Source: Myxococcota bacterium
Lineage (GTDB): Bacteria > Myxococcota > B64-G9
NCBI GenBank assembly: GCA_022710975.1
Contig: JAKLGA010000004.1
Coordinates: 124,001-188,000, forward strand
DNA length: 64,000 nt
Direction: 5' to 3'
This document shows, in pieces, positions 1 through 64,000 of the stretch. Every line of letters begins with the position of its first letter. The stretch's first letter is position 1. Position numbers and translations under genes: made by a program. The notes beneath the pieces are model-generated. The model ran no database searches. It was given only the letters and a program-made list of their open reading frames with translations, and was not told the origin of the DNA.

Positions 1-1884
1 CCGTGCAGCGACGCGCTGAACCCCACCTGCGAGGCGCGCGCCTGCGACGACGGGAACGCGAGCACGGCGGACGACGCCTGCGTCCAGGACCCGACCTCGG
101 CCCGCTGCTACTGCCAGGGCGAGCCCGCGGTGGACGTGTGCTCCTCCGCGCTCAACCCGGCTTGCCTGGCCTACGTGTGCGACGACGGGAACCCGAACAC
201 GCTCAACGACCTGTGCGCGCGGGACGACGCCGGGGGGTGCCGCTGCCAGGGCACGCCGGTGCTCGATCCCTGCAGCCCCGGGGCGAACCCCCAGTGCGTC
301 GCGCTGCTGTGCGACGACGGCAACCCGGACACGGCGGGCGACACCTGCAGCCTGTCGCCGACCGGAGCCGGCGGGTGCCTGTGCCAGGGCACGGCCGTGC
401 TGGGCCCCTGCAGCCGCGAGCTCAACCCCCAGTGCCTCGACTACCTGTGCGACGACGGGGACCCGCGGACCGTGGGCGACAGCTGCGTGTCCAGCGCGGA
501 TGGGGCCTGCGCCTGCCAGGGCGGCGCGATGCCCGATCCCTGCGGCGGCGACCTCAACCCGCAGTGCCTGCCCTACGTGTGCGACGACGGGGACCCGAAC
601 ACCTGGAACGATCTGTGCGCGCGGGGCGACGCCGGGGGGTGCGGGTGCCAGGGCGAGCTGGTGCTCGATCCCTGCAGCGATGCGCTCAACCCGGACTGCC
701 GGCCGTACCAGTGCGACGACGGGAACCCGAGCACGACCGGCGACACCTGCCTCCTGGACCCGGCCGCGGATCGCTGCTCCTGCCAGGGCGTGGCCGTGGT
801 CGACCCCTGCGGCGAAGCGCTGAACCCCGACTGCCGGCCGTACCAGTGCGACGACGGAGACCCGGGCACGATCGGCGACACCTGCACGCTGGACGTGACG
901 GGCGCAGGCTGCGCCTGCCGGGGGGTGGCCGTGGCCGATCCGTGCGGCGACGAGCTCAACCCCGACTGCCGCCCGGCGCTGTGCGACGACGGGAACCCGG
1001 ACACGCTCAACGATCTGTGCGCGCAGAGCGCCGACGGGGCGTGCCTGTGCCGGGGCGAACCGGCGCTCGACCCCTGCGGCGACGCGCTCAACCCCGACTG
1101 CCGCCCGGCGCTGTGCGACGATGGGAACCCGAACACCTTCAACGACACCTGCGTCCAGGACCCGGGCGCGGATCGCTGCTCCTGCCAGGGCGTGGCCGTG
1201 GTCGACCCGTGCGGCTCGGAGCTCAACCCGAGCTGCACCGCGTTCCTGTGCGACGACGGGGACCCGGGCACGACCAACGACGCCTGCGCCCGGGACCCGG
1301 CCGCGGATCGCTGCACCTGCCGGGGCGTGGTCGTGGCCGACCCGTGCGGCCGCGAGCTGAACCCCGGGTGCGTCGCGGCCCTGTGCGACGACGGGGATCC
1401 GTCGACCGTCGGCGACTACTGCGCCCTCCTCGACGGCGGCGCCTGCGGGTGCCAGGGGGTCGGGGTGGCGGATCCCTGCGGCCGCGAGCTCAACCCGCAG
1501 TGCATCGAGTACCAGTGCGACGACGGGGACCCGAGCTCGACCAACGACCGGTGCCGGGTCTCGCCGGACACGCCCGACGGGTGCACCTGCGTCGGCGAGG
1601 CCGGCGTGGACCCCTGCAGCCCGGCGGTGAACCCCGACTGCCGCGCGGCGCTGTGCGACGACGGCGACCCGGGCACGATCAACGACGCCTGCCAGGCGAG
1701 CGCCGCGGGCGAGGCGTGCGCCTGCGTCGGGCTGGCCGCGGCGGACCCGTGCAGCAGCTTCATCAACCCCCAGTGCTTCGCCCTGGCCTGCGACGACGGG
1801 GACCCGGACACCAGGAACGACGCCTGCACGCTCCCCGCCGGCACGAACCAGTGCCTGTGCGCCGGCTCGTCCGACGTCCCCTGA
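1..1884 (+). CDS. Cys-rich CDDGxP-repeat secreted protein, 5' end missing
   Basis: The reading frame is open from base 1, so the N-terminus lies outside the window. The visible 627 residues are 14 tandem repeats of about 45 residues, each following the pattern DPCxxxLNPxCxxxxCDDGxPxTxxDxCxxxxxxxCxCQG. All repeats keep six cysteines, which suggests three disulfides per module in an extracellular protein. The invariant CDD[GD][NDE]P core is acidic and could bind calcium, but this is a guess. Such repeats occur in large secreted proteins of Myxococcota. There is no C-terminal anchor: the protein ends shortly after the last repeat. The next gene starts 7 bp downstream on the same strand, so the two may be co-transcribed. 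The function is unknown; adhesion or matrix structure is the simplest idea. Confidence 0.85.
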   Translation, partial: PCSDALNPTCEARACDDGNASTADDACVQDPTSARCYCQGEPAVDVCSSALNPACLAYVCDDGNPNTLNDLCARDDAGGCRCQGTPVLDPCSPGANPQCVALLCDDGNPDTAGDTCSLSPTGAGGCLCQGTAVLGPCSRELNPQCLDYLCDDGDPRTVGDSCVSSADGACACQGGAMPDPCGGDLNPQCLPYVCDDGDPNTWNDLCARGDAGGCGCQGELVLDPCSDALNPDCRPYQCDDGNPSTTGDTCLLDPAADRCSCQGVAVVDPCGEALNPDCRPYQCDDGDPGTIGDTCTLDVTGAGCACRGVAVADPCGDELNPDCRPALCDDGNPDTLNDLCAQSADGACLCRGEPALDPCGDALNPDCRPALCDDGNPNTFNDTCVQDPGADRCSCQGVAVVDPCGSELNPSCTAFLCDDGDPGTTNDACARDPAADRCTCRGVVVADPCGRELNPGCVAALCDDGDPSTVGDYCALLDGGACGCQGVGVADPCGRELNPQCIEYQCDDGDPSSTNDRCRVSPDTPDGCTCVGEAGVDPCSPAVNPDCRAALCDDGDPGTINDACQASAAGEACACVGLAAADPCSSFINPQCFALACDDGDPDTRNDACTLPAGTNQCLCAGSSDVP

Positions 1885-1891
1885 GCGCCGC

Positions 1892-4462
1892 ATGCCACGC
1901 CTGGTCACCCTGACCGTCGCGCTCGTCTCCTCGCTCCTGGCGGCCGCGCCGGCCCGGGGCCAGGTGGTCGCGGAGCCCCCCGCCGGCGCGTTCCAGATGC
2001 GGCCGGAGCTGGTCGGGCGCCACCCGCGGCTGTACTTCACCAGCGAGGACATCCCGGAGCTCCGCCGGCAGGGGCTGGGCCCGCGCCGCTGGTTCCTCGA
2101 CCGCGCCGAGGAGGCCTTCGGCGACTACAAGGGCCGCCCCGCGGAGCTGCTGCACGACTGGAAGGACTACCTGTACGGCTTCTGGGCGCAGTTCTTCATG
2201 GACATGGCCTTCCTGATCGAGCAGGACCAGGCGTACGCGGACACGGCCAGGTCCTGGGCGCTCTACTTCGCCCGCAACCAGGGCGAGTGGCTGGCGAACG
2301 ATCTCGTGCCCATGGAGATCACCACGGGCATGGCGTTGACCTACGACATCCTGTACGACCAGTTCAGCGAGGCCGAGCGCGCCGAGCTGCGCGCGGCGCT
2401 CTACGCCTCGGCCGAGTTCATCTACCCGCTGTTCTTCGTCGGCGACTACTGGACCGGCGACTTCCAGAACAACCACATGCACAACCGCATCCACGGCCTG
2501 GCGCACGCGGCCTTCGCCATCCACGGCGACGACCCGGCGCTGGACGTCCAGCGGCACGCCGACCTGGCCGTGTCCGCGTTCGGCCAGGTCGCCGACTGGC
2601 TGCCCGACGACGGCAGCACCCACGAGGGGCCGGGCTACTGGAGCTACGGCCGGCACTGGGTGGTGCGCACGGGCCACCTGCTGGAGCACGTGACCGGGGC
2701 CGATCCGACCGCGGGCACCCCCAACGCCCGGGACGATCCGTACTACCGCGTCTACCTGACCACCCCCGGCTGGCGGCAGACCTTCGGCATCGGGGACTCC
2801 GGCGACGGGACGCCCGACAACCCCGAGTGCATGGCCCGGGCCCTGGCCGCGGCGCAGGACGGCCACGGCCTGGCCGTGCTGGACGAGCTCATGGCCACCG
2901 CGCCCGAGGGCTTCTACCAGCACGCGGCCTGGGGGCTGCTGTGGTACCCCGGCGAGCTGGCCGCGCGTCCCTACCGCGAGCTACCGCTCTGGCGCGCCTG
3001 GCCGGATCTCGAGATGTTCTCGGTCAGGAGCTCCTGGGAGGCGGACGCCACGGCCCTGGTGTGGAAGTGCGGGCCGCCCGGGGGCCACCGCATGCAGCAG
3101 CTCGGCGCGGGCGGCTGGTTCAACGTGGCCCACGATCACCCCGACCAGAACCACTTCCTGCTCTACGCCCACGGCAAGCTGCTGGCCGAGGACGACGGCT
3201 ACCCGACCGACATGAAGCTCACCCGCAGCCACAACACCCTGCTGTTCGACGGCCAGGGCGGGCCGCGCGAGGAGACCGGCTGGTACCAGCCCTTCCCCTA
3301 CGAGCAGACCGCCACCAGCGCCGACCTCTTCCTCTCCCAGGCGACCGCCTTCGCCACCGGCGACGCCACCCGGCTCCACGCGGCGCAGTCCCCGGCCGCC
3401 GCCAGGGTCGTCAGGCACCTGCTGTTCCTCGAGGGCCAGTACGTGATCCTCGTCGACGAGCTCGCGGGCGCCGACGGCGGAGACCACGACTTCGAGTGGC
3501 GCCTCCACAAGGACGGGGCCTGGAGCCAGGGCGCGCCCGGCCAGTTCTTCGTGGCCGACGGGGACGTCCGGCTCGACGTCCGCTTCCTGGCGCCGGCCGG
3601 CGCGGCGCTCGCCGGCGAGTTCCTGCCGGCCGAGCTGACCGCGCCGCCCTGCCTGGCGGTCAGGACGCGTGGGGCGGCGGCGAACTTCGTCTCGGTGCTG
3701 GTGCCGCAGCAGGCCGGGGCGCCGGCCATCGCCGCGGACCTGCCCCCGGCCACGAACGCCCTGGCGGTCCGGGGCAGCCTGGGCGCGCGGGTGGATCTCT
3801 TCGGCGTGGCGCAGGTCGCGGGCCCCTTCACCCTGGCGGACGCCGAGGCCAGCGGGGCCGCGGCCGTGATCCGCCGGGACGGCGAGGCGCTCGTGCTGGC
3901 GCTCCTGGTGCGCGGCACCTCGCTCCGCCAGGCGGGCGGGCTGCTCCTCGGGGCCGGTGCGCCCGCGAACCTCGCCTTCCGCCCCTCGGCGCAGGGCGGC
4001 ACCCTCGAGGCCGAGGCCCCCTACAGGACCGCTGGCGGCGCGACCGAGGTCTCGGTCGGAGGGCTCGGGGCCGGGCGCCTGTACCGGGTCGCGGTGGACG
4101 GCCAGGCGGTCCCGGACGTCCGGGCCGACGGGGATGGGGTCATCTCGCTCTCCCTGGATCTCGCGGCCCGGCGGACGGTGGTCCTCACCGGCGCCGGCGT
4201 GGAGCCGGAGGACGGCGGATCGGACGGCGGGGACGACGGCGGTCCGGACGCCGGGCAGGACGCGGAGGACGGCCAGGGGCAGGACGCGGAGGACGGCCAG
4301 GGGCAGGACGGCGGCGACGACCGGGCGGGGTCGGGCCGGCTCTCGGGGAGCTGCGGCTGCGGCACGGCGGAGTCCCCGGCTCTCCTCGTCCTGCTGGCCC
4401 TGGGCCTGGCCGCGTGGATCTTGCGGATCGGGCGGCCGTCCGCGCTGGGCCGAGGCAGGTAG
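1892..4462 (+). CDS. Secreted heparinase II/III-like protein with MYXO-CTERM-like tail
   Basis: This 856-residue protein begins with a signal peptide (hydrophobic run at residues 5-20, cleavage near APARGQ). Residues about 40-400 look like the alpha/alpha toroid of heparinase or alginate-lyase-type enzymes (RHPRLYF, NNHMHNR near residue 193, THEGPGYWSYG). The beta-sandwich region has the family block NVAHDHPDQNHF near residue 411, followed by SHNTLLFDG. These enzymes cleave acidic polysaccharides by beta-elimination; the substrate cannot be read here. Residues about 773-810 form an Asp/Gly/Gln-rich linker. The tail has SCGCG, a hydrophobic helix and basic residues, as in MYXO-CTERM sorting signals that anchor proteins at the myxobacterial surface. 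It lies 7 bp behind the Cys-repeat gene and converges on the metallo-beta-lactamase-fold gene. Confidence 0.85.
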   Translation: MPRLVTLTVALVSSLLAAAPARGQVVAEPPAGAFQMRPELVGRHPRLYFTSEDIPELRRQGLGPRRWFLDRAEEAFGDYKGRPAELLHDWKDYLYGFWAQFFMDMAFLIEQDQAYADTARSWALYFARNQGEWLANDLVPMEITTGMALTYDILYDQFSEAERAELRAALYASAEFIYPLFFVGDYWTGDFQNNHMHNRIHGLAHAAFAIHGDDPALDVQRHADLAVSAFGQVADWLPDDGSTHEGPGYWSYGRHWVVRTGHLLEHVTGADPTAGTPNARDDPYYRVYLTTPGWRQTFGIGDSGDGTPDNPECMARALAAAQDGHGLAVLDELMATAPEGFYQHAAWGLLWYPGELAARPYRELPLWRAWPDLEMFSVRSSWEADATALVWKCGPPGGHRMQQLGAGGWFNVAHDHPDQNHFLLYAHGKLLAEDDGYPTDMKLTRSHNTLLFDGQGGPREETGWYQPFPYEQTATSADLFLSQATAFATGDATRLHAAQSPAAARVVRHLLFLEGQYVILVDELAGADGGDHDFEWRLHKDGAWSQGAPGQFFVADGDVRLDVRFLAPAGAALAGEFLPAELTAPPCLAVRTRGAAANFVSVLVPQQAGAPAIAADLPPATNALAVRGSLGARVDLFGVAQVAGPFTLADAEASGAAAVIRRDGEALVLALLVRGTSLRQAGGLLLGAGAPANLAFRPSAQGGTLEAEAPYRTAGGATEVSVGGLGAGRLYRVAVDGQAVPDVRADGDGVISLSLDLAARRTVVLTGAGVEPEDGGSDGGDDGGPDAGQDAEDGQGQDAEDGQGQDGGDDRAGSGRLSGSCGCGTAESPALLVLLALGLAAWILRIGRPSALGRGR

Positions 4463-4472
4463 CTCGCCCGCC

Positions 4473-5684
4473 TCACTCCAGGCCGAGCAGCACGTCGGTG
4501 AAGCGCGGCTTCTTCCCCTTGGCCACCTTCTCCGGCACCACCCGGGCCGGGCCGGCCCGCTGCGCCTTCACCGGCGGTCTGTCCGAGCGCACCACCGGGC
4601 CGTGCTCCGCGAGCGCGTCCAGCAGCGGCGGATGGGGGATGGGGGGGAAGAGCGCCGCGGCGTGCCGGGTGGAGACCAGGCTGACCAGCCTGCCCATGGG
4701 CTCGAGCAGCGACGGCGGGGTGCCGTTGTGGCTGCCGTGGTGCGAGACCTTGAGCAGGTCGACCTCCCCGAGCCGGCCCTGCAGCCCGGTGTCCCGGTAG
4801 ATGGCGCGCCAGCCGCCGTACTGCGTGTCCCCGGGCAGCAACAGGCCGCGTCCGCCGCAGCGCAGCAGCAGGCACAGGCTGGTGTTGTTGGTCGCGGCGC
4901 CGTCCGCGCGCAGGTACTCCTCCAGGTAGTCCTCGGCCCGGAGCGGGGGCCAGGGCTGGAGGCCGGGGTACAGCCGTCGGGCCTCGGCGGGCTCGAGGTC
5001 CCAGCGGTCGCCGAACGGCGACTCCAGGGGGGCGCGGGGCGCGCCCTGCCCGCCTGCTGCGGGCTCCAGGCGCGCCTCGAGGTCGGCCAGGTAGGCGTCG
5101 TCCTGCTGCTCGCCTCTGGGATCGCCCTGCCTGAGCCAGGGGTTGTCCGGCCGGGGGCCGAGCACCTCGATGTCCACCCCCGGGAGCGCCGGGCAGGAGC
5201 GCAGGGCGTGCTCGCCCGGGAGCCAGCGCACCAGGGGGCTCCGCTCCCGCCAGCGGCCGGTCAGCACCTCGAGCGCCGCCTTGTTCGACAGCTCGAGCCG
5301 CTCGAGCTCCGCGGCCCGGGCCGGGTCGAGCGCCCCCAGCGCGCGCACGAGCCGCCGCACCTTGGCCGCCCGCGCCCGCGCGGCCGGGTGCTCGGGGTCC
5401 ATGCAGAAGGGCAACCACACCTCCTCCGCCTGCATGCCGCGGAAGGCGTCCCGCTCGGTCTGGAACCCGGACAGGTGATCCCCGTGCAGGTGGGTGGCCA
5501 CCACCACGGCCAGCTCCCCGCCGGTGTGTTGCCCGACGAGCTCCACCACGGGCGCGAGGTCCCCGCTCTCGTCCCGGAAGTGCACCCCGCAGTCGAGCAG
5601 CAGGTGCCGCTGGCCGGGGAAGGTGATCAGGAAGCAGTCCCCGAAGCCCACGTGGTACATGCGCACGCGAATCGTGTCGGCCAT
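4473..5684 (-). CDS. ComEC-like metallo-beta-lactamase-fold hydrolase
   Basis: This 403-residue protein has no signal peptide. It has the metal-binding signature H65-L-H67-G-D69-H70 (in THLHGDHLSG), preceded by the LLLDCG strand. Further motifs are LLLPGDTQYGG and KVSHHGSHNGTPP in the C-terminal third. That order is typical of the soluble ComEC/Rec2-type metallo-beta-lactamase branch, whose members are often nucleases or phosphodiesterases acting with a membrane or protease partner. The start is ATG at 5684, two bases after the stop of the upstream protease gene (5687), so the two are almost certainly translationally coupled. The substrate is unknown. Confidence 0.85.
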   Translation of the reverse strand: MADTIRVRMYHVGFGDCFLITFPGQRHLLLDCGVHFRDESGDLAPVVELVGQHTGGELAVVVATHLHGDHLSGFQTERDAFRGMQAEEVWLPFCMDPEHPAARARAAKVRRLVRALGALDPARAAELERLELSNKAALEVLTGRWRERSPLVRWLPGEHALRSCPALPGVDIEVLGPRPDNPWLRQGDPRGEQQDDAYLADLEARLEPAAGGQGAPRAPLESPFGDRWDLEPAEARRLYPGLQPWPPLRAEDYLEEYLRADGAATNNTSLCLLLRCGGRGLLLPGDTQYGGWRAIYRDTGLQGRLGEVDLLKVSHHGSHNGTPPSLLEPMGRLVSLVSTRHAAALFPPIPHPPLLDALAEHGPVVRSDRPPVKAQRAGPARVVPEKVAKGKKPRFTDVLLGLE

Positions 5685-5686
5685 GG

Positions 5687-7441
5687 TTACCACCCCCGGT
5701 GGATCATGCGGAAGCTCTGGGCGTCGGCGATCACCCGCGCCACGTCCAGCTTGCCCTGCCGGTCGAGCCGGTCGCCCCGCTCGTGGGCCGAGACCAGCTC
5801 GGCCAGCCAGGCGCGCTGGCGCGCGGCGCGCTCCTGGCTGTGCACCCGCTTGTACACGCAGTAGCGCACCCGGCCGCTCTCCTCGACCACCAGGGTGACG
5901 CCCCCGAGCAGCGCGGGCAGGCCGGTGCCCCGGGCCCCCTCCGGGTCCCGCTGCACGGCCTGGACCACCACCTCGTTCTTGACCCGGCCGTCCGGGCCGA
6001 TGCGCCGCAGCGGCCGCACCGAGGCGATCTGCACCTTGCGGTCGGGCGCCAGCTTGAAGGCGCGCGGATCGTTCCTGCGGGTCAGGAAGGCGTGGAAGAC
6101 CTGGTAGTACAGGCGCTGGTCCTGCTCGCTGGGGGCCTCCTGGGGCGAGCGGTCGAAGCGGATACGGGCGAAGTCCGCCCGGTCCGTGGCCAGCGCCGCC
6201 TCCGGCTCCCGCCACACCAGGGAGTCCTCGGCCAGCGAGAACACGTCCCGGGGGTAGATGCCCCAGTCGCGGAAGGCGTCGATCAGCGCGGCGCGGTAGC
6301 CCCACGGGTCCTGGGGCACCAGATCGCGGTCCGCGGTGATCAGCGCCCGCAGGTAGTCGCCGAAGTCGAGGTCCACCGGCGGGCAGTAGTCGATGGCCCG
6401 GATGCAGATGTCCAGGAAGTGGGTGGCGGTCTTCCTGGCCTCGCCGGCCAGCCGGCCCACCAGATCGTGCGCCAGCTCGCCCGGGGGCAGCACCCCGCTG
6501 CCGCCCGTGGCGATGCGCAGCAGATCCGCGGTCCGGCGCCGGTAGACCGCCACCAGGGCGCGGAACACCGCGGCCAGCAGGATGGCGCCCCGGTCGTGGC
6601 ACTCGGCGGTCCGCCCGAGCGCCTTCGGGTCGGCCGTCGGGCCCACGGCCGAGCGCAGGGCTGAGCGCTGGCCGATCGCCTCGCCGAACTGGCGGCCCAC
6701 CTCGAACAGGGCGTCGGCCGAGTCGAGGGCGGCGCGCGAGCGGCGGATGGCGCGCTCCAGGAAGCCGGGCAGGCTGAAGCGCTGCAGGATGGCGACCAGG
6801 TCCGCGAAGGCCTCGTGGAAGGCCAGCACGTCCGGCCCGGTGGGCGCCAGGAACTGGGGCCGGAGCCCGTGCAGGATGCCGTGGGTGGCCTCGTGCGCCA
6901 CCACGTCGTGGGACAGGCAGGTGAACACCGCCCCGCCCGGCAGGTTGCGGCCGGCGTCCTCGCGCGAGGCCTGGAAGTAGCCGCACACCAGCCCGTGGTC
7001 GGCCGGGCTGTAGAAGGCGTTGGGCTCCCGCAGGCCGTGGGGGAAGATGCGCAGCGGCTGGACCGCGCCGGCCTTGCGCGGGGCGCCGTGCAGCGCCACG
7101 TGCCGGCCGAGCGCCCGGCGGAAGCGGGCCTCGACGCCCATGACCACGGCGTACACCATCTGCTGGTGGAAGCGCGGGTCGCTCTCGCTGGGGTCGAGCC
7201 CGTCCCGGGCGAGCACCGCCCGGTCCTCGAGGTCCACGGGCGCGTACCAGCGCCTGGCCGAGGCGTCGTAGTCGATCACCTGCACCAGCCGTCCCTGCGG
7301 GCCCGGCGCCAGGTCTTCCCAGTCCACCTCCACCGTGACCACCGGGTCGTCGAGCGGCGAGACCAGGGGATCGACGGCGAAGATGCGCAGGCGGCGCTTG
7401 TCGGGCAGCGGCACCGCGCGGATCGTCCTGGACGTGGCCAT
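5687..7441 (-). CDS. Gluzincin (M4/M36-like) zinc metallopeptidase
   Basis: This is a 584-residue protein. The zinc site is H183-E184-A-T-H187 (in VVAHEATHGILHG), and the third ligand is probably E210 in FHEAFADL, 23 residues later. This HExxH...E layout is that of gluzincins such as thermolysin. No signal peptide is visible at the chosen ATG (7441), so the enzyme is probably cytoplasmic or exported by another route. Unlike M4 proteases it lacks an obvious propeptide. It is followed after two bases by the metallo-beta-lactamase-fold gene, making a protease/MBL pair. An open extension upstream of 7441 has no ribosome-binding site and reads through low-quality sequence, so I did not use it. Confidence 0.75.
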   Translation of the reverse strand: MATSRTIRAVPLPDKRRLRIFAVDPLVSPLDDPVVTVEVDWEDLAPGPQGRLVQVIDYDASARRWYAPVDLEDRAVLARDGLDPSESDPRFHQQMVYAVVMGVEARFRRALGRHVALHGAPRKAGAVQPLRIFPHGLREPNAFYSPADHGLVCGYFQASREDAGRNLPGGAVFTCLSHDVVAHEATHGILHGLRPQFLAPTGPDVLAFHEAFADLVAILQRFSLPGFLERAIRRSRAALDSADALFEVGRQFGEAIGQRSALRSAVGPTADPKALGRTAECHDRGAILLAAVFRALVAVYRRRTADLLRIATGGSGVLPPGELAHDLVGRLAGEARKTATHFLDICIRAIDYCPPVDLDFGDYLRALITADRDLVPQDPWGYRAALIDAFRDWGIYPRDVFSLAEDSLVWREPEAALATDRADFARIRFDRSPQEAPSEQDQRLYYQVFHAFLTRRNDPRAFKLAPDRKVQIASVRPLRRIGPDGRVKNEVVVQAVQRDPEGARGTGLPALLGGVTLVVEESGRVRYCVYKRVHSQERAARQRAWLAELVSAHERGDRLDRQGKLDVARVIADAQSFRMIHRGW

Positions 7442-7659
7442 GCGGGTTCTCCCTCCTGGCGCGACCACCCACCCATCCCTGCTCGGGGGTGTCTCGATGT
7501 TCGCCGCCAGGGTGGCATGCCCACGCGGGCGGCGCAACTCCCCGCGCGCCCCCCTGGCGAGGCGAGCACGAGCGATCTCACGGCCTGCCCCCACTGGCGC
7601 GCGATGAGGACCCAGAGCGCCGCGCCGACCACCAGCCCGATCACCGCCGTCGCCTGCAT
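7276..7659 (-). CDS. Possible small membrane-anchored protein overlapping the protease start
   Basis: A 127-codon frame starts with ATG at 7659, preceded by a GAGGTGG ribosome-binding sequence. Its first 20 residues form a convincing hydrophobic segment (AVIGLVVGAALWVLIA). The rest is Arg/Ser/Pro-rich and overlaps the first 165 bases of the protease gene in another frame, as GC-rich shadow frames often do. Either a short membrane peptide is encoded here or this is the leader of the protease mRNA. The evidence is weak. Confidence 0.25.
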   Translation of the reverse strand: MQATAVIGLVVGAALWVLIARQWGQAVRSLVLASPGGRAGSCAARVGMPPWRRTSRHPRAGMGGWSRQEGEPAWPRPGRSARCRCPTSAACASSPSIPWSRRSTTRWSRWRWTGKTWRRARRDGWCR

Positions 7660-7767
7660 GCGCCACCTCGCGGCCGGCCGGGGAGTCGCCGACCTGAGCC
7701 CAGGCTAGCACCCGGGTCCGACAGCGCCCCCCCGCGCAGTGGCTGGCAGACGAAACCGTTCGTGGTT

Positions 7768-8442
7768 CTAGGACTTCCCGACCGGGCCGTGCTCCTCGGC
7801 GTACTTCTCGACCCCGGCCATGCCGCGCTCCATCACGGCGCTGATCGCCTCGGCCAGCTTGATCGACTCGTCCACGCCGTGGGGGCCGGGCACGGACATG
7901 AGCAGGGTGAGCTGGTCCAGGTAGCCGAAGAGCGCGATCTCGAGCTGGGCCAGGTTGCCGGCGCTGTTCTGCAGCTTGTCGAGCGGGTTCTTGATGAACG
8001 AGGCGTAGATGAAGGAGATGGAGAGGGTCCCGCCCACCGCGCCGCCCGCGACGGCCGGGCCGGTGTCGAGCTGGTGGAAGAGCGCCAGCCACTCGAAGGC
8101 GATGGTGGCCGCGGCGATGACGATGCCGAACCAGAACAGGACCTTCGACAGCATGAGGACGGAGCGGAAGGCCTGCTCCGCGTTGCTCACCAGCTCCCGG
8201 ATCAGGTTGGCCAGCTCCTGCCCGCGCAGGTAGGGGGTGGCCGCGATGTTCCGGGCGACCGCCTCGCGCAGCTCCTGGACGTCCTGCTCGTCCTGGATGC
8301 CGAGGGTGGAGCTCATCTCCCGGACCATCTCGGCCGCGGCCGCCTGGCTGTCGCTCAGCATGCGGGCGCGGAACTGCTGGTCGTTCTGGGCGCGCCCCAC
8401 GGATGCGTCCACCACCTGCCTGACCACCTTCGGGGGCAACAT
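7768..8442 (-). CDS. Unrecognised two-helix membrane protein
   Basis: This 224-residue protein has no family I can name. Residues 1-90 are helical and charged. Two likely membrane segments follow (about 95-118, VLFWFGIVIAAATIAFEWL, and about 128-150, rich in Gly/Ala). The remaining 70 residues are helical, with the motifs NPLDKLQNSAGNLAQLE and LTLLMSV. The start ATG at 8442 has a GGGAGG ribosome-binding site. A good promoter lies upstream at 8497-8524, so the gene is probably a single-gene transcript. Product and role are unknown. Confidence 0.75.
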   Translation of the reverse strand: MLPPKVVRQVVDASVGRAQNDQQFRARMLSDSQAAAAEMVREMSSTLGIQDEQDVQELREAVARNIAATPYLRGQELANLIRELVSNAEQAFRSVLMLSKVLFWFGIVIAAATIAFEWLALFHQLDTGPAVAGGAVGGTLSISFIYASFIKNPLDKLQNSAGNLAQLEIALFGYLDQLTLLMSVPGPHGVDESIKLAEAISAVMERGMAGVEKYAEEHGPVGKS

Positions 8443-8496
8443 GACGGACCTCCCTCCCGCTCGAGCTGTCGGGCGACCCCGCCCCGATCGCCCCGG

Positions 8497-8524
8497 AGGC
8501 TACACGCACCCCGGGCGCAGTCAA
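8497..8524 (-). promoter_or_regulatory. Sigma-70-like promoter for the 7768-8442 gene
   Basis: On the minus strand TTGACT (8524-8519) is separated by 16 bases from TAGCCT (8502-8497). The predicted transcript would start about 47 bases before the ATG at 8442. The -10 form TAGCCT or TASNNT recurs at other promoters in this window. Confidence 0.5.
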
Positions 8525-8537
8525 GAAATGGGCGGGC

Positions 8538-9614
8538 TCACTCGCCCGAGCCCGGATCCCGGCTGAGCCCGAGCCAGGGGATGAGGCGGGCGCCGCGGCC
8601 GCTGCAGGCGGAGGGGTTCTTGACCTGCAGCCCAGGGTCGAGCTCCAGGGGGACCACCTGGTTGCCGGTGAGGATGGCCGGCACCGCGACGTGGGCCCTC
8701 AGGTCCTTGCGCTTGTGGCTCGTGTCGAAGCAGTTCTCGCGCAGCTCCAGCCGCCGCACCCCGGGCGCGGCGGTCCAGGCCGGGCCCTGGTCGGGCGGCT
8801 TGAGCCACACGGAGGCGCGCTTGGCCGGGGACCGGCTGCGGACGAACAGGTTGCGGCTGATCAGCACCTCGGCCGCGGGCAGGCCCGGGACGGGCTCGGT
8901 CGGGTACTCGTCGAGGGTGATCGGGGTCGAGGGGTTGTCGGCGAAGGTGTTCCCGCGGATGGCCACGCGGCCGAACACGGTGGAGAGCCCGACGCCCTCC
9001 ATGTGGGTCTGCGACTCGCCGTTCTGCCGCAGGAGGTTGTCCACCACCTTCGCGTTCAGCACCCAGGAGAGCGACACGGTCTCGTAGGTGCAGTGGTGGA
9101 TGTGGTTCCGCTCGATCACCAGATCGGCGGAGTACGCGGCGCGCACCCCGGCCACGCCGCTGCCGCTGAGATCACAGCTGCGGATGGTCACCCGGCGCGA
9201 GCGGGCGATCTCGATGGCGTCGCCGGTGCAGTGGCCGGCCGGCTCGTGCAGCAGCCCGAGCCCGTCCAGGGTGATGTCCTGGCTGTCGGCGATCACCAGG
9301 ACGTCGTGCAGGCTGTCCTCCGAGACCAGCCAGGTCCTGCCGGGCTCGGCCTTGAGGGTGAGGCCCTTGCGGCCCTCGATGAACAGGCAGCCGCCCCGGT
9401 GCTCGCCGGGCGGGAGGACGACGGTGGCGCCGTCCCTGGCGCCGTCGATCAGCGCCTGGAGGGGAGAGGGCGTCTCCGGGCGGCCGTAGGGAGGGCTGTA
9501 GGGCTGGGCCCCGGCCTGGAGCGTGGCCCAGGCGGCGTCCTCTCCGGCCGGGGCCTCCGCCCCGGCGGGCGCGGCGAGCAGGGCGGCGGCGAGGGCGAGC
9601 GCGAGGCGGCTCAT
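8538..9614 (-). CDS. Secreted right-handed parallel beta-helix protein
   Basis: This 358-residue protein begins with a signal peptide (MSRLALALAAALLAAPAGA). An N-terminal cap (LQALIDGARDGATVVLPPGEH) is typical of pectate-lyase-like folds. It is followed by repeating coils such as ITLDGLGLLHE, VTIRSCDLSGSG, LVIERNHIHHC and VAIRGNTFADN, which are parallel beta-helix (PbH1) turns. Such proteins are polysaccharide lyases, hydrolases or binding proteins. No catalytic set can be assigned with confidence. The start ATG at 9614 has an AGGAGG site six bases upstream; a longer open frame to 9752 has no such site. The lipoprotein gene upstream ends 46 bp away and runs in the same direction. Confidence 0.8.
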   Translation of the reverse strand: MSRLALALAAALLAAPAGAEAPAGEDAAWATLQAGAQPYSPPYGRPETPSPLQALIDGARDGATVVLPPGEHRGGCLFIEGRKGLTLKAEPGRTWLVSEDSLHDVLVIADSQDITLDGLGLLHEPAGHCTGDAIEIARSRRVTIRSCDLSGSGVAGVRAAYSADLVIERNHIHHCTYETVSLSWVLNAKVVDNLLRQNGESQTHMEGVGLSTVFGRVAIRGNTFADNPSTPITLDEYPTEPVPGLPAAEVLISRNLFVRSRSPAKRASVWLKPPDQGPAWTAAPGVRRLELRENCFDTSHKRKDLRAHVAVPAILTGNQVVPLELDPGLQVKNPSACSGRGARLIPWLGLSRDPGSGE

Positions 9615-9660
9615 GGTTCCTCCTGGTGGGTCCCCGGCATCGACTGGCGCCCGCGGGACC

Positions 9661-11628
9661 CTACTGGCAGACCGGGTTGGCGGCGGCCGGGGTGCCCTTG
9701 TCCGGCGGCACGCCGGTGCCGTAGTCATCCACCGCCGGGCACCAGGAGCCATCCAGGTCGTTGTCGGTCGGGTTGCGCAGGGCCGGGTCGAGGCTGGAGG
9801 CCACGCCGCTCAGCGCGGTGGCCCAGCCGATCGCGTCCAGCACATCGCCGCTGACCAGGCCGACGAACAGGTCGCCGTTCGTGTTGTTCAGCCCGAAGGT
9901 GAGCCGCACGTCCACGGCCGGCAGGCCGCCGTTGACCAGGGGGTCGGTCTCACGGGCGAAGAGCAGGTGGCTGCCCGCGGTCACCCGGCGGCACTCGCCC
10001 TCCGGCAGCGTCAGCTCCGCGCCGTTCGCGGCGCGGCCGATCTCCAGGCCGTTCAGGTCCACGTCCCGGCCCACGTACAGCTCGAACCACTCGCCGTCGG
10101 CGTCGGCCGCCGTGGCCGGGTTGGCCATGACCTCGTCGATCACCAGGTCCCCCACGACCGGGGCCACCTTGGGCCGCTCCGCGCCGCCCTCCAGGCACAT
10201 GCCCGGGGTGACCAGGCCGCAGGACGGGTTGGCCGCGCCGGGCGTGCCGAGATCGCCCGCGCCGTAGGACGCAGCGCCCGGGCACCAGTTGCCGGCCGCG
10301 TCGTTGTCGGCCGGGTTGCGCTTGCTCGGGTCCAGGGCGGTCGAGGCGCCGACGCCCGTGGAGGAGTAGGTGATCGCGTCCTGCACCTGGCCCGCGTGGC
10401 CCACGAAGATGCCCTGGGCGCCGGTGTTGGACAGGGACATGCCGAGGAGCGCGTCCACCCTGGGCAGCCCGCCGTTGGCGACCGGATCGCGGGAGGCGGC
10501 CAGCACGAAGTAGCTGTCGGCCGCGACCGGCAGGCAGGCGCCGCCGGTGACGGTGGCGTCCACGGCGGGCGGGCTCTCGCCGAGCTCCAGGCCGTTCAGG
10601 TCGAAGTCCGCGCTGGTGTAGACCTCGAGCCACTCGCCGGCCGCGTCGACGACCGCCTCGGGGTTGGCCATGAACTCGTTGATCACCAGGCTGGCGGCCT
10701 GCGGGGCGCGGATGGCCCGGACCGCCTGGCCGTCGAAGCAGGAGCCAGCCGGCACGGCGACGCAGTGGGAGGTCCCGTCGCAGTACTCGGTCGCACCGCA
10801 GCTCCCGCAGGTCCCACCGCAGCCGTCATCCCCGCACGCCTTGCCCGCGCAGGCGGGCGCGCACTGGCACTGGCCCGCCGCGTCGCAGGTCTCGCTCGCG
10901 CCGCAGGTTCCGCAGGAGGCGCCGCACAGGCTGTCCAGCCCGCACTCCTTGCCCGTACACTCCGGCGTGCACTGCTCACACTGGCCCGTGGCCTCGACGC
11001 ACACCTCGCCCGCGCCCGGGTCGCAGGCCCCGCACGAGCCGCCGCAGCCGTCGGTCCCGCACACCCGCCCGGTGCAGTCCGGGGCGCAGGCGCAGGTGCC
11101 GTCCGGTTGGCAGGTCTCGGGGGCCTGGCAGGCCCCGCAGCTCGTCCCACACACCGGATCGTTCCCGCACTCGAGCCCGGTGCAGGCGGCCGCGCACCCG
11201 CACTGCCCCAGGGCGTCGCAGGCCTCCGGGGCGGTGCACGCGCCGCAGCTCCCGCCACAGCCGTCGTCGCCGCACTCCTTGCCCCCGCAGGCGGGCGCGC
11301 ACCCGCACTGCCCCAGGGCGTCGCAGGCCTCCGGGGCCGTGCACGCGCCGCAGCTCCCCTGGCAGCCGTCGTCGCCGCACTCCTTGCCCCCGCAGGCGGG
11401 CACGCACGGGCAGTCGGGCTGGCAGTCCTCGCCGTTCGCGTGGCAGCCGCAGGCGCAGGTCTGGACCACCGCGCCCCGCTGGCCGCAGGAGTCGACCCAG
11501 TAGGCCGTCCCGCTCTCGCAGGTGGTGCCGTCCATGGGGACGCAGGTCCCCCCGCCCTCGTCACAGCCCGCGGTGTACAGGCCGGCGATCAGCACCAGGA
11601 ATGCGCTCGCGCACCGGAGGCTCGACAT
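9661..11628 (-). CDS. Cys-rich lipoprotein with two lamin-tail domains
   Basis: This is a 655-residue protein. A lipoprotein signal peptide ends at C22 (LYTAGC). Residues about 60-285 are Cys-rich repeats of the form CxPxCxGKxCGDDGCGGSCGxC, seven or so in number. Two lamin-tail domains follow; each begins with a strand like LVINEFMANPEA or LVIDEVMANPAT and contains GEWLEVY or GEWFELY, DLNGLELG and a closing NPTDNDLDGSWCPA-type motif. Lamin-tail domains in bacteria sit on secreted or surface proteins and may help bind DNA or polysaccharide. The product is probably an outer-membrane surface lipoprotein. It lies directly upstream of the beta-helix gene on the same strand. Confidence 0.85.
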   Translation of the reverse strand: MSSLRCASAFLVLIAGLYTAGCDEGGGTCVPMDGTTCESGTAYWVDSCGQRGAVVQTCACGCHANGEDCQPDCPCVPACGGKECGDDGCQGSCGACTAPEACDALGQCGCAPACGGKECGDDGCGGSCGACTAPEACDALGQCGCAAACTGLECGNDPVCGTSCGACQAPETCQPDGTCACAPDCTGRVCGTDGCGGSCGACDPGAGEVCVEATGQCEQCTPECTGKECGLDSLCGASCGTCGASETCDAAGQCQCAPACAGKACGDDGCGGTCGSCGATEYCDGTSHCVAVPAGSCFDGQAVRAIRAPQAASLVINEFMANPEAVVDAAGEWLEVYTSADFDLNGLELGESPPAVDATVTGGACLPVAADSYFVLAASRDPVANGGLPRVDALLGMSLSNTGAQGIFVGHAGQVQDAITYSSTGVGASTALDPSKRNPADNDAAGNWCPGAASYGAGDLGTPGAANPSCGLVTPGMCLEGGAERPKVAPVVGDLVIDEVMANPATAADADGEWFELYVGRDVDLNGLEIGRAANGAELTLPEGECRRVTAGSHLLFARETDPLVNGGLPAVDVRLTFGLNNTNGDLFVGLVSGDVLDAIGWATALSGVASSLDPALRNPTDNDLDGSWCPAVDDYGTGVPPDKGTPAAANPVCQ

Positions 11629-11706
11629 CTCGGTCCCCTTTCGAAGGAGGGCCAGTCCGGCAGGATGCTACCACACTACGGTCGGCTGGCACCCGGCCTG
11701 AGGGCT

Positions 11707-13050
11707 CTAGATGGCGGTGCCCGGCCCGATCTGCCGCGCGAAGCCCCGCTCCAGGGCTGCCCAGTCGTTCACCGACCCGAGCCGGGACAGCACGGCGAAC
11801 AGCCCGAAGCGGATGCGGAACAGGAACATCAGGCGGCCCGGCAGGCGGAGCCGCGCGATGGCCAGCTTGTCGCGCATCATGCGCCGGGCATCGACCACGA
11901 TGCGCCCTTCGATGCGGTGCGGGCCCGAGACGAGCATCGGCCCGAAGAACGAGCGCAGCAGGCCGCGCAGGTGGGCGTAGGCCGCGTCGTTCGCCGAGGG
12001 CTCTGCGCCCAGCCCCCGCAGCGCGGCCGTGATGCGCGCCCGGTCGTCGTCCCGCATGGCCTCGGCGAGGGCCACGAAGGCGGCGGCCACCTCGGGCTCG
12101 AACTCGCGCACGCAGCCGTAGTCGAACACCACCACCCGGCCGTCCGGCCGGAAGCGGTAGTTGCCCGGGTGCGGGTCTGCGTGGAACAACCCATGGCGGT
12201 AGAGCGTGCCGATGTACAGCTCGAACAGGGCCGCGCCGGCGCGATCGCGCTCGGCCTGGCTCGCGCGGGCCTGGAACGCCTCGAGGTCCTCGCCCTGCTC
12301 CCAGGCGCTGGTGAGCACCCGCGGGCCCGAGAAGTCCCGCCGCACCGCGGGCACCACGATCACCGGGTGGCCGGCGTATAGCCCCGCGAACCGCTCCTGG
12401 CGCGTGGCCTCGAGCGCGTAATCGCACTCCTCGAGCAGCCGGGCCTCCAGCTCGGCCACGAAGTCCTTGGCCGTGGCGCCCATGCCGGGCATCAGCGCGG
12501 CAGCGAACATCGTGCCCACCCTGGCGGAGCGGAAGTCGGAGCGGATGGCCGCCTCGATGTCCGGGTGCCGCACCTTGACCGCCACGTCCTCGCCGTCCGG
12601 CAACCGGCCGCGGTGCACCTGGCCGATGGAGGCCACGGAGGCCGGGGTCCGCTCGAGGCCCGCGAGCAGCGGCTCGGCTCGCTCGCCGAGGTCCTCGCGC
12701 AGGATCGCCTCCACCCGCGCGAAGGCCGTGGCCGGCGACTGGGTCTGCAGCAGGCAGAGGAGCCTGCGCGACTCCTCGGGCAGGTCGAGCTCGAGGTAGC
12801 TCATGATCTGGCCCATCTTCATGGGCAGTCCCTTGAGCGCGCCCAGCCGGGTGACCAGGGCCTCGATCTTCGCGAGGTCCTTCTCCGTGGGGCCCTCGTC
12901 GCTCTTCCGGCCGGCGACGCTGCGCGCCAGGCCCAGGCCGCCGCGGAGCAGCCGGGCGAACCTGCCGAGGCCGGCGCCGGGCCCTGGGGCCGGTGCGTCG
13001 CGGAGCTCCGCGGTGAAGCGCTCTAGGCGATCGTCCTTCGGGTCGGCCAT
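11707..13050 (-). CDS. ABC1/UbiB/AarF-family atypical kinase
   Basis: This 447-residue protein carries the family hallmarks: the KxGQ motif K78-M-G-Q81, the Ala-rich nucleotide loop ASIGQVHRG near residues 140-148, the lysine in VAVKV at about 159, HADPHPGNY near residue 290 and FDYG (metal-binding) shortly after. Members are ATPases or kinases, and those best studied support ubiquinone or other lipid metabolism at membranes. The start ATG at 13050 is preceded by GGAGG; a GTG at 13077 lacks one. The gene is alone between a convergently placed lipoprotein and a crotonase. A 60-bp copy of its 3' end (55 of 60 bases identical) occurs at 20139-20198. Confidence 0.9.
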   Translation of the reverse strand: MADPKDDRLERFTAELRDAPAPGPGAGLGRFARLLRGGLGLARSVAGRKSDEGPTEKDLAKIEALVTRLGALKGLPMKMGQIMSYLELDLPEESRRLLCLLQTQSPATAFARVEAILREDLGERAEPLLAGLERTPASVASIGQVHRGRLPDGEDVAVKVRHPDIEAAIRSDFRSARVGTMFAAALMPGMGATAKDFVAELEARLLEECDYALEATRQERFAGLYAGHPVIVVPAVRRDFSGPRVLTSAWEQGEDLEAFQARASQAERDRAGAALFELYIGTLYRHGLFHADPHPGNYRFRPDGRVVVFDYGCVREFEPEVAAAFVALAEAMRDDDRARITAALRGLGAEPSANDAAYAHLRGLLRSFFGPMLVSGPHRIEGRIVVDARRMMRDKLAIARLRLPGRLMFLFRIRFGLFAVLSRLGSVNDWAALERGFARQIGPGTAI

Positions 13051-13125
13051 GGGGCCTCCGCGCACCGGGTCTTCCACCGCATGAGACCACCCGGCTGAGA
13101 GGTGCCGGCCCCCGCGGCGGCAGCC

Positions 13126-13860
13126 TCAGCCCGCGCCCTCCGCGGCGATGGCCAGGGTGCTCTCGAACAGCCTGGGATCCTCGTGCTCCAGGATCCGGGC
13201 GATGGGCTCGCGGATGCGCCGCTTCATCTCGGCGTAGGTCCGGGTGCGCTTCCTGGCGAGCCCGGCCGCGAACTGCACGCAGTGCGGCACGAGCTGCTCC
13301 TGGGAGAACACCCCGTCCACGAACCCGGCCTCCACGGCCTGCGGGCCGGTCAGGCGTTCGCCGGTGTAGTAGAGCCTGCGGAAGCCCTGGGGCGTCATGG
13401 TGGCCTGGCAGATGGCGATCATGCCCGGCAGCAGCGGGATGTTGATGTCCACCTCCGGGAGGCAGATCCAGCCCCGGTCCTGCCGCATGAAGCGGAAGTC
13501 CATGTGGGCGGCCCAGAACAGGCCCGCGGCGAAGGTGTGCCCATTCAGCGCGGCCACGGTGGGCTTGGGGTACAGGGTGGTGCGCTGGAACAGCCGGTTG
13601 ACCGCGAGCAGGTACCCGCCGATCTCCTGGCGATCGCCCTGGTGCTCCATCAGCCAGGCCAGATCCAGGCCGGTCGAGAAGAACTTGGCGTCCTGGCTGG
13701 TGATCACCAGGGCGCCGACCTCGTCCTGCGCCTCGGCCTGATCCAGGGCCTGCATGACCTCCCGGACCAGGTCCGGGTGCAGCCGGTTCTCCGGCGGGCA
13801 GGTGAAGGTGAGCACGCCGACGCGTTCCTGGGCCCGGACCTCCAGCTCGACATGCTTCAT
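13126..13860 (-). CDS. Enoyl-CoA hydratase/isomerase (crotonase) family
   Basis: This 244-residue protein has the crotonase fold. The first oxyanion-hole segment is in FFSTGLDL and the second in ALNGHTFAAGLFWA. The following stretch, DFRFMRQDRGWICLPEVDI, resembles the Delta3,Delta2-enoyl-CoA isomerase branch more than the hydratases. The reaction is therefore probably double-bond isomerisation of unsaturated fatty acyl-CoA, but the substrate is not certain. The start ATG at 13860 has AGGAGG eight bases upstream. Reading further upstream to 13983 adds Pro/Gly-rich sequence with no ribosome-binding site. The divergent neighbour starts at 14042. Confidence 0.85.
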   Translation of the reverse strand: MKHVELEVRAQERVGVLTFTCPPENRLHPDLVREVMQALDQAEAQDEVGALVITSQDAKFFSTGLDLAWLMEHQGDRQEIGGYLLAVNRLFQRTTLYPKPTVAALNGHTFAAGLFWAAHMDFRFMRQDRGWICLPEVDINIPLLPGMIAICQATMTPQGFRRLYYTGERLTGPQAVEAGFVDGVFSQEQLVPHCVQFAAGLARKRTRTYAEMKRRIREPIARILEHEDPRLFESTLAIAAEGAG

Positions 13861-14041
13861 GGATCCTCCTGGTTCTCTGGGGTGGCCGGCTGCTACGGTG
13901 CCAATGGCCCGCGCGAATGTCAACGGCCCTGCGGAGCGGGCCGCCTTGCCGAACCACGGGCCTGGCGCTAGGGTGGTGCCCACACCCGAGCCCCGGCGCC
14001 AGCCTCCAGCCAGAGGTGTGGTGCCTGGAACGGAGCGAGCG

Positions 14042-15682
14042 ATGCGACGCGATCATGCGATGGAGCCCGGCCCCGAGGCGGCCTGCCCGGTCATCTCGTG
14101 GCGAGAGTACGTCGAGCGGTTCCAGCCCGCCTTCCACTTCAACTACCGGGAGGCCTTCGAGCACCACGCGGACGAGCTCGAGATCCGCGTGTACCAGCCC
14201 GGCCCCGGCCGCGCCGTGCGCCTCGACGGGGATCTCGTCCTCGACGACGCCCGTCCGCGCTGCGTCGTGGTCCCGGGCGACCTGATCGTCTCCGGCAGCG
14301 TCCGCCTCGAGCGGCGCGCGGCGCCCGTGCTCCTCCACGTGCAGGGGCGCCTCCAGGCGGACAACCTGTTCCTGCGCGGGCAAGGCTACACCCGCGTCGA
14401 GGGCGATCTGGAGATCGCCGCCGCCATCCTGGTGACCAACGCGGGCGCGGAGATCAACGCCCCGAAACGCGCGGGCAGGGCCGGGAGCATGCTGCTGGTG
14501 CAGGGCGACGCCAGCGCGCGGGTCATCCTCAAGAGCCACGCGCCGGTGCTCTTCTTCAAGTCCGTCCGGGCCCACGCCGTCGGCGACTACGGCTTCTGCG
14601 AGCTCCACGCCGCGCCGGGCGGGTTCCGCTTCGTGGTCCCCTTCCATGAACTGGTGTTCTCCGGGGCCGCCGGCCTCCCCCCGCCGGTCGGCCTCTTCGA
14701 CGAGGACGACGGCGTGGTCGCCGAGGGCGCGGAGGGCTACCTGGCCGCCCACCGGGAGGCCCTCGCCGCGCTGCCGCTGGCCCGCGCGGACGGCGAGACG
14801 CCCCCCATGCACGCCGCCACGCTGGCCTACGACAAGGTGGCCGACCTGCTGAAGGCGCACGGCCAGGTCTCGCCGAGCCGGTACCGGGCGCAGGCCCGGG
14901 AGCTGCTGCGGGCCGGCGACTTCGCGGGCGTCCTGGCGAACGCCGACAGGTGGGCGGAGGCGAGCGGCGAGCCGTTCTTCTACGCGGCCATCGTCTCCGC
15001 CTGCGAGCGGCTGAAGGACCTGCCGGCGAGCGTGGCCTGGGCCCGCCGGGGCCTGGAGCGGTTCGCGGGCCAGAACTTCCTGCTGCGCACCCTGCTGGGC
15101 AACGTCCTGGCGCTCGGCCGGCCCGCCGAGGCCTGGCAGGACTGGCGCCGCTTCGGCCCGGGCCTCGACTGGGCAGCGCGGGAGAACGACAACGTGCTCC
15201 AGCTCGCCATGGCCGCGGCCATCCTGGCCGGCCAGAGCGTCGAGGCCCACGCCGAGCTGGCCGCCGGCCTGCGCGCGGTCCGCAGCGAGAGCCCGAGCTT
15301 CTGGTTCAACGCCGCGTGCCTCGGCGCGCGCGCCGGGGCGCTGAAGGACGCCGCCTTCTTTGCCTGGCAGGCGCTGCGCCACGGCAAGCCCCGCGCGGAC
15401 CTCGACGCGGAGGGCGACCTCGAGCCCGTCCGGCGCGAGCCGCTGTTCCAGGCCGTCCTGGAGCTCGGCGACGCGCCGCCCGCCCGGACCGCGGCGCTCG
15501 CCCGGGGTGAGGCCCGCGTCGAGATCGCCCTGGAGGCGACCCGCCTGAGCGTGCGGGAGGGTGGGGGAGTCCGGACGCTGGAGCTCGGCAACCCCGCGGA
15601 CGCCCTGGCGGCCTTCTTCGACGAGGTGGCGGCGGCGCGGGCGCGAGGGCTCGAGCCCGTCGAGGCCGGGGCCGAGGGGTAG
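14042..15682 (+). CDS. Unrecognised protein: beta-helix-like N-half, TPR-like C-half
   Basis: This 546-residue protein has no signal peptide. Residues about 60-180 are short repeated strands (VRLDGDLVLDD, VVPGDLIVSGSVRLE, TRVEGDLEIAAAI) resembling bactofilin-like or other polymer-forming beta-helix turns. Residues about 280-470 are helical and TPR-like (ARELLRAGDFAGVLANADRW, FWFNAACLGARAGALKDA), ending as in TPR end-of-group segments. The start ATG at 14042 is preceded by GGAGCGAG. The combination suggests a cytoplasmic scaffold protein, but no function is assigned. Confidence 0.75.
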   Translation: MRRDHAMEPGPEAACPVISWREYVERFQPAFHFNYREAFEHHADELEIRVYQPGPGRAVRLDGDLVLDDARPRCVVVPGDLIVSGSVRLERRAAPVLLHVQGRLQADNLFLRGQGYTRVEGDLEIAAAILVTNAGAEINAPKRAGRAGSMLLVQGDASARVILKSHAPVLFFKSVRAHAVGDYGFCELHAAPGGFRFVVPFHELVFSGAAGLPPPVGLFDEDDGVVAEGAEGYLAAHREALAALPLARADGETPPMHAATLAYDKVADLLKAHGQVSPSRYRAQARELLRAGDFAGVLANADRWAEASGEPFFYAAIVSACERLKDLPASVAWARRGLERFAGQNFLLRTLLGNVLALGRPAEAWQDWRRFGPGLDWAARENDNVLQLAMAAAILAGQSVEAHAELAAGLRAVRSESPSFWFNAACLGARAGALKDAAFFAWQALRHGKPRADLDAEGDLEPVRREPLFQAVLELGDAPPARTAALARGEARVEIALEATRLSVREGGGVRTLELGNPADALAAFFDEVAAARARGLEPVEAGAEG

Positions 15683-15714
15683 CGGCCATCCACATCACCC
15701 AGCCGCCCCCGACC

Positions 15715-15743
15715 GTGACACGCACCGCGGGCCGTGCTAGCTT
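15715..15743 (+). promoter_or_regulatory. Sigma-70-like promoter for the LDLa lipoprotein gene
   Basis: GTGACA (15715-15720), a 17-base spacer ending in GTGC, and TAGCTT (15738-15743) lie about 50 bases before the start at 15795. The GTGC-TA extended -10 also occurs at 38261-38270. Confidence 0.4.
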
Positions 15744-15794
15744 CCCCCCTGGCGGCCCTGCCAACCCGCCCATTCCCTTTCCAAGGAGTTACCC

Positions 15795-18560
15795 ATGAAG
15801 GCCTGCTCGATCGTCGTGCTCCTGTCCCTGGCCCTGCTGGTCCCGGCCTGCGACTCGGGCGGTACGGCGCGCTGCGCGGCCGGCGAGTTCACCTGCGCGG
15901 ACGGGAGCTGCATCGCGAACGCCCAGGTGTGCGACGGCGCCGACGACTGCGGGGACGGCTCGGACGAACAGGGCTGCGGCTGCGCGGCCAGCGAGCTCGC
16001 CTGCGCGGACGGGAGCTGCATCCCCCTGGCCCAGCAGTGCGACGGCGCGGCCCAGTGCCCGGGCGGCGACGACGAACAGGGCTGCGGCTGCGCGGCCAGC
16101 GAGCTCACCTGCGCGGACGGGAGCTGCATCCCCCTGGCCCAGCAGTGCGACGGCGCGGCCCAGTGCCCGGGCGGCGACGACGAACAGGGCTGCGGCTGCG
16201 CGGCCAGCGAGTTCACCTGCGCGGACGGGAGCTGCATCCCCCTGGCCCAGCAGTGCGACGGCGCGGCCCAGTGCCCGGGCGGCGACGACGAACAGGGCTG
16301 CGGCTGCGCGGCCAGCGAGTTCACCTGCGCGGACGGGAGCTGCATCCCCCTGGCCCAGCAGTGCGACGGCGCGGCCCAGTGCCCGGGCGGCGACGACGAG
16401 CAGGGCTGCGGCTGCGGGGTGTCCGAGTTCACCTGCGCGGACACGAGCTGCATCCCGGTGATCCAGCGCTGCGACGGCGTGGCCCAGTGCCCGGCCGGCG
16501 ACGACGAGCTGGGCTGTGGCTGCGGCGCGGGGCTGTTCACCTGCGGGGACCAGAGCTGCATCCCGAACGCCCAGGTGTGCGACGGCGTGGCCCAGTGCCC
16601 GGGCGGCGACGACGAGCTGGGTTGCGGCTGCGCGGCGACCGAGTACACCTGCCTCGACGGGACCTGCCTCCCGGCCGGCCAGCGCTGCGACGGCGCGGCC
16701 CAGTGCCCGGGCAGCGACGACGAGCAGGGCTGCGACTGCGAGGCCGACGAGTTCACCTGCCTCGACGGGGCGTGCGTTCCGGACCTCGTGCTGTGCGACG
16801 ACGTGGCGGACTGTGGCCAGGGCGAGGACGAGGTGGGCTGCCCCTGCGCGCCCAACGAGTTCACCTGCGTGGACGGGAGCTGCCTCCCGGCCGCCCAGCG
16901 CTGCGACGGCGCGGCCCAGTGCCCGGGCGGGGAGGACGAGCAGGGCTGCAGCTGTGGCCCGGGCGAGTTCACCTGCGTGGACGGGGGCTGCCTCGCGCTC
17001 GGCCAGGTCTGCGACGGCGCCGCGGACTGCACCGGAGGCGAGGACGAGCAGGGCTGCCCCTGCGCGCCCGACGAGTACACCTGCCTGGATGGGGGCTGCC
17101 TCGCGCTCGGCCAGGTCTGCGACGGCTCCGCGGACTGCACCGGAGGCGAGGACGAGCAGGGCTGCTCCCAGTGCGACCACAGCGGCGACTGCTCCGCGTG
17201 CCAGGATTGCGCGTTCGGGGGCCCGTGCGCAGCGGCGCTCGCCACCTGCCAGGGAGACGCCGAGTGCATGGGCTTCTGGGACTGCGTGAGCCAGTGCGCG
17301 GACCAGGCCTGCTACGACGGCTGCGTCCAGATGTACCCGGCGGGGGCGCAGCTTTACGATCAGCTCGTCCGCTGCGTGATGTGCGACGCCTGCTATAGCG
17401 ACTGCGACGGCACGGGCTACGGCTGCACCCCGGCGTGCGGGGCCGACGAGTTCGCCTGCGCGGACGGGAGCTGCCTCCCCCTCGCCCAGCAGTGCGACGG
17501 CGCGGCCCAGTGCCCGGGCGGCGAGGACGAGCAGGGCTGCGGCCAGTGCGACGGCACCGGCGACTGCTTTGCGTGCCAGGAGTGCGCGGTCGGGGGGCTG
17601 TGCGCGGGGGCGCTCGCGGCCTGCCAGAACAACACCGAGTGCACGAGCTTCTGGGACTGCCTGAGCCAGTGTCAGGACCAGGCCTGCGTCGACGTGTGCG
17701 CCCAGACGTACCCGAGCGGCGCGCAGCTCTACGACGAGATGGCCCAGTGCGTCCTCTGCGACCAGTGCTACGGCGACTGCGACGGCCAGGGCTACGGCTG
17801 CGCTCCGGCGTGCGGGGCCGACGAGTTCGCCTGCGCGGACGGGAGCTGCCTCCCCCTGGCCCAGCAGTGCGACGGCGCGGCCCAGTGTCCGGCCGGCGAC
17901 GACGAGCAGGGCTGCCCGGGGCAGTGCGACGGCACCGGCGACTGCCAGACCTGCGCCGACTGCGCGTTCACCGACCTCTGCGCGAACGAGGTCGGCGCCT
18001 GCGTGGCCGCCCCCGAGTGCCTGAGCTACAACGACTGCATGAGCGGCTGCCAGGATCAGGCCTGCGTGGACGCCTGCGCCCAGGCGTATCCCCTGGGGGC
18101 GCAGCTCTACGACGCGCTCTCGCAGTGCATCCTCTGCGACGCCTGCGTCGACGACTGCGCGGGTTCGGGCTACAGCTGCACCCCGGCGTGCGGGGCCGGC
18201 GAGTTCGCCTGCGGGGACGGGAGCTGCATCCCTCTGGCCCAGCGGTGCGACGGCGCGGCCCAGTGCCCGGCCGGCGACGACGAGCAGGGCTGCGGCCAGT
18301 GCGACGGCAGCGGCGACTGCCAGACCTGCGCCGACTGCTCGTTCCAGGGGCAGTGCGTGAACGAGTACGACACCTGCGTGGCCAGCCAGGCATGCCTCGA
18401 CTTCGACGCCTGTGTGGTCGTCTGCCAGGATCAGGCGTGCGTCGGGGCTTGCGTCCAGTCGAACCCGGAGGGGGCGCAGCTCTACTACCCGCTGATGCAA
18501 TGCTTCATCTGCGGACAGTGCCCCAGCGACTGCGCCTCCTACTCCGGGATCTGGTGCTAG
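15795..18560 (+). CDS. Lipoprotein with 15 LDL-receptor class A repeats and four extra Cys-rich modules
   Basis: This is a 921-residue protein. A lipoprotein signal peptide ends at C19 (LALLVPAC). Twelve LDLa repeats follow without break, then four copies of a second module of about 85 residues (starting QCDGTGDC and containing CxxxWDCxxxCxDQAC, YPxGAQLYD and CDxCYxDC), separated by three more LDLa repeats. Repeat 1 has the full calcium-cage pattern CDGADDCGDGSDEQGC. Most others read CDGAAQCPGGDDEQGC, so one acidic ligand is replaced by Gln. LDLa repeats are calcium-dependent binding modules best known from animal receptors; in bacteria they are scattered in large surface proteins. The product probably sits on the outer membrane as a binding protein. 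The ribosome-binding site is AAGGAG. Confidence 0.9.
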   Translation: MKACSIVVLLSLALLVPACDSGGTARCAAGEFTCADGSCIANAQVCDGADDCGDGSDEQGCGCAASELACADGSCIPLAQQCDGAAQCPGGDDEQGCGCAASELTCADGSCIPLAQQCDGAAQCPGGDDEQGCGCAASEFTCADGSCIPLAQQCDGAAQCPGGDDEQGCGCAASEFTCADGSCIPLAQQCDGAAQCPGGDDEQGCGCGVSEFTCADTSCIPVIQRCDGVAQCPAGDDELGCGCGAGLFTCGDQSCIPNAQVCDGVAQCPGGDDELGCGCAATEYTCLDGTCLPAGQRCDGAAQCPGSDDEQGCDCEADEFTCLDGACVPDLVLCDDVADCGQGEDEVGCPCAPNEFTCVDGSCLPAAQRCDGAAQCPGGEDEQGCSCGPGEFTCVDGGCLALGQVCDGAADCTGGEDEQGCPCAPDEYTCLDGGCLALGQVCDGSADCTGGEDEQGCSQCDHSGDCSACQDCAFGGPCAAALATCQGDAECMGFWDCVSQCADQACYDGCVQMYPAGAQLYDQLVRCVMCDACYSDCDGTGYGCTPACGADEFACADGSCLPLAQQCDGAAQCPGGEDEQGCGQCDGTGDCFACQECAVGGLCAGALAACQNNTECTSFWDCLSQCQDQACVDVCAQTYPSGAQLYDEMAQCVLCDQCYGDCDGQGYGCAPACGADEFACADGSCLPLAQQCDGAAQCPAGDDEQGCPGQCDGTGDCQTCADCAFTDLCANEVGACVAAPECLSYNDCMSGCQDQACVDACAQAYPLGAQLYDALSQCILCDACVDDCAGSGYSCTPACGAGEFACGDGSCIPLAQRCDGAAQCPAGDDEQGCGQCDGSGDCQTCADCSFQGQCVNEYDTCVASQACLDFDACVVVCQDQACVGACVQSNPEGAQLYYPLMQCFICGQCPSDCASYSGIWC
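15981..16412 (+). repeat. Four near-identical 108-bp tandem DNA units inside the LDLa gene
   Basis: Units begin at 15981, 16089, 16197 and 16305, each opening with TGCGCGGCCAGCGAG. Each encodes one LDLa repeat of 36 residues. They differ at only a few bases, whereas the flanking LDLa repeats differ widely, which points to recent in-frame duplication or gene conversion. Confidence 0.85.
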
Positions 18561-18649
18561 CCGCCCGGCGCCGAGTCGTTCATCTCCTGAGACTCAGCGC
18601 GGGCAGCCGACGCGCGCCCGGGGCGGCGCCCGCAGGAGGGAGCGACGCC

Positions 18650-19009
18650 ATGACCACGCCGGTACCGGCCGGGGAGCTCGCGGCCGCGGCCGAGATCCGC
18701 GGGGCGGCCGCGCGCTACCTGGCCGAGACGCGGGATCAGCCGCCGCCCGGGGTGCCCCCGGACTTCCTGCCGCACCTGCCGCGCGAGGTGGGCGAGCCCG
18801 CGCGGGACGCGGACGGCCGCTGGCGCCTCGGCCGCTGGACCCTGGTGCGCGAGGGCGACCGGTCCAGGCTCGAGAGCTACCCGCCCGGGGGGATCAACGC
18901 CGCGCACCGGGTGTGGTTCCTGCTCCAGCTCGAGCGCCGCGACGGCGCCTGGCAGGTCCTGCCGCCCGGGGTCCAGTTCGTGCACGCCTGGGCCAAGGGT
19001 CAGCGCTGA
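18650..19009 (+). CDS. Small unrecognised protein
   Basis: This 119-residue soluble protein starts at ATG 18650 with AGGAGGGA nine bases upstream. It is rich in Arg, Pro and Glu. The C-terminal half reads like a small beta-rich domain (RLGRWTLVREGDRSRLESYP, VWFLLQLERRDGAWQVLPP). I recognise no family. Codon use matches its neighbours, so it is probably a real gene. Confidence 0.6.
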   Translation: MTTPVPAGELAAAAEIRGAAARYLAETRDQPPPGVPPDFLPHLPREVGEPARDADGRWRLGRWTLVREGDRSRLESYPPGGINAAHRVWFLLQLERRDGAWQVLPPGVQFVHAWAKGQR

Positions 19010-19282
19010 GGCTCCCTCCTCCCCGATGCCAGCCTCCCGCAGGTGGGGTCTGCGAACCTGGCACCGGTGCCTACCGCGGGCCTCGGCGAAGGTCTGCCCG
19101 ACTGGTGTTGGGACCGCGGTGCTGGATGCCGGCGTGGTGAGCATCACGGTGACGCCCGCGTCGTCGAGCGCGGGCTCGGTGAACACCGAGATCCTCGTCG
19201 ACGTGCCGTAGAACGCTTGCGGGTGGGTGGCGCCAGAGCCTGGCGACAGCGCCTTCGGTGGGGAAAGGAGATCGGAGCCGCT

Positions 19283-19753
19283 TCAGCGATACTTGGTCTG
19301 GCAGTAACCCGCTTCTTCGAACCTGGCATGGTACTTCTTCGCACTGCGGTCCGGGTAGAGCTTGACCTTGTACCAGGCATCGTCCAGACACCATTCGATC
19401 CGGTTTGGCTTCGTCTTTCTCGGCTCGCCCAGGGCAGCGTTGAAAGGTTCCACGGCAACCGCGCTGTTTTCAGGATAATCAATCTCGATCTGAGTGCACT
19501 TGCCGTTGTTGAACTTCATTTCGATCAAGAATCCTTTTTGGGCTGGATCCTGGCTCTGGCACACGATCCCCCGTTGCGCCTTGAGCTCACACTTCCCCTT
19601 GAATCTCGAGGCCAGCGCGTTTGCCTTGGCCAGTCCCTCCGTGGGGGTCATACCAATCGACAGACCCTCCACGACCGGACTGGCACGAAGGTCCTGGGCA
19701 ACCCCAAGCAATCCCACCACGCCGGCCAACATCAAGGTTTGTCTTGGGCTCAC
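19283..19753 (-). CDS. Small secreted protein of unknown function
   Basis: This 156-residue protein has a signal peptide (MLAGVVGLLGVAQDLRASP). The mature part starts with VVEGLSIGMTPTEGLAKA, similar in style to small periplasmic domains that begin with a GM(T/S)xxE motif. It has several cysteines (CELKAQRGIVCQ, CTQIEI, EWCLDD, YCQTKY), probably paired in disulfides. Base composition is less GC-rich than the neighbours, so it may have been acquired. The ribosome-binding site is GGGAGGAG. Confidence 0.7.
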   Translation of the reverse strand: MSPRQTLMLAGVVGLLGVAQDLRASPVVEGLSIGMTPTEGLAKANALASRFKGKCELKAQRGIVCQSQDPAQKGFLIEMKFNNGKCTQIEIDYPENSAVAVEPFNAALGEPRKTKPNRIEWCLDDAWYKVKLYPDRSAKKYHARFEEAGYCQTKYR

Positions 19754-19902
19754 AATGCTCCTCCCTCTTTGCTCCTCGATCGGACTCCTCGAAAACGACC
19801 TCGCCGTCCTGAATGTGCCTGCCCTCCTCCGCTGCCAGCCTCCTGCAGGTGAGTGAGCCTGGCTGCCTCACCAGGCTGGCATCTCCCGGCGGGGGCGGTG
19901 AC

Positions 19903-20070
19903 TCACCGGTCCTGCCAGGCGAAGGCGTGCGGCCAGCGAGCAGTGTCCAGTGAGGGGAGCTCGGTGTGGCACACGTAGTACTCGGCGTCAGTCACCACCG
20001 GCGGGATGCCGCTCTCCGCGCCTCCGCCATCACAGGCGGCGGCGCACAGGCCCGCAGGTCGTACCCTCAT
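19903..20070 (-). CDS. Possible 55-residue secreted peptide or gene remnant
   Basis: ATG at 20070 is preceded by AGGAGGG nine bases upstream and opens a 55-codon frame (starts MRVRPAGLCAAACDGG, ends HAFAWQDR). The first residues resemble a truncated lipoprotein signal. It lies between scraps of other genes, so it may be the remnant of a larger lipoprotein gene. Confidence 0.3.
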   Translation of the reverse strand: MRVRPAGLCAAACDGGGAESGIPPVVTDAEYYVCHTELPSLDTARWPHAFAWQDR

Positions 20071-20138
20071 CGGATCCGCCCTCCTGGAACGAGCTTCCTC
20101 CGCGAGACCCTTGCACGATAGCAGAGGATCGGCCGGGA

Positions 20139-20198
20139 GCTCCAGCGCGGCCCAGTCGTTCAGCGACCCGAGCCGGGCGAGCACGGCGAACAGCCCGA
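20139..20198 (-). pseudogene. 60-bp copied fragment of an ABC1-kinase gene 3' region
   Basis: This stretch matches 11748-11807 (inside the ABC1 kinase gene) at 55 of 60 bases and reads GLFAVLARLGSLNDWAALE on the minus strand, against GLFAVLSRLGSVNDWAALE in the intact gene. Nothing else of that gene is present. It is either a partial duplication or the last trace of a deleted paralogue. Confidence 0.65.
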
Positions 20199-20326
20199 CA
20201 CCAGGCCACCCCCTTCCGGGGGCCAGGGTGCCTGCGCGCACCAGCCGCGCTGGGATCCCTGGCCTTTCGGCCTGGGCCTGTCAGCGAGGAGGAGTCAGCC
20301 TGACAATTCCTTCTGCTGCAACGTGT

Positions 20327-20361
20327 TATGCATGACGAATATTGGATATTCGATTTGCATA
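20327..20361. promoter_or_regulatory. 35-bp interrupted palindrome upstream of the DUF4143 ATPase gene
   Basis: TATGCA, three bases, CGAATAT, TGG, ATATTCG, three bases, TGCATA. Both arm pairs (6 bp outer, 7 bp inner) are perfect inverted repeats, so 13 of 16 paired positions match. It is a strongly AT-rich patch in GC-rich DNA and covers the -35 hexamer of the promoter below, as expected of a repressor operator. Confidence 0.65.
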
Positions 20362-20370
20362 TGCTAGCCT
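20342..20370 (+). promoter_or_regulatory. Promoter giving a probably leaderless ATPase mRNA
   Basis: TTGGAT (20342-20347), 17 bases, TAGCCT (20365-20370). The expected transcription start falls at or next to the ATG at 20377, and there is no ribosome-binding site, so translation is probably leaderless. The -35 lies in the centre of the palindrome. Confidence 0.5.
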
Positions 20371-20376
20371 GCGGGT

Positions 20377-21603
20377 ATGGAATACCACCCGCGCAGCCTG
20401 GCCCAGGTCATCCGCAGGGCCCTCGGGACCTTCCCCGCGGTGCTGGTGACCGGCGCGCGGCAGACCGGGAAGACCAGCCTGCTGCGGAACGAGTTCCCCG
20501 GCCACCGCTACCTGTCCCTGGACCAGCCGGACGTGCGCCTGCGGGCCGCGGCTGATCCGGCAGGCTTCCTCCTGGATCACCCGCCGCCGCTCGTGCTCGA
20601 CGAGCTGCAGCACGTCCCCGAGCTGTTGCCCTACCTCAAGGCCCGCATCGACGAGGACCGCTCCCCGGGCCGCTTCTTGCTGACCGGCTCGCAGAAGCTG
20701 CGGCTCATGCGCGGGGTGAGCGAGTCCCTGGCCGGGCGGGTCGCGGTGCTGGAGCTCGATCCGTTCTCCGTGCGCGAGCTCGCGCCCGGACGGGCGTCCG
20801 AGCCGCTGGACAGCCTCCTGGAGCGCGTGTTCGGGGAAGGGCCGCCTTCCGATCCGGGGGCCGCGGGCCAGGAGCTCGCCGACTGGCTGCTGCGCGGGGG
20901 CTACCCCGAGCCGCGCCTGAACCCGGCCGTGGACCGGCGGCTGTGGTTCTCGAGCTATGTGCAGACCTACCTCGAGCGCGACATCCGCGATCTGGTCCAG
21001 GTGGCGGATCTGAACGCCTACGGCCGCTTCCTGGCGCTGGTGGCCGCCCGCTCGGGCGGCCTGCTGAACGCGGCCGAGCTCGGCCGCGAGGTGGGGGTCA
21101 CGGCCCCGACCATCCAGCGCTGGCTCTCGGTGCTCGAGACCACCCACGTGCTCCACCTGCTGCCGCCCTTCCACCGCAATCTCGGCAAGCGCCTGCGGAA
21201 GGCCCCCAAGCTGCACCTCCTCGACTGCGGCCTGCTGGCCTACCTGCTCGGCCTGCAGACCGCGGAGCAGATCCTGCAGGGCCCCTCCCTGGGCGGGCTC
21301 ACGGAGTGCGCCGTGGTGGCCGAGTGGTTGAAGGCCTTCCGCCAGGCCGGCGAGCGGGCGAGCCTCAGCCACTGGCGCTCCGCCGCGGGCGACGAGGTGG
21401 ATCTGGTCTTCGAGCGCGGCGAGCGGATCTACGCCGTCGAGGTGAAGGCGACCGCCAGCCCGACCCCGCACCACGCCGAGGGGCTCCGGCGCTTCCTGGC
21501 GCTGGCCGGCCCCACGGCGCGCGGGGTGCTCGCCTGCCGCGTGGAGCGGCCCGTGCACCTGCTCCCGGGCATCCGCGCCGTGCCCTGGCACCTGGCCTGG
21601 TAG
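20377..21603 (+). CDS. AAA_14/DUF4143 family ATPase
   Basis: This 408-residue protein has the Walker A motif G26-A-R-Q-T-G-K-T33, Walker B in LVLDELQ, and the sensor-like segment FLLTGSQKLRLM. The middle holds a winged-helix-like region (GREVGVTAPTIQRWLSVLE). The C-terminal DUF4143 part ends in DEVDLVFE...IYAVEVKAT, a PD-(D/E)xK nuclease-like core (D, then ExK). Family members are widespread orphan ATPases, often mobile and sometimes next to toxin-antitoxin genes; their task is unclear. The gene is alone, under the palindromic promoter just upstream, and is followed by a strong hairpin. Confidence 0.9.
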   Translation: MEYHPRSLAQVIRRALGTFPAVLVTGARQTGKTSLLRNEFPGHRYLSLDQPDVRLRAAADPAGFLLDHPPPLVLDELQHVPELLPYLKARIDEDRSPGRFLLTGSQKLRLMRGVSESLAGRVAVLELDPFSVRELAPGRASEPLDSLLERVFGEGPPSDPGAAGQELADWLLRGGYPEPRLNPAVDRRLWFSSYVQTYLERDIRDLVQVADLNAYGRFLALVAARSGGLLNAAELGREVGVTAPTIQRWLSVLETTHVLHLLPPFHRNLGKRLRKAPKLHLLDCGLLAYLLGLQTAEQILQGPSLGGLTECAVVAEWLKAFRQAGERASLSHWRSAAGDEVDLVFERGERIYAVEVKATASPTPHHAEGLRRFLALAGPTARGVLACRVERPVHLLPGIRAVPWHLAW

Positions 21604-21622
21604 CGAAGGTCCGGGGTGGACC

Positions 21623-21665
21623 AGGTTTCCAAGCGCCCCCGAAGAGGGGGGCGCGCAGGAAACCT
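21623..21665. terminator. Strong two-tier hairpin between convergent genes
   Basis: The outer arms AGGTTTCC/GGAAACCT (8 bp) enclose the inner arms GCGCCCCC/GGGGGCGC (8 bp), all perfectly paired, with a small GAAGA-type loop. It lies between the ends of the ATPase gene (+) and the hydrolase gene (-), so it could stop transcription from both sides. No T-run follows on either side, so termination would be non-canonical. Confidence 0.55.
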
Positions 21666-21689
21666 AGCCCCGAGGGGGCACACGCGGGG

Positions 21690-22646
21690 TCAGCAGACGC
21701 CGGACTTCCCTGCCTGCAGCGGGCTGGCGCCTTTCCGGTCGGATGCCAGGAAGTCGAGGACCGCGCGGCACACCAGGTCGGGCTCGAGCCACGTCATGTC
21801 GTGGCCGGCGCCGGGGATCACGGCGGTGGCGATGCCAGGCGCCAGCCGCGCGAGGCGCCGCAGAGCCTCCTCGCGCCCGTAGATCCGCTCGTGCTCGCCG
21901 ATCACGAACAGCGTCGGGACCGCGTGGCGCCGCAGGGCCTCGTCGTCGATGACGGTCGGCGGGAGCATCCGGGTCATCCGCCGCAGCCCGAAGCAGCGGA
22001 AGGCCAGCGCCAGGTCCTCGGTCATCTCCTCGATGATCGCCTGGCCCCGGGCGCCGGAGGCCGCCAGATCCGGCAGGCTCCAGCGGTAGGCCCTGCGGAT
22101 GAAGAAGCGCCGCGGGGGGAGCAGCATCACCATCATGCGCAGCAGCATGGCCGGGCGGAGCGGCAGGATCCACGCGGCCGGCGCCAGGAGCACGAGCTTC
22201 TCGACCCGGGCCGGGTGGCGCCGCGCGTAGTTCGCCGCCAGCCAGCCGCCGTGCGACAGGCCCAGCAGCCGGACGCTCGGGCCGAGCTCGAGCGCGTCGA
22301 AGAGCCCCTCGAGCCAGTCGCACAGGTCCTCGACCTTCTTGACGGGGCGGGTGTTCGCGCTGCGGCCGACGTCCAGGATGCTGTCCAGCGCGTAGGTCCG
22401 GTGGCGCGCGGACAGGGCCGCGATGCAGGGGATCCACATCAGCGAGTGGGCCCCGCCCCCCGGCAGGAGCACCAGCGGCGGGGCGCCGGCCGGGCCGCTC
22501 ACCCGCATGAACGTGCGCCCGTGCGGGGTCTCGACGGAGCGGCACTCGCAGGGCACGGGCCAGGCCCGCGCTCGCCGCTCGTTGTGCTCCAGGTACATGG
22601 CTTTCGCCTCGGCCGAGAGGAACGGATGATGTGCCGTGGGTCCCAT
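21690..22646 (-). CDS. Alpha/beta-hydrolase
   Basis: This 318-residue protein has the nucleophile elbow G-L-S131-H-G-G, the oxyanion segment LLPGGGAHSLMW, and the catalytic His in IPGAGHDMTW. The usual acid lies in the strand LFVIGEHERIYG. The lid region (about 155-215) is helical and Met/Arg-rich. It is probably an esterase, lipase or C-C hydrolase; the substrate is unknown. The start ATG at 22646 has GGAG eight bases upstream. An upstream open extension to 22772 lacks a ribosome-binding site. It ends shortly after the hairpin shared with the convergent ATPase gene. Confidence 0.85.
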   Translation of the reverse strand: MGPTAHHPFLSAEAKAMYLEHNERRARAWPVPCECRSVETPHGRTFMRVSGPAGAPPLVLLPGGGAHSLMWIPCIAALSARHRTYALDSILDVGRSANTRPVKKVEDLCDWLEGLFDALELGPSVRLLGLSHGGWLAANYARRHPARVEKLVLLAPAAWILPLRPAMLLRMMVMLLPPRRFFIRRAYRWSLPDLAASGARGQAIIEEMTEDLALAFRCFGLRRMTRMLPPTVIDDEALRRHAVPTLFVIGEHERIYGREEALRRLARLAPGIATAVIPGAGHDMTWLEPDLVCRAVLDFLASDRKGASPLQAGKSGVC

Positions 22647-22778
22647 CGGATGCTCCAATGCGCGGCTGGCCAGGCCTGGGTGGCTGGCGCCTTCGAGGTC
22701 AGGGGCATTCTTCGTCCAGGAGGTGGGAAAGGCAAGCGCCGCGCTGGACGGCCCTCCTACCGCAGGTGCCACCCTCTC

Positions 22779-23888
22779 TCAGCGCCTGGCGGGGAACGAG
22801 AGCGGGTCGCAGGAGCTCATGTCCGGCGCGCAGCGCCCGGCGGGCACCTTCCAGCCGTCGAGGGTCATGGGGAGGTCGGAGCTCTCGAAGGTGGCGCTCT
22901 CGAGGTCGGCGGCGAAGGTCACGCGGACCCGCCCGCCGACGAAGCCGGCCCCCGGGTCGCACGATATGTTCAGGTTCACCGTCACGCTCAGGCCGATGGC
23001 CGCGGAGTGGTCGACCTCCCAGGTGCCCACGGTGACGGCGGGGATCCCGCCCGGGGGCACGCAGGGGAACGTCGCGATGTCGTCCGCGAAGGGCCCCTGG
23101 GCGAGGTAGCTGCCCCGGCGGAAGGAGCCGTCCGGCTCGAAGCGAAAGTAGCTCCTGTGCTCCATGCCCCCGGACCAGCCGAGCACCCAGGTCCCGTAGA
23201 GCGCGCTGGCGTGCGGGGAGGTGGGCATGCAGATCCCGGGCGGCAGGCAGAACCACCCCCCGCACTCGCCGTCGTTGCGGCACCCCACGCAGCGGCCGTA
23301 GACGCACATCGCGACGGGCAGGTGCTCGTGGCCTTCGCAGTCCGGGCCGGTGCGGCAGGCCTGGTCGAAGAAGCTCGCCCAGACGCACACCGGGCAGGGC
23401 AGCTCGCCCGGCGAGACGATCCCGCTGTCCGCGTCGGCGCAGGCCGGCGCCGGGGGGCAGCCCACGATCGGCTCCACGCAGCGGCCCGTGCGGCAGAGCT
23501 GTCCGGCCGGGCACTGCCCGTCCTGGGCGCAGAACACGCAGTTCCCCTGGATGCAGCGGCCGCCGTACTCCACCCCCGCCTCGACCGGGCAGTCCCCGTC
23601 GCCCCCGCAGGGCCGCTCCAGGCAGACCACCTCGGGGCAGGCGCCGGCCCCTCCCGCGCGCCGGTAGGCGAACGGGCAGTCGGCCAGCGCGCCGATGAAG
23701 GTCGGGCAATCCACGTCCGGGCCGTCGGCCTGGTCCAGCGCGTCGTCCGTCCCGTCCTGAAGCTCGCCGTCCGCGTCCGGTGAGCCCCCGCCGTCCCCGG
23801 AGGGGTCGGGGTTGGCGTAGTCCAGGCAGCCTGCGCCGAGCAGCGCGCACAGCACCAGGGCCAGCGATACGGGATCCCGCTTCGGCAT
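22779..23888 (-). CDS. Cys-rich lipoprotein with a C-terminal beta domain
   Basis: This is a 369-residue protein. A lipoprotein signal ends at a Cys about 21 residues in (ALLGAGC). An acidic Gly/Asp/Ser linker follows. Residues about 65-225 are a Cys-rich region with short modules like CxxDGQCPAGQLCRTGRCV and CRNDGECGGWFCLPPGIC, typical of myxobacterial surface lipoproteins. The last 130 residues (ALYGTWVLGWSGG, YFRFEPDGSFRRGSYLAQGP, VGTWEVD) look like a lipocalin-like beta-barrel. The ATG at 23888 is chosen because it gives the lipoprotein signal and is preceded by GGAGAAG. Function is unknown. Confidence 0.8.
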   Translation of the reverse strand: MPKRDPVSLALVLCALLGAGCLDYANPDPSGDGGGSPDADGELQDGTDDALDQADGPDVDCPTFIGALADCPFAYRRAGGAGACPEVVCLERPCGGDGDCPVEAGVEYGGRCIQGNCVFCAQDGQCPAGQLCRTGRCVEPIVGCPPAPACADADSGIVSPGELPCPVCVWASFFDQACRTGPDCEGHEHLPVAMCVYGRCVGCRNDGECGGWFCLPPGICMPTSPHASALYGTWVLGWSGGMEHRSYFRFEPDGSFRRGSYLAQGPFADDIATFPCVPPGGIPAVTVGTWEVDHSAAIGLSVTVNLNISCDPGAGFVGGRVRVTFAADLESATFESSDLPMTLDGWKVPAGRCAPDMSSCDPLSFPARR

Positions 23889-24065
23889 GTCTTCTCCGGC
23901 GAGCAGCGGACCGAGAGGAGCCACCGCGGTCCCCATGCTACGGAGGTCCGTGGCCCTTGGCAAGCACCCCTATACTCCCGCCAGGCGCGCTTGCCGCCTG
24001 CGTCCTTTCGTGCTCCCATGGGGCATGCCCGTGGATCCTCGCGCGAACACAGGAGGGTGAAGACC

Positions 24066-24944
24066 GTGGCCACAACCGGAAGAACGGACAGCCTGAACGA
24101 GCACAGGGGCAAGCACCTCCAGGGCCGCAGGACCTCGCTCCTCTGGTGCCTGGTGTGCGCCGGCGTCGCTGGAGGGCTCGCCTGCTCGAGCCCGGAGCCT
24201 GCCACCCAGGCCCCGCCCGAGGTGAAGCCGCCCGAGGCGCAGCCGGCCGAGGTGAAGCCCCCCGAGGCGCAGCCGGCCGAGGCGAAGCCGGCCGAGGCGG
24301 CCCCCGCCGCCAGGTGCGACCCGAAGCAGTCGCCGGCGGCGTGCTGGCAGGCCGCGCAGGAGCTCGAGAAGAACGCCAAGACGTTCGAGGACTGGGACCG
24401 CGTCTACGCCCTCAAGGAGAGCGCCTGCGACGCCGGCGCGCCGGTCGAGTCCTGCTACGACGCGGCGGCGAACTACTGGGAGAAGGACAAGCGCGAGCCG
24501 GCCGAGCGCTACTACCTCAAGGGCTGCGACAAGGGTCATGCCCCGTCCTGCGCGGGCCTCGGGAACCTCTACGCGTCGGAGCCGAAAGGCAAGGAGGACG
24601 CGCCGGCCGGGCGGCCGGAGGCCAAGGGGCCCGACTACGCCCAGGCGGTCAAATACCTCGAGAAGGCCTGCCAGCTCAAGGACCCGGACGGCTGCGCCGG
24701 GCTGGGGATCCTGGTCGCCGACGGCAAGGGCGCCAAGAAGGACATCACCCGGGCCGTGGGGCTGTGGGAGAAGGCCTGCCAGCTCGGCAGCGACGTCGAT
24801 TGCCTGACCGTGGGGAGGTTCCTGGCCGCGGGCCGGGGCGAGGTGAAGAAGGACGTGGCCCGCGCCAGGAAGGCCTTCGACGCCGCCTGCAAGCGCAAGT
24901 ACGAGGACGCCTGCAAGGCGGCCCAGGAGCTCGGGGGGAAGTGA
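24066..24944 (+). CDS. Sel1-repeat lipoprotein
   Basis: This 292-residue product starts at GTG 24066, nine bases after AGGAGG. A lipoprotein-type signal (LLWCLVCAGVAGGLAC) follows an unusually long charged N-region. Residues about 60-95 are a Pro/Glu/Ala linker with repeated PPEAQPAE. The rest is Sel1-like repeats (AERYYLKGCDKGHAPSCAGL, AVKYLEKACQLKDPDGCAG, AVGLWEKACQLGSDVDC), each with paired cysteines. Sel1 repeats are helical solenoids for protein-protein contact, so a periplasmic or outer-membrane adaptor role is likely. Confidence 0.8.
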   Translation: MATTGRTDSLNEHRGKHLQGRRTSLLWCLVCAGVAGGLACSSPEPATQAPPEVKPPEAQPAEVKPPEAQPAEAKPAEAAPAARCDPKQSPAACWQAAQELEKNAKTFEDWDRVYALKESACDAGAPVESCYDAAANYWEKDKREPAERYYLKGCDKGHAPSCAGLGNLYASEPKGKEDAPAGRPEAKGPDYAQAVKYLEKACQLKDPDGCAGLGILVADGKGAKKDITRAVGLWEKACQLGSDVDCLTVGRFLAAGRGEVKKDVARARKAFDAACKRKYEDACKAAQELGGK

Positions 24945-24967
24945 CGGCGCGCTCGGACCCTGTGGCC

Positions 24968-25132
24968 GGCGTTGGCAGACCCTCCGTGTGTGAATCACTC
25001 CGGGCAGGCCTCGAGGGGTAGGGGCAAGAGGCCTCAGTCAGGAACTCGGAACGAGGAACGGGGAACGTGGAACCAAGAGGCCGGGTGGATGGTCCTCCGC
25101 TTGCTGCAGTCGGCTGGCACCATTCAGCGGGG
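24968..25132 (+). repeat. Interspersed repeat, copy A
   Basis: This copy has the order GGCGTTGGCAG, a GGCCTCGAGGGGTAGGGGCA core, a run of five GGAAC(GN) heptamers, and an end of GGCTGGCACCATTCAGCGGGG. It shares this order with copies at 32125 and 33750 and, in part, with 26675. It is non-coding and lies between two genes. Confidence 0.8.
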
Positions 25133-25310
25133 TGCGCATCGAACGAGCGATCCTCTTCTTGCGCGGGCACAAGGTGATGCTCGATTCCGACCTGGCGGAG
25201 CTCTATGGGTCGCGACCAAGGTTCTCAACCGCGCGGTCAAGCGAAACCTGGAACGATTTCCTGCCGATTTCATGTTCCAACTGATGGTAGATGAAGAGGA
25301 AGTTTTGAGG
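25132..25310 (+). pseudogene. ORF6N-domain protein remnant, frameshifted and truncated
   Basis: Frame one reads VRIERAILFLRGHKVMLDSDL then AELYG. After one missing base at about 25207 the next frame continues VATKVLNRAVKRNLERFPAD then FMFQLMVDEEEVLR. Together this is the N-terminal ORF6N domain, a DNA-binding domain common in phage and mobile-element proteins. The gene is cut off by the short repeat at 25319. It sits exactly between two copies of the intergenic repeat. Confidence 0.8.
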
Positions 25311-25318
25311 TGCCTCCC

Positions 25319-25350
25319 CCTTGCGGGTGGCTGGCACCCTTGGGTGCTGG
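25319..25350 (+). repeat. Short intergenic repeat (GGTGGCTGGCACC type), doubled
   Basis: CCTTGCGGGTGGCTGGCA at 25319-25336 is identical to 34438-34455. It is followed at once by a related GTGCTGGCGCC. This motif recurs throughout the intergenic DNA of the window. Confidence 0.7.
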
Positions 25351-25400
25351 CGCCTTTCCGCGGGAGCGACTACCATCGCCGCGGTACCCAGGAGGCTCCC

Positions 25401-26612
25401 ATGCGCCTGCAGCCCTGCCTCGCCGCCCTGCTCCTCCTGGCCGCGTCCGCGGCCCTGGCCCAGGAGCGGCCGATCGTGGCGGTCTTCGACCTCGAGGTGA
25501 AGGGCACCACCCTGGACGTGGGCGCGGTCGACAGGCTCACCGACTACCTCGGCACCCTGCTCGCGGGCCGCGGCTACCGGGTGGTGCCGCGCTCCCAGCT
25601 CCGCGGCCGCCTGACCGAGGAGAAGAAGGGCTCCTTCAAGGAGTGCTACGACCAGGGCTGCCAGATCGAGATCGGCAAGGAGCTCGCGGCGCAGAAGTCC
25701 CTCTCCAGCCAGGTGCTCAAGATCGGCTCGTCCTGCAAGGTCGCGGTGAACCTCTACGACCTCAGGACCGCCGCGAGCGACGGGGCGGGCTCGGCCACCG
25801 GCAAGTGCGACGAGGACGGCGTGGTGGGCGCGCTCGAGCAGGCCGTGGAGGCCCTGCTCGGCAAGGCGGTCCCGGTGGCGGGCCAGCCCGGCCCCCCGGC
25901 CGCGAAGGTGCCGGACGTCTCCGAGTACGAGCGGCTCGCGGCCCAGGCCAAGGCAGACGAGGCCGGTCGGCTCGAGGCGCACAGGCGGGCCGAGGCCGAG
26001 CGGGCGCAGCGGCTGGCCGCGCTCGAGAAGGCCTGGGACGCGGTCGAGCAGGTGGCCTCGAGCCGGGGCATGACCACCCAGGCTCGCGCCGGGGTGGTGC
26101 GGAAGTTCCTCCAGGACTTCCCCGCGGACAACCCCCGCGAGGCCGAGGCCAGGGCCCTCGTGGCCAGGCTCGACCGGGGCGAGGAGCCGGCCAGCGCCGG
26201 GGGGCGGATCAAGGTGGTCTCGAACGTGCCGGAGTCGCAGGTCTTCCTCGACGGGGCCCGGATCGGGACCACGCCCCTGGAGAGGGAAGTTCCGGCCGGA
26301 GAGCACTACGTCGCGGTGCAGAACCGCGGCTACGCGCGGTTCGAGCAGAAGCTCGCCATCGAGGGCGGGCAGGTGGTGACGGTGGCCGCCACGCTCGTGG
26401 CCTCCGGGCAGCTCAGGATCACCTCGAACCCTCCGGGGATGGAGGTGCTCCTCGACGGCGTCAGGCTCGGGACCACGCCGATCGCGGTGGAGGCCGCCGC
26501 GGGCGAGCACATCCTCATGGTGAAGGGGACGGGCTACCACGAGTTCCGGAGGGCCATCGAGATCGTGGCAGGGCAGGCGCTGGCGATGGATGTCAAGCTC
26601 GAGCGGCGCTGA
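25401..26612 (+). CDS. Secreted protein with two PEGA domains
   Basis: This is a 403-residue protein. A signal peptide (MRLQPCLAALLLLAASAALAQ) is followed by a domain (about 22-155: PIVAVFDLEVKGTTLD, KECYDQGCQIEIGKELAAQK, LKIGSSCKVAVNLYDLR) that is closely related to the N-terminus of the SUMF1 protein at 32326-33630. A helical Ala/Glu/Arg stretch follows. Two PEGA domains end the protein (RIKVVSNVPESQVFLDGARI and LRITSNPPGMEVLLDGVRL, each with GTTPL/I and GEH motifs). PEGA domains are surface beta-domains, often found with Ser/Thr kinases. The ribosome-binding site is AGGAGG. Confidence 0.85.
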   Translation: MRLQPCLAALLLLAASAALAQERPIVAVFDLEVKGTTLDVGAVDRLTDYLGTLLAGRGYRVVPRSQLRGRLTEEKKGSFKECYDQGCQIEIGKELAAQKSLSSQVLKIGSSCKVAVNLYDLRTAASDGAGSATGKCDEDGVVGALEQAVEALLGKAVPVAGQPGPPAAKVPDVSEYERLAAQAKADEAGRLEAHRRAEAERAQRLAALEKAWDAVEQVASSRGMTTQARAGVVRKFLQDFPADNPREAEARALVARLDRGEEPASAGGRIKVVSNVPESQVFLDGARIGTTPLEREVPAGEHYVAVQNRGYARFEQKLAIEGGQVVTVAATLVASGQLRITSNPPGMEVLLDGVRLGTTPIAVEAAAGEHILMVKGTGYHEFRRAIEIVAGQALAMDVKLERR

Positions 26613-26674
26613 CCGGAGCCTGGCCGGGAGCGTCCTACCTCGCGGACCCCTCCGGCTTGCAGGTGCCTGACACC

Positions 26675-26791
26675 TCCGAAGTCAGGGGCTCGAGGCGTTG
26701 GCAGACCCTGCGTATGTGGATCGCTCCGGGCATTCCAGGAGGGTGGGGTAAGGCAGCAGCCGAGCTGGACCGCCATCTTGTCCGGGGGCAC
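26675..26791 (+). repeat. Interspersed repeat, divergent copy B
   Basis: CCGAAGTCAGGGG, GGCGTTGGCAG and GTATGTGGATCGCTCCGGGCA match copies C and D. The GGAACGN run is absent and the 3' half differs, ending in CCGGGGGCAC. It lies between convergent genes. Confidence 0.65.
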
Positions 26792-26823
26792 TTTTTGATT
26801 TGACCGTCGAGGGTGCCGGCCGT

Positions 26824-27264
26824 TCACCGCCCGGCATCTTCGGCCGCCGCCTTCTTCCTGTACTCGGCGGTCCGCCGCTTGAACTTCGCGAGCTGCCTGC
26901 GGAGCTTCTTGTCCTCGGGCGACAGGACCCGCCTGGTGCGCCGGTGATTCTCGTGGGTGAACGGCAGGTCGGGCTGGTCGGATTCGACGACCCGGACGCG
27001 GATCTCGTCTCCCACCCTGAGCGGCTCGGCCAGCCAGGAGTAGCTCTCCCACCGCCGCGTACGCGGGCCAGGGATCTGGTGACCGTTGAGCAGGAGCTGC
27101 AGCGACTCCGGTCTCCCGCGGACCTCGGGGTCACCCGCTTCGCTCTCGCCCGCCGACCCTGGCTTGCGGTTCCTGAGGTGCACCAGCGCGCCCAGCATGG
27201 TGTGCCCGTCGCGGCCGGCCGTGCACAGCCTCTTCCCGTTCCGGTAGACCTCGAAGCAGATCAT
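26824..27264 (-). CDS. Small unrecognised basic protein
   Basis: This 146-residue protein starts at ATG 27264 with AGGAGGG seven bases upstream. The N-terminal half (MICFEVYRNGKRLCTAGRDG, LQLLLNGHQI, WLAEPLRVGDEIRVRVVE) is beta-rich and looks like a small domain. The C-terminal half is a basic helix (KKLRRQLAKFKRRTAEYRKK). No family is recognised. It is cytoplasmic, with no signal or membrane segment. Confidence 0.65.
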   Translation of the reverse strand: MICFEVYRNGKRLCTAGRDGHTMLGALVHLRNRKPGSAGESEAGDPEVRGRPESLQLLLNGHQIPGPRTRRWESYSWLAEPLRVGDEIRVRVVESDQPDLPFTHENHRRTRRVLSPEDKKLRRQLAKFKRRTAEYRKKAAAEDAGR

Positions 27265-27511
27265 CGGACGTCCCTCCTGAGAGCCGTGGTCGGTTGGTCC
27301 CTGTTTCTCATCCTGTACGCACGCGACAAGCAATAGGGATTTTCTGGACTGGGTGAAGGTAGCATCGGAGGCAGATGGGGCTCAATGGGCCGAAGGCGAA
27401 GACAGGAAACGACGCACTTTCAGGACGGTGCATCAGGTTGGCACTTGCGGACCGGGGTGGGCGGCACTTCTCAGCAGGCTTCTCAGCAGGGGAGTAGAAG
27501 GGCTGGGGGAC

Positions 27512-30500
27512 TCACGGGGCCTGCGGGGCGAACTCGATCCGCGTCTCCAGCCAATCCGGGTCGAGCTTCACTTCGGTCCCCTCGAGCCTGAGGCCCGATT
27601 CCTTCGTGACCTGCTGCATGACCGCTTCGGGCGAGAGCCCGAGCGCGGTGAGATCCCAGAGGCGGATGGAGTTGTCCGGCTGTGTGAACGCAAGCGTTCC
27701 GTCGTCTGGCGAGATGGCTGCTGCGGCCAGGATGTCTCCCTTTGGAAACTGGGCCAGCTCGGCTCCGGTTGGAACTTCGAGGAGGCGAGCCGGTCCATCC
27801 GAAGGCATGAACAAGAATCGTCTACTGTCAGGGGAGAACATGAATGTGCTGTCACCGCCGAGAGGGCTACCTTCCGACTCGACCTGCTGCCCGGATGCCA
27901 GGTTCCTGAAGAGTATCCGCCCCGAGCCATCTGCGGCATTGGCGCCGGGGATGGCCACCTGGGTGCCATCGGGCGAGAAGGCCACCGGATCGCCTGAAGA
28001 CGGCGTCGGGATCACGCGGACGATCTCACCGGTTTCGGGATCTCGGATTTCAATCGAGAGGTTCTTGGAGCAGGCAACCAGATGGCTCCCCGGCAGGAAG
28101 ATGCTACAAACGTCGGTCCATTCCTTCTTCGCTGCCACTGGCTGGGCTTGGCCAACGAAGCCAGTCCAGACGTATGACTTGTATTGCACGTTCGAGGCGA
28201 CGATGCTGTTACCGTCGCTCGAGAAGGCTGCGAACATCATCATGGCATCCGGGCCCACCAGCTTCGAGATCTCGGTTCCAGTCTGAGTGTCTAGCACTCG
28301 CATGGAGTAGTCTGTCGCTCCCACTGCGAGCCTCCGACCGTCCCTGGACAGGACGAATGGAATGACGTAGTCACGATCGAGTTCGAACCGACGCACCTCC
28401 TCACCGCTCTTGAGGTCCCAGGTCCGCAGCGAAGAGTCTTGCGAAGCCGTGACCAGCTTGCTGCCATCCTCCGAGAACCGGAGCGACCTGATGAACGCAC
28501 CGTGCCCGCGCAGGACCGCTGGAGGATGCTTGATGCCGAGATCCCACACCATGACCGTCGGCTTCTGGCAGACCATCGCCAGCCGTCGTCCATCGGGGGA
28601 TAGCGCGATCCGGTCCACCCACTGGGGGGTCCTGAGCTGACCGATTTCGGCGCTGCGGGCCACGTCCCAGATTCGTACGGTAAGATCCCGGCTCGCTGAG
28701 AACAGGTACTCGCCGCCCGGAGAAAAGGTCACGGAGTTGATGTTGCCTTGGTGGCCGTGGAGCACGGCCAATTCCTTCTCCGTCGTGAGATCTTCAATCC
28801 TGATGGTCGTATCGCTGCTCCCTGAAGCCAGCAGCCTTCCATCCGGAGAGAAGGCCAGGGAATAGATGCTACCCCGGTGCCCCGGAACCTCTCGCACCCT
28901 CCGGCCACTGGCCGGCTCCCAGAGGCGTACGATGCTGTCGTCACCGCCCGTCGCGAGGAGCCTGTCGTCCGGGGAGAAGGCCACCGCATAGGGCCGCCCT
29001 TTGTGTGCGGGGATGGCATGCACCTGCCGTCTCGAGGCCACGTCCCAGACACGGACGAACCCACCGTAGTCGGCGGCCGCGAGCCACTTGCCGTCGTGCG
29101 AGTAGGACATGAACCAGATCCACTGGTCCGTCCCGTCCAGTGTGCCGATCACCCGTCCCGAGGAGGCATCCCAGATGCGAATGAGCCCGGAATACGAACC
29201 GGTGGCAATCGTTCCGCCGTCGGGCGAATAGGCCGCCGACAGCGTTCCCAGCGATCTCTCACGGGTAAACAGGTCTGCAAGGGACAGGGACTTCTCCCTC
29301 TGGGTGCCGGAGGCAGCCAGGTGGAAAGTGGTCAGCGAGGTTCCGGTCTCTGCATCCCGGAGCCGCACCACCCCCAATGAATCTCCGGTGAAGAGCTTCT
29401 TCCCGTCAGGCGAGTACGCGATCGCCCAGGCGTTGACCAGTTGTCCGCCAACCCTCCCGATCTCCCGCCGTCTCTGTGGATCCCAGAGGATGACCGCACC
29501 GTCGAGCCCGTAGGAGATCAAGGAGGAGCCACTCGGCGAATACCGGAGGTGCAAGACTCGGTCCCCATGACCCTCGAGCCGGCCCGACTCGCGACCGGTG
29601 CGGGCCTCGTAGAGGCGGATCGTGCCTTCATGGTCTGCTGCGGCCAGGAACTGGCCATCTGGAGAGAACTCCAGGGGTTCCCCGGCCTGGCGGAGGCTCC
29701 GATCCTGCCAGGACTCACGCCTCTCCCCGAGTTCCCACACCCGCAGACCCGTGTCGCCAGCGCTGGCAAGACGAGCGCCATCCGGGGAGAAGGAGATCGC
29801 TTGGACCTCCGGGTGGGAAGCGATCTCCTCGACCCGGTTCCCGGCGGTCGTGCTCCAGGCGAGCAAGCGTCCGTCCGAGCAGGCCACGGCGGCGGATTCT
29901 CTTCCGGGAGCGAAGGCGCAGCCCACGACCTTGGCGCATTTCCCTGGGAACTCGACAGCCGGGGACGAGCCGGAGATCGATCTCAGGACGAGGTGTCCGT
30001 CGTTGCCGAGCGCGGCGAGTCTGTCCCCTCCAGCCGAGACCGCGAGGAGCTTTGCCCCAGCGAGGTCCATCGTCCTGCTGGAGGTTCGCTCCCAGGTCTC
30101 CCATCGCCAGGACGTGACCTGGCCCTCCTCGGACAAGCCGGATAGCGTGCTCCCGTCGGGCGAGAGCCAGAGGTGCGCGGCGCTCGAGGTCAGTCTCTTC
30201 AGCTCGACACCCGTGCTCAGGTCCCAGATGCTTATCCAGGAGGTGTTCGCGCACGCCAGGTTGGAGCCATCCGCCGAGAACACCGTCGAGACGCAGAGCG
30301 CGCCTGGCCGGCTGTGCCACAGCAACTTGGGCCTCGGCTGGTTGATCAAGCCCAGGAGCAGACCGCGAGCGTCGGGCCGCTCCTTCTCCTTCAAGGCCGC
30401 CGCGGTGTAGAGCAACGCCTCGTGGGTTCCCGACGGGCGGGTGGCGCGCTCCGCGAGCATCGCAGACAGGTGCTCCCGGGCCACACCCTCGGCCTGGTTG

Positions 30501-31993
30501 GCCTGCTCCTCGGCTGCCCGGGCCTGGTCGCGCTCCGCACTCACCTTGAGGTAGGACCAGATCCCGATGGCCGCGAGGAGGACCAGGGCAGCCCCGACCA
30601 CCGAGAGCACCAGCCGGTGCCTCACGGTGAAACGTTTCCACAGCTCCCACGCACCGTAGGCGTAGGCCCGCACCCGGCTGCCTGTCAGGTAGGCCTCGAT
30701 CTCCTTCGCCAGCTCCTTCGCATTCTGGTAGCGGCCGACCTTGTCCCTCTGGAGTGCCTTCTGAGCGATGGCGTCGAGCTCTGGCGGTAGCTCCGGGCAT
30801 GTCTCGCACGCCGGCTGCAGGGGCGCCTTCAGAACCTTGCCGAGCACGTCGAAGATCGTGACACCCTCGAAGGGAGGTCGACCCGTCAGCAGCTCGTACA
30901 GCACCGCGCCCAGACTCCAGACGTCCGAGCGCTCGTCGATGGCATCGATCTCGCCGGCGGCCTGCTCCGGGCTCATGTACTGAGGGGTTCCCAGGAGCTC
31001 CCCGGCCGCGGTCTGGTCTGCAGCCTGCCCACGCTCGATCGCCTCCCGCTTCAGCTCGACCCCGCGGAGATCCTCCTTGCCGCGCACCTTGGCCAGGCCC
31101 CAGTCCAGCACCACGGTCTCGCCGAACTCCCCGACCATCACGTTGCCAGGCTTGATGTCGCGATGGATCACCCCGCGCGAGTGCGCGTAGGCGACCGCGT
31201 TGCAGAGGTCGGCGAAGTGGGTGAGGAGCTTGAGGCGCTCGGACAGCCCGCGGCAACCCTTCAGCGCGTCTGCCAGGGTCCGGCCCCGCACCAGCTTCAT
31301 CGAGTAGTAGAGCGAGCCGTCGGACCGGCGGCCCAGCTCGTAGACCGGGACGATGTTCGGGTGCTCGAGCTGGCCGGTGACGCGGGCCTCGCGCAGGAAG
31401 CGGACGACCACCGCGGACAGTGCCTGCATGGGCGAGGGCTGGCCGCTCGGCGCAATGCCGGTCGGCAGCAGTTCTTTGATCGCCACCTCACGGCCCAGGT
31501 GTTCGTCGAAGGCCACCAGCACCCGTCCGATGCCTCCCCGGCCCAGCTCTGCGGAGTCCTTGTCGGCCGCCGACTGCTGTCCTTGAGCTCTCGCGCGGAA
31601 CTTGTAGCGCCCCGCGTGCTCCAGGGTCACTGCGGTGATGTCCTCCGGGGCAGGCGCAGGTTTGGGCCCAGCGGAGCCCTCGGGCTTCGCGCCGTCCTCG
31701 GGCCCGAGCACCGCGGGGACTCCGCCGAAGCTCAGCACGACCGACTGCATGCCACCGAAGGCCTGGAGCGTCTTTCCAGCATCTCCCCCGTGGGCCTTGA
31801 CCGCCCCAGACACCATCTCCTCGAGCCCCCTGCGTCTATCGAGGTCAATGACCCCTGCCGCCTCGAGGCGTGCGGCCAGGCCGACGCTGCGCTCCGTGGC
31901 CCACCCTGCCGCCGCGATCATCACCTGACCTGGCGTGGCCAGCCCGAGTTGAACAGCCAGTACCCCGAAGAGAAGGTCACGCTCTGCGTTCAC
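27512..31993 (-). CDS. Membrane Ser/Thr protein kinase with WD40 repeat domain
   Basis: This 1493-residue product starts at GTG 31993 behind GGGAGGGG; the open frame continues 17 codons further without a ribosome-binding site. Residues 1-80 are a helical N-terminal region (LLFGVLAVQLGLATPGQVM). The kinase domain spans about 125-440: Gly loop GRGGIGRV, VAIKELL, catalytic loop HRDIKPGNVM, and DWGLAK in place of the usual DFG. MSPEQA marks the activation segment. One membrane helix (about 460-485) is followed by a short coiled coil, then some 900 residues of WD40 repeats (LAFSPDGRLLASGSSDTTIRI type). The kinase is thus cytoplasmic and the propeller part probably periplasmic or external. It is likely a signal receptor. 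Confidence 0.9.
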   Translation of the reverse strand: MNAERDLLFGVLAVQLGLATPGQVMIAAAGWATERSVGLAARLEAAGVIDLDRRRGLEEMVSGAVKAHGGDAGKTLQAFGGMQSVVLSFGGVPAVLGPEDGAKPEGSAGPKPAPAPEDITAVTLEHAGRYKFRARAQGQQSAADKDSAELGRGGIGRVLVAFDEHLGREVAIKELLPTGIAPSGQPSPMQALSAVVVRFLREARVTGQLEHPNIVPVYELGRRSDGSLYYSMKLVRGRTLADALKGCRGLSERLKLLTHFADLCNAVAYAHSRGVIHRDIKPGNVMVGEFGETVVLDWGLAKVRGKEDLRGVELKREAIERGQAADQTAAGELLGTPQYMSPEQAAGEIDAIDERSDVWSLGAVLYELLTGRPPFEGVTIFDVLGKVLKAPLQPACETCPELPPELDAIAQKALQRDKVGRYQNAKELAKEIEAYLTGSRVRAYAYGAWELWKRFTVRHRLVLSVVGAALVLLAAIGIWSYLKVSAERDQARAAEEQANQAEGVAREHLSAMLAERATRPSGTHEALLYTAAALKEKERPDARGLLLGLINQPRPKLLWHSRPGALCVSTVFSADGSNLACANTSWISIWDLSTGVELKRLTSSAAHLWLSPDGSTLSGLSEEGQVTSWRWETWERTSSRTMDLAGAKLLAVSAGGDRLAALGNDGHLVLRSISGSSPAVEFPGKCAKVVGCAFAPGRESAAVACSDGRLLAWSTTAGNRVEEIASHPEVQAISFSPDGARLASAGDTGLRVWELGERRESWQDRSLRQAGEPLEFSPDGQFLAAADHEGTIRLYEARTGRESGRLEGHGDRVLHLRYSPSGSSLISYGLDGAVILWDPQRRREIGRVGGQLVNAWAIAYSPDGKKLFTGDSLGVVRLRDAETGTSLTTFHLAASGTQREKSLSLADLFTRERSLGTLSAAYSPDGGTIATGSYSGLIRIWDASSGRVIGTLDGTDQWIWFMSYSHDGKWLAAADYGGFVRVWDVASRRQVHAIPAHKGRPYAVAFSPDDRLLATGGDDSIVRLWEPASGRRVREVPGHRGSIYSLAFSPDGRLLASGSSDTTIRIEDLTTEKELAVLHGHQGNINSVTFSPGGEYLFSASRDLTVRIWDVARSAEIGQLRTPQWVDRIALSPDGRRLAMVCQKPTVMVWDLGIKHPPAVLRGHGAFIRSLRFSEDGSKLVTASQDSSLRTWDLKSGEEVRRFELDRDYVIPFVLSRDGRRLAVGATDYSMRVLDTQTGTEISKLVGPDAMMMFAAFSSDGNSIVASNVQYKSYVWTGFVGQAQPVAAKKEWTDVCSIFLPGSHLVACSKNLSIEIRDPETGEIVRVIPTPSSGDPVAFSPDGTQVAIPGANAADGSGRILFRNLASGQQVESEGSPLGGDSTFMFSPDSRRFLFMPSDGPARLLEVPTGAELAQFPKGDILAAAAISPDDGTLAFTQPDNSIRLWDLTALGLSPEAVMQQVTKESGLRLEGTEVKLDPDWLETRIEFAPQAP

Positions 31994-32124
31994 TGGCCCC
32001 TCCCAGGTCGTAGACCGGACTGCTCCGCTTGTACCTAGGCTCATACACCTGCCGCGTTATCCTGGGCAACTGGCGCCATTCCACTTGCTGTGAGCGGTTG
32101 GCACCTACCTGCTTGGCACCTTGC

Positions 32125-32280
32125 GAAGTCCGGAGGTCAAGGCGTTGCCAGGCCTCCCGTGCGTGGATCGCTCCGGTCAGGCCTCGAGGGGTAGGGGCAA
32201 GAGGCCTCAGTCAGGAACTCGGAACGGGGAACGAGGAACGAGGAACGAGGAACCACGTTCCAGGAGGCCGGCACCATTCA
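32125..32280 (+). repeat. Interspersed repeat, copy C
   Basis: Same order of blocks as copies A and D: GCGAAGTCCGGAGGTCAAGG, GGCGTTGCCAGG, GGCCTCGAGGGGTAGGGGCA, a run of six GGAACNN heptamers (GGAACGA three times), and GGCACCATTCA. It fills most of the 332-bp gap between the kinase gene and the SUMF1 gene. Confidence 0.8.
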
Positions 32281-32325
32281 AGCTGCGGTTCCAGGGTCCT
32301 GGATGGCAGGGGCGACCCCGGGGAA

Positions 32326-33630
32326 TCAAGGACCTCCCGCGCCGGACACGGCGCACCGCACGCCGAAGCCCACGCCCCTCTGCGCCGGGTCGCCGATGAG
32401 GCGGGCCGAGGCCCGCAGGTACAGCGGGCGGCTGAACCACGAGCCCCCCCTCACCACCCGCCACTTGCCCGAGGTCGGGCCGGTGGGGTTGCGGGCCGGG
32501 CCCTCCTGGTAGGTCTTCTCCCCGTACCAGTCGGAGACCCACTCGAACACGTTGCCGGCCATGTCCAGCGCCCCGTACGGGCTGGCGCCCGCGGGGAAGC
32601 TGCCCACCGGTGCCGTGCTCTCGTACCCATCCTTGTAGCCCGCGAGGATCGGCGCCTTGGGGAACCTCGCCTTGATGGTCTCGTCCGCGATGCTCGCCAG
32701 CGGCCGGTCCTGCGACGGCCCGTCGTTCCCCCAGGGGTACGTCCGCCCGTCCATGCCCCGCGCCGCCTTCTCCCACTCGGCCTCGGTGGGCAGCCTCTTC
32801 CCCGCCCACTCGCAGTAGCTCCGCGCCTGGTCGAACCCGAGGCAGTTGATGGGGTGCTGCTCACGCCCCGGCTTGTCCCAGTTGCAGGACCAGGCCCAGT
32901 CCGGCTGGTCCTTGCCGAGCGTGAAGGGCACGCCGAGCCCCTCCGCCTTGCAGCTCCCCGCCTGCACGCACTCCCGGTACTGGGCCACGCTGACCTCGTT
33001 GCGGTCGATGGAGAATTCGTCGAGCCACACCTTGTGCGCGGGTTTCTCTGTCTTCTCGCACGCGGCGTCGAGCGGGCTGCAACCCATGGTGAACTCACCG
33101 GCCGGGATCCGGACCATGCCGGCCTGCTGCCTGCCCGCGGAGGCCGCCGCCACGCGGCCGAGCATGCCCTCGAGGGCCTGCTCCAGGGAGGCCACCACCT
33201 TGTCCTCGTCGCAGCCGCCCGAGGCCGCCCCGGAGGCCTCGCTGGCGGCCCTCCTCAGATCGTAGAGGTTGAGGGTGATCTTGCACTGGGAGCCGATCTT
33301 CAGCACCTGGCTCGCCAGGGACTTCTGCGCCGCGAGCTCCTTGCCCACCTCGATCTGGCAGGTCTGGTCGAAGCACTCCTTGTAGGAGCCCTTCTTGGCC
33401 TCGACCAGCCGCTCCTTGAGCTGGGAGCGCGGCACGATCTGGAAGCCGCGGGTGCCGAGCAGGGTGCTCAGGTAGTCGGTCAGGCGGTCGACGGTCCCCC
33501 CGTCGAGCTTCGCGCCCTTCACCTCGAGGTCGAAGACCGCCACGATGGGCCGGTCCTGGGCGAGGGCAGGGGACTGGGGCAGGGCGAGGCCCAGGCAGAG
33601 CAGGCTCGCGGCCAGGGGGGCTGTGCGCAT
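32326..33630 (-). CDS. Secreted SUMF1/formylglycine-synthase-like protein
   Basis: This is a 434-residue protein. A signal peptide (LAASLLCLGLALPQSPALAQ) precedes a domain nearly identical in layout to that of the PEGA protein at 25401 (PIVAVFDLEVKGAKLD, KECFDQTCQIEVGKELAAQK, LKIGSQCKITLNLYDLR). Residues about 170-430 are a SUMF1/FGE-sulfatase domain: MVRIPAGEFTMGC, DEFSIDRNEVSVAQYREC, RLPTEAEWEKAARG, YPWGN, DMAGNVFEWVSDWY, VVRGGSWF, GVRCA. Few of these proteins are real formylglycine-generating enzymes; many are ligand-binding or kinase-partner modules. It lies 332 bp from the kinase-WD40 gene, reading towards the same side. The ribosome-binding site is GGAGG. Confidence 0.85.
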   Translation of the reverse strand: MRTAPLAASLLCLGLALPQSPALAQDRPIVAVFDLEVKGAKLDGGTVDRLTDYLSTLLGTRGFQIVPRSQLKERLVEAKKGSYKECFDQTCQIEVGKELAAQKSLASQVLKIGSQCKITLNLYDLRRAASEASGAASGGCDEDKVVASLEQALEGMLGRVAAASAGRQQAGMVRIPAGEFTMGCSPLDAACEKTEKPAHKVWLDEFSIDRNEVSVAQYRECVQAGSCKAEGLGVPFTLGKDQPDWAWSCNWDKPGREQHPINCLGFDQARSYCEWAGKRLPTEAEWEKAARGMDGRTYPWGNDGPSQDRPLASIADETIKARFPKAPILAGYKDGYESTAPVGSFPAGASPYGALDMAGNVFEWVSDWYGEKTYQEGPARNPTGPTSGKWRVVRGGSWFSRPLYLRASARLIGDPAQRGVGFGVRCAVSGAGGP

Positions 33631-33749
33631 CCCGGTCCTCCAGGGTGATCCTGGCGAGGATGGTAGCCCCGGCCGGGCGGGGCAGGCAAGCGAACGCGTG
33701 CAGCCGAGGAAGGTTCCAGACATTTTCATGGCGAGGGCCTGGACCCCGC

Positions 33750-33940
33750 GAAGGCCTGGGGTCAAGGCGTTGGCAGGCCTTCCGTGTGTGGATCGCTCCG
33801 GGCAGGCCTCGAGGGGTAGGGGCAAGAGGCCCAGTCAGGAACTCGGAACGAGGAACGTGGAACGTGGAACGTGGAACCAAAAGGCCGGGTGGATTGTCCT
33901 CCGCCTGCAGGACCCTGGCACCACTTTCCGGGAGGCACCA
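33750..33940 (+). repeat. Interspersed repeat, copy D
   Basis: GGGGTCAAGGCGTTGGCAGG, GTGTGTGGATCGCTCCGGGC, a GGCCTCGAGGGGTAGGGGCA core, six GGAACNN heptamers (GGAACGT three times), and an end of CCCTGGCACCACTTTCCGGG. It is the best-preserved full copy. It lies upstream of the SUMF1 gene's signal-peptide start, in the 403-bp gap. Confidence 0.8.
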
Positions 33941-33946
33941 TCTTAA

Positions 33947-33979
<33 letters not shown>

Positions 33980-34033
33980 CTTCTGGGGCCGCCTCTCCGG
34001 GAAGGTGTCGCCGCGTGGCTGGGTTCTCAGGTC

Positions 34034-34354
34034 ATGCGCAGGGGAGAGCTCATTGCCAACGGGTTGATGCTGTTCGGCCCGTTCATCCTGGGGAGCGTGG
34101 GGCTGGTCGCCGCGGGGCTGGCTTTCGCCCTGCCGGAGCTGTCGCTCTGGCTGATGACCGAGCTGCTCGCGGTGGGCTTCGGCCTCTTCCTGTGGGCCAG
34201 GCTCTCGGTCCTCCGGAAGGTGGGCTGGCTGTCCGTCGGCCCGGCCGGCATGTCGCGGGGCATGAGGGTGGCGTACTGCTGCGGCTACGCGCTGATGGCC
34301 CTCGGCGCCTTCCTGTTCCTCGGCTTCCTCTTCTTGGCGGCCACACGAGGCTGA
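34034..34354 (+). CDS. Small three-helix membrane protein
   Basis: This 106-residue protein has three hydrophobic segments (about 8-32 LMLFGPFILGSVGLVAAGLA, 36-56 ELSLWLMTELLAVGFGLFLW, 80-102 YCCGYALMALGAFLFLGFLF). The link between helices 2 and 3 is basic. No clear ribosome-binding site is seen. It is short but hydrophobic in the pattern of a real membrane protein. Family unknown. Confidence 0.55.
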   Translation: MRRGELIANGLMLFGPFILGSVGLVAAGLAFALPELSLWLMTELLAVGFGLFLWARLSVLRKVGWLSVGPAGMSRGMRVAYCCGYALMALGAFLFLGFLFLAATRG

Positions 34355-34391
34355 GGTCCGCGGGCCGTTTGGCCTTCGTTCCCCATGATGC

Positions 34392-34455
34392 GGGTGGCTG
34401 GCACCCTCCTGCGGGGGCACCATTCAGCGGGGCTTACCCTTGCGGGTGGCTGGCA
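34392..34455 (+). repeat. Cluster of short intergenic repeats
   Basis: GGGTGGCTGGCACC (34392), then GCACCATTCAGCGGGG at 34417-34432 (identical to the end of copy A at 25117-25132), then CCTTGCGGGTGGCTGGCA at 34438-34455 (identical to 25319-25336). These are the same two blocks that flank the ORF6N pseudogene, here almost joined. Confidence 0.8.
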
Positions 34456-34482
34456 ACCCCTGCTGAGCCACAGCCACGAGGC

Positions 34483-34697
34483 CAAGCTGAAGTCCTACCC
34501 TCAGCAGCACAAGTACGACGACAGCATCAAGGTGACCCACGTTTACGCCAACGCGGGCAAGTGGTGCAATCGGAGCCCAACGTTCGTCGATGTGACCAGG
34601 CGCCCGAGGGGGGAAGTGGGACGTCGAGCTCAGGGGCGTGAGCCGTGGCACGAAGAAACTGGTGATCGAGGTGCTCGACCAGACTGCGCTGGGGTAG
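34483..34697 (+). pseudogene. Decayed C-terminal gene fragment with frameshift
   Basis: One frame reads KLKSYPQQHKYDDSIKVTHV and on to SPTFVDVT. About 34600 the reading must shift to continue GGKWDVELRGVSRGTKKLVI and EVLDQTALG, ending at TAG 34695-34697. Neither frame alone is a plausible protein, while together they make a well-composed C-terminus. No start is present. Parent family not recognised. It begins just after the short repeats. Confidence 0.45.
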
Positions 34698-34842
34698 ACC
34701 GTCCCAGCCTTTCGGCCCGGGTATCAGTTTACCCGCGGAGTATTTCCTTGCCGGCTCAGTTGGAGTTGATCGCCGCAAGCAGCTAACCGCAAGCGCCTGC
34801 AGGGTGTCCCGGTCCGAGGGCGAAGGTTAGGACCTCGGAGAA

Positions 34843-36843
34843 TCAGGGTCCAAAAGAGGTAGTCTGCTTGAAAGACCCCAGCCTGTCCTGCGCGTCCTTG
34901 AGGGCCTTTTCCGCCGCCGTGATGTCTTTTATCCTGTTGTTCGTGAGGCCGTTTTTTAGGTTCTCTCGTCCGTCGTTGATCATCGCCTCGACCTCACTCA
35001 ATAATTTCGTAGTCTCCTCCTCTGGCTTGGCCTGATTCTCCAGCTTCTTGATTTCAAGGCTGCCTTCCGCCTCATCTAGGTTCGCGGATACTTTGAGGGC
35101 AGTTTCAGCAGCGGACCTCATGGTGCCAGAATTATCATCCAGCACTGACTTGACCCTCTCTGCGCATGCGCGACAACTAGTGTTCACGAACAATGCCCGC
35201 AATTCGCCAAGTGCCGTATCCCTGTCCGCTCCAGGCGAGGCGCTGGCCCTTTTGATCGCATCGTCGAAATCTAGCGCACCGATCTCATTCTCGATTCGTC
35301 TGATCTCAGGCTCGAGACGTTTGAGTGTCGAAGGGATCGTCCAATGACCTGCCTCGGCTTGACTAATGGTTGCATACATTCCCTGCAAGGCACTATTGTA
35401 CAAATTTGACTTTCGCCTGCATTGCTCCTGCTTCTTGTCGAGACTGCAGTTCACCTGGATATTATCGGCTTCCATGGCGTTATCGAGTGCATTCGCGTAG
35501 TATCTTGGAAGGGCGCCAAGTACCTTTCCCGATTCTTGGACCATGCACGCACGGAGATCGGCCATCACTTTTTCGTAGGTGAGGCCTCCCTCAGTGTTAC
35601 CCGTGAACAGCCAGTCCGTTGGCTTTCCTGTGAGCATCTCTCTTGTCAGTTGCTGTAGAAGGACATCAGGATCGATGGTCTGCGTGGCTAGGCGCTCATT
35701 GATGTGGGTATTGATTTCAACCACGGCACCTGCAGTTCTAATGAGCTCCTTCTCCATGGACATCTGTGCGTCTGTCAAGTCCTTCTTCCTCACAACCAAC
35801 ACGCTGGAGTATTCATCCAAGTCATCCTTGGTGACGCCGCAGCCTGCTCCTGCGGCGTGGTCGACCCAAATGAAGGCAGGGTCAGAGATGCGGTAGGAGT
35901 AGGTCGGCTGGAGAATGAAGTAGGCGTATTTATCGAAGAGCTTTTGCTTCTCGTTCGCATCGAGGGTGCACAGGTCACTCTTTGGTTTGCCGCAGATTAC
36001 GAATTTCATCTTGTGGAGTTCGTCGACTCTCGCTTGGTAGGCCACGGTGCGTGCCTCTTTGTCCATCACGTTCGGATCGGCATCGGCTGCATCAATGTCC
36101 GTCCGATCGCGTGACTCACTTCCTCCGGTCGGTACGAAAACCCACACCATGGGCTCTTCGGAAACGTTGCCTCCGGTCAAGTTCAGGGTGATTGGACGAT
36201 CGGACGTCGTTCCCTTCTTGGAGCTCTTGAACAGGCCCAAGACCTTGCTGGCAGCATCGACTGCCATCAGCGCCCCAGGAGGGACAGCGCCCCCCGCTGC
36301 CTTGGCTACGTCGCCGAGAATTTCCAGACCTTTCATGAAGGTGTCAGCGAGGTTCCGTTCCACGGCGCTGGTCTTCAGTCTCATGTCGAAGGACTCTGTA
36401 GTAGACCAGCGGATTGGTACACCCTTGAGGATGCTCTCTCCCCAGGAAGCACGTTCCTTCCCCTCGTCGAGATCGTAAACCATCACAGTCTTTGAGATTG
36501 TCTTGCCCGATGGGAGATCGAAATCGATTTCGAGCTTGAATAGCCGAAGATCCTTTTCCAAATCAAATGGGGCTTCGAAGAAGCTATCAGTGTGCCCTGT
36601 CGCCACCAGAGAGAGGTATGCCTCGGCAGGGCGCGCCGGACTTTTTTCCGCAGCCTCGTCTTCTGTGCCGAGAGCAGGAGTCACAGTGTTGTTCGCGGGT
36701 GAAGAATCCTTTTCCAACCTGACCGGGTAGGACAGATAGAATCCAGATGCGCAGTTGGTCATTAGAAGAGCGAAGCCTGGCAAACAGCAAGCAAGGAACA
36801 CCAATCGTAGGCCTTGACGGGACAGTTGTTCTGAGCGCCTCAT
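34843..36843 (-). CDS. Large lipoprotein of unknown function
   Basis: This is a 666-residue protein. ATG 36843 opens a lipoprotein signal (FLACCLPGFALLMTNC). The protein is mixed alpha/beta in the first half (DLEKDLRLFKLEIDFDLPSG, RPITLNLTGGN, MVWVFVPTGG) and largely helical afterwards. It has late Cys pairs (CSLDKKQEQC, NTSCRACAERV) and ends in coiled-coil-like helices (LEIKKLENQAKPEEETTKLL). I recognise no family. The composition is clearly less GC-rich than its neighbours, which suggests transfer. It lies 116 bp downstream of the membrane-protein gene on the same strand, with a perfect hairpin between. Confidence 0.75.
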   Translation of the reverse strand: MRRSEQLSRQGLRLVFLACCLPGFALLMTNCASGFYLSYPVRLEKDSSPANNTVTPALGTEDEAAEKSPARPAEAYLSLVATGHTDSFFEAPFDLEKDLRLFKLEIDFDLPSGKTISKTVMVYDLDEGKERASWGESILKGVPIRWSTTESFDMRLKTSAVERNLADTFMKGLEILGDVAKAAGGAVPPGALMAVDAASKVLGLFKSSKKGTTSDRPITLNLTGGNVSEEPMVWVFVPTGGSESRDRTDIDAADADPNVMDKEARTVAYQARVDELHKMKFVICGKPKSDLCTLDANEKQKLFDKYAYFILQPTYSYRISDPAFIWVDHAAGAGCGVTKDDLDEYSSVLVVRKKDLTDAQMSMEKELIRTAGAVVEINTHINERLATQTIDPDVLLQQLTREMLTGKPTDWLFTGNTEGGLTYEKVMADLRACMVQESGKVLGALPRYYANALDNAMEADNIQVNCSLDKKQEQCRRKSNLYNSALQGMYATISQAEAGHWTIPSTLKRLEPEIRRIENEIGALDFDDAIKRASASPGADRDTALGELRALFVNTSCRACAERVKSVLDDNSGTMRSAAETALKVSANLDEAEGSLEIKKLENQAKPEEETTKLLSEVEAMINDGRENLKNGLTNNRIKDITAAEKALKDAQDRLGSFKQTTSFGP

Positions 36844-36863
36844 CTGACAAACCCCCATGGAAT

Positions 36864-36886
36864 TCTGGGTCGTTCGACGACCCAGA
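36864..36886 (-). promoter_or_regulatory. Perfect 10-bp hairpin in the leader of the large lipoprotein gene
   Basis: TCTGGGTCGT and ACGACCCAGA are perfect inverted repeats around a three-base loop, 20 bases upstream of the ATG at 36843. No T-run follows, so it may be an operator or an RNA structure rather than a terminator of the upstream gene. Confidence 0.5.
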
Positions 36887-36959
36887 TTGGTAATTAGCTT
36901 GTAGCCATCCTTCTGCGTCCGACGACTTGCCCCACCCTGCGATTGACCGAGCCTCATCG

Positions 36960-37985
36960 TCAGTTGACCGCCTTCTTCGCCAGGTACGCGCCCTGGCCCA
37001 CGCCGAAGAAGGCCAGGATGGTGGAGTCCACGTCGGGCAGGCTGGCGCTGTGGACCATGGGGATCGCCTCCAGCGACGCGGAGGCCAGCACCAGGAAGGA
37101 CACCACGGCGATCACGGTGATGAGGAGCATCTGGAAGTCGCCGAAGTCGACCCGGTTGTTCTCGTCCCGGAGGAGGTCCTTGAAGAATCCATCGGAGCTC
37201 ACGGTGCGCGCGGCAGGTGCGGCCTGTGGAGCCGGTGGCGCCTGTGGAGCCGGTGGCGCCGGTTGCGCCGGTTGCGCCGGTTGCGGCGCGACCCCTGCGG
37301 CCGGGGCTGCCTGTTGCTTGGCGGCATCCTGCTGGGCCTTCAGCAGTGCCTCCTCCTTGGCCTTCACGTCACCGGACGCGATCATCTTCGCGCCCGCGTA
37401 CGTGAGCGCGCTGAAGCCCGAGAGGAGCAGCAGGTTGTTGGGGATGCCCGGCCCGGCCAGGAAGTCCCAGCCGCTGTACACCCAGCGCGTCACCAGGAAG
37501 GCGACGTAGCAGGTGATGACCACGAAGAACCAGGCGGCCATCTGCACCTTGGAGTTGCTGTACCGTCCGTTCTCGCTCTTGAAGAGCGAGGCGAATGCGC
37601 CCTCACCCGTGTACCTGCAGGCGATGAACGTCACTAACCAGATGAGGAACGCGGCGAATCCGAAGTAGATGAAGCGGCTCCGCCCCGGGTGGGCGACGTA
37701 CGGCGCCAGGTTCGAGAGCTTCCTCAAAGTATCGTACTCCGCCTTGACCAGATCCCCGGGCTGCAGGGAGGCGGCGAGCGGCTTCAGCCGGTCGTCCGCG
37801 GTCACTGTCACCGTGGCGCCCTTCCGGTCGATCTCCAGGACGAGGCTCTGGCCGCCCTGGTCGACCCGGACGACCCTGGTCGCCTGCGGCTCGTCGGGTC
37901 GCCCGAGGATCACCGCGACCAGGAGGCCGGTGCCGGCCAACATGGTGATGGCGAGCAGCAGTCGCTTACTTTTTAGACGCAGCAT
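36960..37985 (-). CDS. Multi-pass membrane protein with Ala/Pro/Gln linker
   Basis: This 341-residue protein has likely membrane helices at about 8-28, 103-125, 147-170, 178-198 and 290-310. Between helices 1 and 2 is a small beta domain (TRVVRVDQGGQSLVLEIDRK, GATVTVTADD). A linker rich in Ala, Pro and Gln (about 217-260, with repeated PAQPAQPAPP) precedes the last helix. The start ATG at 37985 has GGGAGGGG upstream. No family recognised. It diverges from the OmpA-like operon and may belong to the same envelope module. Confidence 0.75.
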   Translation of the reverse strand: MLRLKSKRLLLAITMLAGTGLLVAVILGRPDEPQATRVVRVDQGGQSLVLEIDRKGATVTVTADDRLKPLAASLQPGDLVKAEYDTLRKLSNLAPYVAHPGRSRFIYFGFAAFLIWLVTFIACRYTGEGAFASLFKSENGRYSNSKVQMAAWFFVVITCYVAFLVTRWVYSGWDFLAGPGIPNNLLLLSGFSALTYAGAKMIASGDVKAKEEALLKAQQDAAKQQAAPAAGVAPQPAQPAQPAPPAPQAPPAPQAAPAARTVSSDGFFKDLLRDENNRVDFGDFQMLLITVIAVVSFLVLASASLEAIPMVHSASLPDVDSTILAFFGVGQGAYLAKKAVN

Positions 37986-38242
37986 GACTCCCCTCCCTTG
38001 GTTTGAAGGACGTGTCCACGAACTTCGCCCCCTCTCTGGAGGCGCCCGGGCGCACCTCCCCCGTCCGGATTCCGGCCTGGACGCAAGCCTCCAACCGATG
38101 CGAAGCCATCCGCGATGTCGAGAGATCCCGCCCCAGTGCGCCCAGAATACTCCAGCCACCCCGACGGCGGTCAAGGGAAACAAGGGACCAATTACAGTTC
38201 ATTACAGTTGTCACATGGCGGACCCCTCCGCCCGCCCGTTCC

Positions 38243-38270
38243 TTGACCCGCGCCGATCGTGTGCTACGCT
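38243..38270 (+). promoter_or_regulatory. Promoter of the OmpA/membrane/lipase operon
   Basis: TTGACC (38243-38248), 16 bases ending in GTGTGC, TACGCT (38265-38270). The expected transcript starts about 65 bases before the first start codon. The rest of the 356-bp gap between the divergent genes shows nothing else I can name. Confidence 0.5.
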
Positions 38271-38341
38271 CCCCCCGTTCCCACTCGAGAAGCACGCGAG
38301 GGATGTCGCGAGGAGGTAACCACCCCATGGGAGGGGATCAC

Positions 38342-39280
38342 ATGCGCGCCAAGGCGAACTGGCTCTGCACGGCCCTCTTTTCTGCCCTGGGCCTGGCCGG
38401 CTGCTGCTCGGCCGGGCTCTCCGGCGCCCAGCTGGACAGGCTCCACCGGACCGTCCCGGAGAGCGCCCAGCTCGTATGCGCCAGCGACTCCTCCGGATCC
38501 GGCGGCGGCGAGGAGATGTCCTACCCGCTGGCGCTCCGCGTGGCCCTGGACGCCGTCGCGGATCGCGACGCGGCGCTGGACGACCGTGAACGGGAGATGC
38601 ACGCGTTCAAGGAGAGCGCCCTGCGGAAGCTCGGCGAGGCCGCGGCCGGGAGCGAGAAGTCCAGGGCCGCCATCCGCGCGCTCGGTGGCGCCCTGGGCCT
38701 GGCCGCCGACGCCGACGACGCGACGCTGTGCGGCGCCATCGCCGCCGTGGCCAGGAAGCTCAGCGCGGAGGGAGACTCCCGGCGCGAGGTCGAGCGGATG
38801 GTCGAGGCGCTGCGCCAGGCCTTCAAGGCCGTGCTGCGGGCTGACCAGCTCCTCCTGGTCGAGGCGGACAACACCCTCGTCCTCCGGCTGAGCTCGGACG
38901 CCCTGTTCGCCACCGGGAGCGCGGAGCTCTCCAGGGACGGCCAGGCCCTGCTCGAGGGGATCGCGCCCATCCTGGTGAAGCTCCCCACCAGGCGCTACGT
39001 GGTCGTGGGTCACACCGACGACAAGAAGTACCCGCGCGGCAGCAAGATGACCAACCAGCTCCTGGGCCTGCAGCGCGCCAGCCGGGCCGTGGCCGCGCTT
39101 GCGGCGCACGGGCTGCCCGAGGGACGGCTGGTGGCCACGAGCATGGGCGCCAACGCGCCGCTCGACTCCTCCGGCTCGGAGGAGGCGCGCGCCCGGAACC
39201 GGCGCATCGAGATCGAGCTCATCCAGGATCTTCTCGACCCCAGGTCCCTGGTGGCCTTGCTCCTCCGCTGGGGAATCTAG
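38342..39280 (+). CDS. OmpA-like peptidoglycan-binding lipoprotein
   Basis: This 312-residue protein starts at ATG 38342, seven bases after GGAGG (an in-frame ATG at 38327 with AGGAGG is an alternative). A lipoprotein signal (LCTALFSALGLAGC) is followed by a helical region (about 50-190). The C-terminal OmpA domain (about 195-300) has the marks VVVGHTDD, a QRASRAVAALAAHGLPEGRL segment and ARNRRIEIELI; the Asp in HTDD and the Arg in NRRIE normally grip diaminopimelate. It should link the outer membrane to peptidoglycan. First gene of a three-gene run with gaps of 3 and 11 bases. Confidence 0.85.
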   Translation: MRAKANWLCTALFSALGLAGCCSAGLSGAQLDRLHRTVPESAQLVCASDSSGSGGGEEMSYPLALRVALDAVADRDAALDDREREMHAFKESALRKLGEAAAGSEKSRAAIRALGGALGLAADADDATLCGAIAAVARKLSAEGDSRREVERMVEALRQAFKAVLRADQLLLVEADNTLVLRLSSDALFATGSAELSRDGQALLEGIAPILVKLPTRRYVVVGHTDDKKYPRGSKMTNQLLGLQRASRAVAALAAHGLPEGRLVATSMGANAPLDSSGSEEARARNRRIEIELIQDLLDPRSLVALLLRWGI

Positions 39281-39283
39281 CCC

Positions 39284-40642
39284 ATGCTCAACCACGGCAA
39301 GGTCGTCCACCTCGGCCTGGTCACGCTCTGCCTGGCGCTGCTGGGCTTCATCTTCAGCGACTCCTCCAACCCCGCGCTGGAGACCACCTGGCTCCAGGCC
39401 CAGGCCCTGTTCCACCTCGACCTGCGGCAGGCGAGCCTGGACATGGCCAGGCAGGTGAGCCGGCCGGTCCTCGAGGACACGGGCGTGGACCTGGCGCTCG
39501 CGCGCGCGCTCAGCGCGAGCGACGCCGCCCTGGCGGAGCTGTCCGCGTTCGCCGAGCGGCGGCTGCTCGCGCTGCCCGGGGACGGCGCGGCGCTGCAGGG
39601 CCTGCACGAGGAGCTGCTCCGCTGGGCCGCCGGCCAGAGGCTCGGCCCGTTCGCGAAGCGGGGGGAGGTGATGAAGGCGGAGACCCGCTGCCTCGATCTC
39701 GCGGCCGAGCTGCCCGACGAGGTGGGCGCCCGCCTGCGCTTCCTGTACGGCAACTACCCCGACGTCTACACAGCGGATCCCCTCGCGCTCGGGCAGACGC
39801 TGGCGACCTGCCTGCAGGACAAGGTGAAGGGCAGGCTGCTCGCCAGCCCGGACGAGGCCGTGCTGGCCTCCTTCCGGGTGACGCCCTCGCGGAGCTGCGC
39901 GCGGGAGCTCAAGCAGAAGGCCTCCTTCCTGTTCCTCTCGAAGCGAGGCGCCGGGGAGAGCTTCACCTGCCCCGCCACCCTCAGCCTGGCGCGGGTGCAG
40001 GTCGACCGGCTGGTGCGCGACAGCGAGCTGGTGCAGAAGCTCAAGGCCTCCGACGCGAGCAAGCCGGGCTTCGTCCGGGAGTTCCCGGGGGAAGAGGGCG
40101 CACCGCCCCTGGTGCTGATCTTCCCCGCGCTGGTCGGCCTGGATGAGGCGCACCAGAAGCTGTCCCCCTACGGGCTGCTCGCGAGCCTGCACCGCGAGCG
40201 GGAGGAGGCCAGGGCCGCCCGCGACAAGGAGAGGCAGGAGCTCCTCAAGATCCCGGTGATCGACGTAAGGTTCGCCAACGCGATGCTCTTCTTCCCGCTC
40301 GTGGCCTTCTTCCTGATGTGGTACCTGGTCGCCGGCCTGTACGGGGCTGCGCGCTGGCTCGACGCCACCCGGGAGCCCGAGTGGATCCTGTTCAAGGAGG
40401 GCTGGCCCGCCACCTGGCTGGGCTACGGCTCCCTGTGCCTGCCGCTCCTGGTCTACCTGGCCCTCCTGTACCAGTCGATGGACTGGCGCCCACTCTTCAT
40501 CGCTCTGCTCGTGGCGCTGGTCGCGGCGACCGTCGTCCTTTTCGCCTTCGTGGGCAAGGCGCGCAAGGACTGCCTGCCGAAGAAGAAGACCGCGGGGGAG
40601 ACCGCGGGGGAGACCGCGGAGAAGACCGTCCATACGCCGTGA
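39284..40642 (+). CDS. Membrane protein of unknown function in OmpA-lipase operon
   Basis: This 452-residue protein has an N-terminal membrane anchor (about 8-25), then some 300 residues outside the membrane with several cysteines (KAETRCLDLA, ATCLQDKV, PSRSCARELK, FTCPATL). Three membrane helices cluster at about 330-352, 378-398 and 402-425. The tail is Lys/Thr/Ala-rich (KKKTAGETAGETAEKTV). Family not recognised. It starts three bases after the OmpA-like gene stops, so translation is coupled. Confidence 0.75.
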   Translation: MLNHGKVVHLGLVTLCLALLGFIFSDSSNPALETTWLQAQALFHLDLRQASLDMARQVSRPVLEDTGVDLALARALSASDAALAELSAFAERRLLALPGDGAALQGLHEELLRWAAGQRLGPFAKRGEVMKAETRCLDLAAELPDEVGARLRFLYGNYPDVYTADPLALGQTLATCLQDKVKGRLLASPDEAVLASFRVTPSRSCARELKQKASFLFLSKRGAGESFTCPATLSLARVQVDRLVRDSELVQKLKASDASKPGFVREFPGEEGAPPLVLIFPALVGLDEAHQKLSPYGLLASLHREREEARAARDKERQELLKIPVIDVRFANAMLFFPLVAFFLMWYLVAGLYGAARWLDATREPEWILFKEGWPATWLGYGSLCLPLLVYLALLYQSMDWRPLFIALLVALVAATVVLFAFVGKARKDCLPKKKTAGETAGETAEKTVHTP

Positions 40643-40653
40643 GAGGGGGAACG

Positions 40654-41838
40654 ATGAAACCGTCGAAGCCGATCGTGTTCGTCCCGGGCATCAAGGGCAG
40701 CGGGCTCGAGAACTCCTACCCCATGGAGCCGGCCACCACCTGGTCTGCCTGGCGGGCCGTGGCGGGCGGGTCGCTGAAGAGCCTGCTGCTCGACCTCCAG
40801 GGCGAGGTGGACGAGTGGGACGACGTGGTGAACCGCCCGACCCAGGCGCTCCACATCGCCTACGCGAAGTTCGTCGAGGGCCTGCGCGGCCGGCTCGAGG
40901 TGCCGATCTACGTGTTCCCCTACGACTGGCGCCTGTCCTGCGGGGAGAACGGCCGCCGCCTGGCGTCCTTCGTCGAGCACCTGCGCAAGAAGCCCATGCA
41001 CGCGCTGCCCGGCTGGCGGAAGGCCGGAGGCCTGGTCGACCTGGTGTGCCACAGCATGGGCGGCCTGGTCGCGCGCGCGGCGCTCCAGGAGTGGGGCAGG
41101 GCGCGCGGGGAGCGCCCGCCCGTGGGCAACCTGGTGTTCATCGCCACCCCGCACCTGGGCAGCCTGGACTCGGTCAAGGCCATGATCGTGGGCGACACCC
41201 CCATCCTCGACTTCCGCAAGGAGCTGCGGAAGCTCGCCCGCTCCCTGCCCTCGGTGTACGAGCTGCTGCCGCGCTTCGAGGCCCCGGTCGTGGCGAAGGG
41301 GGCCCCGCGGACCGCGCTCGAGGTCTTCGACCTCAGGAGCTGGCAGTCCAACGTGACCAGCCCGTCCGACGAGCTGCTGTTCGTGCTCCAGCGGCGGCTC
41401 GACGAGGCCAGGCGGTTCCTGGAGGAGCTGCCCTGGCCGGACGACAGGGACTGCAAGGTCCAGGGCAAGGTCTTCAGCGTGTACGGGGTGCGGGAGGGCT
41501 CGACCCTGGTCCAGGTGCCCGTGGACACCCGGCGCGCCGACCCGAAGATGCTCTACCTGTTCGACGAGGCGAAGAAGGGCGCGGGCGACGAGGTGGTGCC
41601 GGTGGTCTCCGCCATCCCCGACGCGCTCGGCGGCGTCCGGGTGGCCGTGCCCTACTCGGACGCGGGCTTCTGGCCGTCCGAGCTCCCGGCCAGGGTGTCG
41701 TTCCACGCCTTCCTCTGCGCGCTGGACGAGGTGCAGACCATGGTTGGCCGCTTCCTGGAGTCCCCCAGCACCCGCAAGCTGGAGAAGATGCAGCCCATCA
41801 ACCTGAGGCTGGGGCTCGGCGCTCCGGCGGCGCGCTGA
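40654..41838 (+). CDS. LCAT/PGAP1-like lipase or acyltransferase
   Basis: This 394-residue protein has no signal peptide. VFVPGIKGSGL at the start is the oxyanion-hole region, FPYDWRLS (about 88-95) is the LCAT/PDAT hallmark, and the nucleophile elbow is V-C-H-S134-M-G-G. NLVFIATPHLGS follows as in PGAP1 lipases. The catalytic Asp and His cannot be fixed; candidates are in KKGAGDEVVPVVSA and ARVSFHAFL. It should act on acyl esters, perhaps membrane lipids. Third gene of the operon with the OmpA-like and membrane genes. The ribosome-binding site is AGAGGGGG. Confidence 0.85.
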   Translation: MKPSKPIVFVPGIKGSGLENSYPMEPATTWSAWRAVAGGSLKSLLLDLQGEVDEWDDVVNRPTQALHIAYAKFVEGLRGRLEVPIYVFPYDWRLSCGENGRRLASFVEHLRKKPMHALPGWRKAGGLVDLVCHSMGGLVARAALQEWGRARGERPPVGNLVFIATPHLGSLDSVKAMIVGDTPILDFRKELRKLARSLPSVYELLPRFEAPVVAKGAPRTALEVFDLRSWQSNVTSPSDELLFVLQRRLDEARRFLEELPWPDDRDCKVQGKVFSVYGVREGSTLVQVPVDTRRADPKMLYLFDEAKKGAGDEVVPVVSAIPDALGGVRVAVPYSDAGFWPSELPARVSFHAFLCALDEVQTMVGRFLESPSTRKLEKMQPINLRLGLGAPAAR

Positions 41839-41876
41839 GGGCCGCAGGGCGGGCGAGCCAGGCCTCGCCTCGCGGG

Positions 41877-41897
41877 TGGATGGCACTACTCAGCGTG
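41877..41897 (+). repeat. Short intergenic repeat overlapping a gene end
   Basis: GTGGATGGCACTACTCAGCG is a degenerate copy of the GGTGGCTGGCACCATTCAGCG motif. It provides the stop codon and last codons of the convergent membrane-protein gene at 41890-42858. Confidence 0.55.
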
Positions 41898-42858
41898 CCG
41901 GTTGTGAAGTTGATGCGATGGCTATCGCCACAGTTCGGACCAAGATGCCCAGAAATGGACCGTGGCAAGCGCTGCCTTTGGTCTGGATAGGTAACAATTC
42001 AACAGTTCTTGTCCCTACTATCTCCAAACTATCTCTGCTGCCAAGGTTTACATATACAAATGGTGGACACGCTTCGTTCCTGGAGCTAGGATTAGCAAGT
42101 ATGAGATTATCGCCCGATCTATCTATGATAATGGCTGGCTTGCCAGCCCACACGACAACAGGATATGAACGCAGATCTCTTGCGGATGAAATTCCATAGA
42201 AGAAGAATAGACAGGCAAGCATGGCACTGGCAGTAATTGCACTTGCAGCATAGGACTTCTTTCTTGTGGCTCTTGCCATTGCCCCTAGTCTGTCTAGGAA
42301 TCCAGCCATACCAGCCATACCAGATTCGTTACTGTCCGCAGTCGCGCTTGACGGCTCTCTGTCGATTGCCAATATAACGATAGAGAACATCGATACTAAT
42401 CCCAGAATAATTGACGGGATAGATGGTGAGAAGAGTATCCAGAATGTAGGAATATAGTATTCTCCAAGGGTCAGTAGACCCATGAGTAGATCTATTGCCC
42501 AAACAAGCAGTACACCGACGATATAGAATCCTGCGATTAGGAATGTCGCGGTGCTTCTCATTCTGCTTAGTTGCTTCCATAATCCGATTCCAAACAACCA
42601 TTGACAGGCAGCGAGACTTATAAAAACTAAACCGCTGGCCACCCAAAGTACATCACTTAGCTCGACATACAGAAGTCTCATGGGAATTCTCAAATATTGG
42701 AAGACTCCTAATTTATATACAAATACACACAAATATGCGCCGGAAGTAACTAGTGCAAGAACCAGAGCTTCCAAACCTAATAGTTTGCCGAGGCTGTCTG
42801 GATCTGGCTGGCGACCATCTTCTTCAGAGCGGACTTTGACTTCCCTAGGGCATTCCAT
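41890..42858 (-). CDS. Five-helix membrane protein, AT-rich
   Basis: This 322-residue protein has membrane helices at about 26-51, 69-91, 101-129, 135-163 and 207-225. A soluble C-terminal tail (about 226-322) reads like a small beta domain (SYPVVVWAGKPAIIIDRSGD, LILANPSSRN, FVYVNLGSRD, TVELLPIQT). The start ATG at 42858 has GGGAGGG upstream. It is far less GC-rich than the operon to its left, so it is probably acquired. It could be a membrane effector next to the GmrSD-like gene 71 bp upstream; this is inference from position only. Confidence 0.7.
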   Translation of the reverse strand: MECPREVKVRSEEDGRQPDPDSLGKLLGLEALVLALVTSGAYLCVFVYKLGVFQYLRIPMRLLYVELSDVLWVASGLVFISLAACQWLFGIGLWKQLSRMRSTATFLIAGFYIVGVLLVWAIDLLMGLLTLGEYYIPTFWILFSPSIPSIILGLVSMFSIVILAIDREPSSATADSNESGMAGMAGFLDRLGAMARATRKKSYAASAITASAMLACLFFFYGISSARDLRSYPVVVWAGKPAIIIDRSGDNLILANPSSRNEACPPFVYVNLGSRDSLEIVGTRTVELLPIQTKGSACHGPFLGILVRTVAIAIASTSQPAR

Positions 42859-42903
42859 TCACATCCCTCCCAATTAGTGGCGGTCCTGTGCTACTGATGC
42901 TGG

Positions 42904-42920
42904 TAGGTGGCACCGTTCAG
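42904..42920 (+). repeat. Short intergenic repeat
   Basis: GGTGGCACCGTTCAGTTAGG matches the GGTGGCTGGCACCATTCAGCGG motif in part. It lies between the membrane gene and the GmrSD-like gene, at the edge of an AT-rich block. Confidence 0.45.
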
Positions 42921-42929
42921 TTAGGTTCT

Positions 42930-44618
42930 TTATACTAATGGCCATGCCTTGACGCCGAGTTCGGCTAGTTTTTTCTGGCGGTCCTCGATTTCCTTAGATG
43001 TCCAACTTTTTGGTTTTCCTGCAATCTTCGTCAACTTGAAGCTTGATGCCGCAAGTATAGGTTTCTTGTCCTCGAAGGAACTATTGCCAAGTCCACTGTT
43101 TACCCCAACTGCAAGAAGAGCAAGATTACCGAGCCTGTTATGGAATGCGGCTATCTCCTCATCATTGAAAGTGCTCCAAGACTTATCTGGTTTGCGGGGT
43201 AGAATATGTTCTAGATTGACCTCTTCTTGATTGGCATTTGGAACAAGTTCAGGCTGTTTTTCGCCTGTGAACTGTCTCTCCAGAACCTGGAGGTAGTACC
43301 TAGCAAACGGCGCCTTTGTGACTCTGGCAACTTGAAGTGCCGCCTCAAACTCACTATCTCGAGGTACAACTGTTGCCAGTGTAGTAGATAGCTGCTTGGA
43401 ATTCCTAATAACTCCATCTCTGACAGCTTTAGCAGCGTCAGCATAGTGCTTTTCCATCGTTCCGCCACCGAGGCCGCCGGCAATAATTAGACGGACGCTC
43501 CAAGAAACCATCAGACGCAATGTTGCAGTAATCTCCTTCTCGTTGAATTTTGCTAGAGTTGCAAGAAGAAGCGGTCGTATCTGCACCATTCCAAGTGAGT
43601 TTATCGTGGCCATGTGGCCTTTTGCCGTGGCTCCATATTGTTGCCAAAGCGCATGATCGGTATTTAGGATTGCTGCATACATTTTTGCGCCAATTGCCAA
43701 TTCCTTTGCGAAGTCAACAGCGGACTGCTTGCTTGATGTCTCTTTCTTTATTTCCGAGTACAGCTCCTTCTGCCGCGTCGCGCCATATTTAGAAGACCAC
43801 AAATGTCGAATGAACTCCACAACGATCCCTTCATTTTGCACTGCATCAAGCGTCGCGAGCATTTCAACCCAGCTCTGTTTTACTTCTGAAAGTCTATCCT
43901 CTGAAAGTCTGAACAAGAAGTTTTTTAGCAGGTCGGAGATTGCAAGATCAAGTCCACGATCATTCAAAGTCTCAAAGATGATAAATGCGTTTGCATCATC
44001 AGGAACCCTCACCCATATTACGCGAACGTGCTCATCTATATAGTCTTTCAACTCACCCAGCCGTGCTACTTTGTCGCTGCTTGTCCCCACCCAATGCTGA
44101 ACATGTGCATTGGCAAGGCCGATGGCACAGGCAATCCGTCGGTGAGACTCCTTTGTTGGCTTTTCTTCTCGATCTGGGCTCTCTGGAGATGAAAGCACTC
44201 GCTTATGAAAGAAATCGTGATCGATCTCGTTCAAGCAAAGACGGCCTTTACGTTCTTGGGTCCGAAAGTCAACGTTAACTAGGTATTTTTGCTCAAGCTG
44301 TGCGGCACGTTTTGGATCACCATTAGAAAACAGCCAATCTCTCATCGCACCGACCAGTATTGCTATTGATGCAAGCCGTTGCTGTCCGTCGACGACCTCA
44401 AGCTCAACATCGGTTCCTTTTGTGACAACGATCGAACCAACAAAGTAATCCTTCTCTTTTGCTGACAGTGCCGTTGTGATGTCTTGATAGAGGTCTCGGA
44501 TGTGAACTTCTTCCCAGGCATACGATCGTTGGTAGATTGGGACCTGGAGAACGTTGTCGGCCAGTGCATGCCCAATGGATTCCAGTTCGATCCTCAGCTC
44601 TTCGATTTGGCGACCCAT
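42930..44618 (-). CDS. GmrSD-like DUF262/DUF1524 protein (type IV restriction-like)
   Basis: This is a 562-residue protein. The N-terminal DUF262 domain has VPIYQRSYAWEEVHIRDLYQ (about 28-47) and VVDGQQRLASIA (about 75), a ParB/sulfiredoxin-like nucleotide-binding core. FIIFETLNDRGLDL follows near residue 215. The C-terminal DUF1524 domain has the HNH-type nuclease signature NLEHILPRKP (about 475) and FHNRLGNLALL. Such proteins cleave modified phage DNA using NTP, or act as other phage-defence nucleases. The start ATG at 44618 has AGGAG ten bases upstream. It is AT-rich relative to the chromosome. It lies downstream of two small genes on the same strand. Confidence 0.9.
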   Translation of the reverse strand: MGRQIEELRIELESIGHALADNVLQVPIYQRSYAWEEVHIRDLYQDITTALSAKEKDYFVGSIVVTKGTDVELEVVDGQQRLASIAILVGAMRDWLFSNGDPKRAAQLEQKYLVNVDFRTQERKGRLCLNEIDHDFFHKRVLSSPESPDREEKPTKESHRRIACAIGLANAHVQHWVGTSSDKVARLGELKDYIDEHVRVIWVRVPDDANAFIIFETLNDRGLDLAISDLLKNFLFRLSEDRLSEVKQSWVEMLATLDAVQNEGIVVEFIRHLWSSKYGATRQKELYSEIKKETSSKQSAVDFAKELAIGAKMYAAILNTDHALWQQYGATAKGHMATINSLGMVQIRPLLLATLAKFNEKEITATLRLMVSWSVRLIIAGGLGGGTMEKHYADAAKAVRDGVIRNSKQLSTTLATVVPRDSEFEAALQVARVTKAPFARYYLQVLERQFTGEKQPELVPNANQEEVNLEHILPRKPDKSWSTFNDEEIAAFHNRLGNLALLAVGVNSGLGNSSFEDKKPILAASSFKLTKIAGKPKSWTSKEIEDRQKKLAELGVKAWPLV

Positions 44619-44889
44619 AGTTTCTGAACTCCTAGAGAAATGGGGGCTGGGCAAGATCCGCCACCGCCTCTTAATCCAGCTACTCCTTATCAAGCCCCTG
44701 AATAGTGCGGTTGTTCTCCATCACCATTCTCACTATTTGGACCGACGCACTCGCCGAGATCTAGGCCTCGGTCTCCAGGGGCGCGGTTACCTTTGTGCGG
44801 AGCAGGAATGAGAAGCGCTGCTGCCTCTGCTGGTTCCAGTGCATTGGAGAGAACGTTCAGTCCCCTACCATCGAGAAGGTATGGTTGAA

Positions 44890-45255
44890 TCAGGTCCAAG
44901 TGCGCAACCAGGCAAGAAGATGACCCTTGCTGGGATCTTGAAGTGCCTCTGCCTTGGTAAACAATCGACCTGCCCGAAGTATCTTGAACCTTGTTGAAAG
45001 TCGCGAGCCTTCCGTCAGTTTCACTTCGACAAGAATATCGGCGTGTTGTAGTTTTTTCTGACCCTTCTTGATCGGGTTCCGTGCTCGGTCCGTGCTCCGC
45101 ACTTCGAATCTGTACCACCGGTTCTTTGCACGGTCGTAGCAGGCAGCATCCTCCACCCACTTGCCTGCTCCGAAGACCTCCAATCCGTCGCGCGCAGCAA
45201 GGTATCTGACAAACGACTCTGCAACGTCAGCGAACCAGTCGTGGCTGTCATCCAT
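44890..45255 (-). CDS. Small protein, possible PD-(D/E)xK-like nuclease
   Basis: This 121-residue protein starts at ATG 45255 with GGAG six bases upstream. It is soluble, with no family I recognise. The stretch DAACYDRAKNRWYRFEVRST followed by ADILVEVKLTEG resembles the core of small restriction-like folds (acid, then E-x-K/R), but this is a weak reading. It lies 51 bp behind the zinc-ribbon gene. A 271-bp gap separates it from the GmrSD-like gene; I see nothing recognisable in that gap. Confidence 0.55.
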   Translation of the reverse strand: MDDSHDWFADVAESFVRYLAARDGLEVFGAGKWVEDAACYDRAKNRWYRFEVRSTDRARNPIKKGQKKLQHADILVEVKLTEGSRLSTRFKILRAGRLFTKAEALQDPSKGHLLAWLRTWT

Positions 45256-45306
45256 GAGCATCTCCGCAAGTTCGATGCCGTGGTGTACGACCGAGTGTTA
45301 GGACTG

Positions 45307-45501
45307 CTAGCGGTGGATTTCCCTCCAACGATGACCGCAGTCGTGGCACTCCCAGAAATAGGTCCACGCAAGATCGTCTCCATCTTTTTGTGGGTATGGA
45401 TTCGGCTGGCCGGATTTTACCAGACCAACATTGCTGCTGTTGCATTTTGGACAACGTGGTTTCTTAACACTAGGCGGCTCTCTTTTTTGAGAAGCTTGCA
45501 T
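45307..45501 (-). CDS. Small zinc-ribbon protein
   Basis: This 64-residue protein has two Cys pairs, C17-P-K-C20 and C52-H-D-C55, that make a zinc ribbon (PRCPKCNSSNV and YFWECHDCGHRW). The start ATG at 45501 has AAGGAG nine bases upstream. Such small ribbons are DNA-binding or protein-contact modules. It is the first gene of a run with the 121-residue protein and the GmrSD-like gene. Short length but clear signature. Confidence 0.7.
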   Translation of the reverse strand: MQASQKREPPSVKKPRCPKCNSSNVGLVKSGQPNPYPQKDGDDLAWTYFWECHDCGHRWREIHR

Positions 45502-45608
45502 TGATATTTACTCCTTCGTCAGGGGTTAGGGATAGAGTTGTACATGTTTCAGAGCATGTGTAATATCGAGTCGCTGCGCTGTCATTTGCGATTGTAGCCT
45601 GCCATGTA

Positions 45609-46619
45609 TTACTCGTTTGGCTTGGCGGCCTTCTTCCCTAGGTACTCATCCCCGAAGTCGATGGCCACCTCGGTCCAGAGCGGCAGGTGGTCGCTCATCT
45701 TGTAGGTGCGCCACGTTCGGTACCTCTTCGCGTTGCTCTGCTTGTACGCCTTTTCTTCTCCGTCCCGGTAGACGTGCTTGTAGAAGTCGAACACTCCCCC
45801 TTGGGCATTGTCGATCTTGTTGTCCTTGTTCGACGAGAGGAAAGCGATCTGATCGAAGGGTTTGGTGCGGTCAACATTGGTTTTCAGGCCGCTGATGGCC
45901 GCTGGCGCATCGAACGCCTTCTCCAGTTCCTTGAATGTCTCGTCCTCGTCCGAGAATATGTTGAAGTCGCCCAGCAGAATCACATTGCGGGCCCAGTGGT
46001 CCTTGTCCTTGACCCGCGCCTTGAGGAGCTTCACCAGATCCTTCATCTCCTCCAGGCGCTGAGGGTCGTCGGGCTTGGATGCGCCGTAGTAGAGGTGCCC
46101 AGTGACCAGGGAGAACTTGAACCAACCCGCACGGAAGCCCACCAGGTAAGGAGAGCGTGCGAATGCCTTGGGGAGGACCAGCTTGCTGCCCTTCTTAACG
46201 CTCGGGCCGGCCAGCTCGCCCGCCAGCCCGCCGAACCTCACCTTGCGCTCGTCGTACAGGAAGGCCAGCCGCTCCGCGTTACCGGCCTGGCCCTGGGTCA
46301 CGTCGGTGACCAGGTACTTCCACCAGCCGCCCAGGATGTTCATCAGCCGGTCCAGCGCGTCGAGGTTGCCCCGCACCTCCTGGACCGCCACCAGGTCGAA
46401 GGCCGAGATCACCTCGGCCAGGTAGAAGAGCGGCTCCGGCTCCCGGCCGCCCGACTTGGTCCCGCCGAACTCGCGGATGTTCCACGAGGCCAGCAGCAGC
46501 TTCGAGTCCAGGGTCTTGGCCGGGACCTCCGCCCGGAGCGCCGTGCGCAGCCGGATCAGCCCCTCGGCCGTGCGCCGGTCCTCGGCCCTCTTGCTGTTCA
46601 GCGAGTGGTAGAAAGGCAT
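45609..46619 (-). CDS. Endonuclease/exonuclease/phosphatase (EEP) family protein
   Basis: This 336-residue protein carries the DNase I-like fold: SWNIREFG (about 45, Asn ligand), VAVQEVRG (about 80, catalytic Glu), VTGHLYYG, LLGDFNIFS (about 218, Asp/Asn) and KMSDHLPLWTEV (about 312, Asp-His). No signal peptide, so it is probably cytoplasmic. The activity could be on DNA, RNA or phosphoinositide-like esters. The lower-GC 3' half and GC-rich 5' half are noticeable. The start ATG is preceded by GAGGGGG. Confidence 0.85.
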   Translation of the reverse strand: MPFYHSLNSKRAEDRRTAEGLIRLRTALRAEVPAKTLDSKLLLASWNIREFGGTKSGGREPEPLFYLAEVISAFDLVAVQEVRGNLDALDRLMNILGGWWKYLVTDVTQGQAGNAERLAFLYDERKVRFGGLAGELAGPSVKKGSKLVLPKAFARSPYLVGFRAGWFKFSLVTGHLYYGASKPDDPQRLEEMKDLVKLLKARVKDKDHWARNVILLGDFNIFSDEDETFKELEKAFDAPAAISGLKTNVDRTKPFDQIAFLSSNKDNKIDNAQGGVFDFYKHVYRDGEEKAYKQSNAKRYRTWRTYKMSDHLPLWTEVAIDFGDEYLGKKAAKPNE

Positions 46620-46889
46620 CCCATCCCCCTCTCCTCCGCCTCCAGGCCATCAGCCCCCTGCGGCAGAGATGTTTTGTCGCGACCCAGCGTACTGCATTCC
46701 TGGCCGGCTCGGACCGGAAACTCGAGGGTCATTGCCAGAAGTTACATTTGTCACGCCGCCTCGGTGTTTCACTTGATCGGTCTCCTCGCCGGGTCCCCGT
46801 ATGCGCTCGGCGGCCGGCAGCGTCGGGGCGCCGCCGAAAAGTGGATCGATCCGTGACGCACCCTCGCGCGTTTCCGACTCACCCTAGGG
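46620..46889. other. Gene-free stretch before the 21-bp array
   Basis: No convincing gene on either strand. It should hold the promoter of the EEP gene (minus strand), but I could not fix one. Confidence 0.5.
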
Positions 46890-47410
46890 GAGGCGTGACG
46901 GAGTTGGGCGAATGTCTGACGCTGCTGGGGGCATGTCTGGCGTAGGTGGGCGCATGTCTGGCGTACCCTCGAGCATGCGTGACGCGCCCTCGCCGATGCG
47001 TGACGCGGATCCGGACGTTTCGGACCGAGGTGCGTGGAGTTCGAATTCTGGTCGGCGGATGTCTGACGCGGTTGGGCCGATTTCGAACCTGGTGTCAGGC
47101 AGGTTCCGAGGTGTCTGGTCGAGTTCAACCCTGCGCGCGGCAGGAGGCCGCCCGACCTCCGGACAAGCGTGACGGACCTCGGCGCAGTTCGATCCAGCCT
47201 CTCTGCAAGTGCCGCTGACCTGGCCGCACCTCGATCCCACCTCCCGCTGAGTCGATCGGACCTGCGTGCATGTCGAACTCACCTCGCCGGACTTCGATCT
47301 CTTCTCCGCGCGGTTCGATCCGACCTTCCTGGACCCGCCGTTCACCTCTCCGCGAGTGGATCGGACCTCTCCGCGGTTCGATCCCGCCTCCGTCCGATTC
47401 GCGCGGATCT
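46890..47410. repeat. Degenerate tandem array, 21-bp period, about 25 units
   Basis: Anchor bases recur every 21 positions: TGAC/TGGC at 46896, 46917, 46938, 46959, 46980, 47001 and on to 47085; then TTCGATC-type anchors at 47233, 47254, 47275, 47296, 47317, 47338, 47359, 47380 and 47401. Units look like GCATGTCTGGCGTAGGTGGG in the left part and CGGTTCGATCCGACCTCTCC in the right part. The period is a whole number of codons (seven). On the plus strand the right part reads DLxAVRS heptads, while the same frame of the left part has TGA stops at a fixed heptad position. Confidence 0.85.
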
Positions 47411-47540
47411 GGCTGGAGGTCCCGCCGGCTCGCGGAGGAGGTTGGCGCGAGGAGGGCAATGCCCGCCGGGTCTGGACGAGGTTCGCGCAGACCCGGCGGG
47501 CAGGTGAGGGAAGTTGTCTGTTACCCGTGGTTCCCTCCTT

Positions 47541-48386
47541 TCAACCCACGGGCACCGGGGCAGGGATCGGCCCGACCGGGAGCGGCGAGCTCGGGCCAGG
47601 GGACTTCGGCTCGGGCTGCGCGGGCTTCGGCTCCTGGCCGAGATCCTTCTTGTTCCGGTTCAGCCGCCGCAGCAGGTAGCCCTCGGCGCGCACCTGGTCG
47701 CCCGCGTCCATGAAGCACGCGCGTCCGACCTGGGACAGCAGGCGCAGGTTGGTGTAGGCGCGGCCGTCCAGCTCGTCGAGCGTCATGGTCTTGCCCTTGG
47801 AGCGCTCCTTGAGGTTCTTCTTGGCCTCGGCGTGGGTGGTGACCAGCCCGATGGCGCGGTCGAGCTTCTCGATCAGCCCCTTCCTCGCCGGCTCGCCGTC
47901 CTGGGCCGGGGCGAAGTCGGGCTGGCCGAGCAGCGCGCGCAACCCCTCGAGCCTGGCGCGCAGCACGGCCGGGTCGTTGTTGAGCTTGCCGCCCAGGGCC
48001 TTGACCAGGTGGGTCAGCTCGGTCACCCGCTCCTGGGTGGTCTTGGGGTCCTCCCCGGCGGGCACCTGCCTGCGGGAGATGGCGACCAGGGCCATGGAGA
48101 TGCCCTTGCGGAGCGCGAGCCGGCCCTCCTTGAAGGCCAGGCCCTCGCTCATACGGGCGCCCTTCTTGGCCCCGCGCACCTCGCTCTTGGCGGCGCTCTC
48201 GGCCCGGAGCTGGTCGCGGAACGCGACCAGCTCGTCGAGCATGGCCCTGGAGTAGCCGCCGGTCTCCAGGGTGGAGAGATCCGCGGTGGCCATGGGGATG
48301 AGGCGATCGGTCTCGTTGACGATCTCCTCGCTCGAGAACCTCCGCCCCACCTTGGCGAAGTCCTCACGGGTTACGGGGACGAACAT
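47541..48386 (-). CDS. Helical protein of unknown function
   Basis: This 281-residue protein starts at ATG 48386 with GGAGG six bases upstream. It is charged and almost wholly helical (LDELVAFRDQLRAESAAKSE, AVLRARLEGLRALLGQPD, YTNLRLLSQVGRACFMDAGD), with a short Pro-rich tail (KSPGPSSPLPVGPIPAPVPVG). No signal or membrane segment. I recognise no family. GC and codon use are native. It lies beside the 21-bp array. Confidence 0.65.
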   Translation of the reverse strand: MFVPVTREDFAKVGRRFSSEEIVNETDRLIPMATADLSTLETGGYSRAMLDELVAFRDQLRAESAAKSEVRGAKKGARMSEGLAFKEGRLALRKGISMALVAISRRQVPAGEDPKTTQERVTELTHLVKALGGKLNNDPAVLRARLEGLRALLGQPDFAPAQDGEPARKGLIEKLDRAIGLVTTHAEAKKNLKERSKGKTMTLDELDGRAYTNLRLLSQVGRACFMDAGDQVRAEGYLLRRLNRNKKDLGQEPKPAQPEPKSPGPSSPLPVGPIPAPVPVG

Positions 48387-48726
48387 GACGCACCTCCACT
48401 GTTCGGCGCTCCTGCGCCGGTGTTTGGTTCCCCTGTCGGGTGAACCGCGTTTGGGGACGCGGAGGCCAGGAGCAACCCGTGTGCCAACTTTTCCGGCTGC
48501 GCGGCGGCCGAAGGCCAGCGCGGAGGGTTTTCCCTGGCTCTTCAGTGGGCTATAAGCCAGGTGACGCGCCCTGTCCTGGCTCTGCACGCCGCACGCAGCG
48601 CGCCGCACGTTTCTTCCCGTGTCCGGATTCCGGTCACGTTCATTATCAGGGCCGGTTTTCTTTATCGGCCCACCCAGAGCCGGTGGTATTTTGGGGGGCG
48701 AAGGTGGCGAGGAGGAGGGTGGGGAC
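48387..48726. other. Gap between divergent genes with an imperfect dyad
   Basis: No gene seen. GGTTC at 48426-48430 and GAACC at 48442-48446 flank CCCCTGTCGGG, giving an imperfect inverted repeat near the start of the helical-protein gene. It may be a regulator site. The promoters of both flanking genes must lie here. Confidence 0.35.
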
Positions 48727-49413
48727 ATGGATCAGGTGATCGAGCTCGAGCTGATGGACGAGTTCCTCGAGGTATGGTTCTGCTTCGGCCCTCACGGCGC
48801 CTTGGACGGTCTCTCAGGGCCGAAGAGCCAGGCGACCGCAAGCTTCGTGATCCTGTCCGAGCAGCCTGAGGTCCAGGGTCCGCGGCTGCGCTTCCGCGCC
48901 TCCAGGGCGAGCCTGCAGGCCGTGGCCCCGAATCCTGGGACCGGGGTGGGCAAGGCGCGGGTGGTCCTGGTGCTCGCGGACCCCGAGGTCCCGGCCCCGC
49001 TGCGGAGCCTGTTCGAGCCAGGCGTGGAGGAGGAAGGCGGGGACGAGCGCTTCCTGGCGAGCCTGCCACGCCGCGGGCACTTCGGCTCGATCGGCCTGGC
49101 AAGGCAGCTCCTCTGCCAGGTCCGGCGGACCGTGAAGGGCGAGCTCGTGCGGAGCGAGGACGGGCAGATCTGGACGAACGAGCCGGGGCGGGAGTGGGCG
49201 ATCAAGTACCAGCCGCGGAAGCGCGACTTCCTGGTGAGCATCCACGGCAGCCCGGCGGAGCACCTGGAGGTGGCGCGGGAGCAGGTCCAGATCAAGGACG
49301 TCGATCTCAAGCCCAACCGGTCGAAGTACACGCGGTTCTACCTGGCGGATGAGGACGAGGTGGAGGACGCGATCCGGCTGATCAAGAACGCGGCGAGGCT
49401 TCGCCAACGTTGA
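48727..49413 (+). CDS. Unrecognised soluble protein
   Basis: This 228-residue protein starts at ATG 48727 behind a GGAGGAGGGTGGGG stretch. It has no signal or membrane segment. The C-terminal part (KRDFLVSIHGSPAEHLEVAR, then YTRFYLADEDEVEDAIRLIK) looks like a small alpha/beta domain. Family not recognised. It is divergent from the helical-protein gene and is the last clearly native GC-rich gene before the AT-rich island. Confidence 0.65.
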   Translation: MDQVIELELMDEFLEVWFCFGPHGALDGLSGPKSQATASFVILSEQPEVQGPRLRFRASRASLQAVAPNPGTGVGKARVVLVLADPEVPAPLRSLFEPGVEEEGGDERFLASLPRRGHFGSIGLARQLLCQVRRTVKGELVRSEDGQIWTNEPGREWAIKYQPRKRDFLVSIHGSPAEHLEVAREQVQIKDVDLKPNRSKYTRFYLADEDEVEDAIRLIKNAARLRQR

Positions 49414-49440
49414 TCGGCCCCTTCCGCCTTCAAAGCACTC

Positions 49441-49510
49441 CTCCTGCAGGTGGCTGGCACTTTTCCGGGGGCAGGAGGCACAGTGGTTACAGTTGGCTGG
49501 CTGGCACATG
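49441..49510 (+). repeat. Short intergenic repeats at the island edge
   Basis: CTGCAGGTGGCTGGCACTTT and a second GGCTGGCTGGCACA about 45 bases on belong to the family seen at 25319 and 34392. They mark the left border of the AT-rich block. Confidence 0.6.
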
Positions 49511-49711
49511 CGGACTGGAGGATATTTCTAACTTTTGGCGCAGGAGCCATAGGTCCGGCATTTAGCTTAGGCTATCTGGGCCAGTAGGTTTTTTGGTTGA
49601 CTTCTCAAGGACTCCACGGTACGCAGGTCTCCAATGACCGAGGGCGGCCATCATGGTGGCTCCATCGGCAAGAAGCCACCAGATTTCTTTTCTGACGGGA
49701 ACCGCTTTGCA

Positions 49712-49740
49712 TGGGAGATGGCGGCAGTCGAACCCGAGCC
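49712..49740 (-). other. tmRNA/tRNA 3'-end-like sequence, possible attachment-site remnant
   Basis: On the minus strand, GGCTCGGGTTCGAC followed by TGCCGCCATCTCCCA resembles the T-arm and acceptor end of tmRNA or a tRNA (GGTTCGA-C-CCGCC-TCTCCACCA pattern). The T-stem does not pair well and no body of an RNA precedes it, so it is not a working gene. It lies exactly where native DNA gives way to AT-rich cargo, as integrase attachment sites do. Confidence 0.3.
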
Positions 49741-49771
49741 ACATCAGGATTGGTAGTAGGAGGTAGGTTCC

Positions 49772-50590
49772 ATGACTGACCGAAGTAGTACAATCCCATC
49801 GTACAGGAAACCACCGATTGTGGAGGCTGTTTGGAGTGTCCAGTTTACAGAGATGACCTGGATGTTCTCACCGCACACAGGGGTTTTTTGGAATTCGATA
49901 AAACAACGGTTCCCTGTGTGCCAAGAACAACCGCCTATAGCGCATGTCGTTGAGGTTCCTGATCTGTTCAATGTTCCGCCGAACCAGGTTGAGTTACGCC
50001 AGCTCCCACAAACTCGCCAGTGGTTCCTATCAAACCCTGGGAACGACATTGTTCAACTGCAACGTGACCGGTTTTGCTGCAATTGGAGGAAGGTCAAGGC
50101 CCAAGACGTGTACCCACGGTTCTCTTATATGAAGCAGCAATTCGAGCAGTCGTGGGATGCATTTACTCGGTTCATCAGAGACAGTGGTCAGTCCCTCCCG
50201 ACGATTGACCAGTGCGAGATGACTTACACGAATATTTTCGACCAAGAGGAGGGGTGGAACAGCATTGGTCAATTCGGCAACGTCTTCACGATGATGGCGT
50301 GGCCAAGCACTCCTGCATTCCTCCCGGCTCCAAAAACTCTAGTGGCACGACTGACCTTTGATATTCCGGGCATCGCCGGCAGGCTACATGCGGTTGTCCG
50401 CCACGTGCTTAAGAGGGAAGGCCCCGCCCAGGAAGCCCTGATGCTGGAGTTGACGGCGAGGGGACTTCCATCGAGAATAGACCATGAAGGTCTTCTGTCC
50501 TGGTTCGCTTCGGCAAGGGAGGCTATTGTTCGTGGCTTCACTGACCTTACGACCGATGCGATGCACGGGATCTGGGAGAGGGAACAGTGA
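49772..50590 (+). CDS. TIGR04255-family-like protein
   Basis: This 272-residue protein starts at ATG 49772 behind AGGAGGTAGG. YRKPPIVEAVWSVQF, QWFLSNPGNDIVQLQRDRF, CNWRKVKAQDVYPRFSYMK and YTNIFDQEEGW match the layout of the sporadically distributed TIGR04255 family (PPIVEA, Q-x-D-R-F, NWR, YPR, Y-x-N). Family function is unknown; members are spread patchily and often sit in accessory regions. Its stop overlaps the start of the next gene by one base (TGATG). AT-rich relative to the chromosome. Confidence 0.75.
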   Translation: MTDRSSTIPSYRKPPIVEAVWSVQFTEMTWMFSPHTGVFWNSIKQRFPVCQEQPPIAHVVEVPDLFNVPPNQVELRQLPQTRQWFLSNPGNDIVQLQRDRFCCNWRKVKAQDVYPRFSYMKQQFEQSWDAFTRFIRDSGQSLPTIDQCEMTYTNIFDQEEGWNSIGQFGNVFTMMAWPSTPAFLPAPKTLVARLTFDIPGIAGRLHAVVRHVLKREGPAQEALMLELTARGLPSRIDHEGLLSWFASAREAIVRGFTDLTTDAMHGIWEREQ

Positions 50591-51114
50591 TGGAGAGCTG
50601 TAGTACCAGGCCTAAAAATGTTTCGTCGCCTGGTAAAGGTGGTGCCCAGGCATTTGCTGGCGTAATCCCTGCTTACGACCCTGATGGTGAGCATCAGGGT
50701 TGGCATTCAAACCGGGAGTGCTTCAGCCCGGAAGGCTTGGCGACAACGATACATGAACTGGCGTTTCAGTATGTGCAGGAATATATTACTCCTGCCACTC
50801 TTGACTTCGTAGGCAGAATTCCTGAAGTCGAGCCGCTCCAAGTTGTTATTATTGACACGATGGCTCCAGAGCAGATCGAGGTTTTCAGGTCATTCCACGT
50901 GACTGTAAAGCCATATGAAGATGAGTTCAGAGCTGACTTCTTGGATGCCAATCTGAGTTCATTCGGTGCGACTCGGAACGAGGCCATCTGGAACCTAAAA
51001 GACATCATTGCAAGCACCTTCCGGACTCTCCTGGAGCATGAGGATGGTCGACTTGGGCCTGGGCTAATACGGCAGTTAGCGGTGCTAAGATCTTTCTTGC
51101 GGAGATTAGGCTGA
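50590..51114 (+). CDS. Unrecognised protein, second gene of the TIGR04255 cassette
   Basis: This 174-residue protein starts at ATG 50590 on the last base of the previous stop codon (a GTG one codon earlier is possible). Residues about 60-105 read as a small alpha/beta core (VEPLQVVIIDTMAPEQIEVF, VTVKPYEDEFRADFLD). FGATRNEAIWNLKDIIASTF near the C-terminus resembles the HicB-like partial fold that ends in an amphipathic helix, but this is tentative. It is followed after two bases by the third gene. Confidence 0.65.
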   Translation: MESCSTRPKNVSSPGKGGAQAFAGVIPAYDPDGEHQGWHSNRECFSPEGLATTIHELAFQYVQEYITPATLDFVGRIPEVEPLQVVIIDTMAPEQIEVFRSFHVTVKPYEDEFRADFLDANLSSFGATRNEAIWNLKDIIASTFRTLLEHEDGRLGPGLIRQLAVLRSFLRRLG

Positions 51115-51116
51115 GC

Positions 51117-51392
51117 ATGTCAGTAATTGACAAGGAACTTGCAGAAAAGATAGCAAAGAAGCTCAAGGCTAGGTTCGACCGAAGCCCCAAAGCACATGAC
51201 CTGGCGCTTGTATATGAAGACGCCATTCTAATTGCAACGTTCGGGATTCGACGAGGATCAAAAAAGGGTCTTGGCCACGACCACATGCTTGAAGCCTTAC
51301 GCGTGACTGCGCGCGAAGCAAAAGACCTCGGGCATTGTCCGATGTCACGGGACAGGTGGCTTGGGATCTATCGGGATAGGGAACCAGCATAA
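51117..51392 (+). CDS. Small protein, third gene of the TIGR04255 cassette
   Basis: This 91-residue protein starts two bases after the previous stop. ALVYEDAILIATFGIRRGSK, KKGLGHDHMLEALRVT and CPMSRDRWL are compact blocks. RRGSKKGLGHDHM, with a conserved-looking His-Asp-His, resembles small proteins that accompany HicB-like partners. A toxin role is possible but not shown. The tight spacing makes the three genes one transcript. Confidence 0.6.
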   Translation: MSVIDKELAEKIAKKLKARFDRSPKAHDLALVYEDAILIATFGIRRGSKKGLGHDHMLEALRVTAREAKDLGHCPMSRDRWLGIYRDREPA

Positions 51393-51678
51393 TTGGGCTT
51401 GTAGGTTATGGATGTTGCCTCTGTAGAAGCAAGTGCTGACCACCTTCAACAGAAGAAACCGCCTACTTTGTCTCCCTTCTTACTGTAACTACCTCTAGGC
51501 ATGGTGAAGACGTAATGCAGTAGTCTGGCGCCTTCCAGTGGGGTCTGAAAATGGGTGGCACTTCCCTGGTGGTAATCGGAGCCGTAGGGTTTAAGGTTGC
51601 GATGCCGCTTGCGTCGTTCATTGTTCGACGTAGATCGCAGTTTTCAGACAATCCTGTTTATAGAGCTAGGAGAAAGTC
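51393..51678. other. Gap with a short intergenic repeat
   Basis: No gene seen. GGGTGGCACTTCCCTGGTGG at 51550-51569 is a degenerate copy of the GGTGGCTGGCACC motif. Confidence 0.4.
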
Positions 51679-52104
51679 ATGACAGAAGAAGAGAAATGGA
51701 AATTTCTAGAGAGCCTTGACGAACAGTTTCTTGTTGGTGGAGTTATATTGTCTGAATGGGCCACCTACTTGATCAGGGATGCGGATACCGCTTTCTCGAG
51801 AGGTGCGCCTCTGGCTAGTATTATTACCGGGCTGGCTGGAGTGGAAACGCATCTGCGTTCCGAGGCAGGTGACAGCAGAAAGCGATTCGTCGATCTAATT
51901 GAGGAGTCTGATCTTGAGGATGGACTAAAGCAAGAGCTTCATTGTTTAAGGAAATACCGAAACAAGTGGGTTCACGTCGACAAGGCTTCAGACGACTTGG
52001 AGTTGTTAGAATCCCCGGAAAGGCACTTGTTGGAACTGGAAGAGATGGCGTGCAGGTGTTCTGTTGCGCTTCGTCGAACTATCTATTCGAATCCGTGTAT
52101 ATAG
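51679..52104 (+). CDS. HEPN-like protein (Rx4H motif)
   Basis: This 141-residue helical protein starts at ATG 51679 with AGGAGAAAG upstream. The segment LHCLRKYRNKWVHVDKA carries R94-N-K-W-V-H99, the Rx4H signature of HEPN ribonucleases and of DUF4145-like members. HEPN proteins act as RNases in toxin-antitoxin and abortive-infection systems. Some keep the motif only for nucleotide binding. No antitoxin-like partner lies directly beside it. AT-rich, in the same island. Confidence 0.6.
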   Translation: MTEEEKWKFLESLDEQFLVGGVILSEWATYLIRDADTAFSRGAPLASIITGLAGVETHLRSEAGDSRKRFVDLIEESDLEDGLKQELHCLRKYRNKWVHVDKASDDLELLESPERHLLELEEMACRCSVALRRTIYSNPCI

Positions 52105-52235
52105 AATTTGCTGGGCATCATTTTGACAGTTAAGGCGATGGAACGAAGCCAGATATCGATGCTGTCCGGCTAACTTCCTTGGTTCTATTCGGTTTGATGC
52201 ATTTTTATCCTGCCATGGCCTTCATGAGGAAGCCT

Positions 52236-52721
52236 CTAGAATAGTCTCCTTTGGTTGTTGTTGTCATCTGCGTTGATTTGTTTCATTTCCTTCTTTAGCT
52301 CAACACATGAAATCTTTCCAAATGCCTTGGCATCGAGATAGAAAAAACTCTGTGGTGCCCGCAAGCTCTGACTGATACTACTAAGGTCGATAGGTTTTTT
52401 TAGACGCTCTGCGTGGCTAACCCCTATCGCTATGCCATTTCTTCTGTTTCGGAAGTAGTGCTTATAGGTTTGCTCATTTATGCCCGAATCAGATCCAAAT
52501 CTTTTCCATAGGTCTGCAATCGATGCAACCTTAACGCCAGCGACACGAAAACAACCGACAACTTTTCCGATGGGTTCAGTGGCATACATCACGATAATGT
52601 GTACATTTCTTGCGAACCGAACCTTTCTAAACTCAACGCGCTTCCTTCCGTCGAGAATCATTTCTGCATACTCTGGATGGATCGACATCAGAGCTACTGA
52701 TCCAGCCGGCTTGTGAGCCAT
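52236..52721 (-). CDS. ASCH-domain protein
   Basis: This 161-residue protein starts at ATG 52721 with AGGAGG seven bases upstream. VALMSIHPEYAEMILDGRKR followed by VEFRKVRF is the classical ASCH start (binding loop GRKxVEFRK). IIVMYATEPIGKVVGCFRVA is the following strand pair. ASCH domains are PUA-like folds that bind or cut RNA, some with esterase or RNase activity. It overlaps the end of the PIN-GNAT gene by 28 bases, so the two are translated together. Confidence 0.85.
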   Translation of the reverse strand: MAHKPAGSVALMSIHPEYAEMILDGRKRVEFRKVRFARNVHIIVMYATEPIGKVVGCFRVAGVKVASIADLWKRFGSDSGINEQTYKHYFRNRRNGIAIGVSHAERLKKPIDLSSISQSLRAPQSFFYLDAKAFGKISCVELKKEMKQINADDNNNQRRLF

Positions 52722-54175
52722 GGCATGGCCTCCTTCGGGACGGTGACAATAGATTGCGGCGCACCTCTGAGTGCACCATTGTTCTTCATCTCGGTTAGGG
52801 ATATCGGAATGTCGAGGCACCTTGCCTGTCGAAATAGAATTGCAAGGACCCGTTTCTTGCACCATTCTTCAATTTCCATGTAGGTATATACAGTTCGGCT
52901 GCCGACGAACTTCGCGATTTCATTGGGAAGATTTGAGCCGATAGTTCGCTCTGTGATGCCCACAGTGTAAATACCCTGTCGCTCATGAGACCTGTAGAAT
53001 AGCAGGATTGAGGCAGGAGGTATCGCTTTGACCATGGATCCGCAAAGGTAGGCCTTCCTTATTGCGTTACCGTAGGGATGGCGCCCGGGAACGAGTTCTG
53101 GTTGTGGCTCGAGTTCGGGGAATAGCAATTTATGGTATTGGGGCCGTATTGGGACGACGAATGTTGGAACACCTGTGGTTCTGAAGAATCTAGGGCCATA
53201 CAGGATGTGGAAATCCATTGCTGTAAGGGAATCCGCGATGACAGTGGAGGGCTTGAGATGCTTTGCGAAATAGAGTTCCTTCGATACTGCCTTTGGTTGT
53301 GCTTCATTGAAGCCGAAAAGAGATAAGAGTCTGATTAGCTTCTCCTGCTTGGGCAGAGTAGTTAGGTACATCCAATCATATAGATTCTTATAGGAGTACT
53401 CAAAGATTGTTCGTAGTAGTAGTTCGCCGAATTTGCTACCTGCTGAATCGTCAGAGGCTTTAAATGTGCAGATCTTAAGAACACGACCTTCAAGTGAAAC
53501 GTCTGGATTTCTTTCCTCTTTGACGATTGCCACGCCACCATACTTCGCTGCGCCCGGATTGATCACGATCCATGCTTGACGATGCTCTCTCTTGCACTTG
53601 GCAAGCCATCCATCGAAGCCTTTGTAGTCATCTCTCAGGCTGGAGAATATCGGATCATGTTGGTCGATCTCGTGGGCTTTGATATTGCGAATTGCGGGAG
53701 GTGGCCGTGGGATCTTGTCGAGGAGACTCTGAAGAAGCTCAACTGCTCCATCGATGGAGTAAACACGATCTTCTAGTTGGAATCGTTCCGAAGTCTTCCA
53801 GATGCCACGATCATCTGTGACCAGAATGTCTACTGCATCGCCTGCAACTGCTGCGAGAAGTTGAAGATCGATAAGATCATGAGGGCCAGTGTGTGAACTT
53901 ATATTAGAGTCCTGCATTTCGTTTGAAGGTGCAGGAGGATTCTCAAGAATTTCATATTTTTTAAGGAGAGCTAACCGCATAGAGCGCCGATTTACATCCT
54001 TGTCGGCGGCGATCTCAGCTCTGCTGCTGGGATGATAGCAGATGTGATGACCCTTCTCGTTGGCATATCTGATTAGATCAATTGCCAGCGGTGTGCCAAG
54101 CTCAAGATCGCTTGGACTCGTTGGCTCAAGAGGAATCAGAATATTCGTGTCAACGAGGATTCTCAATGGCCTCAC
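52694..54175 (-). CDS. PIN-GNAT-PUA-like fusion protein
   Basis: This is a 493-residue product. Residues 1-140 are a PIN RNase domain: RILVDTNILIPL (D9), then DLIDLQLLAAVAGDAVDILV with TDDRG closing the acidic set. Residues about 175-290 read as a GNAT acetyltransferase (AWIVINPGAAKYGGVAIVKE, then KFGELLLRTIFEYSYKN). The last 150 residues (LCGSMVKAIPPASILLFYRS, GIYTVGITERTI) look like an EVE/ASCH-type PUA fold. GTG 54175 is chosen; alternatives are GTG 54208 or TTG 54166. PIN with GNAT fusions are typical of toxin-antitoxin or conflict systems. AT-rich. Confidence 0.8.
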   Translation of the reverse strand: MRPLRILVDTNILIPLEPTSPSDLELGTPLAIDLIRYANEKGHHICYHPSSRAEIAADKDVNRRSMRLALLKKYEILENPPAPSNEMQDSNISSHTGPHDLIDLQLLAAVAGDAVDILVTDDRGIWKTSERFQLEDRVYSIDGAVELLQSLLDKIPRPPPAIRNIKAHEIDQHDPIFSSLRDDYKGFDGWLAKCKREHRQAWIVINPGAAKYGGVAIVKEERNPDVSLEGRVLKICTFKASDDSAGSKFGELLLRTIFEYSYKNLYDWMYLTTLPKQEKLIRLLSLFGFNEAQPKAVSKELYFAKHLKPSTVIADSLTAMDFHILYGPRFFRTTGVPTFVVPIRPQYHKLLFPELEPQPELVPGRHPYGNAIRKAYLCGSMVKAIPPASILLFYRSHERQGIYTVGITERTIGSNLPNEIAKFVGSRTVYTYMEIEEWCKKRVLAILFRQARCLDIPISLTEMKNNGALRGAPQSIVTVPKEAMPWLTSRLDQ

Positions 54176-54224
54176 TTCTCCGTCTGTATGGCAATACTGC
54201 CTTTGCACGAGGATAGTGCCTGGG

Positions 54225-54230
54225 ATTATA
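54225..54230 (-). promoter_or_regulatory. Perfect TATAAT -10 element for the PIN-GNAT gene
   Basis: TATAAT on the minus strand at 54230-54225, about 50 bases before the GTG start at 54175. The matching -35 is weak. The element lies between the end of hsdR and the PIN gene, so the pair has its own promoter. Confidence 0.4.
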
Positions 54231-54241
54231 GAATAATGCCT

Positions 54242-57200
54242 CTAATCTGCCGTTAGATCGCGAACAACATCAGTCACGAATCGCTTGAACGAATCGTTCT
54301 CCACGAACTGCTTGTAGACCTGGGTGTCGTCGGTCAGCAGGGTCTGCATGACCTTGCTGAGCGCCTGGGCCATGGCCAGATTGGCGGTGTGCGGTGTGTT
54401 GGCCTTGGCGTTCTGGTACGCCTCGTCCGCGGCCACCTTGGGGGCGATGTCCTCGCGGATGCGCTTCACCACCCGGTCGGCGTCGGTGAACAGCGTTCCG
54501 AACGTGTCGTTGAACTGCTTGATGATGTTGCTCAGCTTGTCGAACTCCGGCTCTGGCTTGTGCCCGCCCCCGCCGGGCGGCACGGGCCCGATCTCCGAAT
54601 CCTTGTCCTTCAACGGGATCTCTAAGACCTTCTTCTTCTCGACCCGGTAGCTGTCCATGTCGATGGCTTCCAGGATGCCCTTGGCGAGATCCTCCTCCTT
54701 GGGCGTCGGAAGCTTGGGGATGAGCAAGTTCAGGAAGATGGACAGCTTCTCCCAGGCGACGTTGCTGTCTGGCAGGATCGAGGACAGGAAGCTGTAGGTC
54801 CGGCAAAAGGCCTTGGCGTTCCCCTTGAACTCCACCTGGCCGTTCTCGTCGAGCTTGGCCTTGTAGGTCTCCACGCACCCGTCGAGGATAGGATCGAGCG
54901 CGTCCCTAGGAGCCTCCTGGAGGAAGAGCGCGACGAGCTGGTCGACCTGTGCCGGCGCGTAGACCTGGGCGGCGTCCAGGGCGGCCTTCAGGTCGTGAAG
55001 CATGTTGGGGTCAGTCTCCTCGGCCAGCAGCGTCGTGCGGTAATAGTCCTGGAAGGCGAACTTGATGGCAGCGGCGCTGTTCTGGAAGTCGAGCACGAAG
55101 CAGTCGTGCTTCTGAGGATGGGCGCGGTTCAGGCGGGAGAGCGTCTGCACTGCCTTGATGCCTGCGAGCGGCTTGTCCACGTACATGGTGTGCAGCAGCG
55201 GCTCATCGTAGCCGGTCTGGAACTTGTCGGCGCAGACCAGGAAGCGGTACGGGTCCGCCCGGAACCGGTCGGCGATCTCGCTGCTGGAGAAACCGTTCAG
55301 CGAAACCTCGCTCACCTTGGCGCCGTGGTACTCGTGCTCTCCGGAGAACGCAACCAGGGCCTTGTAGACGCTCTTTTGATCCTCCAGATACTTCTTGATG
55401 GCGTGGTAGTACTGGACCGCCCGCTCGATGCCGTTGCAGATCACCATGGCCCGCGCCTGGCCGCCGATCTTGTGGAAGGCCAGCACCTGCTCGTGGAAGT
55501 GATCCACCACGATTTCGGCCTTGAGTTGGATGGCGTGGTCGTGGCTCTCGACGTACTTCCTCAGTTTTTTCCGCGCCCGCTTGACTTCGAACTCCGGGTC
55601 GTCCTTGGTCTTCTTGATGAGCTTGTAGTAGCTGTCTACCGGCGTGTAGGCCCGGAGCACGTCGAGGATGAAGCCCTCCTCGATGGCCTGCTTCATGGTG
55701 TAGCTGTGAAAAGGCCGATGCTTGACCTTGCCCTCGCCGTCGGGCGGCAGCGGCTCGCCGAACATCTCCAGGGTCTTGTTCTTGGGGGTGGCGGTGAAGG
55801 CGAAGTAGCTGGCGTTGGCCAGGAGCTTCTTCGCCGCCATTCGCTTCGCGAGGGCCTCATTGACCAAATCCTCGGGGTCGGGCCCGTCCTCCTCGTCCGT
55901 CACCGCGGCGTTCAACACCTGGCTCATGGCCGCCGCCGTCTTGCCGCCCTGGCTCGAGTGCGCCTCGTCGATGACGATGGCGAAGGTCTTGCCTGCCTCG
56001 GCGGCAATCTCGTCCAGGATGTAAGGGAACTTCTGCACCGTGGACACGATGATCTTCTTGCCCTGTTCGATGAACTTCTTTAGATCGCCCGAGTGCTCGG
56101 CGTGGCCCACCGTGGCGCCCACCTGCATGAACTGCTTGATGGTGCGCTGGAGCTGGTCGTCCAAGATGCGCCGGTCAGTGACCACGATGACCGAGTCGAA
56201 CACCTCCTTGCCTTGACGTCGCAGGCCGATGAGCTGGTGGGCGAGCCAGGCGATGGAGTTCGACTTGCCGCTGCCGGCCGAGTGCTGGACCAGGTAGCGC
56301 CGGCCTACTCCGTGGGTGCGGACGTCGGCCAGGGCAGCGCGCACCACGCCGAGCTGGTGGTAGCGCGGCCAGATCTGTAGGCGCTTCTTCTTACCGGTGT
56401 GCTTGTCCTTCTCCTCGACCATCTGGGCGTAGTTCTCGAGGATGTCGGTCAGCCCGGCTGGGGTGAGCACTTCCCGCCACAGGTAGGCGGTCTTCAAACC
56501 TTCCGGGTTGGGTGGGTTGCCCGCGCCGTCCTGATGGCCCTTGTTGAACGGCAGGAACCAGGAGCCCTTGCCGACGAGGCGGGTGCACATGCGCACCTCG
56601 GCGTCGTCCACGGCAAAGTGCACAGCGCAGCGGCCGAACTCGAAGAGTCGCTCCTTTGGGTTGCGGTCGTAGCAGTACTGCTGGACCGCGTCTGCCACGG
56701 TCTGCTTGGTCAAGCTGTTCTTGAGCTCGAAGGTGGCGATGGGCAGGCCGTTGATGAATAGGCACAGGTCGAGCGCGCGCTTGGTCTCTTCCGGGCTGAA
56801 CCGGAGCTGGCGGGTGACCGAGAAGCGGTTCTTCGCGTGCAGGGCCTGGGCCTTGGGGTTGCCCTCGGATGGGGTGCCGTAGAACAGGCCGAAGTGGCCG
56901 GCGGAGTTGTGTTCGATGCCTTTCCGCAGCACGTCCACCACGCCGCGCTTGCCGATCTCGGTCGAAAGCCGCTTGAGGAACTTGAGGCGCTTGATGTCCT
57001 TCGGATCGCCAGACATGCCGAGCTTTTTGAACGCCTCGGGCTGGGTGGCGCGGAGGAAGGCGAAGAGCTGGGGCACGTCGAGGGCATACTCGCGGTCGTA
57101 GTCCTGGGGACAGCCGGCCGTGTAGCCCGTACCGCCGTAGGGAGGAGGAGGCTCGGCAACCTGGTCCGGTGCGATGGCCAGACCGTCGGTGCCGGTCATG

Positions 57201-57250
57201 GCGCGCATGATGAGGGTCTCGAGGCCCTTCTCGGTGGTGTCGGTGGTCAT
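54242..57250 (-). CDS. hsdR: Type I restriction enzyme R subunit
   Basis: This is a 1002-residue protein. The N-terminal nuclease domain has LDLCLFINGLPIATFELKN, the D...E-x-K core. The SF2 translocase part has Walker A HSAGSGKSNS (about 325), DEAH in IVIDEAHSSQGG (about 428), FTATPKNKT and QTGYDEPLLHTMYVD. R subunits translocate DNA and cleave it at a distance when the HsdM/HsdS pair finds an unmethylated site. Last gene of the operon; its start overlaps the hsdS stop by four bases. Confidence 0.95.
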   Translation of the reverse strand: MTTDTTEKGLETLIMRAMTGTDGLAIAPDQVAEPPPPYGGTGYTAGCPQDYDREYALDVPQLFAFLRATQPEAFKKLGMSGDPKDIKRLKFLKRLSTEIGKRGVVDVLRKGIEHNSAGHFGLFYGTPSEGNPKAQALHAKNRFSVTRQLRFSPEETKRALDLCLFINGLPIATFELKNSLTKQTVADAVQQYCYDRNPKERLFEFGRCAVHFAVDDAEVRMCTRLVGKGSWFLPFNKGHQDGAGNPPNPEGLKTAYLWREVLTPAGLTDILENYAQMVEEKDKHTGKKKRLQIWPRYHQLGVVRAALADVRTHGVGRRYLVQHSAGSGKSNSIAWLAHQLIGLRRQGKEVFDSVIVVTDRRILDDQLQRTIKQFMQVGATVGHAEHSGDLKKFIEQGKKIIVSTVQKFPYILDEIAAEAGKTFAIVIDEAHSSQGGKTAAAMSQVLNAAVTDEEDGPDPEDLVNEALAKRMAAKKLLANASYFAFTATPKNKTLEMFGEPLPPDGEGKVKHRPFHSYTMKQAIEEGFILDVLRAYTPVDSYYKLIKKTKDDPEFEVKRARKKLRKYVESHDHAIQLKAEIVVDHFHEQVLAFHKIGGQARAMVICNGIERAVQYYHAIKKYLEDQKSVYKALVAFSGEHEYHGAKVSEVSLNGFSSSEIADRFRADPYRFLVCADKFQTGYDEPLLHTMYVDKPLAGIKAVQTLSRLNRAHPQKHDCFVLDFQNSAAAIKFAFQDYYRTTLLAEETDPNMLHDLKAALDAAQVYAPAQVDQLVALFLQEAPRDALDPILDGCVETYKAKLDENGQVEFKGNAKAFCRTYSFLSSILPDSNVAWEKLSIFLNLLIPKLPTPKEEDLAKGILEAIDMDSYRVEKKKVLEIPLKDKDSEIGPVPPGGGGHKPEPEFDKLSNIIKQFNDTFGTLFTDADRVVKRIREDIAPKVAADEAYQNAKANTPHTANLAMAQALSKVMQTLLTDDTQVYKQFVENDSFKRFVTDVVRDLTAD

Positions 57251-58584
57251 CCGGCAGCCTCCTCGTCGTCGGGCTCTGCCTCGTTGCCAAGGTCGGCGTC
57301 GTCCTCGGCCGGCGCGGGTTCGACCTCTGCCGGCAGCTTCGCCGCCGCTTCGCGTACGTCCAGCTTGCCCGTCACCACGTCGGCGATTAGGCGGGTGCGG
57401 TACTCGCGAATTGCCTTTTCGAACCGACTTATAGTTTCAGAAAGCAGTGTTTCAAGCTTCACAATGTCCACTATTCGTTGCTGTACGGAAATCGGTGGAA
57501 TCGGAATCTTCTCCTTCAGCAGAGTTCGTGGATTTAGGGGTCGGTTCCGGCCAGCTGCTCCTCGCGAATGGTGGTCAAGCAACAACGCACCGAACTTCGT
57601 CTTAAGCATCGCAAGAAGTACGGAAGCCGACAGGTATTGGAGCCGTGCTCGGAGGATCGGGAAGCGATGCGATGCGATACAGCCGGCATCACTTGTACCG
57701 GCCACCGCGATAGCGCCTTCCCATGCAAACTGTCCACTCAGAACTAGATCATCCTGCTCGATCCAGAAGAACTCCGAGTCGCCCAAGTTCGCACCTTCAG
57801 TCAGTGGCTTGTGGAAGATTCCACGACCTCGGTTGAAAAGTCCGATTGGCGTATAGGTCTGCTGCTTCTGGCGTTCGATCGGCCGCCATATCTGCTCTGC
57901 AGCCACGCCCAAACGGACACTCAGCGCTGCAGGCGACTGCATTGCACTTTCAGTTATCGTCTGGCGAATCTCACCCAGCAGTGCCAACTCGTTCCGCTTC
58001 GCCCGGATGGCACGATCCAGCCGCCCGGTCGCCCAGTCCAGGAACCGAACGATGGCTGCCTGCTCTGAGGGAGGGGGTAGGGTTACATCAATATTGCCGA
58101 GTCTCGTTTCTGATATGGCTGGATAGGCAATCCCAACCGACTCTGCCGTCACTTGATGCGTAAAAGCATCGGACTGAGCGACGTATCCGAGACATCTAGG
58201 GGTAGTGTCCGCTCGCGGCGACAAAACGGCAAACCCGGTGGAGGCCACGAGAGGCTGACTGAACTCATTCACCGTCAGCACGGCCTTGAGATAGGTGCGG
58301 ACAGTAGAGACGATCGTGTCGCCTGAACGAAGTACCCTTCTGGCCCTCGATGGGGCATCTGCGAAGCGCACGCGAGAAGGACGTTTCGCCAGTCGTCCGG
58401 TGGTCACGGAACCAATGTCGAGATAGTCAAACGCGAAATCAGGTGGCGTGTCCTCGCCAAGTGTGCGGCGATTGATTGTCACCCAGTTCTTTAGCCTTTG
58501 GACAGCCCAATGGCTCGGCACCCGCCCGAGCCACGGCAGTCCGGACTCCTTGTACTCCGGGTAGGGCTTGAGGTCGGCTATCAC
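57247..58584 (-). CDS. hsdS: Type I restriction enzyme S (specificity) subunit
   Basis: This 445-residue protein has two target-recognition domains. The first begins YPEYKESGLPWLGRVPSHW and ends LPPPSEQAAIVRFLDWA; the second ends IPPISVQQRIVDIVKLETLL. Both halves close with the conserved long helices. It sets the DNA site recognised by HsdM and HsdR. The C-terminal 40 residues are acidic and Ala/Glu-rich, unusual for HsdS. Its start overlaps the stop of the DUF262 gene by four bases, and its stop overlaps the hsdR start by four. Confidence 0.95.
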   Translation of the reverse strand: MIADLKPYPEYKESGLPWLGRVPSHWAVQRLKNWVTINRRTLGEDTPPDFAFDYLDIGSVTTGRLAKRPSRVRFADAPSRARRVLRSGDTIVSTVRTYLKAVLTVNEFSQPLVASTGFAVLSPRADTTPRCLGYVAQSDAFTHQVTAESVGIAYPAISETRLGNIDVTLPPPSEQAAIVRFLDWATGRLDRAIRAKRNELALLGEIRQTITESAMQSPAALSVRLGVAAEQIWRPIERQKQQTYTPIGLFNRGRGIFHKPLTEGANLGDSEFFWIEQDDLVLSGQFAWEGAIAVAGTSDAGCIASHRFPILRARLQYLSASVLLAMLKTKFGALLLDHHSRGAAGRNRPLNPRTLLKEKIPIPPISVQQRIVDIVKLETLLSETISRFEKAIREYRTRLIADVVTGKLDVREAAAKLPAEVEPAPAEDDADLGNEAEPDDEEAAG

Positions 58585-60683
58585 GCCTGGCCCCCGTCGC
58601 CTATCTGCCGCTCGAACGCCTGGCGCACGAGGCCAATGACATAGGGCAGCTCGTCGAGCGAGCTCAGCATCACCTCCACGTCACCATTCCCCCACCGACC
58701 AAGGCTAGTCACATCCCGGCATAAGCCCTTCGGGTCGATGATCTCGGGAAAAGGCATGTTGAGGCTCAGCCGCATCCGCTTGGTCTGCGGTACGACGTCC
58801 ACGAAGTTGGTCTCGGCCTTGTATGCCACGTACAGCTTCATGAACTCCTCGGTCACGCAGCTATCCAGCTCGAGCACCTGTCTGCGGAACGCCTGGAATA
58901 CGTCGCGGAGAGCGGGCCCCAGCAAGTGCTTGTGGTCCTCGATGGTGTAGCCTCCAACCTCCGGCCTCGTCCTCTTCCGGTAGCTCGCCACGGTCGCCTC
59001 GTCGATGCTAGGCATGGACCACACGGCGAGCGCCTGGTCGGCCAGGCGCCCGGCACGGGCTATGATGGCCGCCTCGTTCCAGGTCTCGAGCTGCCCAAGT
59101 CCCTCGTTCAGCCTGAGCGGGCTATGCTTGAAGCCGCCCGGCATGTCCCGCTTTTCGGTGAATGGCCGGTCGCCGTACTCGGAGTTGTAGCCCGTGAGGG
59201 TGAGGTTGCCCAGGGTGTGCAGGTACTGTTCCTGGACCTGCTGGTGCTTCTCGCCAAGCGCCTGCTTCCAGGCGGCCGAGAGCTCAGGATTCTGCGGGAG
59301 GATGTGCTCAATGGTGACTTCGCCCATCGCCACGCGCTCTTTGCGGCCGTGGTTCTCCATCTTGCGTAGCCAGTAGCTGCGGCTGCGGAAGTTGTACAGG
59401 TCGCGCGTCTGCAGGGCGCGCTTGAACTCCTCATCCCCGGGGAACCGCCGGTAGGAGGGCAGAAGGAGGAAGTGGGCCTGGATACTCTCGAGGTAGCGGT
59501 CCTTCTTGAGCGCCTTGCCGAACGTGGCGAAGGTCTTGTTCATCGAGTTGGTGGGGATGGAGCAGATGGCGCGACGGAAGACGTAGGCCTCGACCATCCG
59601 TACGGCCGCCTCGAAGTCCTCTGCCTTGAGCCTCTGGTTCGCAAAGTCGTCGTACAGCTCGAGCAGGAACGGGTAGGCCACGTCTACCTTCAGCTCCCGT
59701 AGGTCCTTGAAGGCGAGCTTGAGTCCGGCCTCCTGTTCATTCCCCAGCGCCATGGCGCAGAAGTACCGGGCGAAGGCACGGATTTCCTTTACCAGCGCCT
59801 CGATGCCCGCCCCCACCACGGGCTTCGTGCGGGAATGGTCCTTGAACGCCTCATACACCTCGTGCTCGCGCGGGATGTCGCCCGTCTTCACGGTGAGGTA
59901 GTGGCGCATGAAGCTGTCGAACCGGGCGTCGTAGGCCTCCTGGCCGAAGTCCTGCTCCATCGGCCGCCAGTACTCCATGTAGAGCCGGTTCTGGAGCTCG
60001 GGCTCGAGCCCCATGAGGATGAAGTTGCGGATGAGGTCGGCCTGGCTCAGCTCCTTGCCGGTCGAGTTCATGCTCTCGAAGATGAGCTGCGGGTTGTCCT
60101 GGTCGCGGCTGAGTGCCACGTCCACGATGACCAGCTTGCCGAGCCCCTGGAACACTCCAGCCAGGTCGCCCTTCTGGCCCTCGATGAGCCGCTCGAACAT
60201 CTCGAAGTTCTCTTGCACCCGCAGCGAAGGCTCCCTGGGCAGCTCCGTGTTCCGGATGACGGCCTTGAGGGTGTCGTTGTCAGTCTGGGAGAGGAGCAGC
60301 TTGAAGAAGCGGTCGCCCTTCTCGAGCCGGTTCGTGAGGTAGTACTCGCGCAGTTTGTTGGCCGACAAGCCGTCCACGGGCTCGTCTTCGCCCACAGCGC
60401 GAGCCAGCGCCTCGAGCAGGAGAGACACTGTGGTCAGCCGCTGCTGTCCGTCGATCACCAGGAGTGGCGCCTGGTGCGTGACCTGCGAGAGCCCCTGCTC
60501 GATGTAGACGATTGAGCCGATGAAGTGGACGGAGATGGCGTCGCTCGATCCCGCCCGAACGATATCGTCCCAGAGCTGCTGGACCTGCTTCTCGGTCCAG
60601 GAGTAGGTGCGCTGGTAGATCGGGATGATGAACTGCTGCGACTTGTGGAGGAAGGTGAGCAGCTTGGCTTCGTTGGCTTTCAC
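58581..60683 (-). CDS. DUF262/DUF1524 protein embedded in the type I operon
   Basis: This is a 700-residue protein. The DUF262 N-terminus has FIIPIYQRTYSWTEKQVQQL and LLVIDGQQRLTTVSLL. LIFESMNSTGKELSQADLIR follows (about 200). The DUF1524 HNH-like motif is TIEHILPQNP near residue 458, then LGNLTLTGYN. It is a full-length GmrSD-like protein, so it may be a second restriction enzyme against modified DNA, carried with the methylation-sensitive one. It overlaps hsdM and hsdS by four bases on each side (ATGA), which shows it is a fixed part of the operon. Confidence 0.9.
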   Translation of the reverse strand: MKANEAKLLTFLHKSQQFIIPIYQRTYSWTEKQVQQLWDDIVRAGSSDAISVHFIGSIVYIEQGLSQVTHQAPLLVIDGQQRLTTVSLLLEALARAVGEDEPVDGLSANKLREYYLTNRLEKGDRFFKLLLSQTDNDTLKAVIRNTELPREPSLRVQENFEMFERLIEGQKGDLAGVFQGLGKLVIVDVALSRDQDNPQLIFESMNSTGKELSQADLIRNFILMGLEPELQNRLYMEYWRPMEQDFGQEAYDARFDSFMRHYLTVKTGDIPREHEVYEAFKDHSRTKPVVGAGIEALVKEIRAFARYFCAMALGNEQEAGLKLAFKDLRELKVDVAYPFLLELYDDFANQRLKAEDFEAAVRMVEAYVFRRAICSIPTNSMNKTFATFGKALKKDRYLESIQAHFLLLPSYRRFPGDEEFKRALQTRDLYNFRSRSYWLRKMENHGRKERVAMGEVTIEHILPQNPELSAAWKQALGEKHQQVQEQYLHTLGNLTLTGYNSEYGDRPFTEKRDMPGGFKHSPLRLNEGLGQLETWNEAAIIARAGRLADQALAVWSMPSIDEATVASYRKRTRPEVGGYTIEDHKHLLGPALRDVFQAFRRQVLELDSCVTEEFMKLYVAYKAETNFVDVVPQTKRMRLSLNMPFPEIIDPKGLCRDVTSLGRWGNGDVEVMLSSLDELPYVIGLVRQAFERQIGDGGQA

Positions 60684-62983
60684 TTCTTGCCCCCCTTCAG
60701 CAGCCCGTCCAAGAGACCTTCGGTCTCCTTCTCAATGGCCAGGATGTCGGCGCGGATCTCCTCCAGGGTGCGCAGCGGCTGCGGCTTGTAGAAGTGCCGG
60801 GTGAAGCTCACCTCGTAGCCCACCTTGGTGGCCCCCTCCTTGATCCACGCATCCGGAGTGTAGGGCAGCACCTCGCGCTTGATGAAGGCCTCGACACCTC
60901 CCTCTTCGAGGAGAGGTACCTGCTCGGTGTCGCGCAGCTCGGAGTCGGGCTCGTACTCGACCACGACCGTCTTGCCTCCCACCTTGGCCTCGAACAGGCC
61001 GTGCAGCGGGTCGGCCTTGGCCTTGCCCGGCTTGTACACCTTGCCGATCACCGGCGGCGCACCCTCGACCCGGAAGCTCACGGCGTTCATGAGCTGCTTC
61101 CGGTCCGCGGCCGACAGCCGGATGTCCGCCTTCTCGAGCGCGGCGTCCACCTGATCGCTGAATGCGTTGTAGTCCTCGAAGAGCTTGTCCCCAAGCGCCC
61201 GCCGGAGCAGACCTGCCACCTCGACCAGCCTCGCGTCCCGCTCCCAGGTCTTGGGGTCCAGAAGCTTCTTCCGCTTCTTGTCAGACAGCCCCTTTTTCTT
61301 GCCCCCGCCTTCCTCGTCGTCGTCCCCTTCCTCGTCGGTGCCCCAGTCGTCGAGCCGTTTCTCGACCGCCTTGGTTACCTTGGCGAAGTCGGTGAACAGC
61401 CTGTCGCCGAGGTCCTCGTACAGCGCGGAGCGGATTTCCTCATCGCCCGAGTTGAAGCGGAGCGGCTCGATGGCCTTGGGGGTGAGCTGACCGTGCAGCC
61501 TGAGGGGCCGCTCCACCACCACCTTCCTGTAGCCGAACGCCTCGTTGGGGAAGATCTTCGACTCGGGCGTCTCCTTGAACTCGTGGAAGGTCTTGCAGAT
61601 GCGCTCGATGTCCTCGGGCGAGAGCTCGCAGTTCTTCTTGCCCAGGTTCTTACGCAGCGGCTTGAACCACTGGGTCGCGTCGATGAGCTGGACCTTGCCC
61701 TTGCGCTGCGCAGGCTTCTTGTTGGAGAGCACCCAGACGTAGGTGGCGATGCCTGTGTTGTAGAACATGTTGAGCGGCAGGGCCACGATGGCCTCTAGCC
61801 AGTCGTTCTCGATCAGCCAGCGGCGGATGTTGCTCTCGCCCTGGCCCGCGTCGCCGGTGAAGAGCGAGCTGCCGTTGTGGACCTCGGCGATGCGGCTCCC
61901 GAGCGCGGACTTGGGGTTCATCTTCGAGACCATGTTGGCCAGGAAGAGCATCTGCCCGTCGCTCGAGCGGGTGATCAGCGACAGCTCCTCGCCCTGGTGC
62001 ATCACCCTGAAGCGCGGATCGCTAAAGCCCTCCTTGCCCCCCATGGTCTCGAGGTCCTTCTTCCAGCTCTTCCCGTAGGGCGGGTTCGAGAGCATGAAGT
62101 CGAACTCCTTGGCCGGGAAGGCGTCGTGCGCCAGGGTGGACCACTCGGCCCCGCCCCGGATGTGGTCGGCGTTGTCGCCCTCGCCCTTGAGCAGCATGTC
62201 CGCCTTGCACACCGCGAAGGTCTCGGGGTTGATCTCCTGGCCGTAGAGCACGCTGGTGATCTTCTGCTTGCGCTTCGCGCCGAGGTCCTTGAGCGTCTCC
62301 TCGGCCACTGTCAGCATGCCGCCCGTGCCGCAGGCGCAGTCGTACAGGAGGTAGGTGCCGGATTTGAGCCGGTCCTCGATGGGCAGGAACACCAGCTCGG
62401 CCATCAGCCGGACCGCGTCGCGCGGGGTCCAGTGCTCGCCGGCCTCCTCGTTGTTCTCCTCGTTGAAGCGGCGGACCAGCTCCTCGAAGATGGTGCCCAT
62501 GGCGTGGTTGTCGATGGCCGCCGGCGAAAGGTCCACGTCAGGATCCAGGAATTTCTCGAGCAACGTGCCGATGGCGTCGTTCTTGGCGAGTGTGGGGATC
62601 TGGTTCCTGAACTTGAAGTTCTCCAGGATGTCCTGGACGTTGGGCGAGAAGCCGTCGAGGTAGTCCTCGAAGTCGGCCCGCAGCTTCTGCTGGCTGCCGA
62701 TGGACTTCAGGTCCTTCAGGGTGAACTTCGAGGTGTTGTAGAAGGCCTGGCCCGCGACCGCGCACAGGGCCGCGCGTTGCTCGGTGATCTTGGACTTGTC
62801 GAGCATCTTCTTGGTCTCGAGCACCTTCGCCTTGGTGGGCTCGAGCACGGCGTCCATGCGGCGGATGACGCACATGGGCAGGATGACGTCCGGGTACTTC
62901 CCGCGCTTGAAGAGGTCGCGCAGCACGTCGTCGGCGATTCCCCAGATGAAGGAGACGATCTTGTTGTGAGTTGCCTGGTCCAT
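60680..62983 (-). CDS. hsdM: Type I DNA methyltransferase M subunit
   Basis: This 767-residue protein has the four-helix N-terminal part (FIWGIADDVLRDLFKRGKYP), HWTPRDAVRLMAEL, the AdoMet motif CACGTGGML (about 215) and the catalytic NPPY in FMLSNPPYGKSW (about 298). It is about 250 residues longer than a common HsdM: after residue about 520 comes an acidic/Lys insert (EEGDDDEEGGGKKKGLSDKK) and a C-terminal domain shared by the long HsdM branch. It methylates adenine in the site chosen by HsdS. ATG 62983 is the first gene of the operon. Confidence 0.95.
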   Translation of the reverse strand: MDQATHNKIVSFIWGIADDVLRDLFKRGKYPDVILPMCVIRRMDAVLEPTKAKVLETKKMLDKSKITEQRAALCAVAGQAFYNTSKFTLKDLKSIGSQQKLRADFEDYLDGFSPNVQDILENFKFRNQIPTLAKNDAIGTLLEKFLDPDVDLSPAAIDNHAMGTIFEELVRRFNEENNEEAGEHWTPRDAVRLMAELVFLPIEDRLKSGTYLLYDCACGTGGMLTVAEETLKDLGAKRKQKITSVLYGQEINPETFAVCKADMLLKGEGDNADHIRGGAEWSTLAHDAFPAKEFDFMLSNPPYGKSWKKDLETMGGKEGFSDPRFRVMHQGEELSLITRSSDGQMLFLANMVSKMNPKSALGSRIAEVHNGSSLFTGDAGQGESNIRRWLIENDWLEAIVALPLNMFYNTGIATYVWVLSNKKPAQRKGKVQLIDATQWFKPLRKNLGKKNCELSPEDIERICKTFHEFKETPESKIFPNEAFGYRKVVVERPLRLHGQLTPKAIEPLRFNSGDEEIRSALYEDLGDRLFTDFAKVTKAVEKRLDDWGTDEEGDDDEEGGGKKKGLSDKKRKKLLDPKTWERDARLVEVAGLLRRALGDKLFEDYNAFSDQVDAALEKADIRLSAADRKQLMNAVSFRVEGAPPVIGKVYKPGKAKADPLHGLFEAKVGGKTVVVEYEPDSELRDTEQVPLLEEGGVEAFIKREVLPYTPDAWIKEGATKVGYEVSFTRHFYKPQPLRTLEEIRADILAIEKETEGLLDGLLKGGKK

Positions 62984-63206
62984 GGTTGCCACCACTCCTC
63001 GTTTGATCCACTTCCCGAGGGCCAACCGCCGGCCCCGTCGTTGATTTTTCCGCAGGGCACGAACTGGCTCTGGCAGGCTCCCAAGCTCTCCCCTGAGCTG
63101 CTGAAGCCGAGGTGGAGCGTACCACCTAGGCCTGCCATGCCTCAAGGGTCTTGGCCCGGATTGCCTGGCAGGTCGCGGGTTGGTGTGGTATCGTGGCGCC
63201 AAGGGG
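62984..63206. other. Divergent gap between hsdM and the HNH gene
   Basis: No gene seen. The promoter of the restriction operon should lie here on the minus strand, but none stands out. Confidence 0.4.
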
Positions 63207-64000
63207 ATGAAAGCGTACGTCGCTATCACGGACGGGGACTGGTTCGATTTCCTTTCTCGCCAGGAAGGGATCGACGAGGTCAACTTTTGGCGGCCCCGTG
63301 GCACGCGAGAATTCCGGGTGCTCCCACCTGGCGGTCTGTTCCTTTTCAAGCTCCACAGCCCCGAAAATTTCATCGTCGGGGGAGGTTTCTTTGCCCATTT
63401 TTCTCCTGCACGCATCAGCCTTGCGTGGCAGGCCTTTGGCGTGAAGAACGGGGCGCGCTCGCTGGAGGAGATGCGTACCCGGGTCGAGAAATACCGAGAA
63501 GCAGGCGAGAACAGGTTAGCGGACTATGAGGTAGGCTGCATCATCCTCGCTGAGCCTTTCTTCCTGCCTCGCGACCTGTGGATTCCCGAACCGGACAACT
63601 GGCCTAAGCACACGGTCAGCGGCAAGACCTACGACCTGGCGGTCCAGCCGGGGAAGGGGATCTGGGAGAAGGTTCAGCTCGCCCTACAGACGATGGTCCA
63701 GCCAGAGGAAGCGTCCGAGATCCCCAAGCCCGATGTCGCGAGGTATGGCGATGGTATCCTCGTTCATCCGCGCCTCGGACAGGGCGCCTTCCGCATCATG
63801 GTTACCGATGCTTACGGGAGCAGATGCGCGGTGACCCAGGAGCGGGTGCTCCCGGTCCTGGAAGCGGCGCACATCCAGCCGTATTCGGCAGGCGGGGAGC
63901 AAGCGGTGTGGAACGGGCTGCTGCTTCGAAGCGACTTCCACAAACTCTTCGATGCCGGCTACCTGACCGTGACCCCGGAGCTGAACCTAGAAGTGAGCAG
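63207..64000 (+). CDS. HNH endonuclease, 3' end outside the window
   Basis: The frame from ATG 63207 runs to the last base, giving 264 residues so far. The N-terminal 150 residues (KAYVAITDGDWFDFLSRQEG, FKLHSPENFIVGGGFF, GCIILAEPFFLPRDLW) resemble the recognition domain of predicted restriction endonucleases that couple a variable N-terminus to an HNH domain. The HNH part has VLEAAHIQPYSAGGE and GLLLRSDFHKLFDAGYL (His, His, Asn/Asp pattern). AAGGGG directly precedes the ATG with no spacing. It diverges from the type I operon and probably adds to the defence cluster. Confidence 0.8.
   Translation, partial: MKAYVAITDGDWFDFLSRQEGIDEVNFWRPRGTREFRVLPPGGLFLFKLHSPENFIVGGGFFAHFSPARISLAWQAFGVKNGARSLEEMRTRVEKYREAGENRLADYEVGCIILAEPFFLPRDLWIPEPDNWPKHTVSGKTYDLAVQPGKGIWEKVQLALQTMVQPEEASEIPKPDVARYGDGILVHPRLGQGAFRIMVTDAYGSRCAVTQERVLPVLEAAHIQPYSAGGEQAVWNGLLLRSDFHKLFDAGYLTVTPELNLEVS

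Follow-up and report, generated by a model that had tools for sequence, protein, structure and literature searches.

Two overlapping genes in a 64,000-nt stretch of DNA from a Myxococcota bacterium (the window) form an intact example of a candidate module that has been catalogued before. They come last in a row of restriction-modification genes that reads as one operon. Gene A encodes a fusion of PIN, GNAT and EVE/PUA-like domains, and gene B encodes an ASCH protein (Table 1). Our main reading, to which we assign a probability of about one half, is that the pair belongs to the (PIN)-GNAT-EVE plus ASCH kind of module and acts against phages in the manner of a toxin-antitoxin system, with an RNA-targeting A held in check by B.

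The family is widespread in bacteria, archaea, plasmids and prophages. A description appeared in 2020, and PADLOC-DB (2023) lists the family among its defence candidates. New here are the identification of ZmASCH as the closest solved relative of B, the absence from B of the YqfB nucleophile, the recurrence of the gene overlap across phyla, the position of a PIN-less form behind a repressor-like gene in viral loci, and the occurrence of broken copies of A next to an intact B.

Table 1. Features of the A/B locus and the upstream restriction operon (positions within the window)
Feature	Position	Strand	Remarks
Gene B, ASCH protein, 161 aa	52236..52721	minus	ATG start; PADLOC PDC-M11B; closest solved relative ZmASCH (PDB 5gus/5guq)
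A/B overlap, 28 bp	52694..52721	minus	holds start of B
Gene A, PIN-GNAT-EVE/PUA-like fusion	52694..54175	minus	GTG start; PADLOC PDC-M11A
TATAAT hexamer	54225..54230	minus	in 66-nt hsdR-A gap; promoter role not supported
hsdR	54242..57250	minus	directly upstream of A; context, outside pair
hsdS	57247..58584	minus	context
GmrSD/DUF262-type gene with C-terminal DUF5655	58581..60683	minus	between hsdM and hsdS; context
hsdM	60680..62983	minus	context; named by reading the sequence; start predicted at MDQATHNK

The product of A is about 492 amino acids long (493 codons as read here) and comprises a PIN part (about residues 1-150), a GNAT part (157-311) and an EVE/PUA-like part (336-492). In a profile scan, the window copy of A had no Pfam or NCBIfam match. 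Nevertheless, the first-pass annotation, which had read A as a PIN-GNAT-PUA-like fusion, is borne out by profile matches of relatives, by the folds in the predicted model and by conserved residues. The models of both proteins are confident (mean pLDDT 84 for A, 90 for B).

Relatives of A match PIN_3 with E-values of 2.1e-4 at best, which is below the Pfam cut-off. An alignment of 17 PIN sequences shows an unchanging aspartate at D9, D100 and D122 and either D or E at positions 54 (E54 in the window) and 103 (D103 in the window). The PIN assignment rests on sequence, namely these weak matches in relatives and the conserved acidic residues. A sequence search of the PIN part against solved structures returned nothing significant, and the structural comparison barely covered this part, giving no fold match for it alone.

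For the GNAT part, relatives match Acetyltransf_1 (best E 2e-10), and residues 157-311 of the model resemble GNAT structures with Z up to 15.9, although the resemblance is to the general GNAT fold only. K234, T237, G250 and F289 do not vary, and G246 varies very little. The acetyl-CoA loop is present, as are the PIN acidic residues; the first-pass annotation had singled out both for checking. Residues 336-492 adopt a PUA-like fold in the model (Z 14.2 against ZmASCH). It is by homology that this domain is named EVE and not some other PUA-like fold, with relatives matching Pfam EVE weakly (2e-3).

Every domain of A, and B as well, has a dN/dS of 0.12-0.15 across six related species, so the conservation is more than chance, and all parts of A are under purifying selection together with B. 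A can probably both acetylate and cleave RNA within a single protein.

B matches the ASCH family (PF04266, E 1.5e-6), as the first-pass annotation had proposed for the overlapping gene. Its closest solved relative is ZmASCH (Zymomonas mobilis ZMO0922), with a sequence E-value of 3e-14 and a fold TMq of 0.77. ZmASCH binds nucleic acid and, with Mg2+, weakly cleaves single-stranded RNA between a pyrimidine and A; Y47 and S128 matter in this protein, and K53 helps binding (PMC5615036). Y47 and S128 correspond to Y46 and S125 in B, which are invariant in the family, and Q127 and Y90 of ZmASCH are also shared with B. By contrast, K53 is replaced by G52 in the window protein, although some relatives keep the lysine. 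Among the matches listed, the plasmid relatives of ZmASCH are mostly B partners of PIN-GNAT-EVE loci.

The start of B, within the overlap, is preceded at 7 nt by a strong ribosome-binding site (AAGGAGG) that lies inside the end of A, suggesting that B is translationally coupled to A. The overlap recurs across phyla. It is 23 nt long in 81, 28 nt in 12 and 29 nt in 10 of 103 pairs, counts that include redundant viral loci and, more than once, the window locus.

Upstream of A, on the same strand, hsdM, the GmrSD/DUF262 gene, hsdS and hsdR follow one another, each overlapping the next by 4 bp. A begins 66 nt downstream of hsdR. The first-pass annotation had placed the pair in an AT-rich island beside a restriction operon with a TATAAT of its own. 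The island is evident: GC content is 48.5% in A and 44.4% in B, versus about 63% in hsdR and hsdM and about 72-75% in the far half of the window. The hexamer exists too, but the promoter scan found no site at it and no excess of sites (3 found, 2.6 expected), leaving a separate promoter for A and B unsupported. GC3 is 0.49 in A and 0.46 in B versus 0.90 in hsdR, and the pair was therefore probably acquired separately from the restriction genes.

The genome has one copy each of A and B. In the same AT-rich stretch is a gene for a TIGR04255 family protein (window:49772-50590, E 8e-18). A plus-strand ORF that overlaps the upstream side of hsdM and reaches the window end (window:63180-63998) reads like an HNH endonuclease.

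The two genes are nearly always found together. Strong A homologues are present in 14 of 195 genomes of the phylum, and B is present in all 14, where it overlaps or adjoins A (hypergeometric P=4e-18, computed on a sample whose related species are not independent). Conversely, 18 genomes of the phylum have B, which is accompanied by A or a remnant in 15 and stands without A in three. Over all collected loci, A occurs in 126 of the 127 with B, the exception being cut by a contig end; this count again includes redundant viral loci and repeats of the window locus. B lies beside A in every intact locus examined; the first-pass annotation would have counted it as refuted had the two genes never co-occurred.

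At least five loci (L023, L030, L043, L054 and L066) have a disrupted or shortened A next to an intact B, although some of these broken copies may be sequencing errors. In alphaproteobacteria, a gene for an XRE HTH-ASCH fusion precedes A. Plasmids and prophages carry the pair, and it also occurs next to restriction genes, with hsdM and/or hsdR near it in L140 and L038 as well. In one related genus, by contrast, it is syntenic and vertically inherited at a conserved place. A scan of genome contigs yielded a single relative.

The first-pass annotation knew of no named system with this pair, and here it was mistaken. Both genes are full-length matches to phage defence candidate PDC-M11 of PADLOC, with no difference found: A matches PDLC04421 (PDC-M11A) with E 5.1e-167, its residues 5-492 covering positions 2-485 of a 486-position profile, and B matches PDLC04425 (PDC-M11B) with E 4e-44. 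PDC-M11 is itself only a candidate defence system in PADLOC.

Bell et al. 2020 (PMC7641849), citing Iyer et al. 2013, described operons in which a (PIN)-GNAT-EVE fusion is accompanied by an ASCH gene and, in many cases, by an AAA_17 ATPase. They found the PIN form closely linked to type I restriction genes and the PIN-less form to prophages, and also noted HTH-ASCH fusions in alphaproteobacteria and HsdS-ASCH fusions. They proposed a toxin-antitoxin function and described all the modules as uncharacterised. The window shares with these operons the fusion order, the ASCH partner and the type I restriction neighbourhood, which is frequent but not obligatory, although it lacks an AAA_17 gene beside the pair and an HTH on the ASCH gene. 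Both PDC-M11 and Bell et al. accord with how the first-pass annotation read the domains and with its proposal that two PUA-like folds work in a conflict system. Its interpretation is borne out in part, with RNA attack by PIN under the control of acetylation as a candidate mechanism. Our literature search for the pair found only this one relevant paper, and no toxicity, neutralisation or phage assay for any member.

A third label occurs in GenBank record PV340567, where a PIN-less pair in the lambdoid Escherichia phage PhiR47_2 is annotated as GevT toxin and GevA antitoxin. The name GevT was found in this record only, and the literature search gave no paper on it. Like the window pair, GevT and GevA are encoded as GNAT-EVE followed by ASCH in overlapping genes. 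Unlike it, they lack the PIN domain, overlap by 23 nt and lie behind a phage repressor. The archaeal prophage psiM100 also has a PIN-GNAT-EVE gene (ORFD, 31% identity) followed by an ASCH gene (ORF5), in this case with a 23-nt overlap. In psiM100 (L012:3054-6346), most of ORFD lies within the insert IFa, and the ORF5 ASCH gene is annotated also in psiM2, which may therefore keep B without A.

Among better-known toxins, the GNAT toxins AtaT, TacT and KacT and PIN toxins such as VapC share enzyme folds and a two-gene layout with A/B. However, A joins the two putative activities in a single polypeptide and adds an EVE domain. Moreover, the usual antitoxin of those toxins binds DNA, whereas the partner of A is an ASCH protein.

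The PIN-less form has a recurrent position in phages. A scan of viral sequences with the window protein alone gave no match, and viral loci were fetched with B; many are near-identical, so that the total of 79 is redundant. In 39 of the 79, a repressor-like HTH gene of the same orientation ends less than 500 nt before the pair. These repressor-adjacent loci are mostly from related enterobacterial phages, and in six example loci the gene was confirmed by PHROGs as a repressor or regulator. In PhiR47_2, the pair directly follows cI. The same place behind the repressor is taken in phage lambda by rexAB, genes that are active in the lysogen and keep other phages out. By analogy, this rexAB-like position supports a putative superinfection-exclusion role for the PIN-less form. 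Copies next to repressors in E. coli prophages, together with the link to ZmASCH, which has been crystallised and whose RNA binding and weak cleavage have been measured, offer a direct route to testing the family.

For the module as a whole, we infer a substrate, a toxicity, an antitoxin role and a trigger as follows. A would be the effector. Its EVE domain would dock on a particular, probably modified, nucleotide of an RNA, most plausibly a tRNA. The GNAT domain might then acetylate the bound RNA (an aminoacyl-tRNA or a base), and/or the PIN domain might cut it, and translation would stop in the infected cell. Translational coupling would match the level of B to that of A, and B would restrain A by binding it or by covering the same RNA. 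In relatives with the HTH-ASCH fusion, B could also repress the operon.

Several observations speak for this toxin-antitoxin-like reading. The layout is that of such modules, with overlapping co-directional genes and a partner, B, that is kept where A is lost. In addition to the pairing, the overlap and the intact B beside broken A, the PADLOC candidate families, the HTH-ASCH fusions and the repressor position argue for it, as do the RNA binding and cleavage of ZmASCH, the intact PIN and GNAT residues, and the low dN/dS. On the other side, the nucleic acid read by EVE and ASCH could be DNA; for ASCH, Bell et al. prefer modified DNA in view of the HTH-ASCH and HsdS-ASCH fusions. Vertical inheritance in one related genus is also less typical of a mobile toxin-antitoxin module.

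DNA reading is the basis of an alternative that we consider possible, though somewhat unlikely: the pair may be an accessory to restriction, with EVE and ASCH recognising modified bases in incoming DNA, the pair acting where HsdR is blocked, and B reading DNA instead of serving as an antitoxin. This would fit the place of A/B directly after hsdR on the same strand, the Hsd genes in two other loci, and the frequent type I proximity and HsdS-ASCH fusions reported by Bell et al. However, RNA is the normal substrate of PIN domains, the GC3 contrast points to separate acquisition, and most inspected loci have no match to the window Hsd proteins within their flanks, a search in which distant Hsd proteins could be missed. 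A housekeeping role in RNA modification or RNA decay, with no part in conflict, would agree with the synteny, vertical inheritance and purifying selection seen in one genus. It is nonetheless very doubtful, given the patchy distribution (14 of 195 genomes), the plasmid, prophage and restriction-gene settings, and the foreign base composition in the window.

Other alternatives assign B a different part in RNA chemistry. Two RNA enzymes might act in series, A tagging and cutting and B serving as a single-strand RNase like ZmASCH, which would make both effectors and neither an antitoxin. The homology to ZmASCH and the conserved Y47 and S128 are compatible with this idea, but we judge it unlikely: the activity of ZmASCH is weak, K53 is lost in B, and the HTH-ASCH fusions and the intact B beside broken A better fit a regulator or antitoxin. 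Quite unlikely, in our view, is a three-step RNA surveillance in which EVE reads a modified nucleotide, GNAT acetylates that nucleotide or a charged tRNA, and the RNA so tagged is cleaved by PIN, while the ASCH protein, as an RNA reader or weak RNase, picks the RNAs to be spared.

B might also be an eraser that removes the acetyl group set by the GNAT domain of A, as YqfB does with N4-acetylcytidine. E. coli YqfB, an N4-acetylcytidine amidohydrolase, requires Lys, Thr and Arg at a fixed spacing (PMC6972931). B shares the YqfB fold (Foldseek rank 19, TMq 0.48, E 2.3e-4), and the spacing of YqfB K21 and R26 is kept in B as the invariant K27 and R32. However, the nucleophile Thr24 falls on E30, and this position is Glu in all 27 aligned sequences. 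We therefore rejected B as an amidohydrolase of the YqfB type, and an eraser role is highly improbable.

Some loci of the family have further features. In Lactobacillus prophage Lj965 (L045:1804-3899), the PIN-less pair occurs just after four tRNA genes. A general linkage to tRNA genes was considered and discarded, as any tRNA gene was present in just 2 of 47 scanned loci. A small AAA_17 P-loop (kinase-like) gene, absent beside the window pair, recurs beside the pair in L003, L004, L008 and L009. On a plasmid of Caulobacter rhizosphaerae (L135:1864-4453), a 713-aa variant of A has an extra N-terminal GNAT domain before the PIN domain and a PUA-like C-terminus, and is followed by an overlapping ASCH gene.
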